From: Veillonella sp. KGMB01456
GTDB taxonomy: Bacteria; Bacillota; Negativicutes; Veillonellales; Veillonellaceae
Assembly: GCF_023051165.1 (NCBI RefSeq)
Contig: NZ_JALKIG010000010.1
Location: forward strand, 1-64,000
Length of the DNA: 64,000 nucleotides
Direction of reading: 5' to 3'
The notes below the pieces were generated by a model. The model did not search any database, had not been told where the DNA came from, and saw nothing but the letters and a program-made list of their open reading frames with translations. Position 1 is the stretch's first letter, and each line of letters begins with the position of its first letter. A program made the translations under genes and the position numbers. Positions 1 through 64,000 of the stretch are shown one piece after another.

Positions 1-151
1 TTAAACATATAAATTCGTGATTAAAATTTTGTCGCATTTGATATTGCAATTAGCATAAGTTTATTAAGAAAAAGAAGAATTACCTTTTATCTCTTGCTGA
101 ATCATTGCATATTCATTAAAATTCAGTATAAGCCATCATTACTTTCATATG

Positions 152-182
152 AAATTTGAAAATTTCTGAAAATTTCAAATTT
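152..182. repeat. AT-rich inverted repeat
   Basis: Two 15-nt arms (152-166 and 168-182) are reverse complements with one mismatch, separated by a single base. The sequence is built of AAATTT and GAAAATTT blocks. It could be a protein-binding palindrome or chance in an AT-rich spacer; no neighbouring promoter gives it a role. Confidence 0.5.
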
Positions 183-203
183 GTTTCACAAAAATGAACA
201 GAT

Positions 204-243
204 AAAAAGGCAGTACAAGAAATATCAGTTCTCATACTGCCTT
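204..243 (-). terminator. Terminator downstream of the autotransporter remnant
   Basis: On the minus strand a 9-bp stem (AAGGCAGTA at 207-215 pairing with 235-243) is followed by five U residues (204-208). It lies about 110 nt past the stop codon of the autotransporter remnant and would end its transcript. Confidence 0.7.
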
Positions 244-355
244 TACTTTGGTAAGATGCGCCCTAAAAGCGAGAAATCTCTATAGCGCCGCACCTTCCCT
301 GCCATTCTCATTGAGCCTACATAAGAAGTTGTTTAAAAAGGAAGATTCCACCTAC

Positions 356-1767
356 TTATGATCTTTCGGTCTTGGCTATACGAACACGTTCGACCGTCGG
401 TTTGCCATCTTTATCTGTATGGACAGCATCCACAGTAAAACATTCCAGTTCCGGAGCGAATTCCGTAAACATCCGATCCGAAAGAACGGCACCCTTTTCC
501 ATCGCTCTAAAAAGCATGGTCGCAAATTCGTAACGCGTCATCGGACGCTCCCCTCGTATTTTCCATCTGGATAGCCTGCAATGACGCCATTGGCTTTCAG
601 GATAGAGAGCTGTTCATAAGCCCAGTGATTCTGAGACACATCCGGGAAGAGTTGCAGCTTCGACGTATTCCACTTCCGGCCAGCATGTCCATCCAGAAGT
701 GCAGACTTGAATGCCTCGACTTCCTTGCGAAGCTCCTTGATTTCCTTCGCCATAGCGACTTTGGAAGTAGAAACATGATTTCCCTGCCCAAGCTTCACAC
801 TCACGCCCGCATTCACCATATTCTCTCCATTTCCAAAGCTGCCTCCGACAGAGAACGTCGTGTCTTCATTTGGACGATAGTATGCACCAATGGCCGCCGC
901 ATTCACGCCATTGTAATTGCCATAACCTGCGGCAAAATCCCACTTATCATCCGGGTCGAAATCGAGCGGATGGAGTGCTGCAAGAGCAGCTGCCCCTGCA
1001 CCGACCTTATTCACGCGATGAGCGAGCCTGCCAAGCGCATTTCCCAAGCTGGAAATATTATTTACATTATTGATGACCATCTGATTCGTGTTGTATAGCT
1101 GACCGCCGTTGACTGCATCCTTGGAGCCTTTTTCGACTTTGCCGTCAGCCACATGAGTTACCTTGTTGCCATTGGCATTCAGGCCATCCTTGGTCACATA
1201 GGTCTTATCACCGATGGAAAGACCATCATTCGTGATCTTGGTATCACCTGCGCTCAAGCCATCCTTAGTAAGAGTGACTTTGCCCCCGACCTTGATACCA
1301 TTCGTATCCATCCTTGTATCACCTGTGACAACGCTAGTAAGATTCTGTTTTTTGTTCAGGCTTAGCGCATAATCCTTGCCACCCGCTGCATTGGTTCCCT
1401 CTTGGATCTGGATATTTGCATCTGTAGTAGAAACACTGCTGTGCTGACCTGCTACAGCAGCTACGCCAGACAGTTTCTGGTTTAGCTTGCCTATCGCCGT
1501 TGTCGAGCTGTCTCCGTCTTTGATATCACCCTTGGTGACAGCACTGTATTTCAGATCTCCGACCTTATTGTCCAGATTGTTTACTGCATCGACGACTGTC
1601 GTCTTACTCCCATCTGTATTCTGAAGGTCTTGGTGAATCTTGCCTATATTGCCCACATCAGAGGCTTTCGCTACATCGGTAATGGTGACCGCACCGATCG
1701 TCTTGCCAGTCTTATCGACGACATCCATCGCAACTTTGTTGTCTGTACCTACGCTGTATTCTACCAC
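356..1767 (-). pseudogene. Trimeric autotransporter (YadA-like) with C-terminal SLH domain, 5'-truncated and frameshifted
   Basis: The first reading frame (1767-538) encodes stalk or head repeats (TKDGL, GDTKI and NGGQLYNTNQ motifs) and then a YadA-type membrane anchor (around residues 240-330: LGNALGRLAHRVNKVGAGAA, a Gly-rich strand region, GVSVKLGQG). A short coiled coil follows and then the start of an SLH domain (FPDVSQNHWAYEQLSILKANG...GYPDGKYEG). There the frame ends, and the rest of the SLH domain (MTRYEFATMLFRAME...) continues in another frame from 541 to 356. Restoring one G to the GGGG run near 548 would give the expected ...GKYEGERPMTRYEF join. The N-terminus is also missing: there is no signal peptide, and the frame opens with a GTG directly behind the HNH gene. 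An SLH domain behind an outer-membrane anchor should lie in the periplasm and bind cell wall; this layout is known among Negativicutes adhesins. Confidence 0.82.
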
Positions 1768-1769
1768 CT

Positions 1770-2120
1770 TTACTCGATGTCCCGGTCTTCGGTCATCGTC
1801 TTATGGTCATGGCAGCTCTTGCAAAGGGGCTGCCAGCTCTTCTCATCCCAGAACAAATCCGGGTCGCCGCGGTGTGGCTTGATATGATCCACAACGGTTG
1901 CCAGGACGAGCCGTCCCTTTTCCTTGCAGCGGACGCACCAGGGATGACGTTTCAGGAAGAACCTCCTGGCTTTCTGCCACACTCTCCCGTAGCCACGCAG
2001 CCCCGCGCTCTTCCGTTCCCCCTGGCACTGCCGTTCATGTTCATCACAATACTTCCGTCCATATGGCACCAGTCTCGGGCATCCCGGATACCTGCACGGT
2101 GTCTGTGGTCTTCTTGACAT
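1770..2120 (-). CDS. HNH endonuclease, phage type
   Basis: A 116-residue protein with an N-terminal zinc-binding cluster (CRYPGC, later YCDEH) and a C-terminal HNH nuclease core: CVRC, VVDHIKPHRGD, then LCKSCHDHKT. Such small HNH proteins usually sit beside the terminase genes of tailed phages and help DNA packaging. ATG at 2120 is preferred because the conserved part begins there; the open frame runs further back only into the end of the insertion sequence (2132-2153), which lies 11 nt upstream and leaves no good ribosome binding site. The gene is clearly richer in G+C than the ribosomal and pur genes nearby, and no other phage gene adjoins it. It is probably a stranded, perhaps unexpressed, remnant of transferred DNA. 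Confidence 0.8.
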   Translation of the reverse strand: MSRRPQTPCRYPGCPRLVPYGRKYCDEHERQCQGERKSAGLRGYGRVWQKARRFFLKRHPWCVRCKEKGRLVLATVVDHIKPHRGDPDLFWDEKSWQPLCKSCHDHKTMTEDRDIE

Positions 2121-2164
2121 TCGTATCAGGCTTATAGGACAAAAAGTGTGTGTGGCTTTTTTAG

Positions 2165-3286
2165 TTAATCCCAATAAATTGGAAATTCCGTGGACATATG
2201 AAACTCATTCCAGACAATGGCATCCCCCCATTGCGGTAAGATATTATCCACACGGTTATTCCGCATTATCCTACGGTAAGTAGCAGCGATTGTTTTATCT
2301 GTAGACATACATTTTAATATTTCAGCAACAGGAAGCGGTCTAGGTGAGTGCTCGTAACACCACCAATAGACCGCTTTTAATCGTCTTTCTAAGGATAACC
2401 CTCTGTGATCTCGTAACATCCCCCTAAGTTGCGCATTAACGCCTCCTTCCAGTCGATTGTTCGTTGTAGGTACGGTAATATCTACAAACGTCAGGTAGGT
2501 AAATAGAGTGTCATCTCTAATTAATCGTAAAAGTCCTGCCTCAGCTTTTAAGAGGCGTTCATGAGTAGCCCTTTTATTCCCATTTTCGTCGACTGTCATT
2601 TCACGTAAGAAGTCATCAAACTCTTCTCTCCAAGCTAATAATCCATCAATCCAAGTATAGGCATCATCTATCGATTGAATCTTAAATAAACGCTTTGCCA
2701 GTTCATATAAGGCCTTGCCGGCTATTGTTTTTGGTGCAGAAGTTGTATACCTTCTTACTTGTGCAAAAACATGAAATAAGCAGCGTTGATGGTTACTTGT
2801 CGGCCACCTCTTTGCCAAGGCCTTAGCAAATCCGGATCCGCCATCTGAGATAACAACACGCGGAGGAGCAATACGGTCCATTAATGCTTGCCAAGCTCTA
2901 GAGTTCTCATATCTACATACATACCAGCCTAACACATGGTCCTTACTACAACAAATAAGAACACAGAGCTTACGCGTTAAGTATATGCCGTCAAAGTAAA
3001 GCACATCATATACTTCCTCAATCTTTGGTGGAAGGCACCATATGGACCAAAATTTAGCGGTTTTACGTCTAAATGTACGCCCGCCTCCAGGCATATCCTG
3101 CTGCATCTGTTTACTAAATAACCATTTCAAAAACAGCTTTAGATCATGACTATCGGTGTTAATTTTGTTAGTGAAAGCGACTTTACAGTGCTTACAAAAC
3201 CATCGCTGAGAACCGGATTTCAATATACCGTGTTTTATACATTTTCGACCACAATCAGGGCAAACTACTTGTTTAATATTAATCAT
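2165..3286 (-). CDS. Transposase, probably IS256 family (IS1249-like)
   Basis: A 373-residue transposase. Residues 9-36 form a zinc ribbon (CPDCGRKCIKHG...WFCKHCKVAF). The centre is a MULE/IS256-type DDE core: LYFDGIYL carries the first Asp, VVISDGGSGFAKAL the second, and HQRCLFHVFAQVRRY follows, with TNNRLEGGVNAQLR carrying the probable catalytic Glu. The zinc ribbon joined to an IS256-like core resembles the IS1249 group; an ISL3-like origin is less likely. The frame is intact and full length, so the element may be active. Confidence 0.8.
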   Translation of the reverse strand: MINIKQVVCPDCGRKCIKHGILKSGSQRWFCKHCKVAFTNKINTDSHDLKLFLKWLFSKQMQQDMPGGGRTFRRKTAKFWSIWCLPPKIEEVYDVLYFDGIYLTRKLCVLICCSKDHVLGWYVCRYENSRAWQALMDRIAPPRVVISDGGSGFAKALAKRWPTSNHQRCLFHVFAQVRRYTTSAPKTIAGKALYELAKRLFKIQSIDDAYTWIDGLLAWREEFDDFLREMTVDENGNKRATHERLLKAEAGLLRLIRDDTLFTYLTFVDITVPTTNNRLEGGVNAQLRGMLRDHRGLSLERRLKAVYWWCYEHSPRPLPVAEILKCMSTDKTIAATYRRIMRNNRVDNILPQWGDAIVWNEFHMSTEFPIYWD

Positions 3287-3359
3287 CCTCCTATTTATGT
3301 TTTTATTTAGGAAGATATAATACCATTTTAGTCAGTAGCTATGTGGGTTCCCGCATGTT

Positions 3360-3467
3360 TCTACACACACTTTTTGTCCACCCTTTATCTTTGTCAAAAA
3401 AGATAAAAGTGCTACAAACCCAGTATCTATCTAGGTTTGCAGCACTTTCTACACACACTTTTTGTCC
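3360..3467. repeat. Duplicated right end of the insertion sequence, 88 bp apart
   Basis: An exact 20-bp sequence (tctacacacactttttgtcc) occurs at 3360-3379 and again at 3448-3467. The interval contains the hairpin at 3406-3448. Either the element grew by duplicating its end, or a small internal cassette was added. Confidence 0.8.
3395..3448 (-). terminator. Terminator inside the right end of the insertion sequence
   Basis: Arms 3406-3420 and 3434-3448 form a 15-bp stem with one mismatch. On the minus strand it is followed by a T-rich run (TTTTATCTTTTTT). It would stop transcription from the rpsI side before it enters the transposase gene. Confidence 0.65.
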
Positions 3468-3504
3468 TATAACTCAAAACATGCTAAATATTGGTTAGCA
3501 GCAT

Positions 3505-3534
3505 GAAAAAACTGCCACCGGAAACCGGTGGCAG
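3505..3534 (-). terminator. Terminator of rplM-rpsI
   Basis: A 10-bp GC-rich stem (CTGCCACCGG and CCGGTGGCAG) with a short loop is followed on the minus strand by six U residues. It lies about 80 nt past the rpsI stop codon. Confidence 0.85.
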
Positions 3535-3616
3535 ATACAAAACTAATTTTATTTTTTCGAGTGTCTACTTGACGGGTAGCAGTTCAAAGCCTGTAGGGGT
3601 TTTGAAAAAGCAAGTA

Positions 3617-4009
3617 TTAACGTTTCGAGAACTGGGATGCTTTACGAGCTTTTTTGAGACCGTATTTTTTACGTTCTTTCATACGTGGGTCACGAGTCAA
3701 GAAACCGGCTTTTTTGAGGGACTGACGAAGTTCTTCGTCAACGCCGAGCAACGCACGGGAAATACCGTGACGGATTGCACCTGCTTGACCGGATGGACCG
3801 CCACCTTCAACGCTGGCGATTACATCATATTGTTCAACCGTACCGGTAAGGTTAAGCGGTTGTTTTACAATCAATTCCAAAGTCTTACGACCGAAGTATT
3901 CGTTTAATTCACGTTTGTTAATCGTGATTTTACCTGTGCCCGGTACCAGACGAACTCTGGCAACGGAAGATTTTCTACGGCCTGTACCGTAGTACTGAGC
4001 TACTGCCAT
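3617..4009 (-). CDS. rpsI: 30S ribosomal protein S9
   Basis: 130 residues, the usual length. It begins [16 protein letters not shown] and ends in the basic tail [11 protein letters not shown], which reaches into the ribosomal P site. It also shows the conserved [19 protein letters not shown] segment. The gene follows rplM by 23 nt in the standard bacterial pair, and the terminator at 3505-3534 ends the transcript. Confidence 0.98.
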
Positions 4010-4032
4010 GTGTATGTTCCTCCTCCCGGAAA

Positions 4033-4473
4033 TTACCGAATATCAAATTCCAAAACTTCAGGTTTCTGAGCTGCATGTGGATGTTCAGGACCTGCATAAA
4101 CGTTCAATTTGCGATAAATCTGAGCGCCTAATTTGTTCTTAGGAAGCATCCCGCGAACTGCCATTTCCACAACGCGTTCAGGGTGTTTTGCCAACATGTT
4201 ACCAAGAGTAACGAATGTGGAACCGCCCGGATAACCGGAATGACGGAAATACATTTTCTGTTCTAATTTTTTACCTGTGAAACGAACTTTCTCAGCGTTG
4301 ATTACGATAACGTGGTCACCGGTGTCAACATGTGGTGTGAAAGCTGGTTTATTTTTGCCCCGAAGAACTTTAGCTACTTCGGCAGCAAGGCGTCCTAAAG
4401 TTTTACCTTCAGCGTCAACAACATACCATTTCCGTTCGATAGTGTTCGGATTGGCCATATATGTGGTTTTCAT
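4033..4473 (-). CDS. rplM: 50S ribosomal protein L13
   Basis: 146 residues. It shows the L13 signatures [18 protein letters not shown] near the start, [18 protein letters not shown] in the middle and [12 protein letters not shown] near residue 105. A strong Shine-Dalgarno (AGGAGGAA) lies upstream of ATG 4473, and a sigma-70 type promoter lies about 95 nt upstream (4569-4598). It is first gene of the rplM-rpsI operon. L13 binds 23S rRNA early in large-subunit assembly. Confidence 0.98.
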
Positions 4474-4568
4474 GCTGCTAATTCCTCCTCATAACGACTA
4501 ACTTTACCAAAAAGCATCCTGCTCTCTTTCCGGGGCTAATGGAATAAGATTCAAATGCTTACCGAAAT

Positions 4569-4598
4569 ATTATACATGGTTAACATCAGTGATGTCAA
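4569..4598 (-). promoter_or_regulatory. Promoter of rplM-rpsI
   Basis: On the minus strand TTGACA (4593-4598) and TATAAT (4569-4574) are both exact consensus hexamers, separated by 18 bp. The implied leader of about 90 nt is long enough for ribosomal-protein autoregulation, but no structure was identified in it. Confidence 0.85.
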
Positions 4599-4628
4599 CC
4601 ACATTTTAATATTTCTAGATATAATAAT

Positions 4629-4680
4629 TTTTGCCCTACTTAGAATACTCTCGATAGAGAGAGTACCCCGTTCGGGCAAA
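4629..4680 (-). terminator. Hairpin downstream of murB, probable terminator
   Basis: An 8-bp outer stem (TTTTGCCC and GGGCAAAA) encloses an inner stem (TACTCTC and GAGAGAGTA). It lies between murB and the rplM promoter. The U tract on the minus strand is imperfect (AAAAATTATTAT), so termination may be weak. Confidence 0.5.
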
Positions 4681-4749
4681 AGCTTATATAAATTTTTTAC
4701 TCCTCTTCAATGATTCAAGAGGCGTTTCGCGTACAAAATCAAAATATTC

Positions 4750-5688
4750 TTACTTTTGAGCCTTTTCACCGATAATGCGCACTTCCGTCTCCAGATTAAC
4801 GCCATGTGCTTCCGCAACCCGGGCCTGGACACTGTGAATTAAATTCAGCACATCCTCAGCCGATGCCTGTCCTTTATTAATAACAAAACCGGCGTGTTTT
4901 TGGGACACTTCCGCATCACCCACAGCGAGGCCCTTAAGACCGGTCTGCTCAATGAGCGTCCCTGCAAAATATCCCGGTGGCCGTTTAAACGTAGATCCCG
5001 CACTGGCATATTCAAGGGGTTGCTTACTCTCACGGCGTTGCGTAAAATCTTCCATGAGGGCCAAGATTTCATCCTTATCGCCATCTTTTAAGCGAATATC
5101 TACTTCGCCAATGATTTCATGACTTTCATGAAAACGACTGTGACGGTAAGCAAACGCCAATTCTTCCGCGCTGTATTCTCTTACCTGACCGGCCATATCA
5201 ACGGCACGTACCTTGGTTACTACCTGACACATTTCACCACCATAGGCGCCGGCATTCATGAATACAGCACCACCGAGCGTGCCCGGAATGCCGATGGCAA
5301 ATTCCAAGCCCGTAAGACCGGCCGCATAGGCAAACTCCGACGCGTCTTTTAACATATAACCGGCGCTGATGGTTAACACCCCATCAATCGCTGCCATAGT
5401 CTCACGCATATCACTTAACGATAAAACGACACCGCGAATGCCGCCATCCAGCACCAATACGTTGGAACCACTGCCCAACACGGTAAGCGGTACACCCGCT
5501 TTATGAATAGCTGCCAATACTTGGCTCAACTGTAACATGGTCTGCGGCGTCACGAAAATATCCGCAGGCCCGCCGATTTTAAACGTCGTATGAGCTGACA
5601 AAGGCTCATCGCAGCACAGTGAACCGGGTGCAACCAAATGCTGTAAATCAGTATAAAGATCTTGTAGATTACTGTTTATCTTTTTCAA
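4750..5688 (-). CDS. murB: UDP-N-acetylenolpyruvoylglucosamine reductase
   Basis: 312 residues. MurB reduces the enolpyruvyl group of UDP-GlcNAc-enolpyruvate with NADPH, completing UDP-N-acetylmuramate for peptidoglycan. The FAD-binding half shows TTFKIGGPADIFV, LGSGSNVLVLDGG and GIPGTLGGAVFMNAGAYGGEM. The substrate half shows YRHSRFH, SAGSTFKRPPGYFAG with the catalytic Ser, and LETEVR with the catalytic Glu. The start overlaps the end of the YlbF-family gene by 20 nt, so the two are probably translationally coupled. Confidence 0.96.
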   Translation of the reverse strand: MKKINSNLQDLYTDLQHLVAPGSLCCDEPLSAHTTFKIGGPADIFVTPQTMLQLSQVLAAIHKAGVPLTVLGSGSNVLVLDGGIRGVVLSLSDMRETMAAIDGVLTISAGYMLKDASEFAYAAGLTGLEFAIGIPGTLGGAVFMNAGAYGGEMCQVVTKVRAVDMAGQVREYSAEELAFAYRHSRFHESHEIIGEVDIRLKDGDKDEILALMEDFTQRRESKQPLEYASAGSTFKRPPGYFAGTLIEQTGLKGLAVGDAEVSQKHAGFVINKGQASAEDVLNLIHSVQARVAEAHGVNLETEVRIIGEKAQK

Positions 5689-6022
5689 GAATTTTCATTC
5701 CTTCTGTAATAGGTTCACTGATAATACGATAAATATCATTGGAAACTTGAGTCCAGCGTACATGAGCTTGTAAATACGCTTGAGCACCGGAGTTAGCTTG
5801 AATCATAGGCATTAATTCTTCCAATTTTTTACCGATTTCTTCCGCTTCAGGTGCTTCTGCCATTTTAGCGTATTCCCATTGCATCTGTTGCATCAAGAAT
5901 TGTTCAATTAAACCTTTAGCAGTGCTGTCACCTTCAACAGCAGCTTGCGCATCCATCAACGCTTTATATTCTTCACTTTCACGCATTGCTTTTTGTAATT
6001 CGTAAGCCTTATCGTAATTCAT
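5669..6022 (-). CDS. YlbF/YmcA family protein
   Basis: 117 residues, mostly helical. It matches the YlbF/YmcA family in length and pattern (AYELQKAMRESEEYKAL, then a hydrophobic helical middle and LQAHVRWTQVSNDIYRII). In Bacillus these proteins form the Y-complex that modulates RNase Y, biofilm and competence; the role in this organism is not known. It lies between trmL (3 nt) and murB (20 nt overlap), so all three are probably co-transcribed. Confidence 0.85.
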   Translation of the reverse strand: MNYDKAYELQKAMRESEEYKALMDAQAAVEGDSTAKGLIEQFLMQQMQWEYAKMAEAPEAEEIGKKLEELMPMIQANSGAQAYLQAHVRWTQVSNDIYRIISEPITEGMKILEKDKQ

Positions 6023-6025
6023 TTT

Positions 6026-6517
6026 TTAAATTCCACCTTTCATTGTTAAATGACCAAAGTTTCTTAAATCCGGAAAATTCAACTGGCGCATCGCTTCATA
6101 GGCGATAATCGCCACCGAATTGGATAAATTCAAGGATCGGGCTTCCGCAATCATGGGGATGCGAATTGTGTGGTCATAATTCGCCGCCAACAAGTCTTCC
6201 GGTAACCCTTTAGTTTCTTTACCGAAAACCAACATGTCGCCGATTTGATACTCTACTTCGGCATAGGTATGTTTCGCTTTAGTCGTTGCATAGAAATAAC
6301 GACGATCGGGATATTTATCATATACTTCTTGTAAGTTACCATGAACCTGTACATCCACCAGATCCCAATAATCGAGACCGGCTCGTTTTAAGTATTTATC
6401 TTCCAACTTAAAACCCAACGGTTTTACCAAATGTAAGGTCATGTGATTGGCCGCGCAAAGGCGGGCAATATTTCCTGTATTACCGGGAATTTCCGGTTCT
6501 ACCAATACAATTTCCAT
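6026..6517 (-). CDS. trmL: tRNA (cytidine/uridine-34 2'-O)-methyltransferase
   Basis: 163 residues. A single-domain SPOUT methyltransferase with the family motifs VLVEPEIPGNTGNIARLCAA at the start, LVFGKETKGLP in the middle and IRIPM...RSLNLSNSVAIIAYEAMRQ in the C-terminal trefoil knot that binds S-adenosylmethionine. It methylates the wobble ribose of leucine tRNAs. It is first of the trmL-ylbF-murB cluster. Confidence 0.95.
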   Translation of the reverse strand: MEIVLVEPEIPGNTGNIARLCAANHMTLHLVKPLGFKLEDKYLKRAGLDYWDLVDVQVHGNLQEVYDKYPDRRYFYATTKAKHTYAEVEYQIGDMLVFGKETKGLPEDLLAANYDHTIRIPMIAEARSLNLSNSVAIIAYEAMRQLNFPDLRNFGHLTMKGGI

Positions 6518-6654
6518 AATACACTCTTTTCTGTCATTGAATCTATTTAGTCTAATATCTTATTTTACCTAATTATGGAGTATGGTTCAAGTCTTTATTG
6601 AGGATAGGGTACTTTATCTTTGAAAACACCACTTAGTATATTTCATTCTAAAAT

Positions 6655-7143
6655 TTACTTAGCCGGTCGATTATTATTAACAAAATGACCGCTCTTGCCA
6701 CCCGCTTTTTCCACTAAATAAACAGGCCCCATAACCATACTCTTGTCGATGGCTTTGCACATATCGAATACCGCAAGGAGCCCCACTTGTACAGCGGTTA
6801 ACGCTTCCATTTCGACTCCGGTTTGACCTGATGTTTTAACCGTAGCTTCAATGCGCACGGCCCGGCGTTTTTCATCAAGCTCACAAATAACAGCCACCTT
6901 GCTGAGCATCAAAGGATGACACAAAGGGATTAAATCCGATGTTTTCTTGGCGCCCATAATCGCCGCCAGTTGAGCCACCGCCAAAACATCGCCTTTTTTC
7001 ATAGTCCCCGCCTTAATGCGCTCATAAATTTCCGCATTAACCGAAATATAGCCTTCCGCCACCGCCGTTCGGGCCGTCACCGCCTTTTCACTCACATCTA
7101 CCATGCGAGCATTACCGGCTTCATCAAAATGTGTCAATTCCAT
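6655..7143 (-). CDS. moaC: Cyclic pyranopterin monophosphate synthase
   Basis: 162 residues, full length. MoaC makes cyclic pyranopterin monophosphate in the first stage of molybdenum cofactor synthesis. Visible signatures are [46 protein letters not shown] with the active-site region, and [17 protein letters not shown]...DMCKAIDK. The gene stands alone here, divergent from the UPF0173 hydrolase; no other molybdopterin gene lies in the window. Confidence 0.96.
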
Positions 7144-7290
7144 AATCTATCCTCTATTATTTCCAACAGCTTACAATATGTAAAATCCATATAGTATGAA
7201 ATATGTAAAATTTATGTAATTCAATCTATTTCTATGGTATCATTAATTATAACAGTAGTCTAATATTTAAATCACAAGGAGGCGTCTTTT

Positions 7291-7962
7291 ATGGAAGTCA
7301 AATTAACGTATTACGGTCATTCTACCTTTATGTTATCCAACGGCGAAATATCTATCGTATTTGATCCGTTCTTCAACGGCAATACTTGGGAAAAAGCCAA
7401 ACCGGAAGATATTAAATGCCAATATATTTTTATCAGCCACGGCCACGGCGACCATTACGGCGATGCGGACCTTATTGGCAAAGCCAATGATGCCCTCGTA
7501 ATATCTACCGCCGAAGTGGCGCACAAAGCCGAAGAGGCCGGTCTTAAAGCTCACGCCATGCATTTGGGCGGCAAACACGACTTTGAATTCGGTTCCATCC
7601 GCCTTACCCCTGCCTTCCACGGTGCCGGTATTCCGGGCGGTCATGCAGCAGGCGTTATCGTTACTTTCTACGATAAAACACTCTACTTTGCCGGCGATAC
7701 GGCTTTCTTCAGCGATATGCAGTACTTAAATCGCTTTGGTCAATTGGATTACGCATTATTACCAATTGGCGATAACTTTACCATGGGACCGGAAGATGCG
7801 CTACTCGCAGCGTCCCTCATCAAAGCAGACGTAACCATTCCGATTCACTACAAAACTTGGCCGGTTATCGACGAAGAGCCGGATGCCTTTGTGGCAGAAC
7901 TAAAAGCTAAGCACAATCAAAAAGGCCTCGTAGTTGAACCCGGTTCGACGATTACACTGTAA
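7291..7962 (+). CDS. UPF0173 metal-dependent hydrolase (metallo-beta-lactamase fold)
   Basis: 223 residues. The metal-binding loop reads ISHGHGDHYGD (HxHxDH class). The start YYGHSTFML and the later GDTAFFSDMQ, LPIGDNFTMGPEDA and IPIHYKTWPVI are typical of UPF0173 (UlaG-like) proteins. The physiological substrate is unknown. An AAGGAGG Shine-Dalgarno precedes ATG 7291, and a strong terminator follows at 8000-8050. Confidence 0.92.
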   Translation: MEVKLTYYGHSTFMLSNGEISIVFDPFFNGNTWEKAKPEDIKCQYIFISHGHGDHYGDADLIGKANDALVISTAEVAHKAEEAGLKAHAMHLGGKHDFEFGSIRLTPAFHGAGIPGGHAAGVIVTFYDKTLYFAGDTAFFSDMQYLNRFGQLDYALLPIGDNFTMGPEDALLAASLIKADVTIPIHYKTWPVIDEEPDAFVAELKAKHNQKGLVVEPGSTITL

Positions 7963-7999
7963 AAACAGCCCAGCATAAATCAGTCGCTAATTAAACATC

Positions 8000-8050
8000 A
8001 TGGCAGTACCTATTATTTTATCGTAATAGGTACTGCCATTTTTATTTTAC
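8000..8050 (+). terminator. Terminator of the UPF0173 hydrolase gene
   Basis: A 16-bp perfect stem (8000-8015 with 8024-8039, containing ATGGCAGTACC) is followed by TTTTTATTTT on the plus strand. Confidence 0.92.
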
Positions 8051-8167
8051 AATCACTTTTTTCAATATAATTTAACCACGTGCCAAAACGCCGATTTTTA
8101 TATCAAACATATCCATAAATCAATAATATCAATCTACAGACCATGGCCTATAGTCTATCAAAAGCCA

Positions 8168-8214
8168 AAAAGGAGCTGATCTCAACGTAGAACATTGAGA
8201 CCGAACTCCTTTTT
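8168..8214. terminator. Bidirectional terminator between the hydrolase and XRE genes
   Basis: Outer arms AAAAAGGAG and CTCCTTTTT and inner arms TCTCAA and TTGAGA form a stem with T runs on both strands. It would end the XRE transcript on the minus strand and back up the hydrolase terminator. No gene is seen elsewhere in 8051-8359. Confidence 0.75.
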
Positions 8215-8359
8215 AGTACTTCGTCTATTTTAATGCATACATACCATTACTCACAACTAAAAATCAATTCGATGTATTCATTACTGTATTATGAATAGGC
8301 TAAATATAGCTACAACTACTATAGTCATTCATATCAATTCGATTACCTTATGGGGCACC

Positions 8360-8722
8360 TTATTTCTCGACTTTATCGACTACCGGGTCGTATTTTTCAA
8401 AAAAAGCGGCCAACTGCTTGCGCAGTTGTTGACGCTGTGACGGCTTCAAGGCGTATCGTTTGCCATTAAAAGCTATTTCCTTGTTTTTAATAACAGCCCA
8501 TAAGTCGTAAACCAGAGGTGCACTAGGCTTAACCTCAGCCAATTCATCTAAGGATACACCATAATATACGGCTAATTGCTTCAACGTTTCTAAATCGGGC
8601 TCGCGATAACCGGTTTCATAGTTGGAAAGGGCTGCATTGCTAATCCCTACACTATGTGCTACTTCCAACTGGCTTTTGCCGGTCCTCGTCCGAACTCGTT
8701 TAAGATTTTTGTATAACGCCAT
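8360..8722 (-). CDS. XRE-family transcriptional regulator
   Basis: 120 residues. Residues 5-62 are a Cro/C1-type helix-turn-helix (LKRVRTRTGKSQLEVAHSVGISNAALSNYETGYREPDLETLKQLAVYYGVSLDEL). The C-terminal 50 residues are basic with helical stretches and no recognised domain. It is a single gene between the purD end and the hydrolase. A 16-bp palindrome (CCTATT/AATAGG, 8793-8808) lies upstream of its start and could be its operator. Targets are unknown. Confidence 0.88.
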   Translation of the reverse strand: MALYKNLKRVRTRTGKSQLEVAHSVGISNAALSNYETGYREPDLETLKQLAVYYGVSLDELAEVKPSAPLVYDLWAVIKNKEIAFNGKRYALKPSQRQQLRKQLAAFFEKYDPVVDKVEK

Positions 8723-8848
8723 ACTATCACGCCCCGCTTCATTAGCCTATCATATACTACTCAAAATAGATAAATTGTGTTATTATTATACACCTATTTT
8801 TCAATAGGCGTAAATAAGTTGATTTGAAACTTCACAAATTGATGAATT

Positions 8849-10120
8849 TTATCTCAAATGAGCAAATGCTTTTTGACCAATGTCTTTGCGATACTGACGC
8901 CCTTCAAAGCCTACTTTGGCTACTCTTTCGTACGCTACATCCAAAGCTACCTGCAAATCGGCACCAAGACCTACAATACCGAGCACACGACCACCGGCAG
9001 TCACAAAATGGCCATCTTTATAAGCGGTTCCCGAATGGAATATTAAGGTATTATCAGTAAAGCTCAAGTCGCCGTCAATTACATCATCTTTGTGGGATGT
9101 TTCCGGATAACCGGCAGAGGCCAAAATAACGCAAGCTGCGCTACCTTTTTTCCATGCCACCATATCTTCGGTTAAAGTCCCTTTAGCACAAGCCATCATA
9201 ATCTCGCCTAAATCGCCATCCAATAAAGGCAAAACAACCTGTGTTTCCGGATCGCCGAAACGGGCATTAAATTCTACTACTTTAGGGCCTTGCGGGGTAA
9301 TCATAAGGCCTGCATATAAGCAGCCTACATAGGGCATGCCTTCTTTTTTCATCGCTGCCACCATAGGTACCAACACCTTATCGTACGCTTCTTTAAGCAA
9401 TGCGTCCGTCATTACCGGAGCCGGTGCATAGGTCCCCATGCCACCCGTATTCGGGCCTTTGTCACCGTCAAAAATACGTTTATGATCTTGCGAAGCAATC
9501 ATCGGCACTACCGTGGTACCATCTACGAAAGCCAATAAAGACGCTTCTTCGCCGCTCATAAATTCTTCAATAACTACCGTATGACCGGCATCGCCGAAGC
9601 GATTAGCGGAAAGCATGTCCACTACGGCAGCTTTCGCTTCCTCTACGGTCATGGCTACAACAACGCCTTTACCGGCAGCGAGGCCGTCCGCTTTAATAAC
9701 GATAGGCGCACCGGTTTCATCGATGAAAGCTTCTGCTTTTGCCACATCATCAAAAACACCGTAAGCTGCTGTAGGAATGTTGTATTTTTTCATCAAGTCT
9801 TTGGCAAATACCTTGGACCCTTCCAATTGAGCCGCTGCTTTTGAAGGACCGAATACGGCAATGCCCGCTTCACGCACCGCATCGGCGAGGCCTGCTACGA
9901 GCGGTGCTTCCGGTCCGATTGCCACCAAGTCGATATTTTCTTTTGTCAAAAAATCAGTTACGGCACCAAAGTCCTGCCAATCAATAGCTATGCACTCTGC
10001 CACATCTTCCATGGCTTTACTGCCCGGAATGGCATATACTTTTTCAACCGAATCACTTTGAGCCAATTTCCACGCTAAGGTGTGCTCACGACCGCCGCCA
10101 CCAATTACACAAACTTTCAT
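8849..10120 (-). CDS. purD: Phosphoribosylamine-glycine ligase (GAR synthetase)
   Basis: 423 residues. An ATP-grasp enzyme that joins glycine to 5-phosphoribosylamine, the second purine step. It shows MKVCVIGGGGREHTLAWKLAQS, the ATP-binding KADGLAAGKGVVVA, DHKRIFDGDKGPNTGGMGTYAPAP, and the metal-binding VVEFNARFGDPETQVVLP. It is the last gene of the purE-D run and follows purH by 12 nt. Confidence 0.97.
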   Translation of the reverse strand: MKVCVIGGGGREHTLAWKLAQSDSVEKVYAIPGSKAMEDVAECIAIDWQDFGAVTDFLTKENIDLVAIGPEAPLVAGLADAVREAGIAVFGPSKAAAQLEGSKVFAKDLMKKYNIPTAAYGVFDDVAKAEAFIDETGAPIVIKADGLAAGKGVVVAMTVEEAKAAVVDMLSANRFGDAGHTVVIEEFMSGEEASLLAFVDGTTVVPMIASQDHKRIFDGDKGPNTGGMGTYAPAPVMTDALLKEAYDKVLVPMVAAMKKEGMPYVGCLYAGLMITPQGPKVVEFNARFGDPETQVVLPLLDGDLGEIMMACAKGTLTEDMVAWKKGSAACVILASAGYPETSHKDDVIDGDLSFTDNTLIFHSGTAYKDGHFVTAGGRVLGIVGLGADLQVALDVAYERVAKVGFEGRQYRKDIGQKAFAHLR

Positions 10121-10132
10121 AAAGCCTCCTCA

Positions 10133-11662
10133 TTAATGTTTAAAATGACGAACATGAGTGAATACCATGGCAATGCCCGCTTCATCGGCTTTAGCAATGG
10201 ATTCTTCATCACGAATCGATCCACCCGGTTGGATAATGGCTGTAATGCCGTGTTCTGCTGCCGTCGCTACGGTATCGCCGAATGGGAAGAATGCATCCGA
10301 TGCGAGGACTGCGCCCTTCACTTTATCGCCTGCTTCTTTGAGGGCAATTTTAGCGGCGCCCACACGGTTCATCTGACCGGCGCCAACGCCTAAGGTCTGC
10401 TTATCTTTAGCAATTAAAATAGCATTGGATTTTACATGTTTTACCATCTTCCAGGCAAAGCGAAGTTCTTCCCACTGCGCTTCGGTCGGTTGAACTTTCG
10501 TTACTACTGTGTAAGATGCTTCATCTTCTTTCAAATCATCTTCTGTCTGTACCAATAAACCGCCGGATACTTTTTTCACTACTACTTGGTCCGCTTTCGG
10601 CTGAGCCAATTCAACGAGGCGAATATTTTTCTTCGCCGTCAAAATGCTGAGGGCTTTCGCCGAGAATTTAGGCGCCATAATAACTTCCAAGAAAAGTTTG
10701 CTCATTTCCGTAGCCGTTGCTTCATCCACTTCGCGATTTAAGGCTACGATACCGCCGAAAGCCGATACGGAATCCGCTTCGTATGCTTTGACGTAAGCTT
10801 CGTGCAAATCCTTACCAATGGCAGCGCCGCAAGGATTAGTATGTTTAATGATACAAGCAGCCGGTTCTTCAAATTCCCAAACCATATTCCAAGCCGCTTC
10901 CATATCAACGATATTATTGTAGGATAACTCTTTGCCGTGAAGCTGTTTCATGGCCCCCATACCGGACACTTCGCCGATTTCTTTGTAAAAAGCCGCTTTT
11001 TGATGCGGGTTTTCACCGTAGCGAAGGTCGGTAACTTTTTCATAAGCCTGTAAGTATTCCGGTGGGAACGGTGTCTGACCGAGCTGTTCGCTGAAATAGT
11101 TGGCAATGGCCGTATCGTAAGCCGCTGTATGAGCAAACGCTTCTTTGGCCAAGGCAAAGCGGAAATCACGACCCAAGTCGCCGTCAGCTTTGAGGCGAGC
11201 AATGACTTCGTCATAACGTTCCGGATTTACTACGATGCCTACGAAGGCATTATTTTTAGCAGCGGAACGAACCATGGTAGGACCGCCGATATCAATATTT
11301 TCAATGGCTTCTTCAAGGGCCACATTCGGTTTGGCAATGGTTTCACGGAACGGGTACAAGTTAACAACCACCAAATCAATCGGTTGAATACCATGTTCTT
11401 CCATAGCTTTTACATGTTCTTCATTGTCGCGTACCGCCAAAATACCGCCATGCACCATAGGATGCAACGTTTTCACACGACCATCCATCATTTCAGGGAA
11501 TTTAGTCAATTCATCCACTTGATGCACCGTAACGCCTGCATCAGCGATGGCACGGAAAGTACCGCCTGTGGAATAAATGGTGACACCTAATTCCGCCAAG
11601 GATTTGGCAAAATCTACAATGCCGGTTTTATCGGATACACTGATGAGTGCATTTTTAATCAT
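10133..11662 (-). CDS. purH: Bifunctional AICAR transformylase / IMP cyclohydrolase
   Basis: 509 residues. It catalyses the last two steps to IMP. The N-terminal cyclohydrolase domain has NALISVSDKTGIVDFAKSL, STGGT and ELTKFPEMMDGRVKTLHP. The transformylase domain has KHTNPCGAA and VALNREVD in the middle, with LRFAWKMVKHVKSNAI and GAGQMNRVGAAKIAL near the end. It lies 69 nt after purN and 12 nt before purD. Confidence 0.97.
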   Translation of the reverse strand: MIKNALISVSDKTGIVDFAKSLAELGVTIYSTGGTFRAIADAGVTVHQVDELTKFPEMMDGRVKTLHPMVHGGILAVRDNEEHVKAMEEHGIQPIDLVVVNLYPFRETIAKPNVALEEAIENIDIGGPTMVRSAAKNNAFVGIVVNPERYDEVIARLKADGDLGRDFRFALAKEAFAHTAAYDTAIANYFSEQLGQTPFPPEYLQAYEKVTDLRYGENPHQKAAFYKEIGEVSGMGAMKQLHGKELSYNNIVDMEAAWNMVWEFEEPAACIIKHTNPCGAAIGKDLHEAYVKAYEADSVSAFGGIVALNREVDEATATEMSKLFLEVIMAPKFSAKALSILTAKKNIRLVELAQPKADQVVVKKVSGGLLVQTEDDLKEDEASYTVVTKVQPTEAQWEELRFAWKMVKHVKSNAILIAKDKQTLGVGAGQMNRVGAAKIALKEAGDKVKGAVLASDAFFPFGDTVATAAEHGITAIIQPGGSIRDEESIAKADEAGIAMVFTHVRHFKH

Positions 11663-11731
11663 ACAAGACCTCCTACAACAGACCTAAGCCAACAAAATTG
11701 CACAAATGGCCACAAAAGGACCGCCCAAGGG

Positions 11732-12349
11732 CTAGTCCTCAATGTGTACAATATGATTCTTAATCGATAATTTGTCCTCACAGAAGAGGGCCAGTGCTTT
11801 TTTATACGTTTTATGTTCTTCCGGTAAAATGCGGGCCGCCAAAGTATCTTCCGTATCATCGGCATAGACAGGCACCACGGCTTGCATAATAATGGGACCG
11901 GAATCCATCCCCGTATCTACAAAATGAACGGTACAGCCGCTCACTTTCACCCCTGCCGCTACGGCCTGTCCCTGCGCATGAAGGCCCGGGAACGACGGCA
12001 ATAAAGCCGGGTGAATGTTTAAAATTTTGTACTCGTACGGTTTAATGAACGTTGGTCCTAATAGACGCATGTAACCTGCCAACACGATGGCTTCCGGCTC
12101 ATATGGTGCAATAGCGTCAAGCATGGCTTTTTCAAAAGACGCTTTGGAATCAAAGCCTTTGCGCTCTACTACGACGTTTGGTACCCCCCATTCTTTGGCA
12201 CGAGCCAACACCGGCGCATCGGCGTGGTCGCTAAGTACGACCACAACCTCTGCGTTGATTTCACCTTGCTTAATCGCTTCATATAAAGCGGCAGCATTGG
12301 ATCCGCGACCACTGGCAAATACGGCAATTCGCTTAGCCAATGAATTCAC
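11732..12349 (-). CDS. purN: Phosphoribosylglycinamide formyltransferase
   Basis: 205 residues. It transfers a formyl group from 10-formyl-tetrahydrofolate to GAR. Motifs are IAVFASGRGSNAAAL at the start, VVVLSDHADAPVLARA, then LAGYMRLLGPTFI and ILNIHPALLPSFPGLHAQGQA with the catalytic Asn-His pair, and CTVHFVDTGMDSGPII with the catalytic Asp. Its start overlaps the end of purM by 17 nt. Confidence 0.96.
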   Translation of the reverse strand: MNSLAKRIAVFASGRGSNAAALYEAIKQGEINAEVVVVLSDHADAPVLARAKEWGVPNVVVERKGFDSKASFEKAMLDAIAPYEPEAIVLAGYMRLLGPTFIKPYEYKILNIHPALLPSFPGLHAQGQAVAAGVKVSGCTVHFVDTGMDSGPIIMQAVVPVYADDTEDTLAARILPEEHKTYKKALALFCEDKLSIKNHIVHIED

Positions 12350-13397
12350 GACCTTCCATAATTACACGTTCCGCACCTGCTTCTTCAATGCGACCGATTT
12401 CATAAACAGCTTCGTTTTGTTTAGCAAGCTGCGCTTTTACAGCGGCTAAATTTTCAGGGTCAACGACTAAAATCATGCCAATACCCATGTTGAAGGTACG
12501 GTACATTTCTTTAATATCTACATTGCCCCATTCCTGCAATTTGGCAAATACAGGTAATTTAGGCCATGCATCGGCATTCACGCGGGCCGTTGTGCCTTCC
12601 GGCAAGATGCGCGGAATATTATCGTAGAAACCGCCACCCGTAACGTGAACCATGCCTTTTAAGAGACCTTTGCGAATGGATGGCAATACAGCTTTCGGAT
12701 ATAAACGAGTCGGCGTCAAAAGTTCTTCGCCCAAGGTTTTACCGAATTCAGGAATTTCATCCTGCAAGGACATATTTTTATGATCGAATACAATCTTACG
12801 AACTAAGGAGAAACCGTTGGAATGTACACCGCTGGAAGGTAAGCCTAAGAGTACGTCACCGGCTTTAATGTTTTCACCGGTCAAAAGACGCGGTTTATCC
12901 ACGATGCCCATGGCAAAACCGGCCACATCATAGTCACCGTCGCCATAGAAACCGGCCATTTCAGCCGTTTCACCGCCGAGCAAAGCACAACCGGATTCTT
13001 CACAAGCTTCCGCAACGCCACGCACGATAGTTGCCACTTGTTCAGGAATTAATTTGCCCACCGCAATGTAATCCAAGAAAAAGAGCGGTGTAGCCCCTTG
13101 TACCAAAATATCATTGACACTCATGGCTACACAGTCCTGGCCGATGGTGTCATGTTTGTCCATCATAATGGCAAGGCGTAATTTAGTCCCTACACCGTCG
13201 GTGCCGGATACGAGCATAGGCTCTTTCATATCAAAACCGGCCAACGAGAATAAACCGCCAAAACCGCCGATATCACCGACAACGCCCGGTGTATACGTAC
13301 GTCTTACCGCCGCTTTCATAAGTTCGACCGCTTTATTGCCGGCATCAATATCAACACCGGCATCGCGGTAGGTAATTCCGCCTTTATTCGAGCACAT
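12333..13397 (-). CDS. purM: Phosphoribosylformylglycinamidine cyclo-ligase (AIR synthetase)
   Basis: 354 residues from ATG 13397. This start is preferred over the upstream one at 13430 because a GGGAGG ribosome site inside the end of purF lies 5 nt before it, and PurM proteins begin near GITYRDAGVDIDAG. The enzyme closes the imidazole ring using ATP. Visible are LVSGTDGVGTKLRLA, DNDILVQGA-type sequence (SVNDILVQGATPLFFLDY), LLGGETAEMAGFY and LPSSGVHSNGFSLVRK. It overlaps purF by 14 nt and purN by 17 nt. Confidence 0.96.
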   Translation of the reverse strand: MCSNKGGITYRDAGVDIDAGNKAVELMKAAVRRTYTPGVVGDIGGFGGLFSLAGFDMKEPMLVSGTDGVGTKLRLAIMMDKHDTIGQDCVAMSVNDILVQGATPLFFLDYIAVGKLIPEQVATIVRGVAEACEESGCALLGGETAEMAGFYGDGDYDVAGFAMGIVDKPRLLTGENIKAGDVLLGLPSSGVHSNGFSLVRKIVFDHKNMSLQDEIPEFGKTLGEELLTPTRLYPKAVLPSIRKGLLKGMVHVTGGGFYDNIPRILPEGTTARVNADAWPKLPVFAKLQEWGNVDIKEMYRTFNMGIGMILVVDPENLAAVKAQLAKQNEAVYEIGRIEEAGAERVIMEGREFIG

Positions 13398-14808
13398 ATT
13401 TGCCTCCCTCATCTTCGTCCATAGGAACACTTACTGCATAATCACCGTCGAAGCAGGCAAAGCACAGTTCCGCTTCCGGAACACCGCTGACTGCACGGCA
13501 CAAGCCTTCACGGCTTAAATAGTGAAGTTTATCCGCTTTAATATAATCTCTGATTTCTTCAATCGTATGTGTCGCTGCAATCAACTCTTTACGGACCGAC
13601 GTATCAATACCGTAATGGCAAGGATATTCAATAGCCGGCGAGCTGACGCACATGTATACTTCTTTGGCGCCCGCTTCTTTGAGCATGCGCACAATGATGC
13701 CGCTGGTAGTACCGCGTACAATGGAGTCGTCGATTAAGACGATACGTTTACCTTTAACCACATCGGCTACCGCATTGAGTTTCATGCGCACCGCCAATTC
13801 ACGCTGTGCCTGGTCAGGTTTAATGAAGGTACGACCCATATAGCGGTTCTTAATAAGACCTTCGCCGAACGGAATCCCCGATTCACGAGCATAACCTAAA
13901 GCGGCCGTCGTACCGGAATCCGGAATGGACATGACAAGATCCGCATCATATTTGGTTTCACGAGCAAGTTCACGGCCCATGTTAAGGCGGGCCTGATACA
14001 CACTCTGGCCGTCAATTTCACTGTCGGAACGAGCAAAATAAATATATTCAAACACACAAAGTGCTTTATTAATTTCTTTTCCCGATTCTACAAACAAGCG
14101 ACTGCGCACACCGTTATCATCGATGATAACCATTTCACCCGGCTCGATGTGACGGATAAATTCCGCTTTAATCGCATCCAAGGCACAGGTTTCAGATGAA
14201 AGCACATAGCCGTGTTCGGTTTTGCCGAGACAAAGCGGACGGAACCCGTTGGCATCACGGACGCCGATTAATTTGTCGTTCGTGCTGATAACGAGGGAAA
14301 AAGCCCCTTCAATACGACGCACCGCTTCAATAATACGGTCTTCCGTATTGGCTGCTTTAGAGCGGGCAATCAAGTTTACGATAACTTCCGAATCCATCGT
14401 AGTCTGGAAAATAGATCCGTTATCTTCCAACTCACGGCGAAGAGCCAACGCATTGGTAAGGTTGCCGTTATGCGCTACGGCCATGTCACCGCCCTGATAA
14501 TGAATCACCAAAGGCTGAATATTTTTAGGGTTATTGGAGCCCGTCGTAGAATAACGAACGTGACCGGAAGAAATGAAGCCGCCTTCTACATCCGGTAACG
14601 TTTTAATCGCTTCCGTCAACAAGCCCATGCCCTTAGTTACTTCAATATCTTTGCCATTACTGATGGCGATACCGGCACTTTCCTGGCCGCGATGTTGGAG
14701 CGCAAATAGGCCCCAGTAGGTAAAATTACCTATATTCAAATGACGGTCGTAAATACCGAATACTCCACACTCTTCATGCCACTTGTCAAATACAGAGTCG
14801 TAATGCAT
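13384..14808 (-). CDS. purF: Amidophosphoribosyltransferase, iron-sulfur type
   Basis: 474 residues. It catalyses the committed purine step, PRPP plus glutamine to phosphoribosylamine. The N-terminal glutaminase nucleophile is Cys14 (EECGVFGI), implying removal of a 13-residue propeptide. The phosphoribosyltransferase half has the PRPP loop VLIDDSIVRGTTS. Cysteines in CVFEYIY, EYPCHYGID and ELCFACFDG sit where the Bacillus enzyme holds a 4Fe-4S cluster, so this is the oxygen-sensitive type, fitting an anaerobe. Confidence 0.97.
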   Translation of the reverse strand: MHYDSVFDKWHEECGVFGIYDRHLNIGNFTYWGLFALQHRGQESAGIAISNGKDIEVTKGMGLLTEAIKTLPDVEGGFISSGHVRYSTTGSNNPKNIQPLVIHYQGGDMAVAHNGNLTNALALRRELEDNGSIFQTTMDSEVIVNLIARSKAANTEDRIIEAVRRIEGAFSLVISTNDKLIGVRDANGFRPLCLGKTEHGYVLSSETCALDAIKAEFIRHIEPGEMVIIDDNGVRSRLFVESGKEINKALCVFEYIYFARSDSEIDGQSVYQARLNMGRELARETKYDADLVMSIPDSGTTAALGYARESGIPFGEGLIKNRYMGRTFIKPDQAQRELAVRMKLNAVADVVKGKRIVLIDDSIVRGTTSGIIVRMLKEAGAKEVYMCVSSPAIEYPCHYGIDTSVRKELIAATHTIEEIRDYIKADKLHYLSREGLCRAVSGVPEAELCFACFDGDYAVSVPMDEDEGGKYVLE

Positions 14809-14820
14809 TGCTCTCTCCTA

Positions 14821-15525
14821 TTAAGCGCGTTCGCCGGTAAGGCGGAATAACATTTCTTTGTAAGCATCTTCTACATTGCCGAGATCGCGACGGAAACGGT
14901 CTTTGTCGAGTTTTTCGTTAGTTTCGCTATCCCAGAAACGGCAAGTATCAGGGGAAATTTCGTCGCCTAACAATACTTCACCGTTATGAACGCCGAATTC
15001 CAATTTAAAGTCAACCAAGGTTACTTTTTTGTCAGCTAAGAATTTTTTAAGAACTTCGTTAACTTTCATAGCATATTTACGGATTAAAGCAATCTGTTCT
15101 TCCGTAGCCCAATCCAAAGCAAGGATTTGGTCTTCGTTAACAAATGGGTCGCCTAAATCATCGTTTTTGTAGCAGAATTCCAAGATAGGGCGTTTGCAAG
15201 GCGTACCTTCTTCGATGCCGAGACGTTTGGACAAGGAACCGGCTACGATGTTACGAACAATAACTTCCAATGGTAAAATCTGTAATTTCTTAACTAATTG
15301 GTCGCGATCGTTAAGACGTTTAGCGAAATGGTTAGGCACGCCTTCTTTAGTCAACAATTCAAAGAAGAAAGAGGAAATTTTGTTGTTCAAAACACCTTTG
15401 TCATGGATAGTGCCTTTTTTCTCACCATTAAAAGCGGTAGCATCATCTTTGTAATGTACTAAATATTCGTTAGCATTTTCAGTTTCAAATACTTGTTTAG
15501 CTTTACCTTCATATAACATTTTCAT
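14821..15525 (-). CDS. purC: SAICAR synthetase
   Basis: 234 residues. It adds aspartate to CAIR using ATP. Motifs include [45 protein letters not shown] and LVDFKLEFG with [21 protein letters not shown] Shine-Dalgarno precedes ATG 15525. It is 12 nt upstream of purF and 94 nt downstream of purE. Confidence 0.97.
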
Positions 15526-15619
15526 AATATAGCCTCCTGTGTTTTCTCAGACTTATTGTAAAAATCATACTAAAATTAAACTTTACTCTAAATTTTTAAT
15601 CAAATTATATCTCAAGGTG

Positions 15620-16126
15620 TTAAAAATCGAATCTTTTTGTATTTAATTCCGCTTGTAGTTTTTCGTTTTTGGCAATAACAACTTTTGCCATGTCGTCACG
15701 ATATGTCTTGTATTGTTCTTTCAATTTAGCGTTTTGTGCGGCACCGATTTGAACGGCAAATAAAGCCGCATTTTTAGCGCCGTCTACGGCCATAGTGGCT
15801 ACCGGCATGCCCGATGGCATCTGAACGATGGCCAATAAAGCATCAATGCCTTTTAATGCAGTCGCATTAAGCGGTACGCCGATTACCGGCAATACGGTGA
15901 AACTGGCGATTACACCCGGTAAGTGAGCGGCAGCGCCGGCGCCTGCGATAAACGCGATAGCCCCTTCTGCTTCCAAACGTGTTACAAATTTCTTAACTTC
16001 TTCCGGCGTACGATGAGCGGATGCAATAACCATTTCATAGTCAATGCCGAATTCCTTTAATACGTCGGCGGCTTTTTTCATAATTCCCAAATCAGAGTCA
16101 CTACCCATTACGATGCCAACTTTCAT
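15620..16126 (-). CDS. purE: N5-carboxyaminoimidazole ribonucleotide mutase
   Basis: 168 residues, class I PurE. It shows the phosphate-binding GSDSDLGIMKKAADVL, then ASAHRTPE with the catalytic His, and AGAGAAAHLPGVIASFTVLPVIGVP. No purK is present in the window, so either purK lies elsewhere or CO2 is used directly. First gene of the minus-strand pur operon, with a promoter at 16190-16218. Confidence 0.97.
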   Translation of the reverse strand: MKVGIVMGSDSDLGIMKKAADVLKEFGIDYEMVIASAHRTPEEVKKFVTRLEAEGAIAFIAGAGAAAHLPGVIASFTVLPVIGVPLNATALKGIDALLAIVQMPSGMPVATMAVDGAKNAALFAVQIGAAQNAKLKEQYKTYRDDMAKVVIAKNEKLQAELNTKRFDF

Positions 16127-16189
16127 GTGTATACCTCCTAGCTGTAGAATAAAAACTACCCTGCGGTCAGAATTAGTCTTTCTATCTAA

Positions 16190-16218
16190 ATTCTAACAAA
16201 AGCCCTCTTATTAGTCAA
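16190..16218 (-). promoter_or_regulatory. Promoter of the purECFMNHD operon with ACTAATAAG motif
   Basis: On the minus strand TTGACT (16213-16218) and TAGAAT (16190-16195) are separated by 17 bp. The last bases of the -35 element begin an ACTAATAAG motif (16207-16215). The same arrangement is seen at the purL promoter. Confidence 0.75.
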
Positions 16219-16292
16219 CACAATATCCGAATATATAAAGATTATTCTTTTCTTAACGTTCGATACTATCCGAACATTAATATCGATATTTT

Positions 16293-16334
16293 TATAAAAA
16301 AAAGATGTTCCCTTATTTACATAAGAAAACACCT
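16293..16334 (-). terminator. Terminator of the xpt-YbjN-like run
   Basis: A 14-bp stem with a few G-U pairs (AAGGTGTTTTCTTA with TAAGGGAACATCTT) is followed on the minus strand by eight U residues. It lies just past the stop of the 161-residue YbjN-like gene and before the purE promoter. Confidence 0.8.
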
Positions 16335-16340
16335 TGATTA

Positions 16341-16826
16341 TTAATGTTCATGGGCATGTTGCGCAAAAGGATCCGGCAATTGTTCGATTCCCATGGCTTC
16401 TTTCAAAGCCGGCACAGCCTTAGGCATATATTGAACGATTTGATTCATTAACACATATAAGAGCTCAGGCTCAAACGCCGTATTGGAACTGATATAAATG
16501 CAGTCTAAATACACACTGTTGTCATCTTGTTCAACATAATATTTGAAGTTTTTGTAGATGCTGTTTTCACGATTAATAAAATCGGTAATAGCCTGATAAT
16601 TCTCGGAAGTCACCACATTGGCACCTACCACAACGCGAATAACGCTGTAAATCGTCGCATCGAGCAACACAAAGATAGGCATATCGCCCATATCAGTTTG
16701 CATGTAGGAACGATATACAACCGTATCTTCTTCATCTTCAATGTTACGTTTGTCGAAGCAGGTAATATCTTCTGAAATCAAAAACTTTTCAAAAACTGCA
16801 CTTTTCTCATTCTTAGCGTTTGCCAC
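16341..16826 (-). CDS. YbjN-like domain protein, paralogue A
   Basis: 161 residues, no signal peptide or membrane segment. Alternating strands and helices, with VVYRSYMQTDMGDMPIFVLLDATIYSVIRVVVG and ENSIYKNFKYYVEQDDNSVYLDCIYI, suggest the YbjN / type III chaperone-like fold. The C-terminus is His-rich (QHAHEH). It is a paralogue of the next gene upstream, sharing the VVYR, PxFVxLDxTxxxxxR and KYY patterns. It forms a run with xpt and the LysR gene. Function is unknown. Confidence 0.7.
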   Translation of the reverse strand: MANAKNEKSAVFEKFLISEDITCFDKRNIEDEEDTVVYRSYMQTDMGDMPIFVLLDATIYSVIRVVVGANVVTSENYQAITDFINRENSIYKNFKYYVEQDDNSVYLDCIYISSNTAFEPELLYVLMNQIVQYMPKAVPALKEAMGIEQLPDPFAQHAHEH

Positions 16827-16836
16827 AATGCACCTC

Positions 16837-17319
16837 TTAGTTTACTTTTTCGGCAGGATCGGTTTCGGTCCCCAAAACTTTACCTAAAATAGTAGGATAG
16901 AATTCTTCCAAATGCGGTTCCAATACTTCAGCCAAAAGACGAACCAACAATTCAGGATTGAAGTTATTTTCAGCAGACGGAACACTGATATCCATATAAA
17001 TCACATGGTCTTCGGCACCTAAATAATATTTGAAAATTTTGAACTGACCGTTTAATTCGTTTAAGTATCTGCCAACCGCCTGACGACGATCTTCAGGTAC
17101 CGCACCGGTAGTCACGATTAAGCGCATCAAATTGAACACCGTATCATCGAGCACCACAAACAACGGCAATTGTTGTGCGGCTACATCGAAATGACCGCGA
17201 TATACTACAGAATTGGCATCATCTTGATGTTCTTCTTTAACAAACCAACCGGTTATGTTATGTTATGTTTTGTTTTGTTCCGCCAAAAACTGATCAAATT
17301 TTTCCGCTTTACTGTTCAT
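16837..17319 (-). pseudogene. YbjN-like protein, paralogue B, interrupted by a pentanucleotide repeat
   Basis: The full frame starts at ATG 17319 behind an AAGGGG ribosome site and would give 160 residues, matching the 161 of paralogue A. Codon 19 is TAA (17263-17265), within a tandem repeat that reads on the coding strand as two ACAAA and three ACATA units (17254-17278). The frame before and after the stop is the same: FLAEQNKT, stop, HNITGWFVKEE. Removing three units (15 nt) would give FLAEQNITGWFVKEE, aligning with FLISEDITCFDKRN of paralogue A. The stop therefore appears to result from repeat expansion. A shorter product from an internal TTG near 17169 is possible but would lack the N-terminal third. 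Confidence 0.75.
17254..17278 (-). repeat. Pentanucleotide tandem repeat in a coding sequence
   Basis: Plus strand: TATGT three times (17254-17268), then TTTGT twice (17269-17278). Five-base units shift the frame with each gain or loss, and the unit carries a stop codon in rotating frames. Confidence 0.85.
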
Positions 17320-17346
17320 AACTTACACCCCTTAACTAATAAAATA

Positions 17347-17922
17347 TTATTCTTCAATAAATACACAACGGTCGTTTTCAAACGCCTTAATGCGTACTAA
17401 AGACTGTACATCGTAGCCTGCCCGCTCTAAGCGTTCACGGCCCGGTTGGAAGGATTTCTCAATAACAATAGCAATACCTTCTACCGTATCCCCGGCGCTT
17501 TCCACTAACTTGCAAAGCCCCATAGCTGCTTCACCGCTGGCCAAAAAGTCGTCGATAATCAACACTTTTTCACCTTCCGGCAAGAAGCGTTTGGAGATAG
17601 TTACATCATAATTTTCCTCTTTAGTATAGGAATATACAACAGAATGATATACGTCATCTGTCATAAGAATCGATTTTTTCTTACGCGCAAATACCAATGG
17701 CACATCCATTTCAATCGCCACCGGCAAGGCTACGGCAATCCCGGAAGCTTCGATGGTCACAATACGTTGAATGCCCTTATCTTTGAAGCGCGCCGCAATT
17801 TCCTTACCCATAGCGACAAACAATTTTGGATCGATTTGATGATTCAAAAAGCTGTCAACTTTTAGGACGCGATTGTTCAGAACAATGCCTTCCTCCATAA
17901 TGCGTTGTTTTAATAATTCCAT
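17347..17922 (-). CDS. xpt: Xanthine phosphoribosyltransferase
   Basis: 191 residues. It converts xanthine and PRPP to XMP for purine salvage. It shows the Xpt start MELLKQRIMEEGIVLNNRVLKVDSFLNHQ, the TIEASGIAVA loop, FARKKK, and the PRPP-binding VLIIDDFLASGEA. It starts 42 nt after the LysR gene. No purine riboswitch is seen in that short gap, so control probably acts through the upstream regulator. Confidence 0.95.
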   Translation of the reverse strand: MELLKQRIMEEGIVLNNRVLKVDSFLNHQIDPKLFVAMGKEIAARFKDKGIQRIVTIEASGIAVALPVAIEMDVPLVFARKKKSILMTDDVYHSVVYSYTKEENYDVTISKRFLPEGEKVLIIDDFLASGEAAMGLCKLVESAGDTVEGIAIVIEKSFQPGRERLERAGYDVQSLVRIKAFENDRCVFIEE

Positions 17923-17964
17923 GCGAAAGTCTCCTTAATTATTCTTCTTGATTATTCTACAATA

Positions 17965-18846
17965 TCACTTCTTAAGCAGAAGGTCAATAAATTTGGCGGC
18001 TCCTTGGGATATCGGCAACAAACGAGAACGAACCAAAGCAATCTTGCGCGGCGGTACTACGATGTCCGTTTTAATTTCCACCACACGGCCTTCTTTGATT
18101 TTCTGTTTTACCAAAAAATCCGGTACGAGCGATATGCCCATGTTAATTTCTACTAAATCCATCAGCACGTCAAGGCTGCCGAGCTCGAAGGATGGTTTTT
18201 TGAATGCTTTATTAGTTAGTTTGTCAAAAAAAACACGGCTGGCGGCGCCCTGCGTCAACAGTAATAACGGCTCCTGTAAGAGACGATTCACATCAACTGT
18301 GCCCATGCCTTTATAAAACGGGCCGCCTACGAAGATGTCCTGCATCGTTTGCAGCTCAATAACTTCCAGTTGCGGATTAGATTCCAAGCCTTCATACGTG
18401 TTGACAATAGCGAGCTGTACTTCACGGTTTTCCACCATAGTCACGCAATCAGGGGATGGACGGTTCGTAATCTGAAGACCTGTCTCCTGTTCCTGTTCCT
18501 GCCATATCTTAAAATACGGCAACAAGAAGTGACGACACAATGTATCGGTAGCAGCGAGTTTAACGCTTTCCTGTTCATGAGTTAACCGATCCTGTAATTG
18601 AGTCACGCCATTATCAAGAATGGAAAATGCTTTCGCCACTGTGTCAAACAATTCCTTACCTTCCGGCGTAAACGAAACCGATTTGGTCGTACGTTCGAAC
18701 AGCACCATATTGAGCTCTTTTTCCAATTGCTTAATACTTTGGCTGATGGCCGATTGCGATACACCTATCTCTTTCGCTGCTTTTGAAAAAGACAGGTGTA
18801 AGCCCACCCCTAAAAAAGTACGATATAAATCAGTAGAAATACTCAT
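17965..18846 (-). CDS. LysR-family regulator beside the purine genes
   Basis: 293 residues from ATG 18846, chosen because AAAGGAG lies just upstream and LysR proteins begin near this point (DLYRTFLGVGLHLSFSKAAKEIGVSQSAISQSIKQLEKEL, the helix-turn-helix). The rest is a typical effector-binding domain. It is divergent from purL and co-directional with xpt, the YbjN-like pair and the pur operon. A role in purine control is inferred from this position and from repeated ACTAATAAG-type sites at both pur promoters; the effector is unknown. Confidence 0.88.
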   Translation of the reverse strand: MSISTDLYRTFLGVGLHLSFSKAAKEIGVSQSAISQSIKQLEKELNMVLFERTTKSVSFTPEGKELFDTVAKAFSILDNGVTQLQDRLTHEQESVKLAATDTLCRHFLLPYFKIWQEQEQETGLQITNRPSPDCVTMVENREVQLAIVNTYEGLESNPQLEVIELQTMQDIFVGGPFYKGMGTVDVNRLLQEPLLLLTQGAASRVFFDKLTNKAFKKPSFELGSLDVLMDLVEINMGISLVPDFLVKQKIKEGRVVEIKTDIVVPPRKIALVRSRLLPISQGAAKFIDLLLKK

Positions 18847-18930
18847 TGTAATCTTCTCTCCTTTACAGCAACAACTATCACTCAAACCCCAACTTATTGT
18901 TCAAACTGCTTAGTCTCTTACAATTAATAC

Positions 18931-19113
18931 CTTATTAATAAGTCTTAACTATTATTATAATACCATAACCACGTAACGTGTAATAGTAATTTCAAAACTA
19001 TATAACAGTATTTTTAACATACTTGTTAATCGCTCATCTATTAATAAGTCAATATAATTACAAGAAAGAAATTGCTAACTCCTCCTAATCAATTTTTTCT
19101 TTACTAATAAGTC
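18931..19113. promoter_or_regulatory. Three WYTAATAAGTC repeats between the LysR gene and purL
   Basis: ATTAATAAGTC occurs at 18934-18944 and 19040-19050, and ACTAATAAGTC at 19103-19113. The first lies in a perfect 12-bp palindrome (CTTATTAATAAG, 18931-18942). The third abuts the purL -35 element. These are candidate binding sites for the adjacent LysR protein. Confidence 0.6.
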
Positions 19114-19128
19114 TAAACCGTATATACT
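19100..19128 (+). promoter_or_regulatory. Promoter of purL
   Basis: TTTACT (19100-19105) and TATACT (19123-19128) are separated by 17 bp. ACTAATAAGTC begins inside the -35 hexamer, exactly as in the purE promoter. The leader to the purL start is about 80 nt. Confidence 0.7.
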
Positions 19129-19217
19129 AGAATTGTCAATATAGGTATATTATATCTATAATTAAACAACTGCACAATAGCCAGTACACCAATGACAATG
19201 TTAAGAGGAGGCTTATT

Positions 19218-22200
19218 ATGTCAATTCATCGCATTTTCGTCCGCAAACGCGAAGGCTTTGCTCACGAAGCTACTTCCATGTATCAAACTATTCGTACGGA
19301 ACTGAATATTCCTGTCAAAGCTGTCACTATTTACGAACGCTATGACATTGAAGGCGTATCTGACGAAGATTTAGCCAAGGCCAAACAGCTTATTTTCTCC
19401 GAACCACCGGTAGATGAGCTTTTTGACACCCTCCCACAAACCGAAAATACACATATTATTGCCACCGAATACGTGCCGGGGCAATATGACCAACGAGCCG
19501 ATTCGGCCGAACAGTGTCTTGCCATGTTAACTCTCAAATCGGGTGCCACCGTGCGAACGGCTCGCGTGTTTGCCTTGGAAGGCGATCTCAGCGCTGATGA
19601 TTTGGCACGTATAAAACATTATTATATTAATCCCGTCGATTCCCGCGAAGCATCGCTCGAACTCCCAACATCTTTAGCCCTCGATGTGCAGCCGCCAAAG
19701 CCGGTTGAAAGTCTTGAAAACTTTATCACCGCCGATGAAACGGCTTTAAAAGCACTTCGTCAGGAATTGGGCCTGGCCATGAGCGATGCCGACTTGGCAC
19801 TCATCCAAGATTACTTCGCCAATACGGAAAAACGTAATCCGACCATTACGGAAATTCGCGTGCTCGACACCTATTGGTCCGACCACTGCCGTCACACCAC
19901 GTTTATGACGGAACTTACAAATATTACCATTGATGACACCCCGGCAACAGCACCGATTCGCGCCGCTTTGGACGAATACATGGCCGGTCGCGGGGTTCTC
20001 TACACGAGCCGAAAAAAAGCCCGCACCTTGATGGATATGGCCACCTTAGCCGTTAAAGAGTTGCGTGCGCAAGGCGGTCTCAAAGAAATCGACGAATCCG
20101 AAGAAATCAATGCCTGTACCATCGTTGTACCCGTTGATGTGAACGGTAAAACCGAAGAATGGCTCTTATTATTCAAAAACGAAACGCACAATCATCCGAC
20201 GGAAATCGAACCTTACGGCGGTGCTGCCACTTGTCTCGGCGGTTGTATCCGCGACCCGTTGAGCGGTCGAGCCTATGTATATCAGGCTATGCGCGTTACC
20301 GGTTCCGGCAATCCGCTTACTCCGCTTGATGAAACCTTGGAAGGTAAATTACCGCAGGTACAGATTACGACCGGCGCCGCTCGCGGTTACAGCTCTTACG
20401 GTAACCAAATCGGTCTTGCCACCGGCGAAGTTCGTGAATACTATCATCCGAGCTATGTAGCTAAACGCATGGAAATCGGCGCCGTTATCGGGGCCGCCCC
20501 TCGCACTAACGTACGTCGTGAAGAACCGGTACCGGGTGACATCGTTGTCCTGCTCGGCGGTCAAACCGGTCGTGACGGCTGCGGCGGTGCTACCGGCTCC
20601 TCCAAAGAACACGATTTATCCTCCCTCGCTTCTTGCGGTGCGGAAATACAGAAAGGTAATCCCCTTACGGAACGTAAAATCCAGCGTTTATTCCGTCGTC
20701 CGGAAGTTACCACATTGATTAAACGTTGTAACGACTTCGGTGCCGGCGGTGTATCTGTAGCCATCGGTGAATTAACTGACGGTCTTTTAATCAACCTCGA
20801 TACTGTGCCTAAGAAATACGAAGGCCTGGATGGCACGGAACTTGCCATTTCCGAATCACAGGAACGTATGGCTTGCGTCATTGCCAAAAAAGACTGGGAC
20901 GCTTTCCAGAAATACTGCGACGAAGAAAACCTCGAAGCTACCATCGTAGCGGATGTAACCGACAGCAACCGCCTCACTATGACTTGGCAGGGCGTGAACA
21001 TTGTCGACATCTCCCGCGATTTCTTATATACTAACGGTGCTGAACAGCATCAAAAAGCCCATGTGGCTTCTCCGGTTGCCGGCTATTACAACACACCGGC
21101 CGTAACGGATCTTAAAGCCCATTGGCTCGACACCATGAAAGACTTAGCCGTAACGTCCCAGCAAGGTCTGGGCGAACGTTTCGACAGCACCATCGGTGCC
21201 GGTACCGTTCTCATGCCGTTCAGCGGTCTCTATCAGAAAACCCCGGTACAAGGTATGGCCGCTAAATTGCCGGTACTTCATGCTGAAACAACGACAGCCA
21301 GCCTCATGACCCACGGTTTCGATCCGTTCTTATCCGAATGGAGTCCGTTCCACGGTGCGCAGCAGGCTATTCTGTTGGCCGTTGCCAAAATCGTAGCCCT
21401 CGGCGGTGACCGCAGTACGGCGTACTTAACCTTACAAGAGTATTTCGAACGTTTAAATCAGGATGAAACAGCTTGGGGTAAACCGGTAGCCGCTTTACTC
21501 GGTGCTTATAAAGCTCAAAAAGAATTGGGCATCGGCGCCATCGGCGGTAAAGACTCCATGTCCGGTACTTTTATGGACTTAACCGTACCGCCTACCCTCG
21601 TAGCCTTTGCCGTTACAACGGCTCATGTAGATAATATTTTGACACCGCACTTCAAAGAAGCCGGTCACAAAGTATTACATGTGGACTTCCCACGCAAAGA
21701 GGACGACACGCCTGACTTTGATGTATTCAAAGCTCAAGCCGACCGCATCACGAAAGAAGCGCGTGCCGGCAAAGTGGCAGCTGCTTATGTAGTAGAAGCA
21801 GGCGGTATTGCTGCCGCCATCACTAAAATGGCTCTTGGCGACCGCATCGGCGTAGAACTTAACGATGACGTAAAAGACTTGTTATTCGCTCCGCACAGCG
21901 GTTCTTGGATTATCGAAACCGACGAAGCTACAGCTGCTGCATGGGCTAAGGAAGAGTATGTAACAGTACTCGGTACCCTCACTAAAGAACCTGCCATTAA
22001 AGTGGCCGGCACGGAACTTGCCTTAGCCGACCTCGAAGCAGCCTATGAAAGCACGTTGGCACCGATCTTCCCATTGACGGCAAAATCCGGTCAAGGCGAA
22101 GCCGTTGCTTATATTCACGATCAAAAAGCGAAACCGCGTCAGGCGCCTGCTATTGCCAAACCGCGTGTCGTTATTCCGGTATTCCCGGGTACGAACTGTG

Positions 22201-22955
22201 AGTACGATTCGGCCCTAGCCTTTGAACGGGCCGGCGGTGAAGCGGACATCGTTATTATCCGCAACCGCACCGTAGCGGAATTGGAAGAATCCATTCAGGA
22301 AATGAAACGCAAATTGGACGAAGCTCAAATTGTCTTCTTCCCGGGTGGTTTCAGTGCCGGTGACGAACCGGACGGTTCCGGTAAGTTCATGGCTACCTTG
22401 TTCCGCAATCCGTACCTCAGCGAATCCTTACACAATTTATTGCACAACCGCGACGGTCTGGCTCTCGGCATTTGTAACGGTTTCCAAGCGTTGATTAAAT
22501 TAGGCCTCTTGCCATATGGCGAAATCGCCCCTATGACGGCAGACAGCCCTACTTTGACGTACAACACTATTGGCCGTCACCTTTCCGGTATGGTTCGCAC
22601 CAAAGTAATTTCCACGAAATCACCTTGGATGAGCCTCTGCAAAGCCGGAGAAATCTACACAATTCCGATTTCTCACGGCGAAGGTCGCTTCATTGCGTCC
22701 CCGGCCCAAGTCGTTGAATTCAACCGCAAAGGCCAAATTGCTACGCAGTATGTTGATTTAGACGGCATCGCCTCTTACGACGCCCGCTACAATCCAAACC
22801 AATCCGTTGCCGCCATCGAAGGTCTCTTCAGCCCTGACGGCCGCGTATTCGGTAAAATGGGCCACATTGAACGTACGGGCCACGGCATTTCCAAAAACGT
22901 ACCGGGCAAACAGGGTATGCCTGTATTTGCTTCCGGCGTAGCATACTTCAAATAA
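19218..22955 (+). CDS. purL: Phosphoribosylformylglycinamidine synthase, fused PurL-PurQ type
   Basis: 1245 residues, full length. It converts FGAR, glutamine and ATP to FGAM. The order is an N-terminal PurS-like domain, a linker with LDTYWSDHCRHTTF, two ATP-binding halves (ETHNHPTEIEPYGGAATCLGG, GAGGVSVAIGELTDG, IGAIGGKDSMSG), and a C-terminal glutaminase. The glutaminase starts near residue 985 (PRVVIPVFPGTNCEYDSA) and carries the nucleophile in LGICNGFQAL and a His in ISHGEGRF. This fused form replaces separate purS, purQ and purL. It has a GAGGAGG ribosome site and its own promoter, divergent from the other pur genes. Confidence 0.97.
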   Translation: MSIHRIFVRKREGFAHEATSMYQTIRTELNIPVKAVTIYERYDIEGVSDEDLAKAKQLIFSEPPVDELFDTLPQTENTHIIATEYVPGQYDQRADSAEQCLAMLTLKSGATVRTARVFALEGDLSADDLARIKHYYINPVDSREASLELPTSLALDVQPPKPVESLENFITADETALKALRQELGLAMSDADLALIQDYFANTEKRNPTITEIRVLDTYWSDHCRHTTFMTELTNITIDDTPATAPIRAALDEYMAGRGVLYTSRKKARTLMDMATLAVKELRAQGGLKEIDESEEINACTIVVPVDVNGKTEEWLLLFKNETHNHPTEIEPYGGAATCLGGCIRDPLSGRAYVYQAMRVTGSGNPLTPLDETLEGKLPQVQITTGAARGYSSYGNQIGLATGEVREYYHPSYVAKRMEIGAVIGAAPRTNVRREEPVPGDIVVLLGGQTGRDGCGGATGSSKEHDLSSLASCGAEIQKGNPLTERKIQRLFRRPEVTTLIKRCNDFGAGGVSVAIGELTDGLLINLDTVPKKYEGLDGTELAISESQERMACVIAKKDWDAFQKYCDEENLEATIVADVTDSNRLTMTWQGVNIVDISRDFLYTNGAEQHQKAHVASPVAGYYNTPAVTDLKAHWLDTMKDLAVTSQQGLGERFDSTIGAGTVLMPFSGLYQKTPVQGMAAKLPVLHAETTTASLMTHGFDPFLSEWSPFHGAQQAILLAVAKIVALGGDRSTAYLTLQEYFERLNQDETAWGKPVAALLGAYKAQKELGIGAIGGKDSMSGTFMDLTVPPTLVAFAVTTAHVDNILTPHFKEAGHKVLHVDFPRKEDDTPDFDVFKAQADRITKEARAGKVAAAYVVEAGGIAAAITKMALGDRIGVELNDDVKDLLFAPHSGSWIIETDEATAAAWAKEEYVTVLGTLTKEPAIKVAGTELALADLEAAYESTLAPIFPLTAKSGQGEAVAYIHDQKAKPRQAPAIAKPRVVIPVFPGTNCEYDSALAFERAGGEADIVIIRNRTVAELEESIQEMKRKLDEAQIVFFPGGFSAGDEPDGSGKFMATLFRNPYLSESLHNLLHNRDGLALGICNGFQALIKLGLLPYGEIAPMTADSPTLTYNTIGRHLSGMVRTKVISTKSPWMSLCKAGEIYTIPISHGEGRFIASPAQVVEFNRKGQIATQYVDLDGIASYDARYNPNQSVAAIEGLFSPDGRVFGKMGHIERTGHGISKNVPGKQGMPVFASGVAYFK

Positions 22956-22992
22956 TACTCATATTTACGACTGATGTAACTGATTGATTTAG

Positions 22993-23026
22993 TTAGCCGG
23001 TTTAACTGACCGGTTTAACCGGCTAA
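22993..23026 (+). terminator. Hairpin downstream of purL
   Basis: A 10-bp perfect stem (TTAGCCGGTT and AACCGGCTAA) lies 38 nt past the purL stop. The T tract after it is weak, so it may work together with the hairpin at 23091-23121. Confidence 0.55.
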
Positions 23027-23090
23027 TTTATTAGTTTTGCAAATAAGCTGTTTCACACAACCTATTATTTCAAAAAATGCATACAAAAAG

Positions 23091-23121
23091 AAAAAAACGG
23101 CATGACAAATGTCGTTTTTTT
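23091..23121 (+). terminator. Second hairpin terminator after purL
   Basis: A stem AAAAAACGGCAT with ATGTCGTTTTTT (one mismatch) ends in a long T run on the plus strand. It lies upstream of the A-type flavoprotein gene. Confidence 0.75.
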
Positions 23122-23230
23122 CATCGGTATAAGTTGCATATCTACCTGATTTCTTGTATCATAAAAGATGGTGAATAAGTTTAGAGACATAACCAGCTCT
23201 TGTTATTCTTAAGTGAAAGGATGTAAGCAC

Positions 23231-24469
23231 ATGCAATGCGCACAGAAATTAACAGATAATATCTATTGGATAGGCAGCAACGACTGGGATACGGAACGCT
23301 TTGAAAATTTATTTCCCATTCCGTTGGGCGTAAGCTATAACTCATATTTTATCGATGATGAAAAAACTTGTATCGTAGACTCCGTTGATGACAGCATTCG
23401 TCAGGAATTTTTTGACAATGTGGAATTTTTATTACGTGGTCGCGAGCTCGATTATGTAGTCGTTAACCATATGGAACCGGATCACTGCTCTACCTTGGTT
23501 GAGCTCATTGAACGTTATCCGAATGTTAAACTCGTAGGTAACCGCACTACATTCCGCTTGTTCGAACAATTCTACGGCCGTCCACACCCTGAAAACTATT
23601 ATGAAGTTAAAGAGGGCGACAGCATTTGCTTAGGTAAACACACCTTACATTCCTATACCATGCCGATGGTTCACTGGCCTGAAGTAACTTGTACGTTTGA
23701 ATCCAGCAACGGCATCCTCTTCTCCGCCGATGCGTTCGGTACCTTCGGTACCATCAACGGCAACATCTTCGCCGATCAGCTCGATTTCGAACGCGTTTAC
23801 GAAGACGAAGCTCGTCGTTACTACACCAATATCGTTGGTAAATACGGCGTTCAGGTACAAAATGCCATCAAAAAAGTCCTTCCGTTGGGCATTAAAATGA
23901 TTGCACCGCTTCACGGTCCAATCTGGCGTACACCGGAAAGCATCCAGTACATGATTGAAAAATACATGCATTGGAGCACCTACTCCGCCGAAAAGAAAGG
24001 CGTAGTTATCGCTTTCGGGTCCATGTACGGCAACACTGCCGATATGGCACAGCAATTAGCTCGCTTGTTATCCTTCCGCGGCATTACGGATATTAAAATC
24101 TACGACGTATCGAAGACCAATCCGTCTTATATCATCGCGGATGCTTGGAAATATAGCCATCTTGTTTGTATGGCTCCTACTTATAACTTAGCCTTATATC
24201 TTACCATGGAAAACCTTTTATATGAATTGAAAGCGCTCAACTTCCATAACCATAAGGTGTCCATTGTAGGCAACCATTCTTGGGCTTCCGCCGCTATGAA
24301 ACGCATGGTGGAATACTTCACCAATGAAATCAAGGACATGGAAATTGTTGGTACGCCACTCGATATTCGCGGCGCTTTACATCAAGATCAATTAAAATTA
24401 TTTGCAAAATTAGCTGATGATATCGTAGCTTCCATTAACGAAACTGAAATCAAAACGTTCAGCTTATAA
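23231..24469 (+). CDS. A-type flavoprotein (oxygen/nitric oxide reductase, FprA/ROO type)
   Basis: 412 residues from ATG 23231, preferred over an upstream GTG at 23213 because AAAGGA lies about 10 nt before it. The N-terminal metallo-beta-lactamase domain holds the di-iron site (HMEPDHCSTLVEL, later FSADAFGTFGT and PLHGPIWR). The C-terminal flavodoxin domain begins VVIAFGSMYGNTADMAQQLA and binds FMN. These enzymes reduce O2 to water or NO to N2O in anaerobes. No rubredoxin gene adjoins it. Which of O2 and NO is the main substrate cannot be told from sequence. Confidence 0.93.
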   Translation: MQCAQKLTDNIYWIGSNDWDTERFENLFPIPLGVSYNSYFIDDEKTCIVDSVDDSIRQEFFDNVEFLLRGRELDYVVVNHMEPDHCSTLVELIERYPNVKLVGNRTTFRLFEQFYGRPHPENYYEVKEGDSICLGKHTLHSYTMPMVHWPEVTCTFESSNGILFSADAFGTFGTINGNIFADQLDFERVYEDEARRYYTNIVGKYGVQVQNAIKKVLPLGIKMIAPLHGPIWRTPESIQYMIEKYMHWSTYSAEKKGVVIAFGSMYGNTADMAQQLARLLSFRGITDIKIYDVSKTNPSYIIADAWKYSHLVCMAPTYNLALYLTMENLLYELKALNFHNHKVSIVGNHSWASAAMKRMVEYFTNEIKDMEIVGTPLDIRGALHQDQLKLFAKLADDIVASINETEIKTFSL

Positions 24470-24505
24470 TAAACATATAATTCCATAAGCCTTAGGGCTT
24501 ATAGC

Positions 24506-24540
24506 AAAAGGACAGGTTCACGACGAACCTGTCCTTTTTA
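24506..24540 (+). terminator. Terminator of the flavoprotein gene
   Basis: A 14-bp perfect stem (AAAAGGACAGGTTC with GAACCTGTCCTTTT) followed by TTTTTA. Confidence 0.93.
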
Positions 24541-24635
24541 GTGCAATCAATATTCTCTTTAATCGGCGTCAATCGTCTTTACACACCGAAATCAATTTTG
24601 CTTCGAAATCACTTCCGCTTTTAAACCGAATTCGC

Positions 24636-24971
24636 TTACAGTTTTTTCACAAACTCCGACTTCAAAGCCATGGCGCCGAAGCCGTCGATTTTACAATCGA
24701 TGTTGTGATCGCCGTCAACGAGGCGAATATTTTTAACACGGGTCCCCTGTTTTAATACGGAAGCCCCTTTTACTTTAAGGTCTTTAATAATAGTTACGGA
24801 ATCGCCGTCCTGCAAGAGATTGCCGTTGGCATCACGCACAACTAAACCACCTTCGGCGGTTTCAGCATCGGCGGCCGACCATTCGTGAGCACACATAGGA
24901 CATACATAAAGATGGCCATCCTCATAGGTATACGATTCGCCGCATTTTGGGCAATTAGGTAATTCACTCAT
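24636..24971 (-). CDS. yjdM: Zinc-ribbon protein YjdM (PhnA family)
   Basis: 111 residues. The N-terminal zinc ribbon is [25 protein letters not shown] and the C-terminal PhnA domain contains [17 protein letters not shown] and [21 protein letters not shown]. The family was once tied to alkylphosphonate use, but phosphonoacetate hydrolase is a different protein, and the real function is unclear. It is a single gene. Confidence 0.93.
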
Positions 24972-25011
24972 TGATAGTCTCCTTTACATTACACAATATA
25001 ACTATATACTC

Positions 25012-25635
25012 TTAATCTACAATTTCCGCCACGGATTTACGCGGTCTCGCAAATGGATGCTCAGCCGGCACGCCAATCGTTACAACCGCTGCAATTTCAT
25101 GACTTAAATTAAGCCATGCTTTCGCTTCTTCCTGAATAAAGTAAATATCATTAATCCACAAAGAACCTAAACCGTATTCGGTCGCCATTAAGAGAATTGT
25201 ATTGATAAACGCTCCCAAGGCCTGTAAGTCACTTTTTGCCCAGATTCGTTCATAATCGATATCATCGTCAAACGGATTATAAATGATAAGTACGGCACCC
25301 GCCGTTTTCATAGCATGCAAACTGATTTCCAAACTACCAAAACGTTGCCCCGCTTCTTTAAGCCGTTGTAAACAAGCATATCCCATTTCAACAAAGCCAT
25401 CTTTTGAAGCCCCCTCCAATATGCGTACGCGCCAAGCTTGGCGATTTTTAGGTGACGGCGACATTTTAGCCATGTCAATCATATGCTCAATCTGAGCTCG
25501 TGGTATGGGAACTGATTCATAACGGCGAATACTGCGCCGTGCCCCGATTGCTGCTTCCAGAGTCATCAAATGAGGCTCTTTTACCGAATCAGCCGAATTC
25601 GCCTCACCAATTCGCACCTGTTCATTTTCACTCAT
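25012..25635 (-). CDS. Nitroreductase-family protein
   Basis: 207 residues. It has the FMN-binding pattern of nitroreductases: RRSIRRYESVPIPRAQIEHMIDMAKMSPSPKNRQAWRVRIL near residues 33-75, ALGAFINTILLMATEYGLGSLWI in the middle and VTIGVPAEHPFARPRKSVAEIV at the end. It probably reduces a quinone-, nitro- or flavin-like substrate with NAD(P)H; the substrate is not inferable. Confidence 0.88.
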   Translation of the reverse strand: MSENEQVRIGEANSADSVKEPHLMTLEAAIGARRSIRRYESVPIPRAQIEHMIDMAKMSPSPKNRQAWRVRILEGASKDGFVEMGYACLQRLKEAGQRFGSLEISLHAMKTAGAVLIIYNPFDDDIDYERIWAKSDLQALGAFINTILLMATEYGLGSLWINDIYFIQEEAKAWLNLSHEIAAVVTIGVPAEHPFARPRKSVAEIVD

Positions 25636-25892
25636 AATGACGTCAGCCCTTCCTCTTTAAATTCATTACGTAGCATTTTCTATTATATTATATCAAAAAT
25701 AGTGACATAAGCCTAATTTTATAGATTTACAGTTATTTTAAAAGAGTAAAAAACTTAATCGCCGCTTTACACAATTTTAGAAAAATAATCATCATTTTAA
25801 AATTAATTAAGCTACACTATATGGTTACATTTTGTCCCGCCATCAATCAACTGCTCCTATTTTTTGTGTTTTAGCAGTAGGCAAATACGATT

Positions 25893-25959
25893 ATTTAGTA
25901 TATACTAAATTAAGACTTTTACTATCTGTTAAATTAACGAAATTTAGTGTATACTAGAG
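25893..25959 (+). promoter_or_regulatory. Ribose operon promoter with two operator-like palindromes
   Basis: A perfect 18-bp palindrome ATTTAGTATATACTAAAT lies at 25893-25910. An imperfect copy, ATTTAGTGTATACTAGAG, lies 49 bp downstream at 25942-25959 and contains a -10 like TATACT (25950-25955). The second site covers the promoter and the start of rbsK is about 35 nt away. No regulator gene adjoins. The rest of 25636-25989 is AT-rich with nothing else recognised. Confidence 0.65.
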
Positions 25960-25989
25960 GAATCGCTATTAAATACTAAGGAGGTTACA

Positions 25990-26880
25990 ATGAATAACAT
26001 TGTAGTTATCGGCAGTTGTAACATGGATATTACCGTCATGGCCGATAAACGTCCCGCAGCCGGTGAGACAATCATGGGCTTGGGACTTAATATTTCGCCG
26101 GGCGGCAAAGGGGCTAACCAAGCAGTAGCCTCCGCCAAGTTGGGGGCTCATGTTACCATGGTCGGATGCATCGGCGATGATGCTTATGGCCGCATGGTAT
26201 TAGACAATCTCCACAAATATAACATAAACACCGACTACCTTACCGTTATAGAAGGTGAAAACAGCGGTACAGCGCACATTACCTTAGCGGAAGGCGATAA
26301 CAGCATTATCGTTATTGCCGGCGCCAATGCTAAAGTCGATTCGAAAGTCGTCGATAATGCGTGGGACGCCATCAAAACAGCTGATTTAGTCCTCGTACAA
26401 AACGAAATTCCTTTATCGACAATTGGCTATATTACGGAAAAATGCGCCAAAAACGGCATCAAAGTGCTCTTAAACCCCGCTCCGGCTGCCGATTTAGACA
26501 GTGCTTGGCTCGAAGCAGCCACATATATTACACCTAATGAACACGAATTAGCTGCACTATATCCGGGACAGGCAACGGAAGACACCATGCTTGCCAATGA
26601 AGGAAAGATTATCGTAACTCTCGGGAAGCAAGGCGTGGCTTATGCCAAGGACGGGAAGGTTCACACCGTACCCGGTTTTACCGTAACACCGGTAGATACA
26701 ACCGGTGCCGGCGATACTTTTAACGGAGCCTTCGCCACAGCCATCGCCAATAATAAATCCATGGATGAAGCCCTTCAATACGGTAATGCCGCAGCGGCTC
26801 TTTCCATTTTAAAACTAGGTGCTCAAGAAGGTATGCCTACGGCCGATGAAGTAGCCGCCTTCTTAGCCAAAAGGAGTTAA
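25990..26880 (+). CDS. rbsK: Ribokinase
   Basis: 296 residues. A PfkB-family kinase that phosphorylates ribose. It shows VVIGSCNMDITVMADKRPAAGET, the glycine-rich SPGGKGANQAVASAKLGA, LLNPAPA, and the anion-hole / catalytic VDTTGAGDTFNGAFA. It opens an rbsKDACB operon with a GGAGG ribosome site. Confidence 0.96.
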   Translation: MNNIVVIGSCNMDITVMADKRPAAGETIMGLGLNISPGGKGANQAVASAKLGAHVTMVGCIGDDAYGRMVLDNLHKYNINTDYLTVIEGENSGTAHITLAEGDNSIIVIAGANAKVDSKVVDNAWDAIKTADLVLVQNEIPLSTIGYITEKCAKNGIKVLLNPAPAADLDSAWLEAATYITPNEHELAALYPGQATEDTMLANEGKIIVTLGKQGVAYAKDGKVHTVPGFTVTPVDTTGAGDTFNGAFATAIANNKSMDEALQYGNAAAALSILKLGAQEGMPTADEVAAFLAKRS

Positions 26881-26882
26881 TC

Positions 26883-27296
26883 ATGCAAAAAGGTGGAATC
26901 TTAAACAGTCACATTGCTAAAGTATTAGCCGATTTAGGTCATACCGATACAATTTGCATCGGTGATTGCGGTTTACCCGTACCGGCCGGTGTGCAGAAAA
27001 TTGACTTAGCCCTCACCTTCGGAACCCCAAGTTTTGAAGCGGTAGTGCGTGTCTTAAAAGCCAATATGCAGGCCGAATCAATTCATATTGCCTCCCCTAT
27101 GGAAGAAATGAATCCCCATAACTATGCCGTTCTTCAGGAATTATATCCGCAAGATCGCTACGAATGGGTCAGAACCGACCACGAAGCCTTTAAAGAAGCA
27201 ACGAAACAGTGTAAATGCATTATTCGCACCGGTGAAACCACACCGTATGCCAATGTAATATTACAGGCGGATTGCATTTTTAACGACGAAAAATAA
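26883..27296 (+). CDS. rbsD: D-ribose pyranase
   Basis: 137 residues. It converts beta-ribopyranose to the furanose form used by ribokinase. It starts MQKGGILNSHIAKVLADLGHTDTICIGDCGLPVP with the catalytic His and Asp region, and ends in IIRTGETTPYANVILQ. It starts 2 nt after rbsK; the AGGAG inside the rbsK end is its ribosome site. Confidence 0.96.
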   Translation: MQKGGILNSHIAKVLADLGHTDTICIGDCGLPVPAGVQKIDLALTFGTPSFEAVVRVLKANMQAESIHIASPMEEMNPHNYAVLQELYPQDRYEWVRTDHEAFKEATKQCKCIIRTGETTPYANVILQADCIFNDEK

Positions 27297-27313
27297 ACGA
27301 TTAGGAGTTTTCA

Positions 27314-28795
27314 ATGGAAATCAAAATGACAGGGATTGCCAAAGCCTTTGGAACCAACCAAGTTCTTAAGGACGTGGCCATCACCCTAAAAGCCGGCGAA
27401 GTTCACGCCCTCATGGGGGAAAACGGGGCGGGTAAATCTACCTTGATGAACATTCTTACAGGCTTACATAAAGCGGATGCCGGCGTTATTACAGTCGATG
27501 GCGTCGCCACGACCTTCGCCAATCCGCGCGAAGCAGAGAAAAACGGGATTGCCTTTATCCATCAGGAATTAAATATTTGGCCGAACCTCAGCCTGTTGGA
27601 AAACCTCTACCTCATGCAACCGAAACGAAACGGCATCGGCATGTTGGATAGAAAAGCTATGCTCGCCGAAGCACAGGCCAAATGCAAGGAATTAAATATC
27701 GAATTGCCCCTCACGAAAGAAGCGGGGCAATGCTCAGTCGGTCAACAACAGATGACCGAAATTTTGCGTGTACTCATGCTCGATGCCAAGGTCGTTATCA
27801 TGGACGAACCGTCGGCCGCTCTCACCGAACGCGAAACGGAAACCTTGTTCCGCATGATGCGCCAATTAAAAGCCCAAGGCGTAGCCATCGTATACATCTC
27901 CCACCGGATGGAAGAAGTATTCAGTGAATGTGATGTTATTACCGTTATGCGCGATGGCCACACCATCAGCACCAAACCGGTTCAAGAAACAACGGTTGAT
28001 GAAGTTGTGCGTCACATGGTAGGTCGTTCCATCGATGAATTTTATCCCGATAGAACCACGGCACCGGGCGACGTGGTACTCACCGTTAACGGCTTAAAAC
28101 CGAGAGATTTCAACAGCACCATTTCCTTTGATTTACGTAAAGGCGAAATATTGGGCGTAGCCGGCCTCATGGGGGCAGGACGCACCGAAATCATGCGCGC
28201 CATCTTCGGCATCGACAAACACGATGGCGGCGAAATTACACTAAATGGTAAACATCTTCATTTCAAAAAACCGGAAGATGCGATTAAAGCCGGTATTGCC
28301 TTCATCACGGAAGACCGCAAAGGGGAAGGTCTGATTCTTGACTTTTCCATCGGCAAAAATATTACCTTGCCTAATCTCGGTCAAGTATGTCCAAACCATG
28401 TGCTCAACAGCAATAAACTGGTGGATTTTGCGGACAACTTATCCAAACGCTTAGGCGTCAAAACTCAATCGGTTCACTTACCGGCCTCCTCGTTATCCGG
28501 TGGTAATCAGCAAAAAGTAGTTATCGCCAAATGGATTGGTTTATCCCCATCCATTATCATCATGGACGAACCGACCCGCGGTATCGACATTGGTGCCAAA
28601 CGCGATATTTACGATTTAATGAATGAATTAACGAGCCAAGGAGTTTCCATCATTATGGTCTCCTCGGAACTCCCTGAAGTTATCGGGATGAGTGATCGGG
28701 TCATGGTCATTCACGAAGGAGCCGTTGCAGGTATACTAAACCACAACGACGCTTCACCGGAAGCCATCATGAACCTAGCAACAGGAGGACAATAA
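27314..28795 (+). CDS. rbsA: Ribose ABC transporter, ATP-binding protein
   Basis: 493 residues with two ATPase halves. The first has GENGAGKSTLMNILTG (Walker A), SVGQQQMTEI and VVIMDEPSAALTE (Walker B). The second has a modified Walker A (GLMGAGRTEIMRAIFG), LSGGNQQKVVIAKW and IIMDEPTRGIDIGAK, as is usual for sugar importers of the RbsA/XylG class. Its stop overlaps the rbsC start. Confidence 0.95.
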   Translation: MEIKMTGIAKAFGTNQVLKDVAITLKAGEVHALMGENGAGKSTLMNILTGLHKADAGVITVDGVATTFANPREAEKNGIAFIHQELNIWPNLSLLENLYLMQPKRNGIGMLDRKAMLAEAQAKCKELNIELPLTKEAGQCSVGQQQMTEILRVLMLDAKVVIMDEPSAALTERETETLFRMMRQLKAQGVAIVYISHRMEEVFSECDVITVMRDGHTISTKPVQETTVDEVVRHMVGRSIDEFYPDRTTAPGDVVLTVNGLKPRDFNSTISFDLRKGEILGVAGLMGAGRTEIMRAIFGIDKHDGGEITLNGKHLHFKKPEDAIKAGIAFITEDRKGEGLILDFSIGKNITLPNLGQVCPNHVLNSNKLVDFADNLSKRLGVKTQSVHLPASSLSGGNQQKVVIAKWIGLSPSIIIMDEPTRGIDIGAKRDIYDLMNELTSQGVSIIMVSSELPEVIGMSDRVMVIHEGAVAGILNHNDASPEAIMNLATGGQ

Positions 28796-29730
28796 TGAAC
28801 CAGAATATTACGGAAACACTCAAAAAATTAGGCCCTCTCATCGGCCTGATTGCCTTATTTATTATCATCGCCTTTATGAACGACAGCTTCTTGGAATTCT
28901 CCAACTTGCGCAACTTATTACGCCAAGTATCCATTAATGCTATCATCGCCTTCGGTATGACCTTCGTTATTTTGACGAGCGGTATCGACTTATCCGTAGG
29001 CTCCATCCTCGCTTTATCCAGTGCCATCATGGCCAACTTCATCGTTGGCGGCATGAATCCGGAAGTGGCCATTCTCGCCTCCGCCGGCGTGGGCATTATC
29101 CTCGGCGGTATCAACGGTATCGTCATTGCCTACGGTAAAGTGGCACCGTTTATCGCCACCTTGGCAACCATGACGATTTATCGCGGGGCCACCTTAGTTT
29201 TTACGGACGGCAACCCTATCAGCGGTTTGACCAGTGATCCTTTGTTCCACGGCTTCGGCCAGGGCGATATCGCAGGTCTGCCCGTACCGGCTATTACCAT
29301 GTTTGTATCCTTCCTTATTTTATGGTTTGTTTTGCAAAAAACAACCCTTGGCCGTCAGACCTATGCTGTCGGCGGCAGTGAAAAGGTAAGTTATATTGCC
29401 GGTATCAAAATTAACCGCGTTAAAATCTTCGCTTACGCCTTAACCGGTATGCTCAGTGCCATTGCAGGCGCCATCATTACATCCCGCCTCAATTCGGCGC
29501 AGCCGACAGCCGGTATGGGCTATGAACTTGACGCCATCGCCGCTGTAGTATTGGGCGGTACCAGTCTTGCCGGCGGTCGCGGTCACATTGTAGGTACCTT
29601 AATCGGTGCCCTCATCATCGGTACCCTCAACAATGGTTTAAATATTCTCGACGTTTCCAGTTTCTATCAACAAATCGTCAAAGGTATTGTAATTCTACTT
29701 GCAGTCCTCGGGGACCGCAAAAAAGCGTAG
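28795..29730 (+). CDS. rbsC: Ribose ABC transporter, permease
   Basis: 311 residues, strongly hydrophobic with about eight to ten membrane segments. Family motifs are FGMTFVILTSGIDLSVGSILALSSAIMA, FIATLATMTIYRGA, TLGRQTYAVGGSEKVSYIAGIKINRVKI and VVLGGTSLAGGRGHIVGTLIGALIIG. It overlaps rbsA by one base and precedes rbsB by 10 nt. Confidence 0.95.
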   Translation: MNQNITETLKKLGPLIGLIALFIIIAFMNDSFLEFSNLRNLLRQVSINAIIAFGMTFVILTSGIDLSVGSILALSSAIMANFIVGGMNPEVAILASAGVGIILGGINGIVIAYGKVAPFIATLATMTIYRGATLVFTDGNPISGLTSDPLFHGFGQGDIAGLPVPAITMFVSFLILWFVLQKTTLGRQTYAVGGSEKVSYIAGIKINRVKIFAYALTGMLSAIAGAIITSRLNSAQPTAGMGYELDAIAAVVLGGTSLAGGRGHIVGTLIGALIIGTLNNGLNILDVSSFYQQIVKGIVILLAVLGDRKKA

Positions 29731-29740
29731 GAGGTTAGGA

Positions 29741-30643
29741 ATGAAAAAATTATTAACAGTCATCGCTGCCGTAATCTTAGTTATCGGTCTCGTAGCCGGT
29801 TGCGGCTCTTCCAACAATGGTGGTGGCGATAAAAAACAAGGTACTATCGGTTTCTCCGTATCTACCTTAAACAATCCGTTCTTCGTATCTTTAAAAGACG
29901 GTGTTGAAAAACAGGCTAAAGAATTAGGCCTTAAAGTTAAAATCGTTGACGCTCAAAACGACCCTGCTAAACAGGCTAATGACATTGCCGATTTATTAGA
30001 AAGCGGCGTATCCGTATTGATCGTTAACCCGGTTGACTCCGCTGCTATTGCTACTTCCGTTGAAGCAGCCAACGCTAAAAACATTCCGGTTATCACTGTT
30101 GACCGCTCTACCGACAAAGGTAAAGTAGTAGCTCACATCGCTTCCGATAACGTTAAAGGCGGCGAAATGGCAGCTCAATTAATCGTTGATAAACTCGGCA
30201 ATGGCACTAAAGTTGCTGAAATCGAAGGTATCCCGGGCGCTTCCGCAACTCGCGAACGTGGTCAAGGCTTCCATAATGTTGCCGACAAATCCTTAGACGT
30301 AGTAGCTAAACAGAGTGCTGATTTTGACCGCACTAAAGGCTTAAACGTTTCCACTAACATTCTTCAAGCTAACCCTGATGTAAAAGCTATTTTTGCTCAC
30401 AACGACGAAATGGCTCTTGGTGCCATCCAAGCTGCTAAATCGGCAGGCAAACAAGTTTTCATCGTAGGTTTTGACGGTACTGCCGATGCTGAAAAAGCTG
30501 TTCAAGACGGCACTTTAGCGGCTACTATCGCGCAACAACCTGAATTGATGGGTAAAATTGCTGTAGATACTGCTTCCAAAGTTATCAAAGGTGAAACAGT
30601 GGAAAGCAAGATCCCTGTAGAACTTAAAGTAGTAACTAAATAA
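29741..30643 (+). CDS. rbsB: Ribose-binding lipoprotein
   Basis: 300 residues from ATG 29741, behind GGAGG. The signal peptide ends in a lipobox (LVAGC, Cys21), so this is a lipid-anchored binding protein. The mature part is a LacI-like periplasmic binding fold: GFSVSTLNNPFFVSLKDGVEKQAKELG, NPVDSAAIATSVEAAN, IPVITVDRSTD, AHNDEMALGAIQAAK and VGFDGTADAEKAVQDG. It is last in the operon and the terminator at 30686-30720 follows. Confidence 0.95.
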   Translation: MKKLLTVIAAVILVIGLVAGCGSSNNGGGDKKQGTIGFSVSTLNNPFFVSLKDGVEKQAKELGLKVKIVDAQNDPAKQANDIADLLESGVSVLIVNPVDSAAIATSVEAANAKNIPVITVDRSTDKGKVVAHIASDNVKGGEMAAQLIVDKLGNGTKVAEIEGIPGASATRERGQGFHNVADKSLDVVAKQSADFDRTKGLNVSTNILQANPDVKAIFAHNDEMALGAIQAAKSAGKQVFIVGFDGTADAEKAVQDGTLAATIAQQPELMGKIAVDTASKVIKGETVESKIPVELKVVTK

Positions 30644-30685
30644 AGCATATGCTTTGATACGTTGATAGAAACATTGATAGAAATT

Positions 30686-30720
30686 AAGCCTCCCCTGCCA
30701 GTTGCAAGGGAGGCTTTTTA
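30686..30720 (+). terminator. Terminator of the ribose operon
   Basis: Stem AAGCCTCCC with GGGAGGCTT, followed by five T residues. Confidence 0.9.
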
Positions 30721-30821
30721 TTGATTATAACTCATTTATTTTATACTTAAAACGCATCTATGTTGAATTTTCTATTTAATTCAACACTAAAGAGTGGTAC
30801 AATAAATTGTATACGAAATCG

Positions 30822-30907
30822 TCTGACAGCCATACTCTCGTCAGATAAAATCGCTAAATTCTCAGACAAAGACGCTATTATAAACAGAACATATACTTTT
30901 TGTCTGA
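30822..30907. promoter_or_regulatory. Four phased TCTGA/TCAGA elements upstream of the lrp-like gene
   Basis: TCTGA at 30822 and 30903 and TCAGA at 30841 and 30862 form an inverted array. The spacings are 19, 21 and 41 bp, close to whole helical turns. They lie between rbsB and the Lrp-type gene, so they are candidate autoregulatory sites. Confidence 0.5.
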
Positions 30908-30951
30908 TACCTCGGATGCTTCGATTCCGACCTTGAAAGGAGATATTAATT

Positions 30952-31464
30952 ATGAGTAATTTTACTGTAACTGCTACTGACAAAAAGCTGCTCGACCTTT
31001 TGGCGACAGACGCGAAATTAACCCATGACCAATTGGCGGCCATGTTAGGTGTAGCCGAAGCTGAGGTATCTGAACGTATCGCCGTGCTGGAAGCGGAAGG
31101 CATTATCAAAGGCTATCAAGCCGTAATTGACTGGGAAGCCATCGATGCCAATAAGGCAACCGCCCTCATTCAACTTAAAGTTACACCGGAACCTGATCAA
31201 GGCTTCGATAAACTCGCGCATCGCATCATGCAATTCGAAGAGGTGGAAGGTGTCTATCTCATGTCCGGCGGTTATGATTTGACCGTTATCATTCAGGGCC
31301 AAAGCATGCGCGATATCGCCCTCTTTGTTGCACGTCGTCTTTCCACTTTGGAAGGTGTCCAAGGCACGGGTACGCACTTTATCTTGAGCCGCTACAAAGA
31401 CCGCAATGTAATCTACCATGACGAAGAACAAAAAGAAACAAGGAGTAATGTGTTCTATGATTAA
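30952..31464 (+). CDS. Lrp/AsnC-family regulator
   Basis: 170 residues. The helix-turn-helix is at residues 8-55 (DKKLLDLLATDAKLTHDQLAAMLGVAEAEVSERIAVLEAEGIIKGYQAVIDW). The C-terminal part is the RAM effector domain (ALIQLKVTPE, EEVEGVYLMSGGYDLTVIIQG). Its last 8 bases overlap the start of the aminotransferase gene, so the two are coupled; regulation of that gene and of itself is likely. The ligand is unknown, probably an amino acid. Confidence 0.92.
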   Translation: MSNFTVTATDKKLLDLLATDAKLTHDQLAAMLGVAEAEVSERIAVLEAEGIIKGYQAVIDWEAIDANKATALIQLKVTPEPDQGFDKLAHRIMQFEEVEGVYLMSGGYDLTVIIQGQSMRDIALFVARRLSTLEGVQGTGTHFILSRYKDRNVIYHDEEQKETRSNVFYD

Positions 31465-32635
31465 TTATGATAAATTTTTAAATCGTGAGCTGTCCAATGT
31501 AAAACCGTCCGGTATTCGCCGTTTCTTCGACATTGCCAGCGAAATTGATGATGTTATTTCCCTCAGCATCGGCGAACCGGATTTCACCACGCCATGGCAT
31601 ATTCGTGAAACCGGTATCGATACCTTAGAAAAAGGTAAGACCTGGTACTCACCAAATCGCGGTTTTGCGGACTTACGCGAAGAAATCAGCCGTTGGTTCA
31701 CTCGTAAATACGATGTAACGTATGATCCCGCTACCGATATTCTGGTCACTGTTGGTGGTTCTGAAGCTATCGATTTAGCTCTTCGTGCCCTCATTAACGA
31801 AGGTGACGAAGTACTCATTCCGGTGCCTAGCTTTGTTTGCTACACGCCGCTTACGGAAGTAGCCAAAGGTGTGTCCGTACCGGTGGAAACCAAAGCGGAA
31901 AATAACTTCCGTCTTACGGCCGAAGATATTCGCTCCCACATTACACCTAAAACCAAATTGCTCGTTTTGCCATTTCCTAATAATCCAACCGGTGCGATTA
32001 TGCGCCGCGAGCACTTAGAGGAAATCGCCAAAGTCATCGAAGAACATGACTTGCTCGTTATTTCCGATGAACTCTACAGCGAATTGACCTACGGTTCCGA
32101 ACAACATGTAACCATCGCATCAGTTCCGGGCATGAAAGAACGAACCATCGTCATTAACGGCTTCTCCAAAGCCTTCGCTATGACGGGATGGCGTCTCGGC
32201 ATGGCCCTCGGTCCAAAAGAAATTATCACGCAAATGACGAAACTTCATCAATATGGCATTATGAGTGCCCCATCGGTTGCTCAATATGCTGCCATTGAAG
32301 CGTTGAAACACGGGGATAAAGATATTGAATACATGCGCGATCAATACGATATTCGTCGTCGCCTTTTGGTTAAAACCTTTAACCAGTTGGGCCTCACTTG
32401 CTTCGAACCGGAAGGCGCCTTCTACGTATTCCCGGACATCCGCTCCACCGGTCTCGATTCGGAAACATTCTGTGAAAAATTGCTTTACGCCAAACACGTA
32501 GCCGTCGTACCGGGCAACGCCTTCGGTGATTGCGGCGAAGGCTTCGTGCGTGTAGCCTATGCCAATTCCTTAGCGAATATTAAGGAAGCGTTAAAACGCA
32601 TTGCTGAATTTTTGGAAGAATTGAAAACTCAATAA
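31457..32635 (+). CDS. Class I/II pyridoxal-phosphate aminotransferase
   Basis: 392 residues from ATG 31457, chosen because AAGGAG lies about 11 nt upstream while the earlier starts are too close to it or inside the regulator gene. Motifs: SLSIGEPDFTTP, VGGSEAIDLALRALINEGDEVLIP, LPFPNNPTGA, ISDELYSELTY and NGFSKAFAMTGWRLG with the PLP-binding Lys, ending RVAYANSLANIKEAL. It resembles the PatA/aspartate aminotransferase group; the amino acid used cannot be fixed from sequence. Confidence 0.92.
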   Translation: MINYDKFLNRELSNVKPSGIRRFFDIASEIDDVISLSIGEPDFTTPWHIRETGIDTLEKGKTWYSPNRGFADLREEISRWFTRKYDVTYDPATDILVTVGGSEAIDLALRALINEGDEVLIPVPSFVCYTPLTEVAKGVSVPVETKAENNFRLTAEDIRSHITPKTKLLVLPFPNNPTGAIMRREHLEEIAKVIEEHDLLVISDELYSELTYGSEQHVTIASVPGMKERTIVINGFSKAFAMTGWRLGMALGPKEIITQMTKLHQYGIMSAPSVAQYAAIEALKHGDKDIEYMRDQYDIRRRLLVKTFNQLGLTCFEPEGAFYVFPDIRSTGLDSETFCEKLLYAKHVAVVPGNAFGDCGEGFVRVAYANSLANIKEALKRIAEFLEELKTQ

Positions 32636-32645
32636 AATAACTCAA

Positions 32646-32676
32646 AAAACGCCTTTGCATACCGTGAAGGCGTTTT
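32646..32676. terminator. Bidirectional terminator after the aminotransferase
   Basis: AAAACGCCTT and AAGGCGTTTT form a 10-bp stem with T runs on both strands. It sits between convergent genes. Confidence 0.8.
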
Positions 32677-32725
32677 GCTTGCCCGCAGCTTTCCCTCTTA
32701 GAGTCAGCCTAAACCAGGCATGCAA

Positions 32726-32756
32726 AAAGCCCTCTCACCGGTCGTGAGAGGGCTTT
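32726..32756. terminator. Second bidirectional terminator between convergent genes
   Basis: A 13-bp perfect stem (AAAGCCCTCTCAC with GTGAGAGGGCTTT). It would end the siroheme reductase transcript on the minus strand. Confidence 0.8.
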
Positions 32757-32826
32757 CATTATGCAGTTATTCAGGTGTCATTTAAAGCTATAAGCTTCCC
32801 TAAAGCCCTAAATAAACTACGCCTTA

Positions 32827-34395
32827 TTAGATATATTTTTTAGCCAACGCTTCGAAATCGGCTTCATGGTCCTGAATCCAAATATCGTAGGCCACGCCGG
32901 CATCATTTAAAGTCTGTGCCAATTCAGCAAAGAAAGCCGGTAAATCAGCTGTTGTAATGGCGCCCAAAGGTTCGCCGAACGTTACAACGCCCAATTCATC
33001 GCTGCCGCCTTTAAATAAGTTGAAGGCCGGTTGTGGTTTGCCGTCAACTTGTTTTACGAAACCGTGTAAACCTAATGTGCCGATTTGATGAGTACCGCAA
33101 GAAGATGGGCAACCGGAAATGTGGATTTTTGGCAATAAGCTGTCATCAATACCTTCCGCTTTTAAGTGAGCCAAAATGTCTTTGTAAGCAGCCTGAGAGT
33201 TCTGGAAACCTATCTGACATTTAGAAGCGCCTACGCAGCATACGCTGGCGGAAAAGTTGGAAGTAGAGCTGTCGTCTTTGATTAAATCATATACTTTACG
33301 AGCTTCGTCAGCGGTCAAGTTAATGAAGTAAGTACCTTCTTCACCGGTCATACGAGCTTCGGTACCTTCCAAGGAACCGACGTATTGGAATACGTCGCGA
33401 GCCACTACCGGCTGCGCATGGCCTCCTACCGGATGATAGTATACATAGTATAAACCGTCTTGAACCTGTTCACCGATTAAACCGTTAGCTTTCGCCAATT
33501 CTTCTTGAGTCAATTTACCATTGCCGGTTTTAGTAATCGTAGTATCAGGTAAAGTGTAATCCAAATCTTCTACGCGTTTGGTGAACAACAAGAATTTGTT
33601 GAATGTTTCACGGAATTTATCTTCGCCCATTTCAGCAACCATGTAACGAGTACGGTTTTTGCTGCGAGTCTTATAATCCGCATTTTCAATAAACGTACGA
33701 ACCATGGCTTTGATATAGTATAACATTTCGGACGGATCTACTTTTTCAGCCAATAAAATGCCTTTACGCGGATTGCCGCCGAGACCGCCCGCTGCATATA
33801 CGGTAAAGGTACCGTCAGCTTGTGCCCAGAAACCTAAGTCTTTAAAAGTTACATGTGTTGCATTTTCAAGACCGTTAGTGAACGCAATTTTAAGTTTACG
33901 CGGCATTTTAAAGTCAGGAATTAACGTCAAAATATATTCGCTGGCCACTTGTACATATGGTGTAATGTCAAATGGTTCGCCCGGTGTTACGCCACGCAAC
34001 GGACTGGCCGCAATATTACGCGGATGGTCACCACCGCCACCACGGGAATAAATACCCTGTGCATGGCATTCTTTGAACATTTCAATAATTTGTGGACCCT
34101 GAAGGCTGTGAATCTGAATAGATTGACCGGTTGTGAAATGCAAATGCGGCAAATCATTGCGTGTGAATAAATCAGCTAAGAAGGCAAGTTGCTTTTGCGT
34201 AATACGTCCCCCGGGTAAACGCAAACGGAACATGCCCGTATTAGCGCCGCGTTCTGCATAGGTACCGAACGGGCCGGACAAGCCTTTGTAATCGTTAACT
34301 GAAATTTCTTTGTTGAAGAATTGTTCGCTTACTTTAGCAAACTTCGGTAAATCTTTGATGAGGCGTGCTTTCACCTCTTCTGTTAAAAATGTCAT
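32827..34395 (-). CDS. Ferredoxin-type nitrite/sulfite reductase
   Basis: 522 residues from ATG 34395, behind GAGAGGG. Two half-domain repeats of the NiR/SiR fold are visible, with GMFRLRLPGGRITQKQLAFLADL in the first. The 4Fe-4S / siroheme cysteines are CCVGASKC and HISGCPSSCGTHQIG. Reductases of this type take electrons from ferredoxin and reduce nitrite or sulfite by six electrons. No flavoprotein subunit or siroheme synthesis gene adjoins, and sequence alone does not separate nitrite from sulfite. A Crp/Fnr-like palindrome lies about 200 nt upstream. Confidence 0.88.
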   Translation of the reverse strand: MTFLTEEVKARLIKDLPKFAKVSEQFFNKEISVNDYKGLSGPFGTYAERGANTGMFRLRLPGGRITQKQLAFLADLFTRNDLPHLHFTTGQSIQIHSLQGPQIIEMFKECHAQGIYSRGGGGDHPRNIAASPLRGVTPGEPFDITPYVQVASEYILTLIPDFKMPRKLKIAFTNGLENATHVTFKDLGFWAQADGTFTVYAAGGLGGNPRKGILLAEKVDPSEMLYYIKAMVRTFIENADYKTRSKNRTRYMVAEMGEDKFRETFNKFLLFTKRVEDLDYTLPDTTITKTGNGKLTQEELAKANGLIGEQVQDGLYYVYYHPVGGHAQPVVARDVFQYVGSLEGTEARMTGEEGTYFINLTADEARKVYDLIKDDSSTSNFSASVCCVGASKCQIGFQNSQAAYKDILAHLKAEGIDDSLLPKIHISGCPSSCGTHQIGTLGLHGFVKQVDGKPQPAFNLFKGGSDELGVVTFGEPLGAITTADLPAFFAELAQTLNDAGVAYDIWIQDHEADFEALAKKYI

Positions 34396-34598
34396 CTGTA
34401 TCCCTCTCATTTCTTTATAATGACATACTTATATCAACTTCAAATACAACTATTTCAATCGTAACACGTCCCCCGAACCGCGTCAATATTGAACACGACT
34501 CGAGGGCCGAAATATGTCTCTATTTAATTTGATAACGTTAATCAATACGCATACAAATCAAACCAATAATCAGTATAAATCTATTGTAACAAGGGTGT

Positions 34599-34639
34599 TG
34601 TGACAATTGTCACATTTGTAAAATTGTCACATCTGTAAC
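34599..34639 (-). promoter_or_regulatory. Crp/Fnr-type palindrome and 17-bp tandem repeat
   Basis: TGTGACAATTGTCACA (34599-34614) is a perfect 16-bp palindrome of the TGTGA-N6-TCACA class. A 17-bp unit beginning ATTGTCACATYTGTAA is repeated at 34606 and 34623, and a partial AATTGTCA occurs near 34655. The sites lie about 200 nt upstream of the siroheme reductase on its own strand. Confidence 0.6.
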
Positions 34640-34669
34640 AATCGGCCGCATGGCAATTGTCAGCTTTTA

Positions 34670-35509
34670 TTACCTATGATAGCCTCCCTGTTTAGCTCTA
34701 GGCGGTTGTAAAATCATAGACCACATAATCCCCGCTTTTAAGCCCCCCGGCGGCAGGCGATGATTGCCACCGTGAAAAACATGGCGCCCCGTCATAGACG
34801 CAGTCGGTTGCCATACATTCGGTGCCGGCACCGTTTTAGCCGGTTGTGCCGATGGTATGGTCGTCCGATTCGGTGAAATCGTAGCCGTCTTTGGCACCTG
34901 ACGAGTCGATGTTTGACGTGTAGCTACCGTTGTCGTCGTTTGTTGACGCGTCGAATCTCGTCGCGCCGGTTCTACAGTTGGCTCTACGCGCTGTCTGGCC
35001 ACTACGATAACCGGTTCTTCCCGTCTTACATCGTTCGGCACAGGCACAGATTCCGGTCTCGAAGCTTCTTGCGGCAGTGATGCTTCACGTGGCAACGCCG
35101 CTTCTTGAGGACGCGGTGCTTCGTTAGAGATGGTGGTCGGCCGTGGCGTTGGTGGCGCCTTACGTTCCATTTTAATGCCGTAATGGCGTTCCATCTCTTC
35201 CCAGGTCATAGCCTCTTCACTACGACCGCGCGTATTGGCATTACCGGTTTGCGTATTGCCGGCAGGCCCCATGCCTCCCGTTGTACGATTACGCTGCCCT
35301 TCACTTGGCGGCATAGGATTCGTCGGTTGCTGTGACCGCGGTCCCGGACGGTTCTGCTCACCCGGATTCGACCAATCGTAATCAGTCCTATTTTCTACAT
35401 TCGTATTGTCTTCATTAGGATTACCATCTTGAGGATTACGCTTCTTTTTACGGGTACTCAAAATAACATTCCCCAATATAATCAATACGACTAATAAACC
35501 CAAATCCAT
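34670..35509 (-). CDS. Membrane-anchored, Pro/Thr/Arg-rich protein of the floA operon
   Basis: 279 residues, not recognised. Residues 2-19 form one membrane segment (DLGLLVVLIILGNVILST), followed by a basic stop-transfer (RKKKR). The next 200 residues are low-complexity and probably disordered, rich in Pro, Thr, Arg, Gln and Asn, with alternating PREA/PQEA units. A short conserved-looking tail ends WSMILQPPRAKQGGYHR. It starts 12 nt after floA, so it is probably co-expressed and may act at the same membrane regions. Confidence 0.75.
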   Translation of the reverse strand: MDLGLLVVLIILGNVILSTRKKKRNPQDGNPNEDNTNVENRTDYDWSNPGEQNRPGPRSQQPTNPMPPSEGQRNRTTGGMGPAGNTQTGNANTRGRSEEAMTWEEMERHYGIKMERKAPPTPRPTTISNEAPRPQEAALPREASLPQEASRPESVPVPNDVRREEPVIVVARQRVEPTVEPARRDSTRQQTTTTVATRQTSTRQVPKTATISPNRTTIPSAQPAKTVPAPNVWQPTASMTGRHVFHGGNHRLPPGGLKAGIMWSMILQPPRAKQGGYHR

Positions 35510-35521
35510 AGCTTACCTCCG

Positions 35522-36529
35522 CTATTTATTGCGCGGATTTGGCTGAGTTGTCAGTTCGGTGGTTTCCCCTTCAGCGATAGTCTCACGCATTTTGGTATCT
35601 GCCATAATATTGTTCATATTGTAATAATCCATAACACCCATATGACCATCACGCAATGCTTGCGATAAAGCCTGCGGTACTTCGGCTTGCGCTTCCACAA
35701 CTTTCGCCTGCATTTCCTGCGTGTAGGCTCTCATTTCCTGTTCTTTCGCAACAGCCATGGCACGACGTTCTTCCGCTTTCGCCTGAGCGATATTCTTATC
35801 CGCTTCCGCCTGATCCGTCATGAGCTGAGCCCCGATATTACGTCCTACATCAACGTCGGCAATATCGATGGACAAGATTTCAAACGCAGAACCCGCATCA
35901 AGCCCCTTATTCAATACGGTACGGGAAATATGATCCGGATTTTCAAGCACATCCGTATGTTCTTCCGAAGAACCTACAGTCGTTACGATACCTTCGCCGA
36001 CACGGGCAATAATCGTCGCTTCACCGGCACCGCCGACCAAGCGATCAATATTGGCACGCACCGTTACACGGGCGCGAACTTTAAGTTCGATACCGTTTTT
36101 AGCAACGGCGGAAATCGTCGGTGTTTCAATAACTTTAGGGTTAACACTCATTTGAACTGCCTCAAGCACATCACGACCGGCCAAGTCAATGGCGGCAGCA
36201 CGTTCAAAGGTCAACGGAATAGACGCCCGTTCAGCCGCGATTAAAGCATCAACAACGCGGTCTACATCACCGCCGGCTAAATAATGCGCTTCCAGTTGGT
36301 TAACATTAACCGAAAGACCCGCTTTATTGGCTTTTACCAATGGCAAAACAATCTTCGACGGCGATACACGACGTAAGCGCATCCCGATCAAAGTAAAAAT
36401 ACCTACATTTACCCCGGCCGCCAAGGCGGAAATCCACAGTCCTAACGGTACAAAGTGGAAAAACAGGGCTGCGACTATGACGACGGAAACAACAATAAAC
36501 ATAAAACTAAAATTAACTAACGCTTCCAT
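35522..36529 (-). CDS. floA: Flotillin-like protein FloA
   Basis: 335 residues. An N-terminal hairpin membrane anchor ([30 protein letters not shown]) precedes the SPFH domain (VEAQMS-type [56 protein letters not shown]) and an Ala/Glu-rich coiled coil ([26 protein letters not shown]). It scaffolds membrane microdomains. The NfeD gene lies directly upstream, the usual partner. Confidence 0.95.
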
Positions 36530-36616
36530 AGAGCCTCCTCTTCACTTATGAAAAAATATATGACAAGTCCGCCATTTACGGACACCAAGAACTTAATGGA
36601 TTATATTTTGTAACGC

Positions 36617-37090
36617 TTATTCAGACTCTACTTTTCTAACTACAACACGGCCACCGGTAACGGCAACAACCACTACTTTAGTGCCCGGTTCATAGAATTC
36701 TCCGTCCGTTACTACATCAACCGGTGTATCGTCAAAAATAACGCGCCCGGCCGGCCGTAAAACAGACTGGGCAATCCCTTCGCGGCCCAATAAATCGGTT
36801 CGCTCATCATTACCGCTATAACCGCGGTCCTTCGTAGACTCCAGCGTTAACGTCAAACGTCTACCTATCCAAGTATGCGGTGCTTTTTTGACTAACCAAA
36901 TACCGACAATGAGCGCAATAACCGATACAATCGCAACTACAATCGACGCCATAGCACCGGCGCCCAAGTAAAAATAAAGAGCGGCCAACAAGAGAACCAT
37001 ACCGCTCACGCCGAATATACAAGTACCCGGCACAACAGCCTCGATTCCCAGCAATACAATGCCGCCGATGAATAGATACGTTATCATCAC
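36617..37090 (-). CDS. NfeD-family membrane protein
   Basis: 157 residues. Three hydrophobic segments fill residues 3-70 (including AYLFIGGIVLLGIEAVVPG-type sequence and ASIVVAIVSVIALIVGIWLV). The C-terminal OB-fold domain has LLGREGIAQSVLRPAGRVIFDDTPVDVVTDGEFYEPGTKVVVVAV. This is the short form without the protease domain. It precedes floA by 87 nt and probably stabilises or guides it. Confidence 0.92.
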   Translation of the reverse strand: MMITYLFIGGIVLLGIEAVVPGTCIFGVSGMVLLLAALYFYLGAGAMASIVVAIVSVIALIVGIWLVKKAPHTWIGRRLTLTLESTKDRGYSGNDERTDLLGREGIAQSVLRPAGRVIFDDTPVDVVTDGEFYEPGTKVVVVAVTGGRVVVRKVESE

Positions 37091-37368
37091 GTGCCTCCTT
37101 TCTCGAAATTTATCTCTTAATTAATAATATTCAATACGTAAAGTATGAACTCCTCTTTTTAAAGATAATTTGTTTGAAAAAACGACTGCAGTAAAACATG
37201 AATTTAAAAGCATATTTTATCTGCAGCCGCCACAGCTCTCAATACTTTTATTAATTTTTTCGCATGTACACAAAAGAAAGCCCCCTATCGCCCTGTTCAA
37301 TTGTCTTTTTTTTGATTATACACCATCAGCGATTATATGCCCCCTTTTTAACTGTCCGTCATAATGCA
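37091..37368. other. Non-coding spacer upstream of the NfeD gene
   Basis: No credible gene. It must contain the NfeD-floA promoter, not clearly identified. A CTGCAG-bounded imperfect hairpin lies at about 37187-37224. Confidence 0.5.
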
Positions 37369-37416
37369 CAAAACCTCTACGCACGATAATAACCGTTCAC
37401 GTAGAGGTTTTATTTT
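37369..37416. terminator. Terminator downstream of the NUDIX gene
   Basis: AAAACCTCTACG and CGTAGAGGTTTT form a 12-bp stem. On the minus strand a TTTT run follows, ending the NUDIX transcript; on the plus strand TTTTATTTTC follows. Confidence 0.8.
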
Positions 37417-37446
37417 CACTAATAGCTTTTATTAGCCGGCTCTCGA

Positions 37447-38064
37447 TTATTCAAACATAGCCGGCAAATTAGGATTTTCATAGGCTTCAAAGCACATCAA
37501 AACCTGTTCCTTAGAGCACTTTTCAACAGCCATATTATCCGGAATTTCGTCTTTACTGAAAAATCCCGTTGCCGTTGTTTCAATGTTCTCTTCAAAATGA
37601 CCGCCTTCGAATTCACACATAACGAACACTTTGAAAACACCATAAATTAAATTCGTTACATTGTGCTTGCGCCAATCCTGAATTGCAATGAGGCGTTTAG
37701 CTTTTACGTCATAGCCGGATTCTTCTTTCACTTCTTTTTCCGTATTGGAGGCAATCGTTTGATCTACATCACACCAACCGCCCGGGAGTGACCACTTACC
37801 GGTGTTTTCACGAACGAGGAGAATCTTGCCATCAACGAACACAGCCGCTCTGGTATCAATCTTCGGCGTCTGGTACCCTTCTTCATTGCAAAAGATATCA
37901 TATACCTTGCCCACAGGAATATCCGTTTTGACTGCCACCATTTCAGCTGCAATTTGACGAAGCTCTTGGTAGCGCTCCAAATCGTATTTGTCTTTACCGT
38001 ATTCCAGCCCCGCCTGCGCTATACTTTGGATTCGAATTGCAAAATCAAGCCACTTATCGTTCAT
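37447..38064 (-). CDS. NUDIX hydrolase with N-terminal helical domain
   Basis: 205 residues. Residues 1-65 are a helical domain found in a subgroup of ADP-ribose-type NUDIX proteins. The NUDIX box near residues 95-117 reads GGWCDVDQTIASNTEKEVKEESGY. The second Glu cluster (EVKEE) that binds metal is intact. The first conserved Glu is Gln and the Arg of the REV triplet is Lys, so activity or specificity may differ from the standard. Substrate not inferable. Confidence 0.88.
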   Translation of the reverse strand: MNDKWLDFAIRIQSIAQAGLEYGKDKYDLERYQELRQIAAEMVAVKTDIPVGKVYDIFCNEEGYQTPKIDTRAAVFVDGKILLVRENTGKWSLPGGWCDVDQTIASNTEKEVKEESGYDVKAKRLIAIQDWRKHNVTNLIYGVFKVFVMCEFEGGHFEENIETTATGFFSKDEIPDNMAVEKCSKEQVLMCFEAYENPNLPAMFE

Positions 38065-38152
38065 GTATATGCCTCCCGATATCTCACTTAAAGAATAAAT
38101 ATGCTTTTGCTATTATTATTCTATACGAAGTATTCTAAAACCTTTTTACAAC

Positions 38153-38194
38153 AAAAAAACTCTGCTCATGGCACATATCCATTCTGCAGAGTTT
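38153..38194 (-). terminator. Terminator of the tadA-tRNA-Ser transcript
   Basis: A 9-bp perfect stem (AAACTCTGC with GCAGAGTTT) with seven U residues on the minus strand. It lies 37 nt past the tRNA. Confidence 0.85.
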
Positions 38195-38230
38195 AATTAT
38201 TTATATCAATCATTATGTTATCAAAACTAA

Positions 38231-38319
38231 TGGCGGAGAAGGAGGGATTTGAACCCTCGCACCGTTGCCGGTCTGCCGCATTTCGAGTGCGGTCCCTTCA
38301 GCCTCTTGGGTACTTCTCC
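38231..38319 (-). tRNA. tRNA-Ser (anticodon CGA)
   Basis: An 89-nt cloverleaf with a long variable arm typical of serine. The acceptor arms are GGAGAAG and CTTCTCC, followed by G and an encoded CCA. The anticodon stem CCGCA/TGCGG holds the loop CTCGAAA, giving CGA, which reads UCG codons. The T arm has GGTTCAAATCC. The 5' end overlaps the last 22 nt of tadA, so both must come from one transcript or use overlapping processing. Confidence 0.96.
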
Positions 38320-38771
38320 TTGTTTTTACGACGCTCTTTAAAAAAGTCCTTCATTATCTGACTGCATTCGTCAGCCATAACCCCGCTTAAAATCTCAGGC
38401 TCGTGATTCAAGCCCGGATGGGTCAGTACATTAAATAAAGACTCTACAGCGCCTCCTTTGTAATCGCTACTGCCATATACAACACGGTCAATCCGGCTGT
38501 TAATAATGGCTCCGGCGCACATCGGACACGGTTCTATAGTAACATAAAGCGTGCAACCGGTCAACCGCCAACGGTCAAGTATTTCACAAGCTTCGCGAAT
38601 GACTAAAATCTCCGCATGAGCCGTTGCATCGTGATCTAATTCACGGCGATTATGATGACGCGAAATAATCTCGCCATCCTGGACAATAACGGCACCGATG
38701 GGAATCTCGCCAAGGTCATAGGCTTTTTTTGCTTCTTGTAAAGCTTCCTGCATATATTCTGCATCCGTCAT
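38298..38771 (-). CDS. tadA: tRNA-specific adenosine deaminase
   Basis: 157 residues. It makes inosine at the wobble position of tRNA-Arg(ACG). The zinc/catalytic site is ATAHAEILVIREAC (HAE) and TLYVTIEPCPMCAGAIINSRI (PCxxC); GAVESLFNVL and NHEPEILSGV follow. Its last codons (KEKYPRG, stop TGA) are written in the acceptor and D-arm bases of tRNA-Ser. A tadA-tRNA-Ser neighbourhood is also found in other Firmicutes. Confidence 0.96.
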   Translation of the reverse strand: MTDAEYMQEALQEAKKAYDLGEIPIGAVIVQDGEIISRHHNRRELDHDATAHAEILVIREACEILDRWRLTGCTLYVTIEPCPMCAGAIINSRIDRVVYGSSDYKGGAVESLFNVLTHPGLNHEPEILSGVMADECSQIMKDFFKERRKNKEKYPRG

Positions 38772-39206
38772 AACCTACCTCCTTAAGCTTAACTCACGAC
38801 TTATTACCGCGCATAACCATTATTGTAATTTTATCCGATTATGGGGTTCCAACAGGTCACCAAATTTGAACCGTATCTATTGTATCATGGTTTTTAGGTT
38901 TATTAAATAAAAACTTCCTACTGTTATACGGAAAAATTTTTCCTTATATATATAAATAACATCTTATATTCTTATTCATTTCCTATACATCCAAATTTCA
39001 CTGTAATTTCACGAATTTTACATACAAATTTCATAATTCCCCTGTATGCTATACCCATAGCAGAAAACTAAAACTCCAATCCGAGTTTTCAAAATTAGAT
39101 GAAGACGAAATTGGTAACGTTACTAAAAAGATTTCGTTATTCCATGATTGAGTTACAAAAAGTTCTGCTACACTATCTCTCGTTAATATAGCAAAGGAGT
39201 CTTAGT
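38772..39206. promoter_or_regulatory. Regulatory region upstream of the Met/Gln-rich secreted protein
   Basis: No gene is visible. A near-perfect 16-bp palindrome TTGGTAACGTTACTAA (39112-39127) has the AACGTT centre common in LacI-family operators. It is framed by ACGAAAT and ATTTCGT arms. A small hairpin AAACTC/GAGTTT lies at 39071-39088. The ribosome site is AAAGGAG before ATG 39207. A promoter around TATGCT/TATACC near 39050 is plausible, not certain. Confidence 0.45.
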
Positions 39207-40166
39207 ATGAAAAAATCGACTCAGAATTTATTGAGAAAGGTTGCTTTGCTAGGTGTTCTAGGCGGCACCCTTTGGGGTACCTCAATAGCTGCTGAGCCGG
39301 CTGCAACACAACAAGCAACCACAACTCACGTAACAACCGCTAGTGCCGGTATAGAGGGCCCTCAAACGGCAACCGTACAAGATGACGGTTCCAATAGCCC
39401 TACCATTTATGACAGAATGTTACGCGCCCGTTCCATGGCTCGTAACCAGGTAGAAGCTAATACCGCTATCTTCTTGATGCCGGAAGCTAACTACGGCGCT
39501 AATCGCACCAATGCCGGTCAAATGCCAAATGCCTACGACCGCCAATCCCATCGTGGTCAGGAACGCCAGTATCAGCCAAATGGCGACAACAGAATGCAAC
39601 CGCAAGCTAATGAACAGGGTTCCGAGCAAGGTCAACGCATGGAACGCCACAGCCAACCTCCTATGATGAATGACCAAAATGGTCGTCAAGGTCAGCCGCC
39701 TATGGGTCAACCTCCTATGATGCATGACCGGGATGGTCATCAAGGTCAACCTCCTATGGGCCAACCTCCTATGATGAATGACCAAAATGGTCGTCAAGGT
39801 CAGCCTCCTATGGGACAACCTCCTATGATGCATGACCGGGATGGTCGTCAAGATCAGCCTCCTATGGGACAACCTCCTATGATGCATGACCGGGATGGTC
39901 GTCAAGGTCAGCCTCCTATGGGGCAACCTCCTATGATGGGTGGCCAAGGTGGTCCGCAGGGTATGCCTCCTATGGGACAGCCTCCTATGATGGGCGGTCA
40001 AGGTGGTCCGCAGGATATGCCTCCTATGGGACAGCCTCCTATGATGGATGGTCAAAAACATCATGAAGGCCCGCATCATAATGACAAAAAGCATATGAAA
40101 AAGTACGACAACAACCGTCAGTACGAACATGCAACCCCGACTTCCTACACGGATGTCAATTTCTAA
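39207..40166 (+). CDS. Secreted Pro/Gln/Met-rich repeat protein
   Basis: 319 residues, not recognised. A signal peptide (KKSTQNLLRKVALLGVLGG... cleaving near Ala28-Ala29) is followed by a Thr/Ala-rich stretch. Residues 151-276 are seven tandem 18-residue units of the form PPMMxDxxGRQGQPPMGQ, with two MH/MN-D variants and later GGQGGPQ variants. The C-terminus is His/Lys-rich (QKHHEGPHHNDKKHMKK). Paired Met residues and His clusters suggest metal binding, perhaps copper, but this is inference; an intrinsically disordered envelope protein is equally possible. The repeat number is likely to vary between strains. Confidence 0.75.
   Translation: MKKSTQNLLRKVALLGVLGGTLWGTSIAAEPAATQQATTTHVTTASAGIEGPQTATVQDDGSNSPTIYDRMLRARSMARNQVEANTAIFLMPEANYGANRTNAGQMPNAYDRQSHRGQERQYQPNGDNRMQPQANEQGSEQGQRMERHSQPPMMNDQNGRQGQPPMGQPPMMHDRDGHQGQPPMGQPPMMNDQNGRQGQPPMGQPPMMHDRDGRQDQPPMGQPPMMHDRDGRQGQPPMGQPPMMGGQGGPQGMPPMGQPPMMGGQGGPQDMPPMGQPPMMDGQKHHEGPHHNDKKHMKKYDNNRQYEHATPTSYTDVNF
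39657..40034 (+). repeat. Seven 54-bp in-frame tandem repeats
   Basis: Each unit encodes 18 residues. Copies 1-5 are closer to each other (Asn/His-Asp variants) than to copies 6-7 (GGQGGPQ), suggesting recent duplication. Changes in copy number keep the reading frame. Confidence 0.9.
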
Positions 40167-40191
40167 GAAATATCTCCTTTTTAAGCTTTCT

Positions 40192-40264
40192 CAAACACAC
40201 ACGTAAAAACCAACACAACTAAATAAATTCTCAACACACAACACACAAACACACAACACACAAC
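40192..40264. repeat. AC-rich low-complexity tract
   Basis: A run of ACACAC, CAACACACAA and related words on the plus strand lies between the repeat protein stop and the terminator. It may be an unstructured 3' UTR or a slippage-prone tract. Confidence 0.6.
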
Positions 40265-40303
40265 AAAAAAGCCTGTGGATTCTAGGATTTGCAGGCTTTT
40301 TTG
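40265..40303 (+). terminator. Terminator of the repeat-protein gene
   Basis: AAAAAAGCCTG and CAGGCTTTTTT form an 11-bp stem followed by the T run. Confidence 0.88.
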
Positions 40304-40437
40304 CTTTATTCCCTTATCGCCGTATTCTTCAACGCAACATACGCTATTCCTCCCAAATATGTTATACTTAAGAAACCCCATATAAGTTTTCAGGGTATTA
40401 CAAGCATATTTTCAAATGATATAGAAAGAGTATTCTT

Positions 40438-41544
40438 ATGAGATCAAAATCAAACTCCATTTGGCAACGCGCCGCCATGATGACTATCATCGGCACCACG
40501 CTATACGGCACCGCTTTTGCGAGCGAAGCTGTTTTGCCAAAAGAAGCCATCCCGCGCCTGCAATTGCCGACACAGGAAACGCTCTTAGAGAGTAAAAATG
40601 AACACCAAAAAACTTCCAAAGCCGTCGCCAAGCAGACTCAAGCGGCGATAAATCCCAATCAGTTATATGCCGATAAACGTTTGATTAACCCTTATACGGC
40701 GTATATGTGGCGCGAAGATAACGAAAATACGGCTACTTTACCTCCGGCTTTTCGCACGTCTCGCGACCGTTTTAAAACAGATCCCAATTTACCTACCCGC
40801 AAGGGCTTGGATACCTTAAATATCTCCGGCAGTTCTCAGCCATCGGCGGAGCAATTGGCACAAATCGCCAATACCTTGCGCACCAAGACCGACGGTCCGA
40901 TTTATGTAGTGGACTTACGCCAAGAAACTCACCTTTTTGTAAACGGAATTCCTGTGAGTCACTATGGCAAACGCAACTGGGGCAATGTGGGCAAATCCTA
41001 TCAAACTATCATCAATGAAGAGCGGGACTACGCCAATAAATTGGTAAATACGGCCCTTCCTATCGCTTCTTTAGATGCGGATAAAAACGCCATTAACGAA
41101 CAGACGCTTACAGTTACATCAGCCAAAACCGAGGAAACAATAGCCAAAGAATTGGGCTTACGCTATGTGCGCTTTACCGCTACCGATCACACCTGGCCGG
41201 ATGAAGCCTCCATCGATCGTTTTATTGCTTTTTACAAAACACTACCAAAGAACGCATGGCTCCACTTCCACTGCGAGGCCGGCAAAGGCCGTACCACTGC
41301 CTTTATGGCTATGTATGACATTATGAAAAACCCGGATATACCGTTAGCCGATATTTTAGCGCGCCAGCAGTTGATTGGTGGCAATAATGTGGCGGCTACA
41401 TCCGATAAAGATACTTGGAAGGCTCCCTATTACGAGGAAAAAGCGGTTATGATTAACAAGTTCTATCGCTATGTACAGCAAAATTATCAGACAGGCTTTG
41501 AACTCAGTTGGAGCGAATGGTTAAATCCAAAGCCTCAGCCGTAG
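40438..41544 (+). CDS. PTP-like cysteine phytase, secreted
   Basis: 368 residues. A signal peptide ends near TAFA-SEA. The active-site P-loop is HCEAGKGRTT, with the nucleophile Cys279 and Arg285 (CX5R). Together with LRYVRFTATDHTWPDEASIDRFIAFYKTLP and the DLRQETH region this matches the inositol hexakisphosphate hydrolases of Selenomonas and Megasphaera. It would release phosphate from phytate or other inositol phosphates in the periplasm or outside. It is a single gene, with terminators on either side. Confidence 0.9.
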   Translation: MRSKSNSIWQRAAMMTIIGTTLYGTAFASEAVLPKEAIPRLQLPTQETLLESKNEHQKTSKAVAKQTQAAINPNQLYADKRLINPYTAYMWREDNENTATLPPAFRTSRDRFKTDPNLPTRKGLDTLNISGSSQPSAEQLAQIANTLRTKTDGPIYVVDLRQETHLFVNGIPVSHYGKRNWGNVGKSYQTIINEERDYANKLVNTALPIASLDADKNAINEQTLTVTSAKTEETIAKELGLRYVRFTATDHTWPDEASIDRFIAFYKTLPKNAWLHFHCEAGKGRTTAFMAMYDIMKNPDIPLADILARQQLIGGNNVAATSDKDTWKAPYYEEKAVMINKFYRYVQQNYQTGFELSWSEWLNPKPQP

Positions 41545-41610
41545 CAAGGTTATTTTGCCAAAAACTCCGCGCAAAACTTAATACGCGCAGTGCTAACTAA
41601 CATGGACATA

Positions 41611-41654
41611 AAAAAACTCCGATACACGCATCACCGCATGTACCGGAGTTTTTT
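41611..41654. terminator. Bidirectional terminator between the phytase and ridA
   Basis: AAAAAACTCCG and CGGAGTTTTTT form the stem, with a second inner stem TACACGCAT/GCATGTA. Both strands end in T runs, serving the two convergent genes. Confidence 0.9.
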
Positions 41655-41672
41655 GTTAAGGGTTAAAGTAGA

Positions 41673-42047
41673 TTATTCAGCCACAGCAATTACTTCAACT
41701 TCTACGGAGAAGTTAGCCGGTAGTTCTTTAACGGCAACGCAGCTGCGAGCTGGTTTGCTAGTGAAATATTCAGCATAAATAGCGTTAAATTTAGCAAAAT
41801 CGTTAATATCAGCCAAGAAGCATGTCGTTTTAACGACTTTGGAGAAATCAGTGCCTGCTTCTTTCAAAATAGCTTCGATATTTTTCATAGCTTGTAAAGT
41901 TTCAGCTTCAACGCCGCCTTCAACCAATTTACCGGTTTCAGGATTGATACCACCTTGACCGGAAATGAATACGAGACCGTTGGCTTTAATAGCTTGAGAG
42001 TAAGGGCCCAAAGCTTTAGGGGCGTTTTCAGTAAATACAGGTTTCAT
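41673..42047 (-). CDS. ridA: RidA-family enamine/imine deaminase
   Basis: 124 residues. It starts VFTENAPKALGPYSQAIKANGLVFISGQGG and ends RSCVAVKELPANFSVEVEVIAV, with the substrate-binding Arg in KPARSCVAV. RidA hydrolyses reactive 2-aminoacrylate made by PLP enzymes. Single gene convergent with the phytase. Confidence 0.95.
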   Translation of the reverse strand: MKPVFTENAPKALGPYSQAIKANGLVFISGQGGINPETGKLVEGGVEAETLQAMKNIEAILKEAGTDFSKVVKTTCFLADINDFAKFNAIYAEYFTSKPARSCVAVKELPANFSVEVEVIAVAE

Positions 42048-42227
42048 AAAAAACTCCTTTCATGGACAATTACACGCGTAAACTTGTATAATTTGCTTAT
42101 AGACTCATTATAAATTAAGTTTACGACGATGTACAATATCAAATGGACAAAATAACCTGAAATGTTTACCTCAAAATGTCATAGACTCATTTTGTAAATA
42201 TTTAAGCACCTAAGGAGGCATCTGACT

Positions 42228-42836
42228 ATGACCACAAAATGCTCCCCTGAATCTAAGGTAACACCGAACACAACAACGAACACAACGCCGGACACAATCT
42301 ATAGTTACACAACAACCTTCCCCGACATAGGCGTCATTACCCTGTACAGTGATGGTGATAACCTAATTGGCCTCAGTATGCCGAGCCAGCAGTACCGATT
42401 GGAGCCAACTGAAAAGGAAATCACCGATAAAGAATTACCGATTTTTAAAACTACGGAAAAATGGCTCACCAAGTACTTCGCCGGCAAAGAGCCTAAAAAA
42501 TTCCCACCGATTCGCTTCATCGGCACTCCGTTCCGCCAAAAAGTTTGGCAAGCCTTATTAGAAATCCCACACGGCGAGCTCGTCACCTATGGAGACTTAG
42601 CTAAAAAGCTCTATCCTAACGATGCCAATACGGGCATCCGCGCTCGCGCCATAGGCGGTGCTGTCGGTCACAATCCGATTCCTATTATCGTACCTTGTCA
42701 TCGTGTTGTAGGTGCCAACAATAACCTCACCGGCTATACCGGCGGTTTAGACGTCAAAATCAAACTCCACACCTTAGAAGGTGTGGACATGGAGCCCCTA
42801 AAGTGGCCGAAACGAACAACGAAAAATACATTTTAA
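42228..42836 (+). CDS. ogt: Methylated-DNA-protein-cysteine methyltransferase
   Basis: 202 residues. A Thr/Asn-rich N-terminal extension (about 25 residues) precedes the domain. The helix-turn-helix FRQKVWQALLEIPHGELVTYGDLAKKL and the acceptor PCHRVVGANNNLTGYTGGLDVK place it in the Ogt/MGMT family, which removes O6-alkyl groups from guanine in a suicide reaction. AAGGAGG precedes the start. Confidence 0.93.
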   Translation: MTTKCSPESKVTPNTTTNTTPDTIYSYTTTFPDIGVITLYSDGDNLIGLSMPSQQYRLEPTEKEITDKELPIFKTTEKWLTKYFAGKEPKKFPPIRFIGTPFRQKVWQALLEIPHGELVTYGDLAKKLYPNDANTGIRARAIGGAVGHNPIPIIVPCHRVVGANNNLTGYTGGLDVKIKLHTLEGVDMEPLKWPKRTTKNTF

Positions 42837-43040
42837 TGCTTGGCCCCTTAATGCTTAACCCCTACATATCCAGTTTCCTACACAGCTAATTTCCTACACA
42901 GCCGGTCCGGAAACTAACGGCCCAATATGACAAGCTAATAGTATTATATGCAAAGAACCTGATCAATAAATAATCAGGTTCTTTGTACTTTTATATAGTT
43001 TTCTCCGAATTCATAAAGGTTTACAACAGTTTACAATCGT

Positions 43041-45119
43041 CTATAACTCTTGAATGAACTGCACGAAGCGTGGTGCAAATTCATCTCGTTCCAGATCGGA
43101 CGTAAGCATTACATACGCTACCGGATTCGGCTGCGTCAATACAACGACGCCCTGTAAATAATACGGCAATTCAAAGCCGTTCGCATTCACAAATACACGA
43201 GCCGATGCCATGTAGGCCGGATGCGTATAATGTGGTAATAACGCCCAAGGTGTCTGGTCTTTAATCGTTACCGACGTATAGGCATAATCGGATATACCGC
43301 TGAAAATAGTAGCGCCCAAGACGTTGTTCTCTAAGCGACCGTCACCTTGCATCCAATAAGAGTTAAGGACCGGCAACTGCAAATCGATAAGGTCTTTTTG
43401 AAGCATCGTCGAGTAACCCTTCGTCGTTTGCGGCGTCAAGACTAAGCCAAATACAGTGGCCGTCTTGCGACCTTCACTATCCTTCATTTGCCATTGGTAC
43501 ACATCAGTCTTTTCACCGAGGCGATAATCTTCAAAATACTGCAAGCGTTCTTTTTGCATTTCATAACGCTTAATACTATCTAAGCGTTCATCGCCAACCA
43601 ACAATTTATCAGTCACCCAATCGCGAAGTTCCGGACCTCTGGCAATCGATTCTTTCGTATCTTTTTCAAGGAATTTCCATAAGGTCGGTACAATCACCGT
43701 ATCAGATAGCTTTTTAACCGTTAGGTCACGCGGTACCACGATATTTCCGTCATGACCTAAAGCTCTCATGTGTGTTGTCGAGGTTTTAGCCGGAATAGCG
43801 GCATTTTTCGTATCAGCATCAAACGCTCTGACTTGAGGTTCAAGCCCATACATGCGTTGCCACTGCTTTTGCCAATAATTAAAGTCCCCGTCATTCGTGG
43901 TTAATACTGTTATAACCGGACCCTCTTTGTCAAAACGAACTAAATTCAAACCACCGAGCGGAATTTCATAGCTGTCAAAGGTAAAAACTTCACGAGCCTG
44001 AGAGTATAGGACCGGCCCAAAGATGGAGTTCAACTGTTCCATTTGGTCTAAATAATCCGCTTTAATGTCCGACGTAGCAAAGATTTTTTTCAAACCGTCG
44101 CGAAGGCTGCGATTAAGCTCCAATTTTTCTTTGGCACGCTCATTCGTCTCAGCTTGTGTTTTCAATTCACCGGCCGCCTTATCTAGATCAGCCACTAAGG
44201 CTTTCACCAAATTGTTCTTATGTTTGTCAACAAACTGATTGAATGACGCTGCATCCCGCATCACAGGTACAGCCTCGGTGCCTTTAACCATAGCCGCGTA
44301 GAACGCGTTCGCATCATATTCAGCCGGATACGGCGCAAGCATAGCTTCTTGCTGCTTCGTCAGTTCATCGCCCAAATCACGAACCACCTGCCACGTATGA
44401 CCTAATTGATCTTTCGAATCACCCGTATTAGATACTTGCGACATATAGGCCGCTGCAATGGCCGCCGTTTTGGCAAACTTCATAGAATCACGCTCTTGTA
44501 CACCGTCTCTGCTGTTTATAACGGATTTTTTAGCATTGGCTACTGATTTATCCGCCGCATCCCACAAAGCGTTACTGATTTCAAGATTAGCTCGTTCGCC
44601 TTTGATATAATCAGGTCCCAGCGCCAAATCCACTACATATGCCGTATGAACTCCTTCCGCATCTTCCCCGCGCAATTGATATAAGTTCCAGTCGCGATAA
44701 ATCGTGCCGTTAAAATCCTTCAACTCTTTTATGTTGAGTTCTTTCTTGCTAGCCATGTCACGAATATCTTTAACATATTCCGCATTCAATTCTTTGGCGG
44801 AAATAAATTTTGTACCGTCAACCATCCCCATTGGCGTCATCATCCGTTTTAAGTCAAACACGGTAACGCCCGCCGGTAAGTTCACCGTTTTATTGTCTAC
44901 GGTAGTCATCACCGTGCTTACGAGCTGGGGCTTAATGGCTATAGTATCAGGTGATACTTTTGTTTCAATCGCGTCACTGCTTGCTACGATACCATAACCC
45001 AAGCTAATCGGCGCCAACGTACTACTTGTTGCTTCCGCTGCCGAAACGCCCGAAATCGCCGGTGTGGCCAGCCCCAATAACGCAGCCAATACCAATCCTT
45101 TCAGATACTTGTGTTTCAT
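43041..45119 (-). CDS. Large secreted protein of unknown function
   Basis: 692 residues from ATG 45119, chosen because AAAGGAG precedes it and a clear signal peptide begins there (KHKYLKGLVLAALLGLATPAISGVSA). The mature part has no motif I recognise. It contains a charged helical region in the middle (AAGELKTQAETNERAKEKLELNRSLRDGLKK) and mixed strand-rich parts near the end. No SLH domain, lipobox or barrel anchor is visible, so it may be periplasmic. It stands between ogt and pncB without an obvious partner. Confidence 0.75.
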   Translation of the reverse strand: MKHKYLKGLVLAALLGLATPAISGVSAAEATSSTLAPISLGYGIVASSDAIETKVSPDTIAIKPQLVSTVMTTVDNKTVNLPAGVTVFDLKRMMTPMGMVDGTKFISAKELNAEYVKDIRDMASKKELNIKELKDFNGTIYRDWNLYQLRGEDAEGVHTAYVVDLALGPDYIKGERANLEISNALWDAADKSVANAKKSVINSRDGVQERDSMKFAKTAAIAAAYMSQVSNTGDSKDQLGHTWQVVRDLGDELTKQQEAMLAPYPAEYDANAFYAAMVKGTEAVPVMRDAASFNQFVDKHKNNLVKALVADLDKAAGELKTQAETNERAKEKLELNRSLRDGLKKIFATSDIKADYLDQMEQLNSIFGPVLYSQAREVFTFDSYEIPLGGLNLVRFDKEGPVITVLTTNDGDFNYWQKQWQRMYGLEPQVRAFDADTKNAAIPAKTSTTHMRALGHDGNIVVPRDLTVKKLSDTVIVPTLWKFLEKDTKESIARGPELRDWVTDKLLVGDERLDSIKRYEMQKERLQYFEDYRLGEKTDVYQWQMKDSEGRKTATVFGLVLTPQTTKGYSTMLQKDLIDLQLPVLNSYWMQGDGRLENNVLGATIFSGISDYAYTSVTIKDQTPWALLPHYTHPAYMASARVFVNANGFELPYYLQGVVVLTQPNPVAYVMLTSDLERDEFAPRFVQFIQEL

Positions 45120-45147
45120 CTGATTCACTCCTTTATATCTACTTACT

Positions 45148-45180
45148 ATTCCCTTAGACTTTACGATTCCCTTAGTCTTT
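45148..45180 (-). promoter_or_regulatory. Two 18-bp-spaced direct repeats upstream of the secreted protein
   Basis: ATTCCCTTAG followed by a CTTT occurs at 45148 and again at 45166. The spacing of 18 bp and the position about 30-60 nt before the start suggest an operator or promoter element. Confidence 0.4.
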
Positions 45181-45240
45181 TCCTGAGAATATGACCGCTT
45201 CTTTATACCTAGCAAACATAGCGTGCTACTGTATACAGTC

Positions 45241-46719
45241 TTATTCTTCCGTAAATTCCGTATTGTTGTGCTTTACTTTTTCAAGCAACAATTGTTGTTT
45301 CAATTCGTGTAATTTTTGACTGATATTCACCTTAACAATTGGCGGGCGATTCAAGCGGAAATATTCAGGCCAGAGCAATTTAATTTGCTCATTTGCATAA
45401 CTTACGATTTCAGGCAAGCTTGGTACATTATAGACTAATTCGCCGTTTTCAAAAATCGGCACCAACAGTTCCACTACGTCGAAGCTGTCAGCCGCTAAAT
45501 GGGTCCGTTTCCATGGATACATGGCATTTTGGAAGGTATATGGTTTGGTCGTATCGATTGTTTCATCGAGGAGGCAAACCAGATCGCCGATTAACTTGCG
45601 ATTGCGACGGTTAATGAGGCGCAATACTTTTTTACGGCCCGGATTCGTTACTTTTTCTACATTATCCGAAAACTTCATGGTTGGTACAAAGGAGCCATCG
45701 GTTTTCCATTGACCGGCCAATTTATACACGCCGCCCAACGCGGATGTGCCGTCGGCGGTAATTAGTTTGGTACCTACGCCCCAAGCGGAAATGGCACTGC
45801 CTTGGCTTTTCAAGTCGGCGATGGTGTATTCATCCAAATCATTGGATGCAAAAATCGTAGCATCCGGGAAACCTGCTTCCGCCATCATTTGATGAGCTTC
45901 CTGTGATAAGTACGCCAAGTCGCCGCTGTCGAGACGAATACCGTACCCCTTAGGCATGGTGCCACCGCGGCGTTCTTTCACTTCTTTGAAAACTTGAATG
46001 GCATTTGGCACACCTTGTTTCAATGTGTCATAGGTATCTACGAGGAGTACCAACATATCTTCGTATTGTTCCGCATAAGAACGAAAGGCCGTGAGTTCAT
46101 CAGGGAAACTCATGATCCAGCTGTGCGCCATGGTGCCTACCGGTTTAATACCGTATTGTGATGCGGAGTACACATTACTGGTGCCGTTAAACCCACCGAT
46201 AATGGAAGCTCTGGCACCATAAACGGCGGCATTGGTCCCCTGGGCCCGACGCATACCGAATTCGGCGAGGCTGTCGTTACCGGCCACACTACGGATACGA
46301 CGCGCTTTGGTAGCTATCAGTGATTCATGATTGAGATACATGGATAAAGACGTTTCAATGAGCATCGCTTCGTCTTTAGGTGCTTCAATACGAAGCAACA
46401 ATTCCCCCGGGAAGGCAACAGTCCCTTCCGGTGCCGCATACACACTGCCGGTGAAGCGGAAATCTTTTAAATAGTCGAGAAAATCTTCTTCAAATAAACC
46501 GGTTTCACGTAAATAGGCAATATCATCTTCGTTGAAGGACAGATTTTTTAAATAATCGATAACGTGCTCTAAGCCGGCCACTACCGTATACGCACCATCA
46601 AAAGGGTTTTTACGATAAAAACGGTCGAAAACGCAAGGAGTACGATGCAGACCTTCCTTAAATAACCCTTGCATCATGGTAAATTGATACAAATCCGTTA
46701 ATAAAGCTTTACTAATCAC
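45241..46719 (-). CDS. pncB: Nicotinate phosphoribosyltransferase
   Basis: 492 residues. It converts nicotinate and PRPP to nicotinate mononucleotide for NAD salvage. Motifs: LLTDLYQFTMMQG near the start, CVFDRFYRKNPF, EFGMRRAQGTNAAVYGARASIIGGFNGTSNVYS, GTMAHSWIMSFPDE with the conserved His, GYGIRLDSGDLAYLSQEAH and FASNDLDEY. The length and AFRSYAEQY place it in the long Firmicute form. It is the last clear host gene before the prophage. Confidence 0.95.
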   Translation of the reverse strand: MISKALLTDLYQFTMMQGLFKEGLHRTPCVFDRFYRKNPFDGAYTVVAGLEHVIDYLKNLSFNEDDIAYLRETGLFEEDFLDYLKDFRFTGSVYAAPEGTVAFPGELLLRIEAPKDEAMLIETSLSMYLNHESLIATKARRIRSVAGNDSLAEFGMRRAQGTNAAVYGARASIIGGFNGTSNVYSASQYGIKPVGTMAHSWIMSFPDELTAFRSYAEQYEDMLVLLVDTYDTLKQGVPNAIQVFKEVKERRGGTMPKGYGIRLDSGDLAYLSQEAHQMMAEAGFPDATIFASNDLDEYTIADLKSQGSAISAWGVGTKLITADGTSALGGVYKLAGQWKTDGSFVPTMKFSDNVEKVTNPGRKKVLRLINRRNRKLIGDLVCLLDETIDTTKPYTFQNAMYPWKRTHLAADSFDVVELLVPIFENGELVYNVPSLPEIVSYANEQIKLLWPEYFRLNRPPIVKVNISQKLHELKQQLLLEKVKHNNTEFTEE

Positions 46720-46759
46720 AGTACATTCCTCATCTCTTCTAATAAATATATTAATTGTG

Positions 46760-46787
46760 TTGACATAAACTATTAACCCGATATACT
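46760..46787 (+). promoter_or_regulatory. Strong promoter with no downstream gene
   Basis: TTGACA (46760-46765) and TATACT (46782-46787) with 16 bp between. No reading frame follows on the plus strand before the hairpin at 46956-46999. Confidence 0.6.
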
Positions 46788-46793
46788 AGAGGT

Positions 46794-47000
46794 AACAAGA
46801 CTATCGCCATAAAACCGCTTCAACACTGCATTCTCAATTATTTAGTTGTGCAGTAGTTGAGTAACAGAGCAAGAACGTCAACCTTATAACATGAAATAAA
46901 ATACTATGATGTCATTATAATATTTATACTTTTATAACGCAATATTTATAAAAATAAGAGCCGCACAATATGCAATCAGCGTATTATGTGGCTCTTATAT
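46794..47000 (+). ncRNA. Candidate small RNA between pncB and the prophage
   Basis: The span runs from just after the promoter at 46760 to the terminator-like hairpin at 46956-46999. It has no ORF. It may be a small RNA, or the truncated remains of a gene cut by prophage integration. Evidence is only promoter plus terminator. Confidence 0.3.
46956..46999 (+). terminator. Terminator-like hairpin at the host-prophage boundary
   Basis: ATAAGAGCCGCACAATA and TATTATGTGGCTCTTAT form a long stem with one mismatch, followed by ATTTAT. Confidence 0.6.
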
Positions 47001-47026
47001 TTATGTAATTATACCGTATTTTTTTA

Positions 47027-47131
47027 TACTGGCTTAAAGTATTTTATCTCGGCTGTTTTGCGAGCTTTTATAGCGTCCTCTTTATTGACGTACCACCCTA
47101 TTGTTTTGTGTGGTAGTGATATGAAAACATA
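47027..47131 (-). pseudogene. Possible remnant of an AP2/HNH-type homing nuclease end
   Basis: In frame after the stop of the helix-turn-helix gene, 34 codons read TIGWYVNKEDAIKARKTAEIKYF before a stop. This resembles the end of AP2-domain HNH endonucleases (KEEAIKARKEAEKKYF type). No start codon or ribosome site of its own is seen. It may be a fragment or chance. Confidence 0.35.
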
Positions 47132-47332
47132 TCACTCCACAGGCTCACCATATAAGCGAATCATCCCCGATTTAGTAACTAACCAAGTTCCGCCACTCTT
47201 TCGGCACTCATCTTCAGTAAATCGTGGTGGTAGCCCTTTTTGTCCCAAACAATTTTGTTGAATAACAGCCTGTACTTTTCCCCATTTTTGTGCTGCTTCT
47301 TTCGTTGTCATTACCTCTTCTATCACTTTCAT
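47132..47332 (-). CDS. Small helix-turn-helix protein
   Basis: 66 residues. It has MTTKEAAQKWGKVQAVIQQNCL, a MerR/excisionase-like helix-turn-helix, then RFTEDECRKSGGTWLVTKSGMIRLYG, typical of a family of small phage- and toxin-antitoxin-associated DNA-binding proteins. It is separated from the lysis genes. After its TGA the frame stays open for 34 codons. Confidence 0.65.
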   Translation of the reverse strand: MKVIEEVMTTKEAAQKWGKVQAVIQQNCLGQKGLPPRFTEDECRKSGGTWLVTKSGMIRLYGEPVE

Positions 47333-47403
47333 TATATCACCTTACTTATCACAATTAACAATGCAACAATACTAATTATCAATGCTATCCAGTTAATCAT
47401 CAT

Positions 47404-47432
47404 TTTCATATTTTTTACCAATGTGTTATACT
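47404..47432 (+). promoter_or_regulatory. Promoter of the antisense RNA (extended -10)
   Basis: TTCATA (47404-47409), 17 bp, TATACT (47427-47432), with a TG one base before the -10 element (extended -10). It drives transcription into the complement of the small-peptide gene. Confidence 0.6.
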
Positions 47433-47438
47433 TATATT

Positions 47439-47560
47439 AAGGTAAAGGTCAGTGGCCATCTTGCGATGACCACCTTTTGCTAACCTTTTAGAGCTTGTAT
47501 CAGTAATAATATCGCAGTCACCAACTGTATTATTGCCGTTATAAGCTCTATTTTATTTTT
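47439..47560 (+). ncRNA. Candidate antisense RNA antitoxin
   Basis: About 120 nt from the promoter at 47404 to an intrinsic terminator: stem TAGAGCTT (47489-47496) with AAGCTCTA (47543-47550), an inner TAATAATA/TATTATT stem, then TTTTATTTTT (47551-47560). It is complementary to nearly the whole small-peptide coding sequence on the minus strand. Its 5' part also forms a hairpin (GTGGCCATC, TTGC loop, GATGACCAC) that mirrors the hairpin at the 3' end of the peptide mRNA, a layout suited to loop-loop pairing. Confidence 0.6.
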
Positions 47561-47563
47561 CAT
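47480..47563 (-). CDS. 27-residue hydrophobic peptide, candidate type I toxin
   Basis: A 27-residue frame beginning MKNKIELITAIIQLVTA and ending QALKG: one membrane helix with a charged N-terminus and a Lys near the C-terminus. It has a strong AAAGGAGG ribosome site 7 nt upstream and the promoter TTGACA, 17 bp, TACAAT (47589-47617). The antisense RNA above covers it. Size, charge pattern and gene layout match type I membrane toxins such as those in Gram-positive prophages. I do not recognise the specific family. Confidence 0.65.
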   Translation of the reverse strand: MKNKIELITAIIQLVTAILLLIQALKG

Positions 47564-47588
47564 TGGTTTACCTCCTTTCTATGATTTT

Positions 47589-47617
47589 ATTGTACTACGA
47601 ATTCGCAGTATTGTCAA
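47589..47617 (-). promoter_or_regulatory. Near-consensus promoter of the small-peptide gene
   Basis: TTGACA (47612-47617) and TACAAT (47589-47594) separated by 17 bp, with the start codon only about 26 nt downstream. Confidence 0.8.
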
Positions 47618-47637
47618 GTAATATAAACAAAAAAAGT

Positions 47638-47690
47638 GCCCAAAAAGCTAGATTTTATCTAACCTTTTGGGCTTTCTTCTTTTTCACATA
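47638..47690. terminator. Terminator of the prophage lysis operon
   Basis: GCCCAAAAAG with CTTTTGGGC and an inner TAGAT/ATCTA pair form a long stem. The minus strand continues ACTTTTTTTG and the plus strand TTTCTTCTTTTT, so it may work in both directions. Confidence 0.85.
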
Positions 47691-47732
47691 CTTAACGCAA
47701 TATGCTACGAGATAAACGTATCACCGTACCTT

Positions 47733-48281
47733 TCACCATTGGACCACAGTGTACATCACTGTAGCCCCATTTATTTTTGAACCATCAAAATGCATGAGCC
47801 CTTCTACTCGCCCGGCTTGGTAGCCGATAGATGGATATATCTTATCATTGATTACCGTTGCGCCGGCTTTAATTTTATGTTCCTTGTTAAGATTGATTTT
47901 GTAAACATCAACCTTATGTTTTTCAGTATTCGGTACAACAACAGTTCTATCAGTATTAGCAGTGGCTTCTTTTGGTATATCCGGTGATTTATTTTTAATT
48001 GCCTCAGCAGTTTTAACAGCAGCCTTTTCTACTACAGGTGCTACTACTGTATACGTTATAACCGGCTTAGATTGAGGTATCACTTCTACAATTTGAGACG
48101 CTTGCTTAGGTGTAACCTTAATTTCTTTAGCAAGCTCTACTAGATTTGACATAGTAGTTTGAGGTATAACTTTGGGCTGTTCAACTTTTTCCCGGCTGTT
48201 AATATAAAATGCCGTACAAATAATAATCAATACTACTGCAATGGCAGCATAAAGCACATAGCATATTCTTTTATTATCCAT
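47733..48281 (-). CDS. Single-pass membrane protein of the lysis cassette
   Basis: 182 residues, not recognised. Residues 6-27 are one membrane segment (ICYVLYAAIAVVLIIICTAFYI). A Lys/Val/Glu-rich linker and a small strand-rich C-terminal domain (INDKIYPSIGYQAGRVEGLMHFDG) follow and should be periplasmic. It is the last gene of the prophage operon, 24 nt after the amidase. An inner-membrane spanin-like role is possible in a diderm host, but there is no sequence proof. Confidence 0.6.
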   Translation of the reverse strand: MDNKRICYVLYAAIAVVLIIICTAFYINSREKVEQPKVIPQTTMSNLVELAKEIKVTPKQASQIVEVIPQSKPVITYTVVAPVVEKAAVKTAEAIKNKSPDIPKEATANTDRTVVVPNTEKHKVDVYKINLNKEHKIKAGATVINDKIYPSIGYQAGRVEGLMHFDGSKINGATVMYTVVQW

Positions 48282-48305
48282 ATCCCTATCCCCTAATTAA
48301 TTATT

Positions 48306-48818
48306 TTAAGCCGTCCAATAGTCAGTAATGCCACGAGCAATTGCCCGGACCATTTTGTCTAAATCATTCTCTAAAATTGCTAGATCTTCCATGTTGTCGA
48401 TAAATGCCATCTCGACTAATACGGCTACTGTATCAGTGTTGTTTAGGACATATAAATTATCCGTTTTACAACCACGATCTATTGTAGGCACGCTGCGGAT
48501 AATCTGGGACTGGATAAAGTTGGCTAACCTCTGTCCATTAAATGACTTATAATACGTCTCTGTACCACGGGCCTGAGTATTAAATGCATTGCAATGCAGA
48601 CTTACAAATAAGTCAGCGCCCCACTCATTACTCTCTGCACAAACCAACGCTAAACTATCATCTTGCAGTGTCCTAACTTCAAGACCTGCAGTCTGTAAAT
48701 AGCCAGCTAACAGTTTACCTGCTTTAGCAACAATGTCACATTCACGGACTCCTGTTACCGGGTTGATAGCTCCACTATCATATACTCGGTCGTGGCCGGG
48801 GTTTATAAATACTTTCAT
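48306..48818 (-). CDS. Phage endolysin, N-acetylmuramoyl-L-alanine amidase (Amidase_3)
   Basis: 170 residues forming one catalytic domain: FINPGHDRVYDSGA (first zinc His), VSLHCNAF (second His) and VLVEMAFIDNMEDLAIL (catalytic Glu). It cuts the amide link between MurNAc and L-Ala. There is no signal peptide or wall-binding repeat, so release depends on the holin genes upstream. It lies directly after the Abi_2 gene. Confidence 0.93.
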   Translation of the reverse strand: MKVFINPGHDRVYDSGAINPVTGVRECDIVAKAGKLLAGYLQTAGLEVRTLQDDSLALVCAESNEWGADLFVSLHCNAFNTQARGTETYYKSFNGQRLANFIQSQIIRSVPTIDRGCKTDNLYVLNNTDTVAVLVEMAFIDNMEDLAILENDLDKMVRAIARGITDYWTA

Positions 48819-48865
48819 AGTTTTACCTCCTATTAGGGTATAAAAAAAGCACTCTAAAGAGTGCT

Positions 48866-49816
48866 CTATTCTAAAATATATTTTATTATATTCTTTGCAT
48901 CTTTCAAACTTCGAAAGCCTAATAAATGGGCCCTTTCTTCTGAGTCTCTACACAAACTAAATATTCCAGACTTTATATTTTTCCACCTATAATTAGGATT
49001 AATCGTATTAACCATATGAATTACTATACATAATACTATAGATAATCTATCAGTTGGATATGTTTGTTTTCCATCTCTCGATGTTCTTAGATATAAATAT
49101 GACATCCATTTTTTGCGATATTTTGGCTTAGTTTTCAATTTTACATCAATTAAATTTCCGTTATGAGCACATATGTTTCTAATGAAACTCAAACATTTCA
49201 TCCACGATAAAAATTCTTCCGATGTTGTATTATATTTAGCAGCTATATCTGATAATAAGCTAGAATTCAATAAATCTAATATTATAACTAGTTCCCCGAA
49301 AGTTAATAAATCAATTCCCAACCAAATAGTTGGAAACCCATCTTTATTTAAATTTTCTTTTCTAGAAAATTCTGGAGAATTTTGTCTTTTCATTGATTTA
49401 AGCAAACTAACTTTAAACTTATATTGCTTTTCTTCTACTTCGAATGATGAATACTTTTCTCTATGAACCCATTGATAAAATAATAAATAACCAAAAGGTC
49501 CATATTTTAATCCAAGTTTATGTGACAACTCAGTTTTTACTGAAACTTCTATCTTTTCTATTGCATGTAATAAATGAAGTCTTAAATTCTTATCCTGATA
49601 ATATCGCATAAGAACTTCACTAAACTTTATTCCCTCATATGATACAAAAACTTTATTCTGTATCTTTTGCGTTTTAGCAAAAGGATGCGCAAATTCTTTT
49701 AGTTTATAGTAATTTATATGTTTCAGCTTTTCAATATCTTTATCTAAAACTTCCATGCCTCGCTGTTTAAACAAGTCTGCCAACGCTTCAAATGTCAACG
49801 GTTTCGGATATTCCAT
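48866..49816 (-). CDS. Abi_2 (AbiD/AbiF-type) abortive-infection protein
   Basis: 316 residues from ATG 49816, which has better spacing (7 nt) to AGGAG than the adjacent ATG at 49819. The N-terminus PKPLTFEALADLFKQRGMEVLD and HINYYKLKEFAHPF are Abi_2 signatures. FIRNICAHNGNLID carries the HEPN RNase motif RxxxxH (Arg214 and His219 counted from the first Met). HEPN proteins of this family cut RNA during phage infection and cause abortive infection. The gene is strikingly AT-rich, is wedged between the holin and the amidase, and is preceded by its own promoter, a short RNA and a terminator, all signs of an independently acquired accessory gene (moron). Confidence 0.88.
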   Translation of the reverse strand: MEYPKPLTFEALADLFKQRGMEVLDKDIEKLKHINYYKLKEFAHPFAKTQKIQNKVFVSYEGIKFSEVLMRYYQDKNLRLHLLHAIEKIEVSVKTELSHKLGLKYGPFGYLLFYQWVHREKYSSFEVEEKQYKFKVSLLKSMKRQNSPEFSRKENLNKDGFPTIWLGIDLLTFGELVIILDLLNSSLLSDIAAKYNTTSEEFLSWMKCLSFIRNICAHNGNLIDVKLKTKPKYRKKWMSYLYLRTSRDGKQTYPTDRLSIVLCIVIHMVNTINPNYRWKNIKSGIFSLCRDSEERAHLLGFRSLKDAKNIIKYILE

Positions 49817-49829
49817 CATTTTCTCCTAT

Positions 49830-49889
49830 AAAAAAACCCCTACGCTCAGAATAAATCTGCTCACTAGGAGAGGTAGGGGGATTGTCTTT
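49830..49889 (-). ncRNA. Candidate structured RNA upstream of the Abi_2 gene
   Basis: The minus strand has a promoter (TTTACT 49919-49924, 17 bp, TAATAT 49896-49901) and then about 58 nt closed by the stem CCCCTAC (49873-49879) with GTAGGGG (49837-49843) and a run of seven U residues. Between the arms are CTCTCCTAGTGAGCAG and a small CAGA/TCTG stem-loop. The terminator ends only about 14 nt before the Abi_2 start, so the RNA is made in excess of the mRNA. A conserved RNA associated with AbiF-type genes has been described by comparative genomics; identity with it needs a covariance search. Confidence 0.7.
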
Positions 49890-49895
49890 ATACAT

Positions 49896-49924
49896 ATATT
49901 ATCATACTACAAATTAAAAGTAAA
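49896..49924 (-). promoter_or_regulatory. Promoter of the Abi_2-linked RNA
   Basis: TTTACT and TAATAT with 17-bp spacing; both hexamers match consensus at four of six positions. Confidence 0.5.
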
Positions 49925-49925
49925 G

Positions 49926-49961
49926 TTTATTTAAATATAGGCGCACTTTATTTAAATATAG
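49926..49961. repeat. Two 15-bp direct repeats upstream of the Abi_2 RNA promoter
   Basis: TTTATTTAAATATAG occurs at 49926-49940 and 49947-49961, 21 bp apart (two helical turns). The TTTAAA centre is palindromic, which may suit a dimeric regulator. Confidence 0.6.
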
Positions 49962-49999
49962 TTTTACCTCCTTATCTAATAATTAAGCCATTCTAGAAA

Positions 50000-50329
50000 T
50001 TAGAGTGGCTTATTATCATTATCTTCTAACTTATCTGGTATTCCGTTGTGGTTTTTATCTATCCAAAGCGCTAAAAACCCTACGATAACAGTAAGCACTG
50101 TTGGTATAAATATGTGATCTACAATCTTAATTCCGGTGTCAATAATACGGCCACTATCATCAGTCACTTTGCCGGCAGTAAATGCCATTACATAGGCCAT
50201 AATAACCACAATTATAGGGATTAATAACACACCTATCAACGCCCTAGTGGCTAGAACGCCGGTAGGCTTAATATTAGCAATGCGTATATTGCTATATATG
50301 GCTTTTATTCTATTGACTAGCTTATTCAT
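50000..50329 (-). CDS. Holin-like membrane protein
   Basis: 109 residues from ATG 50329, preferred over the upstream start because GAGGGG lies before it. Two membrane segments (ALIGVLLIPIIVVIMAYVMAF and FIPTVLTVIVGFLALWI) and a charged C-terminus (DKNHNGIPDKLED) fit a small phage holin. The neighbours, a second TM/coiled-coil protein and an amidase, support a role in lysis. Confidence 0.65.
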   Translation of the reverse strand: MNKLVNRIKAIYSNIRIANIKPTGVLATRALIGVLLIPIIVVIMAYVMAFTAGKVTDDSGRIIDTGIKIVDHIFIPTVLTVIVGFLALWIDKNHNGIPDKLEDNDNKPL

Positions 50330-50339
50330 ATACCACCCC

Positions 50340-50603
50340 TCACTCCAGATGCATTTTGCCGCAATGCTCTTGCATATCATCGAGACGTTTATGAACCGAT
50401 TTTACAGACTCTTCCAGTTTAGTAATACGATTATCCGCACTATGACTATCCTGACGCAACTGCTTAAATTCGACCTTAATATCATTTGTACTAGATTCAA
50501 TATTATTCAACTTAACAGTAATTGAGGATAAAGCGGCTCTTTCAATCAGACCTAATATAATGGCTGCAATGCTGACTATTGCTAATAAATCTTGCCAATT
50601 CAC
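50340..50603 (-). CDS. XhlA-like membrane and coiled-coil phage protein
   Basis: 87 residues. An N-terminal membrane helix (LLAIVSIAAIILGLIERA) is followed by a coiled coil (VKLNNIESSTNDIKVEFKQLRQDSHSADNRITKLEESVKSVHKRLDDM). This layout matches haemolysin XhlA-type lysis accessory proteins. It sits 10 nt before the holin-like gene. Confidence 0.6.
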   Translation of the reverse strand: MNWQDLLAIVSIAAIILGLIERAALSSITVKLNNIESSTNDIKVEFKQLRQDSHSADNRITKLEESVKSVHKRLDDMQEHCGKMHLE

Positions 50604-50899
50604 TCTGCCACCTCTTTCTGTAGTTTAAGTAACTCCTCAACTGTCGCTTTATATTCTCTTTGCAATGTTTCTTTATCTGTGCCCATCAATTCTGCTCCGG
50701 CATATCCGCTTTTAATTACTTCTAGACGATACATAAGTTCCGTTTCGCGCCGTTTTCGTTCATCTTCCGATTTTTCTACTACTGGGACTACCTCATAGTA
50801 GTCTTCACGTTCGACTATAGTAGCGTTGTTGGCGTTACACCACTGGGCTACCTCGGTGTAGTTGTTTAGTTTATCTTTATAAATCTTAGTTCCTATCAT
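50600..50899 (-). CDS. Phage protein of unknown function after the tail fibre
   Basis: 99 residues, not recognised. A small N-terminal domain (YTEVAQWCNANNATIVEREDYYEVVP) is followed by a charged helical half. Its ATG overlaps the TGA of the fibre gene (ATGA), so translation is coupled. Genes in this position often encode fibre-assembly or fibre-associated proteins. Confidence 0.6.
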   Translation of the reverse strand: MIGTKIYKDKLNNYTEVAQWCNANNATIVEREDYYEVVPVVEKSEDERKRRETELMYRLEVIKSGYAGAELMGTDKETLQREYKATVEELLKLQKEVAE

Positions 50900-51717
50900 G
50901 CTTTATCCCCCTCCGCTTTCCAGTAGAAACCTTGTCGATTATTCCTTACTAATATGACGCTAAAGTTTGTTGTGGTAGGAGTTTTATACACATCAGCTCC
51001 ACCTGTTGTGTCTTGTTTTGTCACATCAGTAAGTGTCATGATAGGTGGATTTTTAAACGGTTTATGATAAGATACTGTGACAATGGAAGGTGTACCACTA
51101 ATAGGGCAGTATCCTCCTTCTTCTAACCAGCCGTCACTCCATTCACGCCAGTAGGCACCGTTCGCTGGGTTGTGCCAACTGTCTACAACATGACGTACTA
51201 AAGTACCCCGTATTTTAATTCCACCAGCGTCAAAGGTAATATAAGGGGTCTTATTACCAGTAAACCAGTCAAAATTAAGTGTTCCTGTGCTTGTCCATAA
51301 TCCCCAATAGTTGTTTTTAATAAGGTGTGCATTTGATGTATTATTTTGCCTAAATGGTGCATTCCCTAGTCCACCTTCAGGAATTTGGTCAGTAGTTGCC
51401 AGTGTTCCATTTCTTGCTGGTAGGCTTAATACATACTTCAGGGCATCATTCTTATCACGTTTGATAATACTTGCAATAATACCAGTATTGTGTTCAGGTG
51501 CACATTCAAGTCTAGCGTAACCGCCTGCTGTATTGTATAGCTTAATACCACTATAATCATCCGCCTTTACTGCTATACTTTAAGTAAACTCAGTATTACT
51601 AATATCACGCTTAGATGACAAGTCAGCACTATCCGCCTTCTTGTCAACACTATCAGCTATTGTCTTAATATCCTTGCCAATAGCCTTTAGCACGCTTACC
51701 AATGAGTCAATTAGCAT
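50896..51717 (-). pseudogene. Tail fibre/receptor-binding protein with an in-frame stop
   Basis: Reading from ATG 51717, the frame gives 45 residues (MLIDSLVSVLKAIGKDIKTI...SNTEF-T), then TAA at 51580-51582, and then 227 more open codons in the same frame to the TGA at 50896. The latter part contains LSLPARNGTLATTDQIPEG, FDWFTGNK, YWREWSDGW, GGYCPISGTPSIVTVSYHKPF and NNRQGFYWKAEG, typical of C-terminal fibre or receptor-binding domains. No ATG, GTG or TTG opens the second part except close to its end, so it depends on readthrough. It may be a nonsense mutation, a natural readthrough or a sequencing error. Confidence 0.75.
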
Positions 51718-51720
51718 CTA

Positions 51721-52311
51721 TTACGCCCCCTTTGCGGTGTTGTAGATGGCGACTAAATCAATAGACGGGTCGCCAATGCCGATATTAGTGCAAGCCTGTA
51801 ACTTTTGAGCCGCGGTCAAAGTTTGTGCGTTAGCATAATCGACTTTCTTGCCTACGGTTTCAGCCAATGCACTTGCTACGGTTTGGTCATTTCTGATGAG
51901 GTCTTGTACTTCCTTAAAGGTGTCCATGGTAGCATCGGCACCGTTCACTAGTTTATCAACGGCGGTCTTGATTTTATCGTCAACGCTTGCAATTGTTGCC
52001 AATGCACTTAAATCAACACTTGCGCTGATTGTATTGCCCGTTAAAGTAATACCACTGCCGGGCGTGAGTTTGTCTTGTTTGGCAGACAGCTTTACATCCA
52101 CTGCTTCCTCCGTAATCGCCTTGCCTTGCACATCTACAATAGATTCTTTGAGTTCATTCATCGCCGTTACGATGTCACCCTTATTAGTCGTCTCAAGACC
52201 TGCCAGAGTGCCGATTTTGTTATCAGTTGCGCTAATCGAACTCTTCAGGGCTTTATAATCGTTGCCAAGTGCTGCCGCAAAACTTTTCAAATTTTCATTT
52301 AAAGTCGCCAT
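51721..52311 (-). CDS. Phage tail fibre protein (coiled-coil N-terminal type)
   Basis: 196 residues. It has a helical start (ATLNENLKSFAAALGNDYKALKSSIS), the fibre-like KQDKLTPGSGITLTGNTISA motif, and long helical heptads (VDDKIKTAVDKLVNGADATMDTFKEVQDLIRNDQ). It ends just upstream of the interrupted fibre gene. A structural role in the distal tail is likely; receptor binding is probably in the next gene. Confidence 0.65.
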   Translation of the reverse strand: MATLNENLKSFAAALGNDYKALKSSISATDNKIGTLAGLETTNKGDIVTAMNELKESIVDVQGKAITEEAVDVKLSAKQDKLTPGSGITLTGNTISASVDLSALATIASVDDKIKTAVDKLVNGADATMDTFKEVQDLIRNDQTVASALAETVGKKVDYANAQTLTAAQKLQACTNIGIGDPSIDLVAIYNTAKGA

Positions 52312-52312
52312 A

Positions 52313-52525
52313 TTAGTTTTCTCCTTTGCTTAATATATAGAGCGCTTTCAAGTCGGTTGTGTCATCATATGGTAATTTCTCAAGCACATTACCGTGTGTG
52401 ATGCCTAACTTACCATCGGCTACATATAGTTCTTGTATAACTTCCTTACCTTCGCTAACGTCAAGAGACAGTATCTCCGGCTCGCTTACATTCACGCGAA
52501 TGGCCTCGAATTCTGCAATGTCCAT
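52313..52525 (-). CDS. Small phage protein of unknown function
   Basis: 70 residues with alternating strands (FEAIRVNVSEPEILSLDVSEGKEVIQELYVADGKLGITH). No recognised motif. It lies 1 nt before the fibre gene, in the tail-tip segment. Confidence 0.55.
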   Translation of the reverse strand: MDIAEFEAIRVNVSEPEILSLDVSEGKEVIQELYVADGKLGITHGNVLEKLPYDDTTDLKALYILSKGEN

Positions 52526-52537
52526 CTTGCCTACCTC

Positions 52538-52912
52538 CTACTTTGTATCTATAGCAACCTTATAAGCATTACCGGCGTAAATATTAACCACACCTTGCAA
52601 TATACGCCGTTCGTACCCGTCCTTAATCATTTGCACATCGTAATAGGCTTTTTTCGGCATTTTGTAGTCTGTATTGGCTTGTAACTTGCCGGTTACCTCG
52701 TTAGGGATATGCAAACGGATTGTATGACTATCCAACACCTCAACTTGTCCGGTAAAATCAAGCTTTTTATTTGATAAATTGTACCTACCGCCGAATCTAA
52801 ACGTGCAATCGGTAATATCAAAAGGTTTATCGCCCATCGAGAATTGTATGGTTCGATAAAAGTCATCACCTTGATTAATTTCGAGGTCGTACTCCGGTAC
52901 TCCGTTCTTCAT
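52538..52912 (-). CDS. Phage protein resembling BppU-type N-terminal domains
   Basis: 124 residues, strand-rich: EINQGDDFYRTIQFSMGDKPFDITDCTFRFGGRYNLSNK, DSHTIRLHIPNEVTGKL and GYERRILQGVVNIYAGNAYKV. The order fits baseplate or fibre attachment domains of siphoviruses. The assignment is from pattern only. Confidence 0.5.
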   Translation of the reverse strand: MKNGVPEYDLEINQGDDFYRTIQFSMGDKPFDITDCTFRFGGRYNLSNKKLDFTGQVEVLDSHTIRLHIPNEVTGKLQANTDYKMPKKAYYDVQMIKDGYERRILQGVVNIYAGNAYKVAIDTK

Positions 52913-52937
52913 AGCTTACCTCCTTCCTTTAAATAAA

Positions 52938-52957
52938 AAACCGCCCGAAGGCGGTTG
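52938..52957. terminator. Small GC-rich hairpin between tail genes
   Basis: ACCGCC, CGAA loop, GGCGGT. The CGAA tetraloop is stable. T-rich sequence follows on the minus strand (TTTTTTATTT), so some transcripts may stop here. Confidence 0.6.
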
Positions 52958-53110
52958 TTATTCGTCGTGTTCGTCAAGCCATTCTAAAACGTACGGCACA
53001 TAAGCGTCTGGCACAGGTTTTTTACCTTCTTCGCCTGTAATCGTTCTGATTCCTGCTAATACTAATTTACCGTACACACCTATCATGATTCGATTAATTT
53101 TGATTTCCAT
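52958..53110 (-). CDS. Small phage protein, CD1375-like
   Basis: 50 residues read from ATG 53110 with AGGAGA before it: MEIKINRIMIGVYGKLVLAG at the start and PYVLEWLDEHDE at the end. It resembles small CD1375/XkdX-type proteins found after tail-tip genes of Firmicute phages. Function unknown. Confidence 0.65.
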   Translation of the reverse strand: MEIKINRIMIGVYGKLVLAGIRTITGEEGKKPVPDAYVPYVLEWLDEHDE

Positions 53111-53112
53111 AG

Positions 53113-53370
53113 CTATTCTCCTTTTAATAGTTCAATTTCCTCAAATAAATCTGCCAATAATTCAAGCAATGCCACGTTATCAACCTCTATCGGTTCGGGC
53201 TCATCATCAATCGTGATTGTTTGTTCAATCGGCTTGATTTCACCGTCAACAAGTGCGATTTGAGTACCGTATTCGGTATCGCTTTTCACTTTTATGAGTT
53301 CATCAAATTCGAGTTCGGTGGTCGATTGTGTGGCGTAACTGCCGTTTTTGTAAAAGTAGTAATAGTTCAT
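53113..53370 (-). CDS. Small acidic phage protein
   Basis: 85 residues from ATG 53370. The first part is aromatic (NYYYFYKNGSYATQ); the rest is rich in Asp and Glu, ending LLELLADLFEEIELLKG. It follows the J-like tail protein by 4 nt. No recognised domain. Confidence 0.55.
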   Translation of the reverse strand: MNYYYFYKNGSYATQSTTELEFDELIKVKSDTEYGTQIALVDGEIKPIEQTITIDDEPEPIEVDNVALLELLADLFEEIELLKGE

Positions 53371-53374
53371 AGTA

Positions 53375-56300
53375 TCACCCAAAAATAAACATCGTTACTC
53401 TAACCCTCAAGCGTGTCCACGCTTTTAGACTATCAGGTTGCTGTTCAGGCGGTTTATAAGGTTGGTACTTTATATTATTATAATAATGCCGTTTATAAGC
53501 GTACACAATTCCATTGCTATTAATACGACAATATACACTTTCATTAGCATTCTTATCAGGATTTTCTACCGTGTAGAAATCACCGCTATTATTTAAATTA
53601 CGCCATGTTGAATCGAATTGACCGCCTATTGTGCCTACCCATTCTACTCGAATAGGTAACATCGAATTGCGACTATAACCGTTTGGGATAGGGATTTGAG
53701 TATCACTGTCAACGTCTACAATATGCTTAATAACTCGTTTTAATTCATAGCCAGCTTGTCGAATGATATTGGCATTGATTGAGCCTGATGTAATATTTAC
53801 ACCTCTGATGTTACCATTAGCATCAACGCTAAAGGTATTATTATCGTTGCGTATTGTAGTACCGATAATCGTACCGCCTCTAACTGTGCCGATATTGGCA
53901 CTGATTGCCCCTAAACTATCAACACTAATCTTGTCGGCTGTAACCGCTTTAGCTTGAATCATTTTGCGAGTGATGACGTTATCATCAAATACGGTCTTGC
54001 CTGTGATGTGCAAAAGGTCGCCGTTAATTTGTACGCCTTCTTTGGAGAGGTTGATGCTTGAGATAATATTGTCTTTGCTGACTTTTAACTGCAAGCCGTT
54101 ATACAGTTGAGTTATGGCGCTATATCCGCTGTCTTTGGGGTTGCCTTTGAGTGCTGTAACAATCGAGGTAATGCGGTTATTAGCCTCGTCAATCTTGAGG
54201 CTTGCCCCTTGGGCGTCTTGTAATACCTCATCAAGTGATGAATCAAGCATATCGCGAGTTATGCCGATTGCCTTGATGGTTTCGGCGTCTATTACCGCCT
54301 TAACTGATACAACTTCTTCGCCTGTCTGTTCGCCCTCCCCGAAGATGTCAACATAAGCACATTTTACAGTGTATACATCAGCCTCTAACGGTATAAATAC
54401 TGCATTATTGGGATAAAAAACGGCGTTGCCATTGATATACACATTGACGCCCTTACAACTGCTAGGGATTGCCGGCACGCTGACCGATAAACCGCCAATA
54501 ACGCTTTTAGCTTGTATGTATTCGGGCTTTTTAGGTGTCGGCACAGAATAATCAACCATAGCCGGCGCACTGTAGCCCTTGATAGGATTATGAGCGTATA
54601 AGTAAATTGTGCCTTGCCTGTTGGTGAGTAAATCAGTGCTATAGGTTGTGTTATTACTGCGTCCTATTAAGCCGTCATCGGCTCCAACGTTCAAATCAGA
54701 CCTTAACTCATAATAATCAACATCGGCATTTCTGACCTCTAGCCAATTAAAATAGGCACGGTCGCTAAAACTTACCCTAAACCCTTGAGGGGTGTTCGGC
54801 TTTTCTGATTTCATGACTACTTGAATCGACTTAATGACGCCCTGTGAGTAGTTGCCGTGTACGTCTTTGACCTGTACTCTAACATCATAGGTTTTACCGA
54901 GTTCGCAACCGCTGATAATAACTTGACCGTTACCGTTCCCGCCGTACTGCCATTGCCCACTTTCTCGATACCACGCTTCGGCGGTGTCAAAACTCGTGAT
55001 ATTGGGCGGTTTGTAGGTTGCTACAACGTCATAACTCTTTACCCCTTGCCCTAAATCATAGTATTTAGTGTATAGCGTGAGATTACTAACTTCGGGGATA
55101 TAATAGGGCTTAATCGTGTATTCAAACGCCTCTACATCGGCTAAATCTTGTTCTTGACCGCCAAAAATATTCATTGAGGTACATTTGATGTAAATCGGCT
55201 TGCCGATGTCCTCGGTTCGATAAGGGGCACGGAATAACGCCTCATCAAGGCGTACGATTTCTTCGCCCGCGTTGTGAGATACGGCGGTAGTGCCATATTG
55301 CCCTCTTACTAATCCGGATAATACATAATTGCCGTTAGCCTGTAGTGTGGCGGTTTCGTACGATAAACACTCACCGTTAAGCCAACATACGGTATTCCCT
55401 CGTTCGGCGTCGATATGAGTACCACTTTTGAGTTCACCGTATGACATCTTCACCGTGCAAGTAGTGCCTGTATCAGTCAAACCACTAACCAATGAGCCAA
55501 TGCGTGCCCTGTGATTTAACGTGCCTATTTGCTTGTAGGCGGTGCCTGAATCGGATACCCATATATTACAACCGCCCCAACCGTTAGGAGCCGTTACAGC
55601 TAATAATAACTCATCGCCGGCAATATCGCCCGGTGGTTGGATAACTGACAACTTGCTTATGCTTGGCGCCGGTTGATTGTAATCAACAAATGGCCGTTCA
55701 TTCTCATGCACGTCGTATTTAGCCGGTGAATAGGTGCCCGGCGGTTTACCAACGGCGGTTATTTCGAGTTGCCCGTCGTTGGCTTCGTTCACCGCGGTAA
55801 TAACAACAACTTGCTTGTTGAGTTGACATATCTCATCAGTTAACGTTACAAGGTCGCCCGGTTCTAATCGACAAAACGCCCAATCAAGCCTAAAAGTGTA
55901 CTGATTCTTGGCATATAACTGCTTCATTGCGAGTTGTTCCGCTAAATACATCGCTCTCTTTTTGGTATACAAATAATGAGCCGTCTTAACGCTTGCCGGT
56001 CGTAGTCCGTTACGTTGTACATCGGCTACAACTTCAAACGATACGACTTCTTTCTCGTACGAGTTCGAGCGGTTAATAAACTCAACACTTGCTTGATTGT
56101 AGCACTCGCTACTGTCTTTACGAGAATATAACACGAGTTGCCCGTCGGAGCCCGGTATTAAATCGTCAATACCGAGGTCGTATTTAATTTCTTTATCGGG
56201 AGACCATGAACCGACTGCCTCATCGGCAAGTGGTACGATTTTGAGTTTATTGTTGCTCCAAAATAGATAGGCGTTTGTCATCTCCGCTATATCGTTGATG

Positions 56301-56977
56301 ATTTGTTGAGCTTTTTGGGCTGACATGCTCGGCGGGGATGAGATGAGTAAATCAGCAGCTGCACAATATCGGCGGTAGTTGTCTAGTCCGTCAATTTGTA
56401 CGTCGCCCATGCCGGCTGACTTAAGCACCTGAAGGATATAATCAGCAGGATTGACATCCACGCCGTCGCCGGTGCTTAAAAGTTTACCTCTAACCTCGAA
56501 ATTATAATTCGGTAAACTGCCACGGTCGCCTAAATCAACCACACCGGCCATATAGGCAAGCCCTGAATAAGGGAGCGCCTTTTCGGGGTGCTTGCCTACA
56601 ACATACGGCCATGGAGATTGCCCAAGTGATCCGTTAAATAGTGTTAGTTGGATGTTAGGATTCGGGTAATCAAAGACTTCCTTGTCAACCCACACCTTGC
56701 CTACACTCTGAATAGGGCCCTCGCATAAGGCAATAGCAGCCGCCACCGTATAAGTGTAAGTAATGTTGGTGTGCTTTGAACCGCCACCCTTGCCGGCTCG
56801 TTGCGTTTGCTTGTGCTCGTGAGCCGTGAAGTCATCCCAATAAATGACGTTGCCACTAACGCGGGTAGTTCCTAAGATGTCGGGCACTACTTCGCCATAC
56901 GAGGCACTATTGATTTGAAAGTCGCCCAATTTATCGGCTCTTGTGGTGGTTCCTTTGCCACCGAATAAAAAGCCCAT
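53375..56977 (-). CDS. Tail tip/host specificity protein, J-like
   Basis: 1200 residues. The N-terminal third (GKGTTTRADKLGDFQINSASYGEVVPDILGTTRVSGNVIY, AAAIALCEGPIQSVGKVWVDKEVF) matches the hub region of J-like and gene-transfer-agent tail proteins. The middle has tail hub and fibronectin-like domains (VSNLTLYTKYYDLGQG, PNTPQGFRVSF). The C-terminal part has DNVITRKMIQAKAVTADKISVDSLGAISANIGTV, common in phage central tail fibres. It forms the tail tip that contacts the host. Its start overlaps the NlpC/P60 gene by 1 nt. Confidence 0.88.
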   Translation of the reverse strand: MGFLFGGKGTTTRADKLGDFQINSASYGEVVPDILGTTRVSGNVIYWDDFTAHEHKQTQRAGKGGGSKHTNITYTYTVAAAIALCEGPIQSVGKVWVDKEVFDYPNPNIQLTLFNGSLGQSPWPYVVGKHPEKALPYSGLAYMAGVVDLGDRGSLPNYNFEVRGKLLSTGDGVDVNPADYILQVLKSAGMGDVQIDGLDNYRRYCAAADLLISSPPSMSAQKAQQIINDIAEMTNAYLFWSNNKLKIVPLADEAVGSWSPDKEIKYDLGIDDLIPGSDGQLVLYSRKDSSECYNQASVEFINRSNSYEKEVVSFEVVADVQRNGLRPASVKTAHYLYTKKRAMYLAEQLAMKQLYAKNQYTFRLDWAFCRLEPGDLVTLTDEICQLNKQVVVITAVNEANDGQLEITAVGKPPGTYSPAKYDVHENERPFVDYNQPAPSISKLSVIQPPGDIAGDELLLAVTAPNGWGGCNIWVSDSGTAYKQIGTLNHRARIGSLVSGLTDTGTTCTVKMSYGELKSGTHIDAERGNTVCWLNGECLSYETATLQANGNYVLSGLVRGQYGTTAVSHNAGEEIVRLDEALFRAPYRTEDIGKPIYIKCTSMNIFGGQEQDLADVEAFEYTIKPYYIPEVSNLTLYTKYYDLGQGVKSYDVVATYKPPNITSFDTAEAWYRESGQWQYGGNGNGQVIISGCELGKTYDVRVQVKDVHGNYSQGVIKSIQVVMKSEKPNTPQGFRVSFSDRAYFNWLEVRNADVDYYELRSDLNVGADDGLIGRSNNTTYSTDLLTNRQGTIYLYAHNPIKGYSAPAMVDYSVPTPKKPEYIQAKSVIGGLSVSVPAIPSSCKGVNVYINGNAVFYPNNAVFIPLEADVYTVKCAYVDIFGEGEQTGEEVVSVKAVIDAETIKAIGITRDMLDSSLDEVLQDAQGASLKIDEANNRITSIVTALKGNPKDSGYSAITQLYNGLQLKVSKDNIISSINLSKEGVQINGDLLHITGKTVFDDNVITRKMIQAKAVTADKISVDSLGAISANIGTVRGGTIIGTTIRNDNNTFSVDANGNIRGVNITSGSINANIIRQAGYELKRVIKHIVDVDSDTQIPIPNGYSRNSMLPIRVEWVGTIGGQFDSTWRNLNNSGDFYTVENPDKNANESVYCRINSNGIVYAYKRHYYNNIKYQPYKPPEQQPDSLKAWTRLRVRVTMFIFG

Positions 56978-57426
56978 TAGGTTTCCCCCTTTCCGTTAAA
57001 TCTGTAAATATGCCGTAACCGGTGCCGGCCTTTGGCATCGTAAAATAGCACATCATCGAGTTTCGACAGAATCACGCCTTGGTCGACAAATGCATGAGCA
57101 ACGACGCCCGGAGCGACTAATATAGCTCCATGACTGACGCATCGCCCGTATTGATATAATAGAAAATCGCCTATCTGTGGGCTATCCACTTCATAAGCGA
57201 TTTTTCGTATGTGCTTTATAAACTTTTCCTCTGAACGGTGCAAGTGCCACTCATTCGAGTATTGCTCTATCCTTAAATCTCCATCGTGCAATAAGCCCGA
57301 TTCTAAGAGTACCCCTAGAATTAAATGAGCACAGTCAACGCCACGGCCTTTTACCATAGCATAATTCATGTATGGCGTGCCTACCCATGTGAGGGCGGTT
57401 GTTGCTATTAGTTCGCCCTGTTTCAT
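56977..57426 (-). CDS. NlpC/P60-type tail assembly peptidase
   Basis: 149 residues. The catalytic Cys lies in KGRGVDCAHLILGVL and the His in VSHGAILVAPGVVAH. Proteins of this type (lambda K C-terminal half, GTA gp14 class) sit in the tail tip and cut peptidoglycan during DNA entry. It overlaps both neighbours by 1-4 nt. Confidence 0.88.
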   Translation of the reverse strand: MKQGELIATTALTWVGTPYMNYAMVKGRGVDCAHLILGVLLESGLLHDGDLRIEQYSNEWHLHRSEEKFIKHIRKIAYEVDSPQIGDFLLYQYGRCVSHGAILVAPGVVAHAFVDQGVILSKLDDVLFYDAKGRHRLRHIYRFNGKGET

Positions 57427-58271
57427 CGTATCGATTCCTTTAGTGGCACATACGGCGTCGCCCTGTTGCGATTGAAATTGTTAAATTTATCCTTGCAAGT
57501 TTTCGGCGTCTTATCACAGCCGGGATATATATAGGCCTCGTTGCCGATTTGTGGCATGGCGTCAGAGGCGGTCATATACATAATGCGATTGTTGGCACTA
57601 CGCATGATTTGAGTAACTTGCCCGACTAATGCCCCGTCAAGCCATTCGATGCCGCCGGCGTCATAATACCCATTACTAAATGTAGTGTTAAATTGCACAT
57701 TATGAGCGTCAATAACAGAGGTAACTCGTACCCGTTTACGGTATTTATTAATATCAACGCCACAATCGGCGTCATAAATACAGTAAGGGCACTGCGGATA
57801 GTATCGACGTATCGGATATTCAACATTGAGCTTTTGCACTGTCGATTTAACATCGAGTTGCAACGTCAAGCCGCCGCCCTTCTTAACCTCAACAACGCCC
57901 TCAAATAGGTCGATAGCGTCAATCACGCCCTTAGCGTTAAAAAATGCCCGTCTAAGTTTAAGAGTAGCCCCATCAAAACCGCCATTATGAGCCACCGCCA
58001 TAATAGGCACGCCGCCGATTTTATCGTCGAGAGTACAGTTAATTGTTACAGTTAACTTGTCCACTGACACGGTTGAGCTTGTCTTGATTTGATTGCGAGT
58101 AATAATCGGACCGTTTGAGCGGTAGGTTTTACCGCCCAACTTAACATCGGTATCAGTAACCGCCCAATAATACAATACTCCACTTTTCAAAACTAACTCA
58201 TAGAGGTCACAGCTTAAGAATGACTTTTCATTATTCAAATGTGCCGATAGTGTTTCGCTTACTTGTTTCAT
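57423..58271 (-). CDS. Tail tip protein, BR0599/DUF2163 family
   Basis: 282 residues. A strand-rich first part (YELVLKSGVLYYWAVTDTDVKLGGKTYRS, STVSVDKLTVTI) and a cysteine cluster near the end (YYPQCPYCIYDADCGVDINKYRKRVRVTSV) are typical. Cysteines in this cluster may bind iron-sulfur or zinc; seen in GTA-like tail hubs. It is coupled by ATGA overlaps to both neighbours. Confidence 0.82.
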   Translation of the reverse strand: MKQVSETLSAHLNNEKSFLSCDLYELVLKSGVLYYWAVTDTDVKLGGKTYRSNGPIITRNQIKTSSTVSVDKLTVTINCTLDDKIGGVPIMAVAHNGGFDGATLKLRRAFFNAKGVIDAIDLFEGVVEVKKGGGLTLQLDVKSTVQKLNVEYPIRRYYPQCPYCIYDADCGVDINKYRKRVRVTSVIDAHNVQFNTTFSNGYYDAGGIEWLDGALVGQVTQIMRSANNRIMYMTASDAMPQIGNEAYIYPGCDKTPKTCKDKFNNFNRNRATPYVPLKESIR

Positions 58272-58825
58272 TGTACCGTCACCAACTTCATACTTTTAGA
58301 CTTATAAATATTCTTATAGACTAATTCCGCAGTAAATTCATCGCCGCTTAGCCTTACCTTCCAATAATAGGTATAATCGGCGGTAATAACCGCCGTAGGG
58401 CTTATAGTCTGACTTGTAGTAATTAAGCCCTTATCGATTCGGGCAATGCTTATCGGCTTGCCGTCAGCGTATAGCGTAACGTTTTCGATGTGCTCCACCG
58501 GCTCGAGATAACCGCCAAAGTTTCGCACAGCTTGCCATTTACCTTCTGCCCCGGTGCCGAGGGTTATGCCCTTTTCTTGGTAGTCCTCAGGGTCGAGCCA
58601 TAAGAACGGCTCGTGTCCGCCCTTAATGGAGGCAAAAAAGCCCATAATCTGCTTATATTGCTCCGGTGTTAAATAAGCAAATGCCGTTGTAATCGTATAT
58701 TGAGGGCGTTGCCAAGTGGTGAGGGTGCGGATTTTGCCGGAGCCCGAAGTCTTGACTATCGTATTCCACTTTTGGGGTTTAGTCGATTTCCATTCAAGCG
58801 ATTTTATCACCGGGAATTTCTTCAC
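58268..58825 (-). CDS. Distal tail protein, DUF2460-like
   Basis: 185 residues. TWQRPQYTITTAFAYLTPEQYKQIMGFFASIKGGHEPFLWLDPEDY matches the DUF2460 / distal tail family; the rest is strand-rich. Gene order tape measure - DUF2460 - BR0599 - NlpC - J is as in gene transfer agents and many siphoviruses. Confidence 0.78.
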   Translation of the reverse strand: MKKFPVIKSLEWKSTKPQKWNTIVKTSGSGKIRTLTTWQRPQYTITTAFAYLTPEQYKQIMGFFASIKGGHEPFLWLDPEDYQEKGITLGTGAEGKWQAVRNFGGYLEPVEHIENVTLYADGKPISIARIDKGLITTSQTISPTAVITADYTYYWKVRLSGDEFTAELVYKNIYKSKSMKLVTVQ

Positions 58826-61800
58826 TTACCACACCCCCGTTTCTGCTGTGAATTCACGATTACCATCATACAAATATTGCTTAATCACTTGACCGCCTTT
58901 TGAGCCTAGCCAAGAGGTAAAGGATTCAGCATCCATAGTTGTGATATTCAACGTAACATTACCGCCACCGTTTTCACTTCTAGCGATGCCGTCGCCGATT
59001 TGATCGAATACATTTTCGGAGAGTGGTAAAACCGCCTCCGGATATTTACCCTCCGCGATGCGTGCATAGGTTTCGCCATATGCAAGGCCGCCCTCTGCTA
59101 ATCCTGTCAAATTACCGCCAAGATTAGGCTTAAACGTGTGCAATCCGGATGTCATGCTCCCGCCCCCAAACAAACCACCTCCGGCCGCACTTAGTGCCGC
59201 CGTTTGAGCTTGCCCGGCCGCGGTTGCTGTACTCCATGCGGTCATACCCATAGTCGCACTAGCCCCGAATGTGGCCATCGAAACTTGTTGAGCTAATTGT
59301 GTCCATGGCCCGAGTTGAGCATTAGCCGCCGCTACACTTGCCGCCGTTTGTTGCGATTGTAACATCTTCCCGAATATCATTTGTTTAAGCTGCGCCGCTA
59401 TCCATTGAGCCGCCATATCGGCCAAGGTCTTAACGACGGCCTTGCCCATGTTTTCAAACATCGTCATGACGCCCTTAGTGCCTTGTAATACACTAGATAG
59501 CCCTTCGGCCATACTATCAATGCCGGCGTTTGTTGCGTTAAACATAGCCTCTTGAGCGTTCCAATGCGATTGCATAACCGAGTTTTGATATTCTTCAAGC
59601 ATCGCCTTTTTAAGTTCGTAATGCTCTTTAGTTGCGACGTATTCATCGGTGAGTGCCTGTTGCAACGCCTCGAAGTTTTGAGTTCGCATAGCCTCATTAA
59701 TCGCCCATTCTTCCTCGGCTTGGGTTCGCATCAATTCAGCCCGCTTATTGGCGTATTCTTCATCGGCGGCGTATTTCAGAGCATTAATTTGCTCGGTAAA
59801 CTTCAACTCATTATCCTTCGTGAGTTCAAACGCCACGCCTTGAGCTTTAAGACTTGCTATATAGGTTTCTTGGTCGCGTTTCGTCATGGCCGCGTAATCG
59901 TCAGAATAGCCTTGCCATTTGTCTTTGATTTCATTAATGGTTTCTTCGTAATCATTAGCAAGTTTAGTAAGCGGTGATTCCGCACCGGTTGAATCTTTAG
60001 TTTGCAAGCCGATATTGAATTCTCTAGACATATCACGAACAGAATTTTGAATTTCTCGGGCTCGTTTTGCCTCTTCATATAAGGCCTGTTCGCGTTTCTT
60101 AGCGTACATTTCCATGAGCCGCGTTTTATCTTCTTCATAATTCGCATTATTCGCCTTTGATTTGTCGAGTTCTTCGAGTTCTTTAGCTAGCCATCTGTCC
60201 ACAAGGTCGGATTGCTTGCCGAACATATCGAGCCAACTATCAAGAATGGCCTCGTGGGTTCGTCTAGCCTCTTCAACGGCTTGGCTGCCTTGTGATTTAC
60301 CGCCACCACCGCCGCGGCCGCCACCGCCAACATCGGGAGCCTCGCCACCGCCACCGCCGATATCAATTTCACCGGGCTCGGGAATATCGCCCATGTCAAA
60401 CATCTTGCTAGCAAACGTCTTACTTGCATCGGCAAACTGCTGCACGCTTTCCGGGCTTATTTTGTTAAATTCCTGAACGCCCTCAAAAGACTTACCAAAA
60501 GCACCGGCAATAGCTTGCCCCGCCTCATTAAATGTTCGAATGAGTGTATTTAATAACTCGATAACCTGATTCACCGCCCAAGCGGACGTATGTAGTATGC
60601 TATCCCAAACATTAGATAAAGTTTGAGATAAGCCGCTACTAGCGACTTCTGCCGCCCCGAAGGCCGTGATAAGGATTGTGATGCCTGTTACAACTAAACC
60701 GATAGGATTAGCTCGCATAACCATATTCAAGACACGTTGAGCCCCTGCAAGCAACAAAGTACCGGATTGAGTCGCAATATATCTAGCTCTTAATATAGCC
60801 GTTCCGACCGCTGTTGCCGCTGTAATTGCACGCACGGCGCCCATGCCAGTATGTAAAGCCCCTAGCGCCAATCTATATCCGTTAGTAACAAATTTTACGC
60901 CGTTTAAAACCTTGGTATACGCTAACTTAGTGGCCGCCAAACCTTTATCAATCGCCATCTGCGTCGTCATTGTAGTGCCTAAGGCCGCCGTTGCGATGCG
61001 AGTAGCCACTATATAAGATGTTACGCCGGCAAAGGCTGCAATGGCCGGAGGTCCAAAGGCCGCGATAATACTGCCCGTAGCCTTAACGGCCGCACCAAGC
61101 CGACTGACAATATTACTACCGGCGGTTATAGCCCCGCCAATCGCCGATACGCCGATTTGAGCCGCCACGCCTAAGCCTTTGAGCCCTGTTTCGACACCGG
61201 CAAGCACTGCCTTAAATTCCTCTGTGCCGGTTGTAACCTTCATCATATCCATAACCGGCTGAAATGCGACAATCGCACTATTGGCGAGCTGATTGCCGAC
61301 TTCTTCAAAAGTCATAGGCAATTCGTCAAATTTAGCATTTGTCTGCTCTACTGAATTAAATAATGCACTTTTGATAACGTCTGCTGTAATTAACCCCTCA
61401 GATGACATTTCTCGCAATTTACCAACCGATACGCCCATTTCTTGGGCAATGGCTTGAGCGAGCATAGGGGCGTTTTCCATAATCGAGCGGAATTCGTCGC
61501 CTTGCAACCGCCCCGCCGCCATGGCTTGGGTTAATTGGTACATCGCCGCTGATTGCTCTTGAATTGACGCACCGCCTATCTTAAATTGCTTATTCATCTG
61601 CTCAACAAATACAATCGCCTCGTCATTGCTACTAAATGCATCCTTAGCGAGCATATTGAGCTTACCTACGCTATCAGCCATATCTAAATATGAGCCTCTA
61701 GCCCGTTCGGCGGATGCGTAAATCTTATCCATGAGCTCGTTGGTTGTTTGCGAGCCGTCATTGATTAAGTTGATACGTGATTTAGTTAATGCGAGCCTGT

Positions 61801-62023
61801 CGCTCAATCCTGTGGCCTTGGCGGCAACATCTGCAATAGCGGTGCCAATCATACCAACGCCAACCGCCGCACCGGCCATAGAGGCCACGCCAAACGCCTT
61901 AGATACAATGCCTTGCATTTTGCCGCCTAAAACTTGCTCAGCCTTCTTACCGACTCTATCAATCGCCTGTTCGGCACTAGTTGAATTACCTGTAATTAGC
62001 ACCCGAATATTTGTATCAGCCAT
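58826..62023 (-). CDS. Phage tape measure protein
   Basis: 1065 residues, the length ruler of the tail. Near the N-terminus is the tape-measure domain (SYLDMADSVGKLNMLAKDAF, GRLQGDEFRSIMENAPMLAQAIAQEMG). Two hydrophobic, Ala/Gly-rich segments lie around residues 310-470. A Gly-rich stretch (GGGGEAPDVGGGGRGGGGG) is followed by charged coiled coil and a C-terminal lambda-H-like part (LAEGGLAYGETYARIAEGKYPEAVLPLSE). Its start overlaps the chaperone extension gene by 8 nt. Confidence 0.93.
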   Translation of the reverse strand: MADTNIRVLITGNSTSAEQAIDRVGKKAEQVLGGKMQGIVSKAFGVASMAGAAVGVGMIGTAIADVAAKATGLSDRLALTKSRINLINDGSQTTNELMDKIYASAERARGSYLDMADSVGKLNMLAKDAFSSNDEAIVFVEQMNKQFKIGGASIQEQSAAMYQLTQAMAAGRLQGDEFRSIMENAPMLAQAIAQEMGVSVGKLREMSSEGLITADVIKSALFNSVEQTNAKFDELPMTFEEVGNQLANSAIVAFQPVMDMMKVTTGTEEFKAVLAGVETGLKGLGVAAQIGVSAIGGAITAGSNIVSRLGAAVKATGSIIAAFGPPAIAAFAGVTSYIVATRIATAALGTTMTTQMAIDKGLAATKLAYTKVLNGVKFVTNGYRLALGALHTGMGAVRAITAATAVGTAILRARYIATQSGTLLLAGAQRVLNMVMRANPIGLVVTGITILITAFGAAEVASSGLSQTLSNVWDSILHTSAWAVNQVIELLNTLIRTFNEAGQAIAGAFGKSFEGVQEFNKISPESVQQFADASKTFASKMFDMGDIPEPGEIDIGGGGGEAPDVGGGGRGGGGGKSQGSQAVEEARRTHEAILDSWLDMFGKQSDLVDRWLAKELEELDKSKANNANYEEDKTRLMEMYAKKREQALYEEAKRAREIQNSVRDMSREFNIGLQTKDSTGAESPLTKLANDYEETINEIKDKWQGYSDDYAAMTKRDQETYIASLKAQGVAFELTKDNELKFTEQINALKYAADEEYANKRAELMRTQAEEEWAINEAMRTQNFEALQQALTDEYVATKEHYELKKAMLEEYQNSVMQSHWNAQEAMFNATNAGIDSMAEGLSSVLQGTKGVMTMFENMGKAVVKTLADMAAQWIAAQLKQMIFGKMLQSQQTAASVAAANAQLGPWTQLAQQVSMATFGASATMGMTAWSTATAAGQAQTAALSAAGGGLFGGGSMTSGLHTFKPNLGGNLTGLAEGGLAYGETYARIAEGKYPEAVLPLSENVFDQIGDGIARSENGGGNVTLNITTMDAESFTSWLGSKGGQVIKQYLYDGNREFTAETGVW

Positions 62024-62297
62024 CGCTTACCACCTCCTCGGCCTCTTTCCATTCCCTCTTAAATGCAATATCTTGCTTAATCTTCTCTACCTTAGTCGGT
62101 GGATGTAATGACCTCATAAGGTCTTTTACATCGATGCCCTTCTTGAGATGCACATTAGCAAGTATCGTTGTTAAGAATGCAGCTTTTTGATCGCGATACT
62201 TTTCTCTATCATTAAAACCGCGTTCTAATTTTTCTAATTCCATAACATCAAGCCTCTCAAACTCCCACGGCTTGAGTTGTAGCACACTGTAGGCCAC
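62016..62297 (-). CDS. Tail assembly chaperone extension (lambda T equivalent)
   Basis: 93 residues if begun at the GTG at 62297. It is charged and helical: VLQLKPWEFERLDVMELEKLERGFNDREKYRDQKAAFL. The frame is open upstream to the slippery site at 62354-62360, so it is more likely made as a fusion with the preceding chaperone by -1 frameshifting. In lambda the G-T fusion helps wrap the tape measure. Confidence 0.78.
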   Translation of the reverse strand: MAYSVLQLKPWEFERLDVMELEKLERGFNDREKYRDQKAAFLTTILANVHLKKGIDVKDLMRSLHPPTKVEKIKQDIAFKREWKEAEEVVSDG

Positions 62298-62330
62298 CCG
62301 TTCTTTTATGGATTTCCATTTTAAAAAAGA

Positions 62331-62360
62331 GGGGGCTTGTTGCCCCCTATCTAGTTTTTT
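62331..62360 (-). promoter_or_regulatory. Programmed -1 frameshift signal
   Basis: The last codons of the chaperone read GCA AAA AAC TAG. A AAA AAC (62354-62360) is a classic -1 slippery heptamer in the right phase. Six nt downstream is a GGGGGC/GCCCCC hairpin (62331-62347). After slipping, the frame stays open through LDRGQQAPSFLKWKSIKERV into the extension gene. The hairpin with its following T run could also act as a weak terminator. Confidence 0.8.
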
Positions 62361-62731
62361 GCGGATTCTTCGGCCTCTAATTCATCCTTTTCGTCGTCGG
62401 TAAGTTCTTCGGGGAACATTCCATAATATGCTTGTTTACCGGCTACACCGCTTGCAATTAAGGCCTTTTGGACAGGGGCAATCAATTCGCCAATAGATAA
62501 GTCTTTACTGTCCATCAATTCTTGAATCTTGTTAATATAAAATTGTGGTTTGCGACGCCCTTCATGACGGAGGCCGATTTCATAGGCGATAAATAAATCA
62601 TCTAAAAAGAACCCCTCAATAAATAGGCGTTGAATTGGTCGCCCGATGGCCTTTTCAAATTCAGCTAATCGCATAATGTTAAAATACAGTTCTTCACCTT
62701 CGCCGAACCAATCGCATTTGATTTTTTTCAT
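62351..62731 (-). CDS. Tail assembly chaperone (lambda G equivalent)
   Basis: 126 residues, acidic C-terminus (ELTDDEKDELEAEESAKN). MRLAEFEKAIGRPIQRLF and GLRHEGRRKPQFYINKIQELMD lie in the helical core. It sits between the major tail protein and the extension gene, the conserved place for the shorter chaperone form. Confidence 0.75.
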   Translation of the reverse strand: MKKIKCDWFGEGEELYFNIMRLAEFEKAIGRPIQRLFIEGFFLDDLFIAYEIGLRHEGRRKPQFYINKIQELMDSKDLSIGELIAPVQKALIASGVAGKQAYYGMFPEELTDDEKDELEAEESAKN

Positions 62732-62791
62732 ACTTAAAACCTCCTAAAAAAGAGGCTGACCGACATTATAGCCGGTCAGCATTATACACAT

Positions 62792-63319
62792 TTACGGTTT
62801 TTTGAGTTCAGACAAAGGACCCACGCCGTTAAGCGTGCCCTTGTAGGTTGCCACGTCGTCATGTGGCGCACCGATAGACAATTCTGTACAAGACGCCCAA
62901 CCGGTATAGTAGGATTTGTTAGGGTATTCAAATTTGATGTGTACCCGTTGCCCCGCACGCCAAGCCTCGTCAAGCGCTTCCAACCCTTCGTCATTTACCA
63001 TGAGCAAGGTCTCAAGGTCAATGCTCCATTCTTTGAGCCCCGGTAACGTGCTCTTCCAGCCGTCATCACCCTTATGAGATGCGTCAATGCTGTCAGATTT
63101 ACGGCTTAAGTCGCCACTGCGCTGCCCCCCTAACAAGGTCCATTCAGCGCCGGTTGTTTCGTCGGTGCCGGTATTAATGTAAATTAAATAATTCTTCCCA
63201 AGCGTAGCCATTACGGCTTCTGTTGCCGGTGCTAACGCTTTTTTCTTTCCAGTTGTCATAGTTCTCATTACTCCTTTCGGTTCTGTTTCCGTGGTAGTAG
63301 TTAGTTTCGTTTCAGCCAT
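62792..63319 (-). CDS. Phage major tail protein
   Basis: 175 residues. KNYLIYINTGTDETTGAEWTLLGGQRSGDLSRKSDSIDASHKGDDGWKSTLPGLKEWSIDLETLL matches the TP901-1-type major tail protein, which stacks as rings to form the tail tube. Its start overlaps the previous gene by 8 nt. Confidence 0.88.
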   Translation of the reverse strand: MAETKLTTTTETEPKGVMRTMTTGKKKALAPATEAVMATLGKNYLIYINTGTDETTGAEWTLLGGQRSGDLSRKSDSIDASHKGDDGWKSTLPGLKEWSIDLETLLMVNDEGLEALDEAWRAGQRVHIKFEYPNKSYYTGWASCTELSIGAPHDDVATYKGTLNGVGPLSELKKP

Positions 63320-63758
63320 TACTTACCTCCCTATGTTTATAAATCCGCAAATTGAGCTTAGTTTCTGACCCAAACAAAGGCCATAAACTTTCCGTTGCCC
63401 CTGCGGTAGTTCCTACTTCAATCGTTAATAATTGGACGTTATCAGCGATAAACAAGCCTTCACCCTGTAACGCCCACAATTCCTCATTAATCGCTTGAAT
63501 CGCATCAAAAAAGCGACGTTCTAATTCGGCGAGTTTCGCATAACCGCTATCCAAATCGGGATTATCATCCCTCACCCATAAGGCAACCGCCATCTTGATA
63601 TAGTCCTCATCCTCACTATCACGATACAAATCAAAGACTTGGCTAGATTCTGATAAATTCAAGGTTGTAGGATGTCTAAAACCATACACGATATTAACAT
63701 CATCGCAACGATTCGCGAGTTCGTCGCCGATGTAATGTAGCCCTTCGTAAAATAACAT
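63312..63758 (-). CDS. Tail terminator / minor tail protein (DUF3168-like)
   Basis: 148 residues. YEGLHYIGDELANRCDDVNIVYGFRHPTTLNLSESSQVFDLYRDSE is followed by mixed strands, and the gene stands just before the major tail protein, the usual place of the tail terminator. Similarity is by pattern and order. Confidence 0.6.
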   Translation of the reverse strand: MLFYEGLHYIGDELANRCDDVNIVYGFRHPTTLNLSESSQVFDLYRDSEDEDYIKMAVALWVRDDNPDLDSGYAKLAELERRFFDAIQAINEELWALQGEGLFIADNVQLLTIEVGTTAGATESLWPLFGSETKLNLRIYKHREVSNG

Positions 63759-63762
63759 TACC

Positions 63763-64000
63763 CTACCCCCTGTATAATTCCACTGACCTATAGCCGTTCT
63801 TGCCCGCCTTATTGCCTGTTAGGTCAGCCGGTGTGATACGATTCTCTAATTCCTTGATTCTAGCCTCATAAAACTTCAATTTCTGCCCGAAATAGTCAAG
63901 TGTGCCGGTTTTCTGCGTTGAGTTGCCCCACACGGGAGCATTAGCCCCGTATGACTTTTTGACACACACCTCACGCATAGCGTACGCCGTGATGAGTTCC
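63763..64000 (-). CDS. Phage protein of the head-tail connector region, partial
   Basis: The frame is open through the right edge, so the start is outside the window. An internal ATG at 63978 is probably not the start, since ELITAYAM precedes it in frame. The visible part has a helical C-terminal segment (FYEARIKELENRITPADL). The position suggests a connector or head-completion protein; family not recognised. Confidence 0.5.
   Translation of the reverse strand, partial: ELITAYAMREVCVKKSYGANAPVWGNSTQKTGTLDYFGQKLKFYEARIKELENRITPADLTGNKAGKNGYRSVELYRG

Follow-up and report, generated by a model that had tools for sequence, protein, structure and literature searches.

The stretch of DNA analysed here (the window) comprises 64,000 nt, positions 1-64,000 of the forward strand of contig NZ_JALKIG010000010.1 from Veillonella sp. 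KGMB01456 (assembly GCF_023051165.1). Within the lysis region of a prophage it carries an abi gene preceded by a short structured RNA, and the elements follow one another in the order repeat, promoter, RNA, terminator, abi, terminator, repeat (Table 1). This cassette lies between an amidase gene and a gene for a membrane protein. The label "holin" for the latter is a guess; a Pfam search of the 50000-50380 protein gave no match. The terminator that follows abi and the flanking direct repeats had been overlooked in the first-pass annotation. The insertion places two terminators (48846-48867 and 49830-49879) ahead of the amidase gene and behind that of the presumed holin, so late transcription would have to pass them or restart.

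Table 1. Features of the abi cassette and its neighbours, in window coordinates.
Feature	Position	Strand	Evidence
Amidase (Amidase_3, endolysin PHROGs), host gene of the insertion site	48306..48818	-	
Direct repeat ATAGTTTTACCTCCT (amidase RBS/start), one cassette border	48817..48831	.	
Intrinsic terminator after abi, before amidase	48846..48867	-	
abi gene, Abi_2/AbiF-type HEPN RNase, predicted catalytic R214/H219	48866..49819	-	profiles, fold, alignment
abi ribosome-binding site AGGAG	49823..49827	-	sequence
57-nt structured RNA, putative antitoxin ("class B"), single motif, outer stem is terminator stem	49830..49886	-	
Terminator seven-U tract	49830..49836	-	sequence
Three-way junction P1, P2, P3	49837..49879	-	sequence, consensus, covariation
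P1, CCCCTAC / GTAGGGG	49873-49879 / 49837-49843	-	
P2, CTC / GAG	49870-49872 / 49860-49862	-	window pairing by eye from homologues
P3, CAGA / TCTG	49856-49859 / 49847-49850	-	
Promoter-like TTTACT (49919-49924), 17 nt, TAATAT (49896-49901)	49896..49924	-	
Second copy of the 15-nt repeat, other cassette border	49958..49972	.	
Membrane protein taken as holin (PHROG 27828, unknown function)	50000..50380	-	

The abi open reading frame encodes 317 amino acids from its first ATG or 316 from its second. It matches Pfam Abi_2 (PF07751) at E 2.8e-37 with 129.2 bits, against a curated cut-off of 25.6, and PADLOC AbiD at E 3.1e-43. It carries the motif RNICAH, running from R214 to H219; alignments of 13 and of 26 homologues show R214 and H219 without exception, and N215 is kept in at least 90% of the 26; the original description of a 316-residue Abi_2 protein with an RxxxxH HEPN motif is borne out by the Pfam match and by this invariance. 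An AlphaFold2 model built with 26 homologues in the alignment has a mean pLDDT of 93.7, and its sole significant match in the PDB is 8VZ6 (E 3.8e-12, TM 0.72/0.77). The same entry is the closest solved relative by sequence (E 2e-17), R214 and H219 aligning with its R210 and H215; according to PMC12373285 and PMC12737573 it is a dimer of PbAbiF (Prevotellaceae) with ncRNA (Zilberzwige-Tal et al. 2025). The two proteins share fold and catalytic residues but are only ~22% identical. It is clear from the domain, the RNxxxH motif and the AbiF fold that the window protein is a full-length member of the AbiF/AbiD (Abi_2) HEPN family. Homologues of ~32-54% identity occur in streptococci, lactococci, lactobacilli, enterococci, staphylococci, fusobacteria and Veillonella relatives, and in their phages.

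Folding energy alone marks the RNA upstream of abi as mildly to moderately unusual (z -2.3). A covariance model (R1) was built from 38 homologous loci with the window excluded; searched against the window, it identified 49830-49886 on the minus strand at 41 bits and E 2.6e-7, the next match having E 0.8. Conservation takes the RNA far beyond chance, and the CCCCTAC/GTAGGGG stem with its seven-T terminator, as first annotated, is both present and conserved. Two inner hairpins, P2 and P3, had escaped that annotation. The model matches 61 homologous loci, with the RNA upstream of abi homologues and a common plan just 5' of the start codon: a leader xxCAAy, P1, P2, P3 (CAGA-loop-TCTG), P1' and a U tract. 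In the window, 10 nt separate the end of the T run from the first ATG, and 13 nt separate it from the second. An equivalent RNA-terminator precedes abi in many unrelated settings, so the terminator does not belong to the holin transcript. No recognisable RNA is present at four Companilactobacillus homologues (L064, L065, L069, L078). A frameshifted, unannotated abi homologue on Enterococcus faecalis plasmid CP110026.1 (L046) retains an intact class-B RNA. In another Negativicutes genome (L190:1501-1562) a class-B RNA lies directly 5' of an HTH_59 (excisionase-like) gene rather than of abi; the window prophage has an HTH_59-family gene at 47132-47332.

At the site equivalent to the window promoter, 80% of the homologues have a SigA-like TTGACA/TATAAT pair with two mismatches or fewer, compared with 2.1% of shuffled sequences. 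The promoter proposed at first, TTTACT-17-TAATAT, is present at this conserved site, but the window copy is weak relative to those of the homologues. Just upstream of it lie two perfect 15-nt repeats, TTTATTTAAATATAG, at 49926-49940 and 49947-49961, 21 nt apart, which resemble an operator or UP element. An anti-Shine-Dalgarno role was considered for the P2 loop (UCUCCUA), which in the window can pair over 7 nt with the ribosome-binding site of abi (UAGGAGA); it was rejected, as the homologues pair with their own ribosome-binding sites no better than with swapped ones.

In the class-B alignment, which was fitted to the structure by the covariance model, standard pairs fill 96.4% of pair cells, as against 78.5% in shuffled alignments and no more than 51% when the register is slid, and double-sided changes number 151 against 43 in shuffles. 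This excess of compensatory cells upholds the earlier proposal of a conserved structured RNA linked to the gene. The fourth pair of P3 varies between A-U, G-C and U-A in a MAFFT alignment also; from the latter RNAalifold did not predict P2, which the covariance-model alignment recovered.

The arrangement is comparable to that of AbiF in the Clostridioides difficile prophage phi027, where the ncRNA RCd22 lies upstream of the gene and has its own promoter, and most transcription ends at a terminator; read-through makes AbiF, and RCd22 has been shown experimentally to neutralise AbiF in trans by binding (PMC12373285). Both loci combine an Abi_2 HEPN protein, an upstream ncRNA with its own promoter, a terminator before the gene and a location in a prophage lysis module. 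RCd22, however, has a terminator hairpin distinct from its two RF03085 motifs, whereas the window RNA has one motif, of another family, whose outer stem is itself the terminator stem; stoichiometry and processing may therefore differ between the two. Type III toxin-antitoxin systems (ToxIN, CptIN, TenpIN) likewise have an RNA antitoxin (putative in the window), a terminator and a toxin gene behind one promoter, but their toxins have an unrelated fold and their antitoxins are tandem repeats, whereas the window RNA is present as a single copy.

By this comparison the window RNA is most likely the RNA antitoxin of Abi. On the analogy with characterised AbiF systems (PMC12373285), its own promoter would direct synthesis of an RNA of ~57-60 nt in excess, most transcripts stopping at the outer-stem terminator, and occasional read-through would supply the Abi protein; excess RNA and read-through had been suggested from the start. 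The three-way-junction RNA would then bind the Abi dimer and block the R-N-x-x-x-H active site. Were the RNA lost or displaced, for example upon infection by another phage, the RNase would cut cellular RNA and growth would stop.

The first-pass annotation had left the RNA as either an inhibitor or a guide or sensor of its protein partner, and it is the inhibitor that the analogy favours. A Cas13-like guide or target sensor comes to mind because Cas13 has been proposed to descend from AbiF (reviewed in PMC12737573). This role is, though, very improbable given a single copy with no repeat array at the locus, short unpaired stretches, of which the leader and the P3 loop are conserved and the P2 loop is tiny, and the lack of any variable spacer-like segment in the homologue alignment. 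Alternatively, the RNA could be solely a cis-acting attenuator, a terminator or leader that keeps abi expression low with no antitoxin role in trans. P1 and the U tract do form a terminator, deletion of RCd22 raises abiF expression 17-fold (PMC12373285), and AbiD1 has long been described in this way (PMC2661086). A terminator, however, requires neither conserved P2 and P3 helices with compensatory changes nor a CAGA-loop-TCTG element, and RCd22 acts in trans.

In the abiD1 system of Lactococcus lactis plasmid pIL105 a 50-nt transcript seen by Northern blot ends at a terminator just 5' of the gene, an arrangement reported without an antitoxin reading (PMC2661086). A short transcript ending just before the gene and a read-through mRNA are also predicted for the window. 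The difference is that translational activation by a phage protein, Orf1, has been described for AbiD1. Against the antitoxin model, the terminator upstream of abiD1 was reported to play no major part in translation (PMC2661086). The present results invite a second look at the 50-nt transcript, which may itself be an antitoxin. A tblastn search in plasmids gave no lactococcal abi copy among the matches listed.

The RNA had been expected to belong to the Rfam abiF RNA family, and here the expectation failed: an Rfam search of the window RNA gave no match above chance, RF03085 included, at E up to 10, and no RF03085 match at gathering score occurs in the window or in 28 genomes of the family. 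More distant Abi_2 genes (~25-35% identity) have a different RNA, class A, with the core ACGCCTCT...ATGCGNACCA, and the RF03085 model recognises it at several of these loci. RF03085 RNAs resemble class B in lying 5' of Abi_2 genes and in forming a short stem that ends in a terminator; they differ in their conserved core, and the class-B model gives no match at class-A Abi loci. In a tree of 90 Abi proteins a branch with 100% support separates all class-A from all class-B proteins. Class B is thus a second RNA family that tracks one Abi clade, the RF03085 type tracking the other; small groups inside the two clades have another RNA or none that is recognisable. The class-B family is absent from Rfam, and the AbiF covariance models of the 2025 Cell paper may include class B or the orphan copies described below. 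The window Abi groups with proteins of Bacilli and phages, apart from those of Veillonella relatives, which points to horizontal gain of the gene. Viral loci (L154-L162, L168) with Abi homologues of 36% identity carry a small upstream RNA/terminator, TCAAGTCCCCGGGCAATTATGTTCGGGCTTTTTTT, of neither class.

Genome searches with the class-B model also found some copies of the RNA with no abi gene. Exact patterns searched in IMG/VR, whose counts are not a census since both patterns are exact and biased, gave 28 class-B sites, followed by Abi in 16 cases, not in 10 and at a contig edge in 2, and 74 class-A sites, of which 6 are followed by Abi, 63 are not and 5 lie at an edge; a longer class-B pattern found nothing. 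No Abi-like stretch was detected at E 0.01 within 1.3 kb of the unpaired IMG/VR sites. By eye, L262 has a C-terminal Abi relic, and L282 has a weak N-terminal one. Among the 63 orphans of class A (within L233-L304) there are 42 different 5' flanks; these form a mean of 5.8 pairs with the 3' flank of the same copy and 2.0 with a swapped partner. Rfam RF03085 scores L234 above its cut-off and L263 just below (36.8 against 37 bits). For about a third of the class-A orphans a tRNA gene is no more than 400 nt away. Roughly one in three has C in GCGNACCA; in 12 Abi-linked copies the base is G in 8, T in 3 and A in 1.

Among the class-B orphans, seventeen have matches of E 3e-5 or lower and keep the structure. 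Orphan class-B loci of streptococcal phages are L181, L182, L210, L213, L214, L216, L218, L220, L224, L226, L229, L231 and L315-L319. In phages Javan129, 131, 523, 527 and phiGBSVK-D_GBSInt2.1 the class-B orphans are part of a non-coding array situated ahead of the terminase genes; such arrays contain sequences like tRNA 3' halves and, in some, a class-A (RF03085-like) copy directly after class B. Attenuation of abi cannot explain RNAs with a conserved stem in phages that have no abi gene, and a purely cis-acting role is improbable. The simplest reading of the toxin-free phage copies is a decoy antitoxin, and the chances seem slightly better than even that the stand-alone class-B and RF03085 RNAs of phages act as decoys, neutralising the AbiF-type RNases of hosts and of competing prophages. 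Alternatively, they could be a reserve antitoxin for use when a phage with an abi of its own grows lytically; Javan131, 146 and others also carry a complete abi. An abiF RNA has been noted in cyanophage S-CREM1, without the decoy reading (PMC9964418). Phage sk1, reported as protective against AbiF in a title cited in PMC12737573 (Rince et al. 2000), was searched for class-B or RF03085 RNA and none was found.

In two Veillonella relatives, G002 (L192) and G007 (L187), a class-B RNA lacking its toxin gene lies close to cas1 and a CRISPR array. A link to CRISPR was rejected, as related genomes have an abi gene at the equivalent place; the gene next to the G007 orphan is the one that borders an intact abi locus in G005 and G006. 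For that reason both copies are apparently leftovers of abi loss.

The cassette itself is a recent insertion that transfers between prophages as a unit. Its border repeats, perfect over 15 nt and 1141 nt apart, include the ribosome-binding site of the amidase. In four related prophages that have no abi, the gene for the upstream membrane protein directly abuts the amidase gene, and in another genome of the genus the cassette is 99.6% identical in nucleotide sequence whereas its flanks are 77% and 86% identical; the repeats, the empty sites and this disparity together establish recent insertion, and the disparity its movement between prophages.

The locus is very probably a self-contained, mobile AbiF (type III-like) module that pairs an RNA antitoxin with a HEPN RNase and travels as prophage cargo. 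The gene and its fold, the conserved RNA and its covariation, the promoter-RNA-terminator order, the co-segregation of RNA class with protein clade and insertion as a unit come from the present analysis; RNA binding, inhibition, toxicity and defence would follow from the characterised relatives. Exclusion of phages is suggested by these relatives, with maintenance of the prophage an equally possible function. It is less probable, if still a tentative option, that the module serves maintenance (addiction) instead of exclusion: this is a common role of RNA-antitoxin modules on mobile elements and has been raised for AbiF (PMC12373285), and the cassette does transfer between prophages as a unit, but AbiD, AbiD1 and AbiF of L. 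lactis are phage-resistance genes (PMC2661086, PMC12373285). With the antitoxin in cis, the two functions are compatible.

These results add a second, well-supported RNA family to AbiF systems, which are thought to be ancestral to Cas13, and tie it to a protein clade that includes lactococcal and streptococcal prophage genes. At 57 nt, the class-B RNA offers a minimal RNA for structural work. If the decoy reading is true, RNA mimics would be a widespread form of counter-defence against HEPN RNases.
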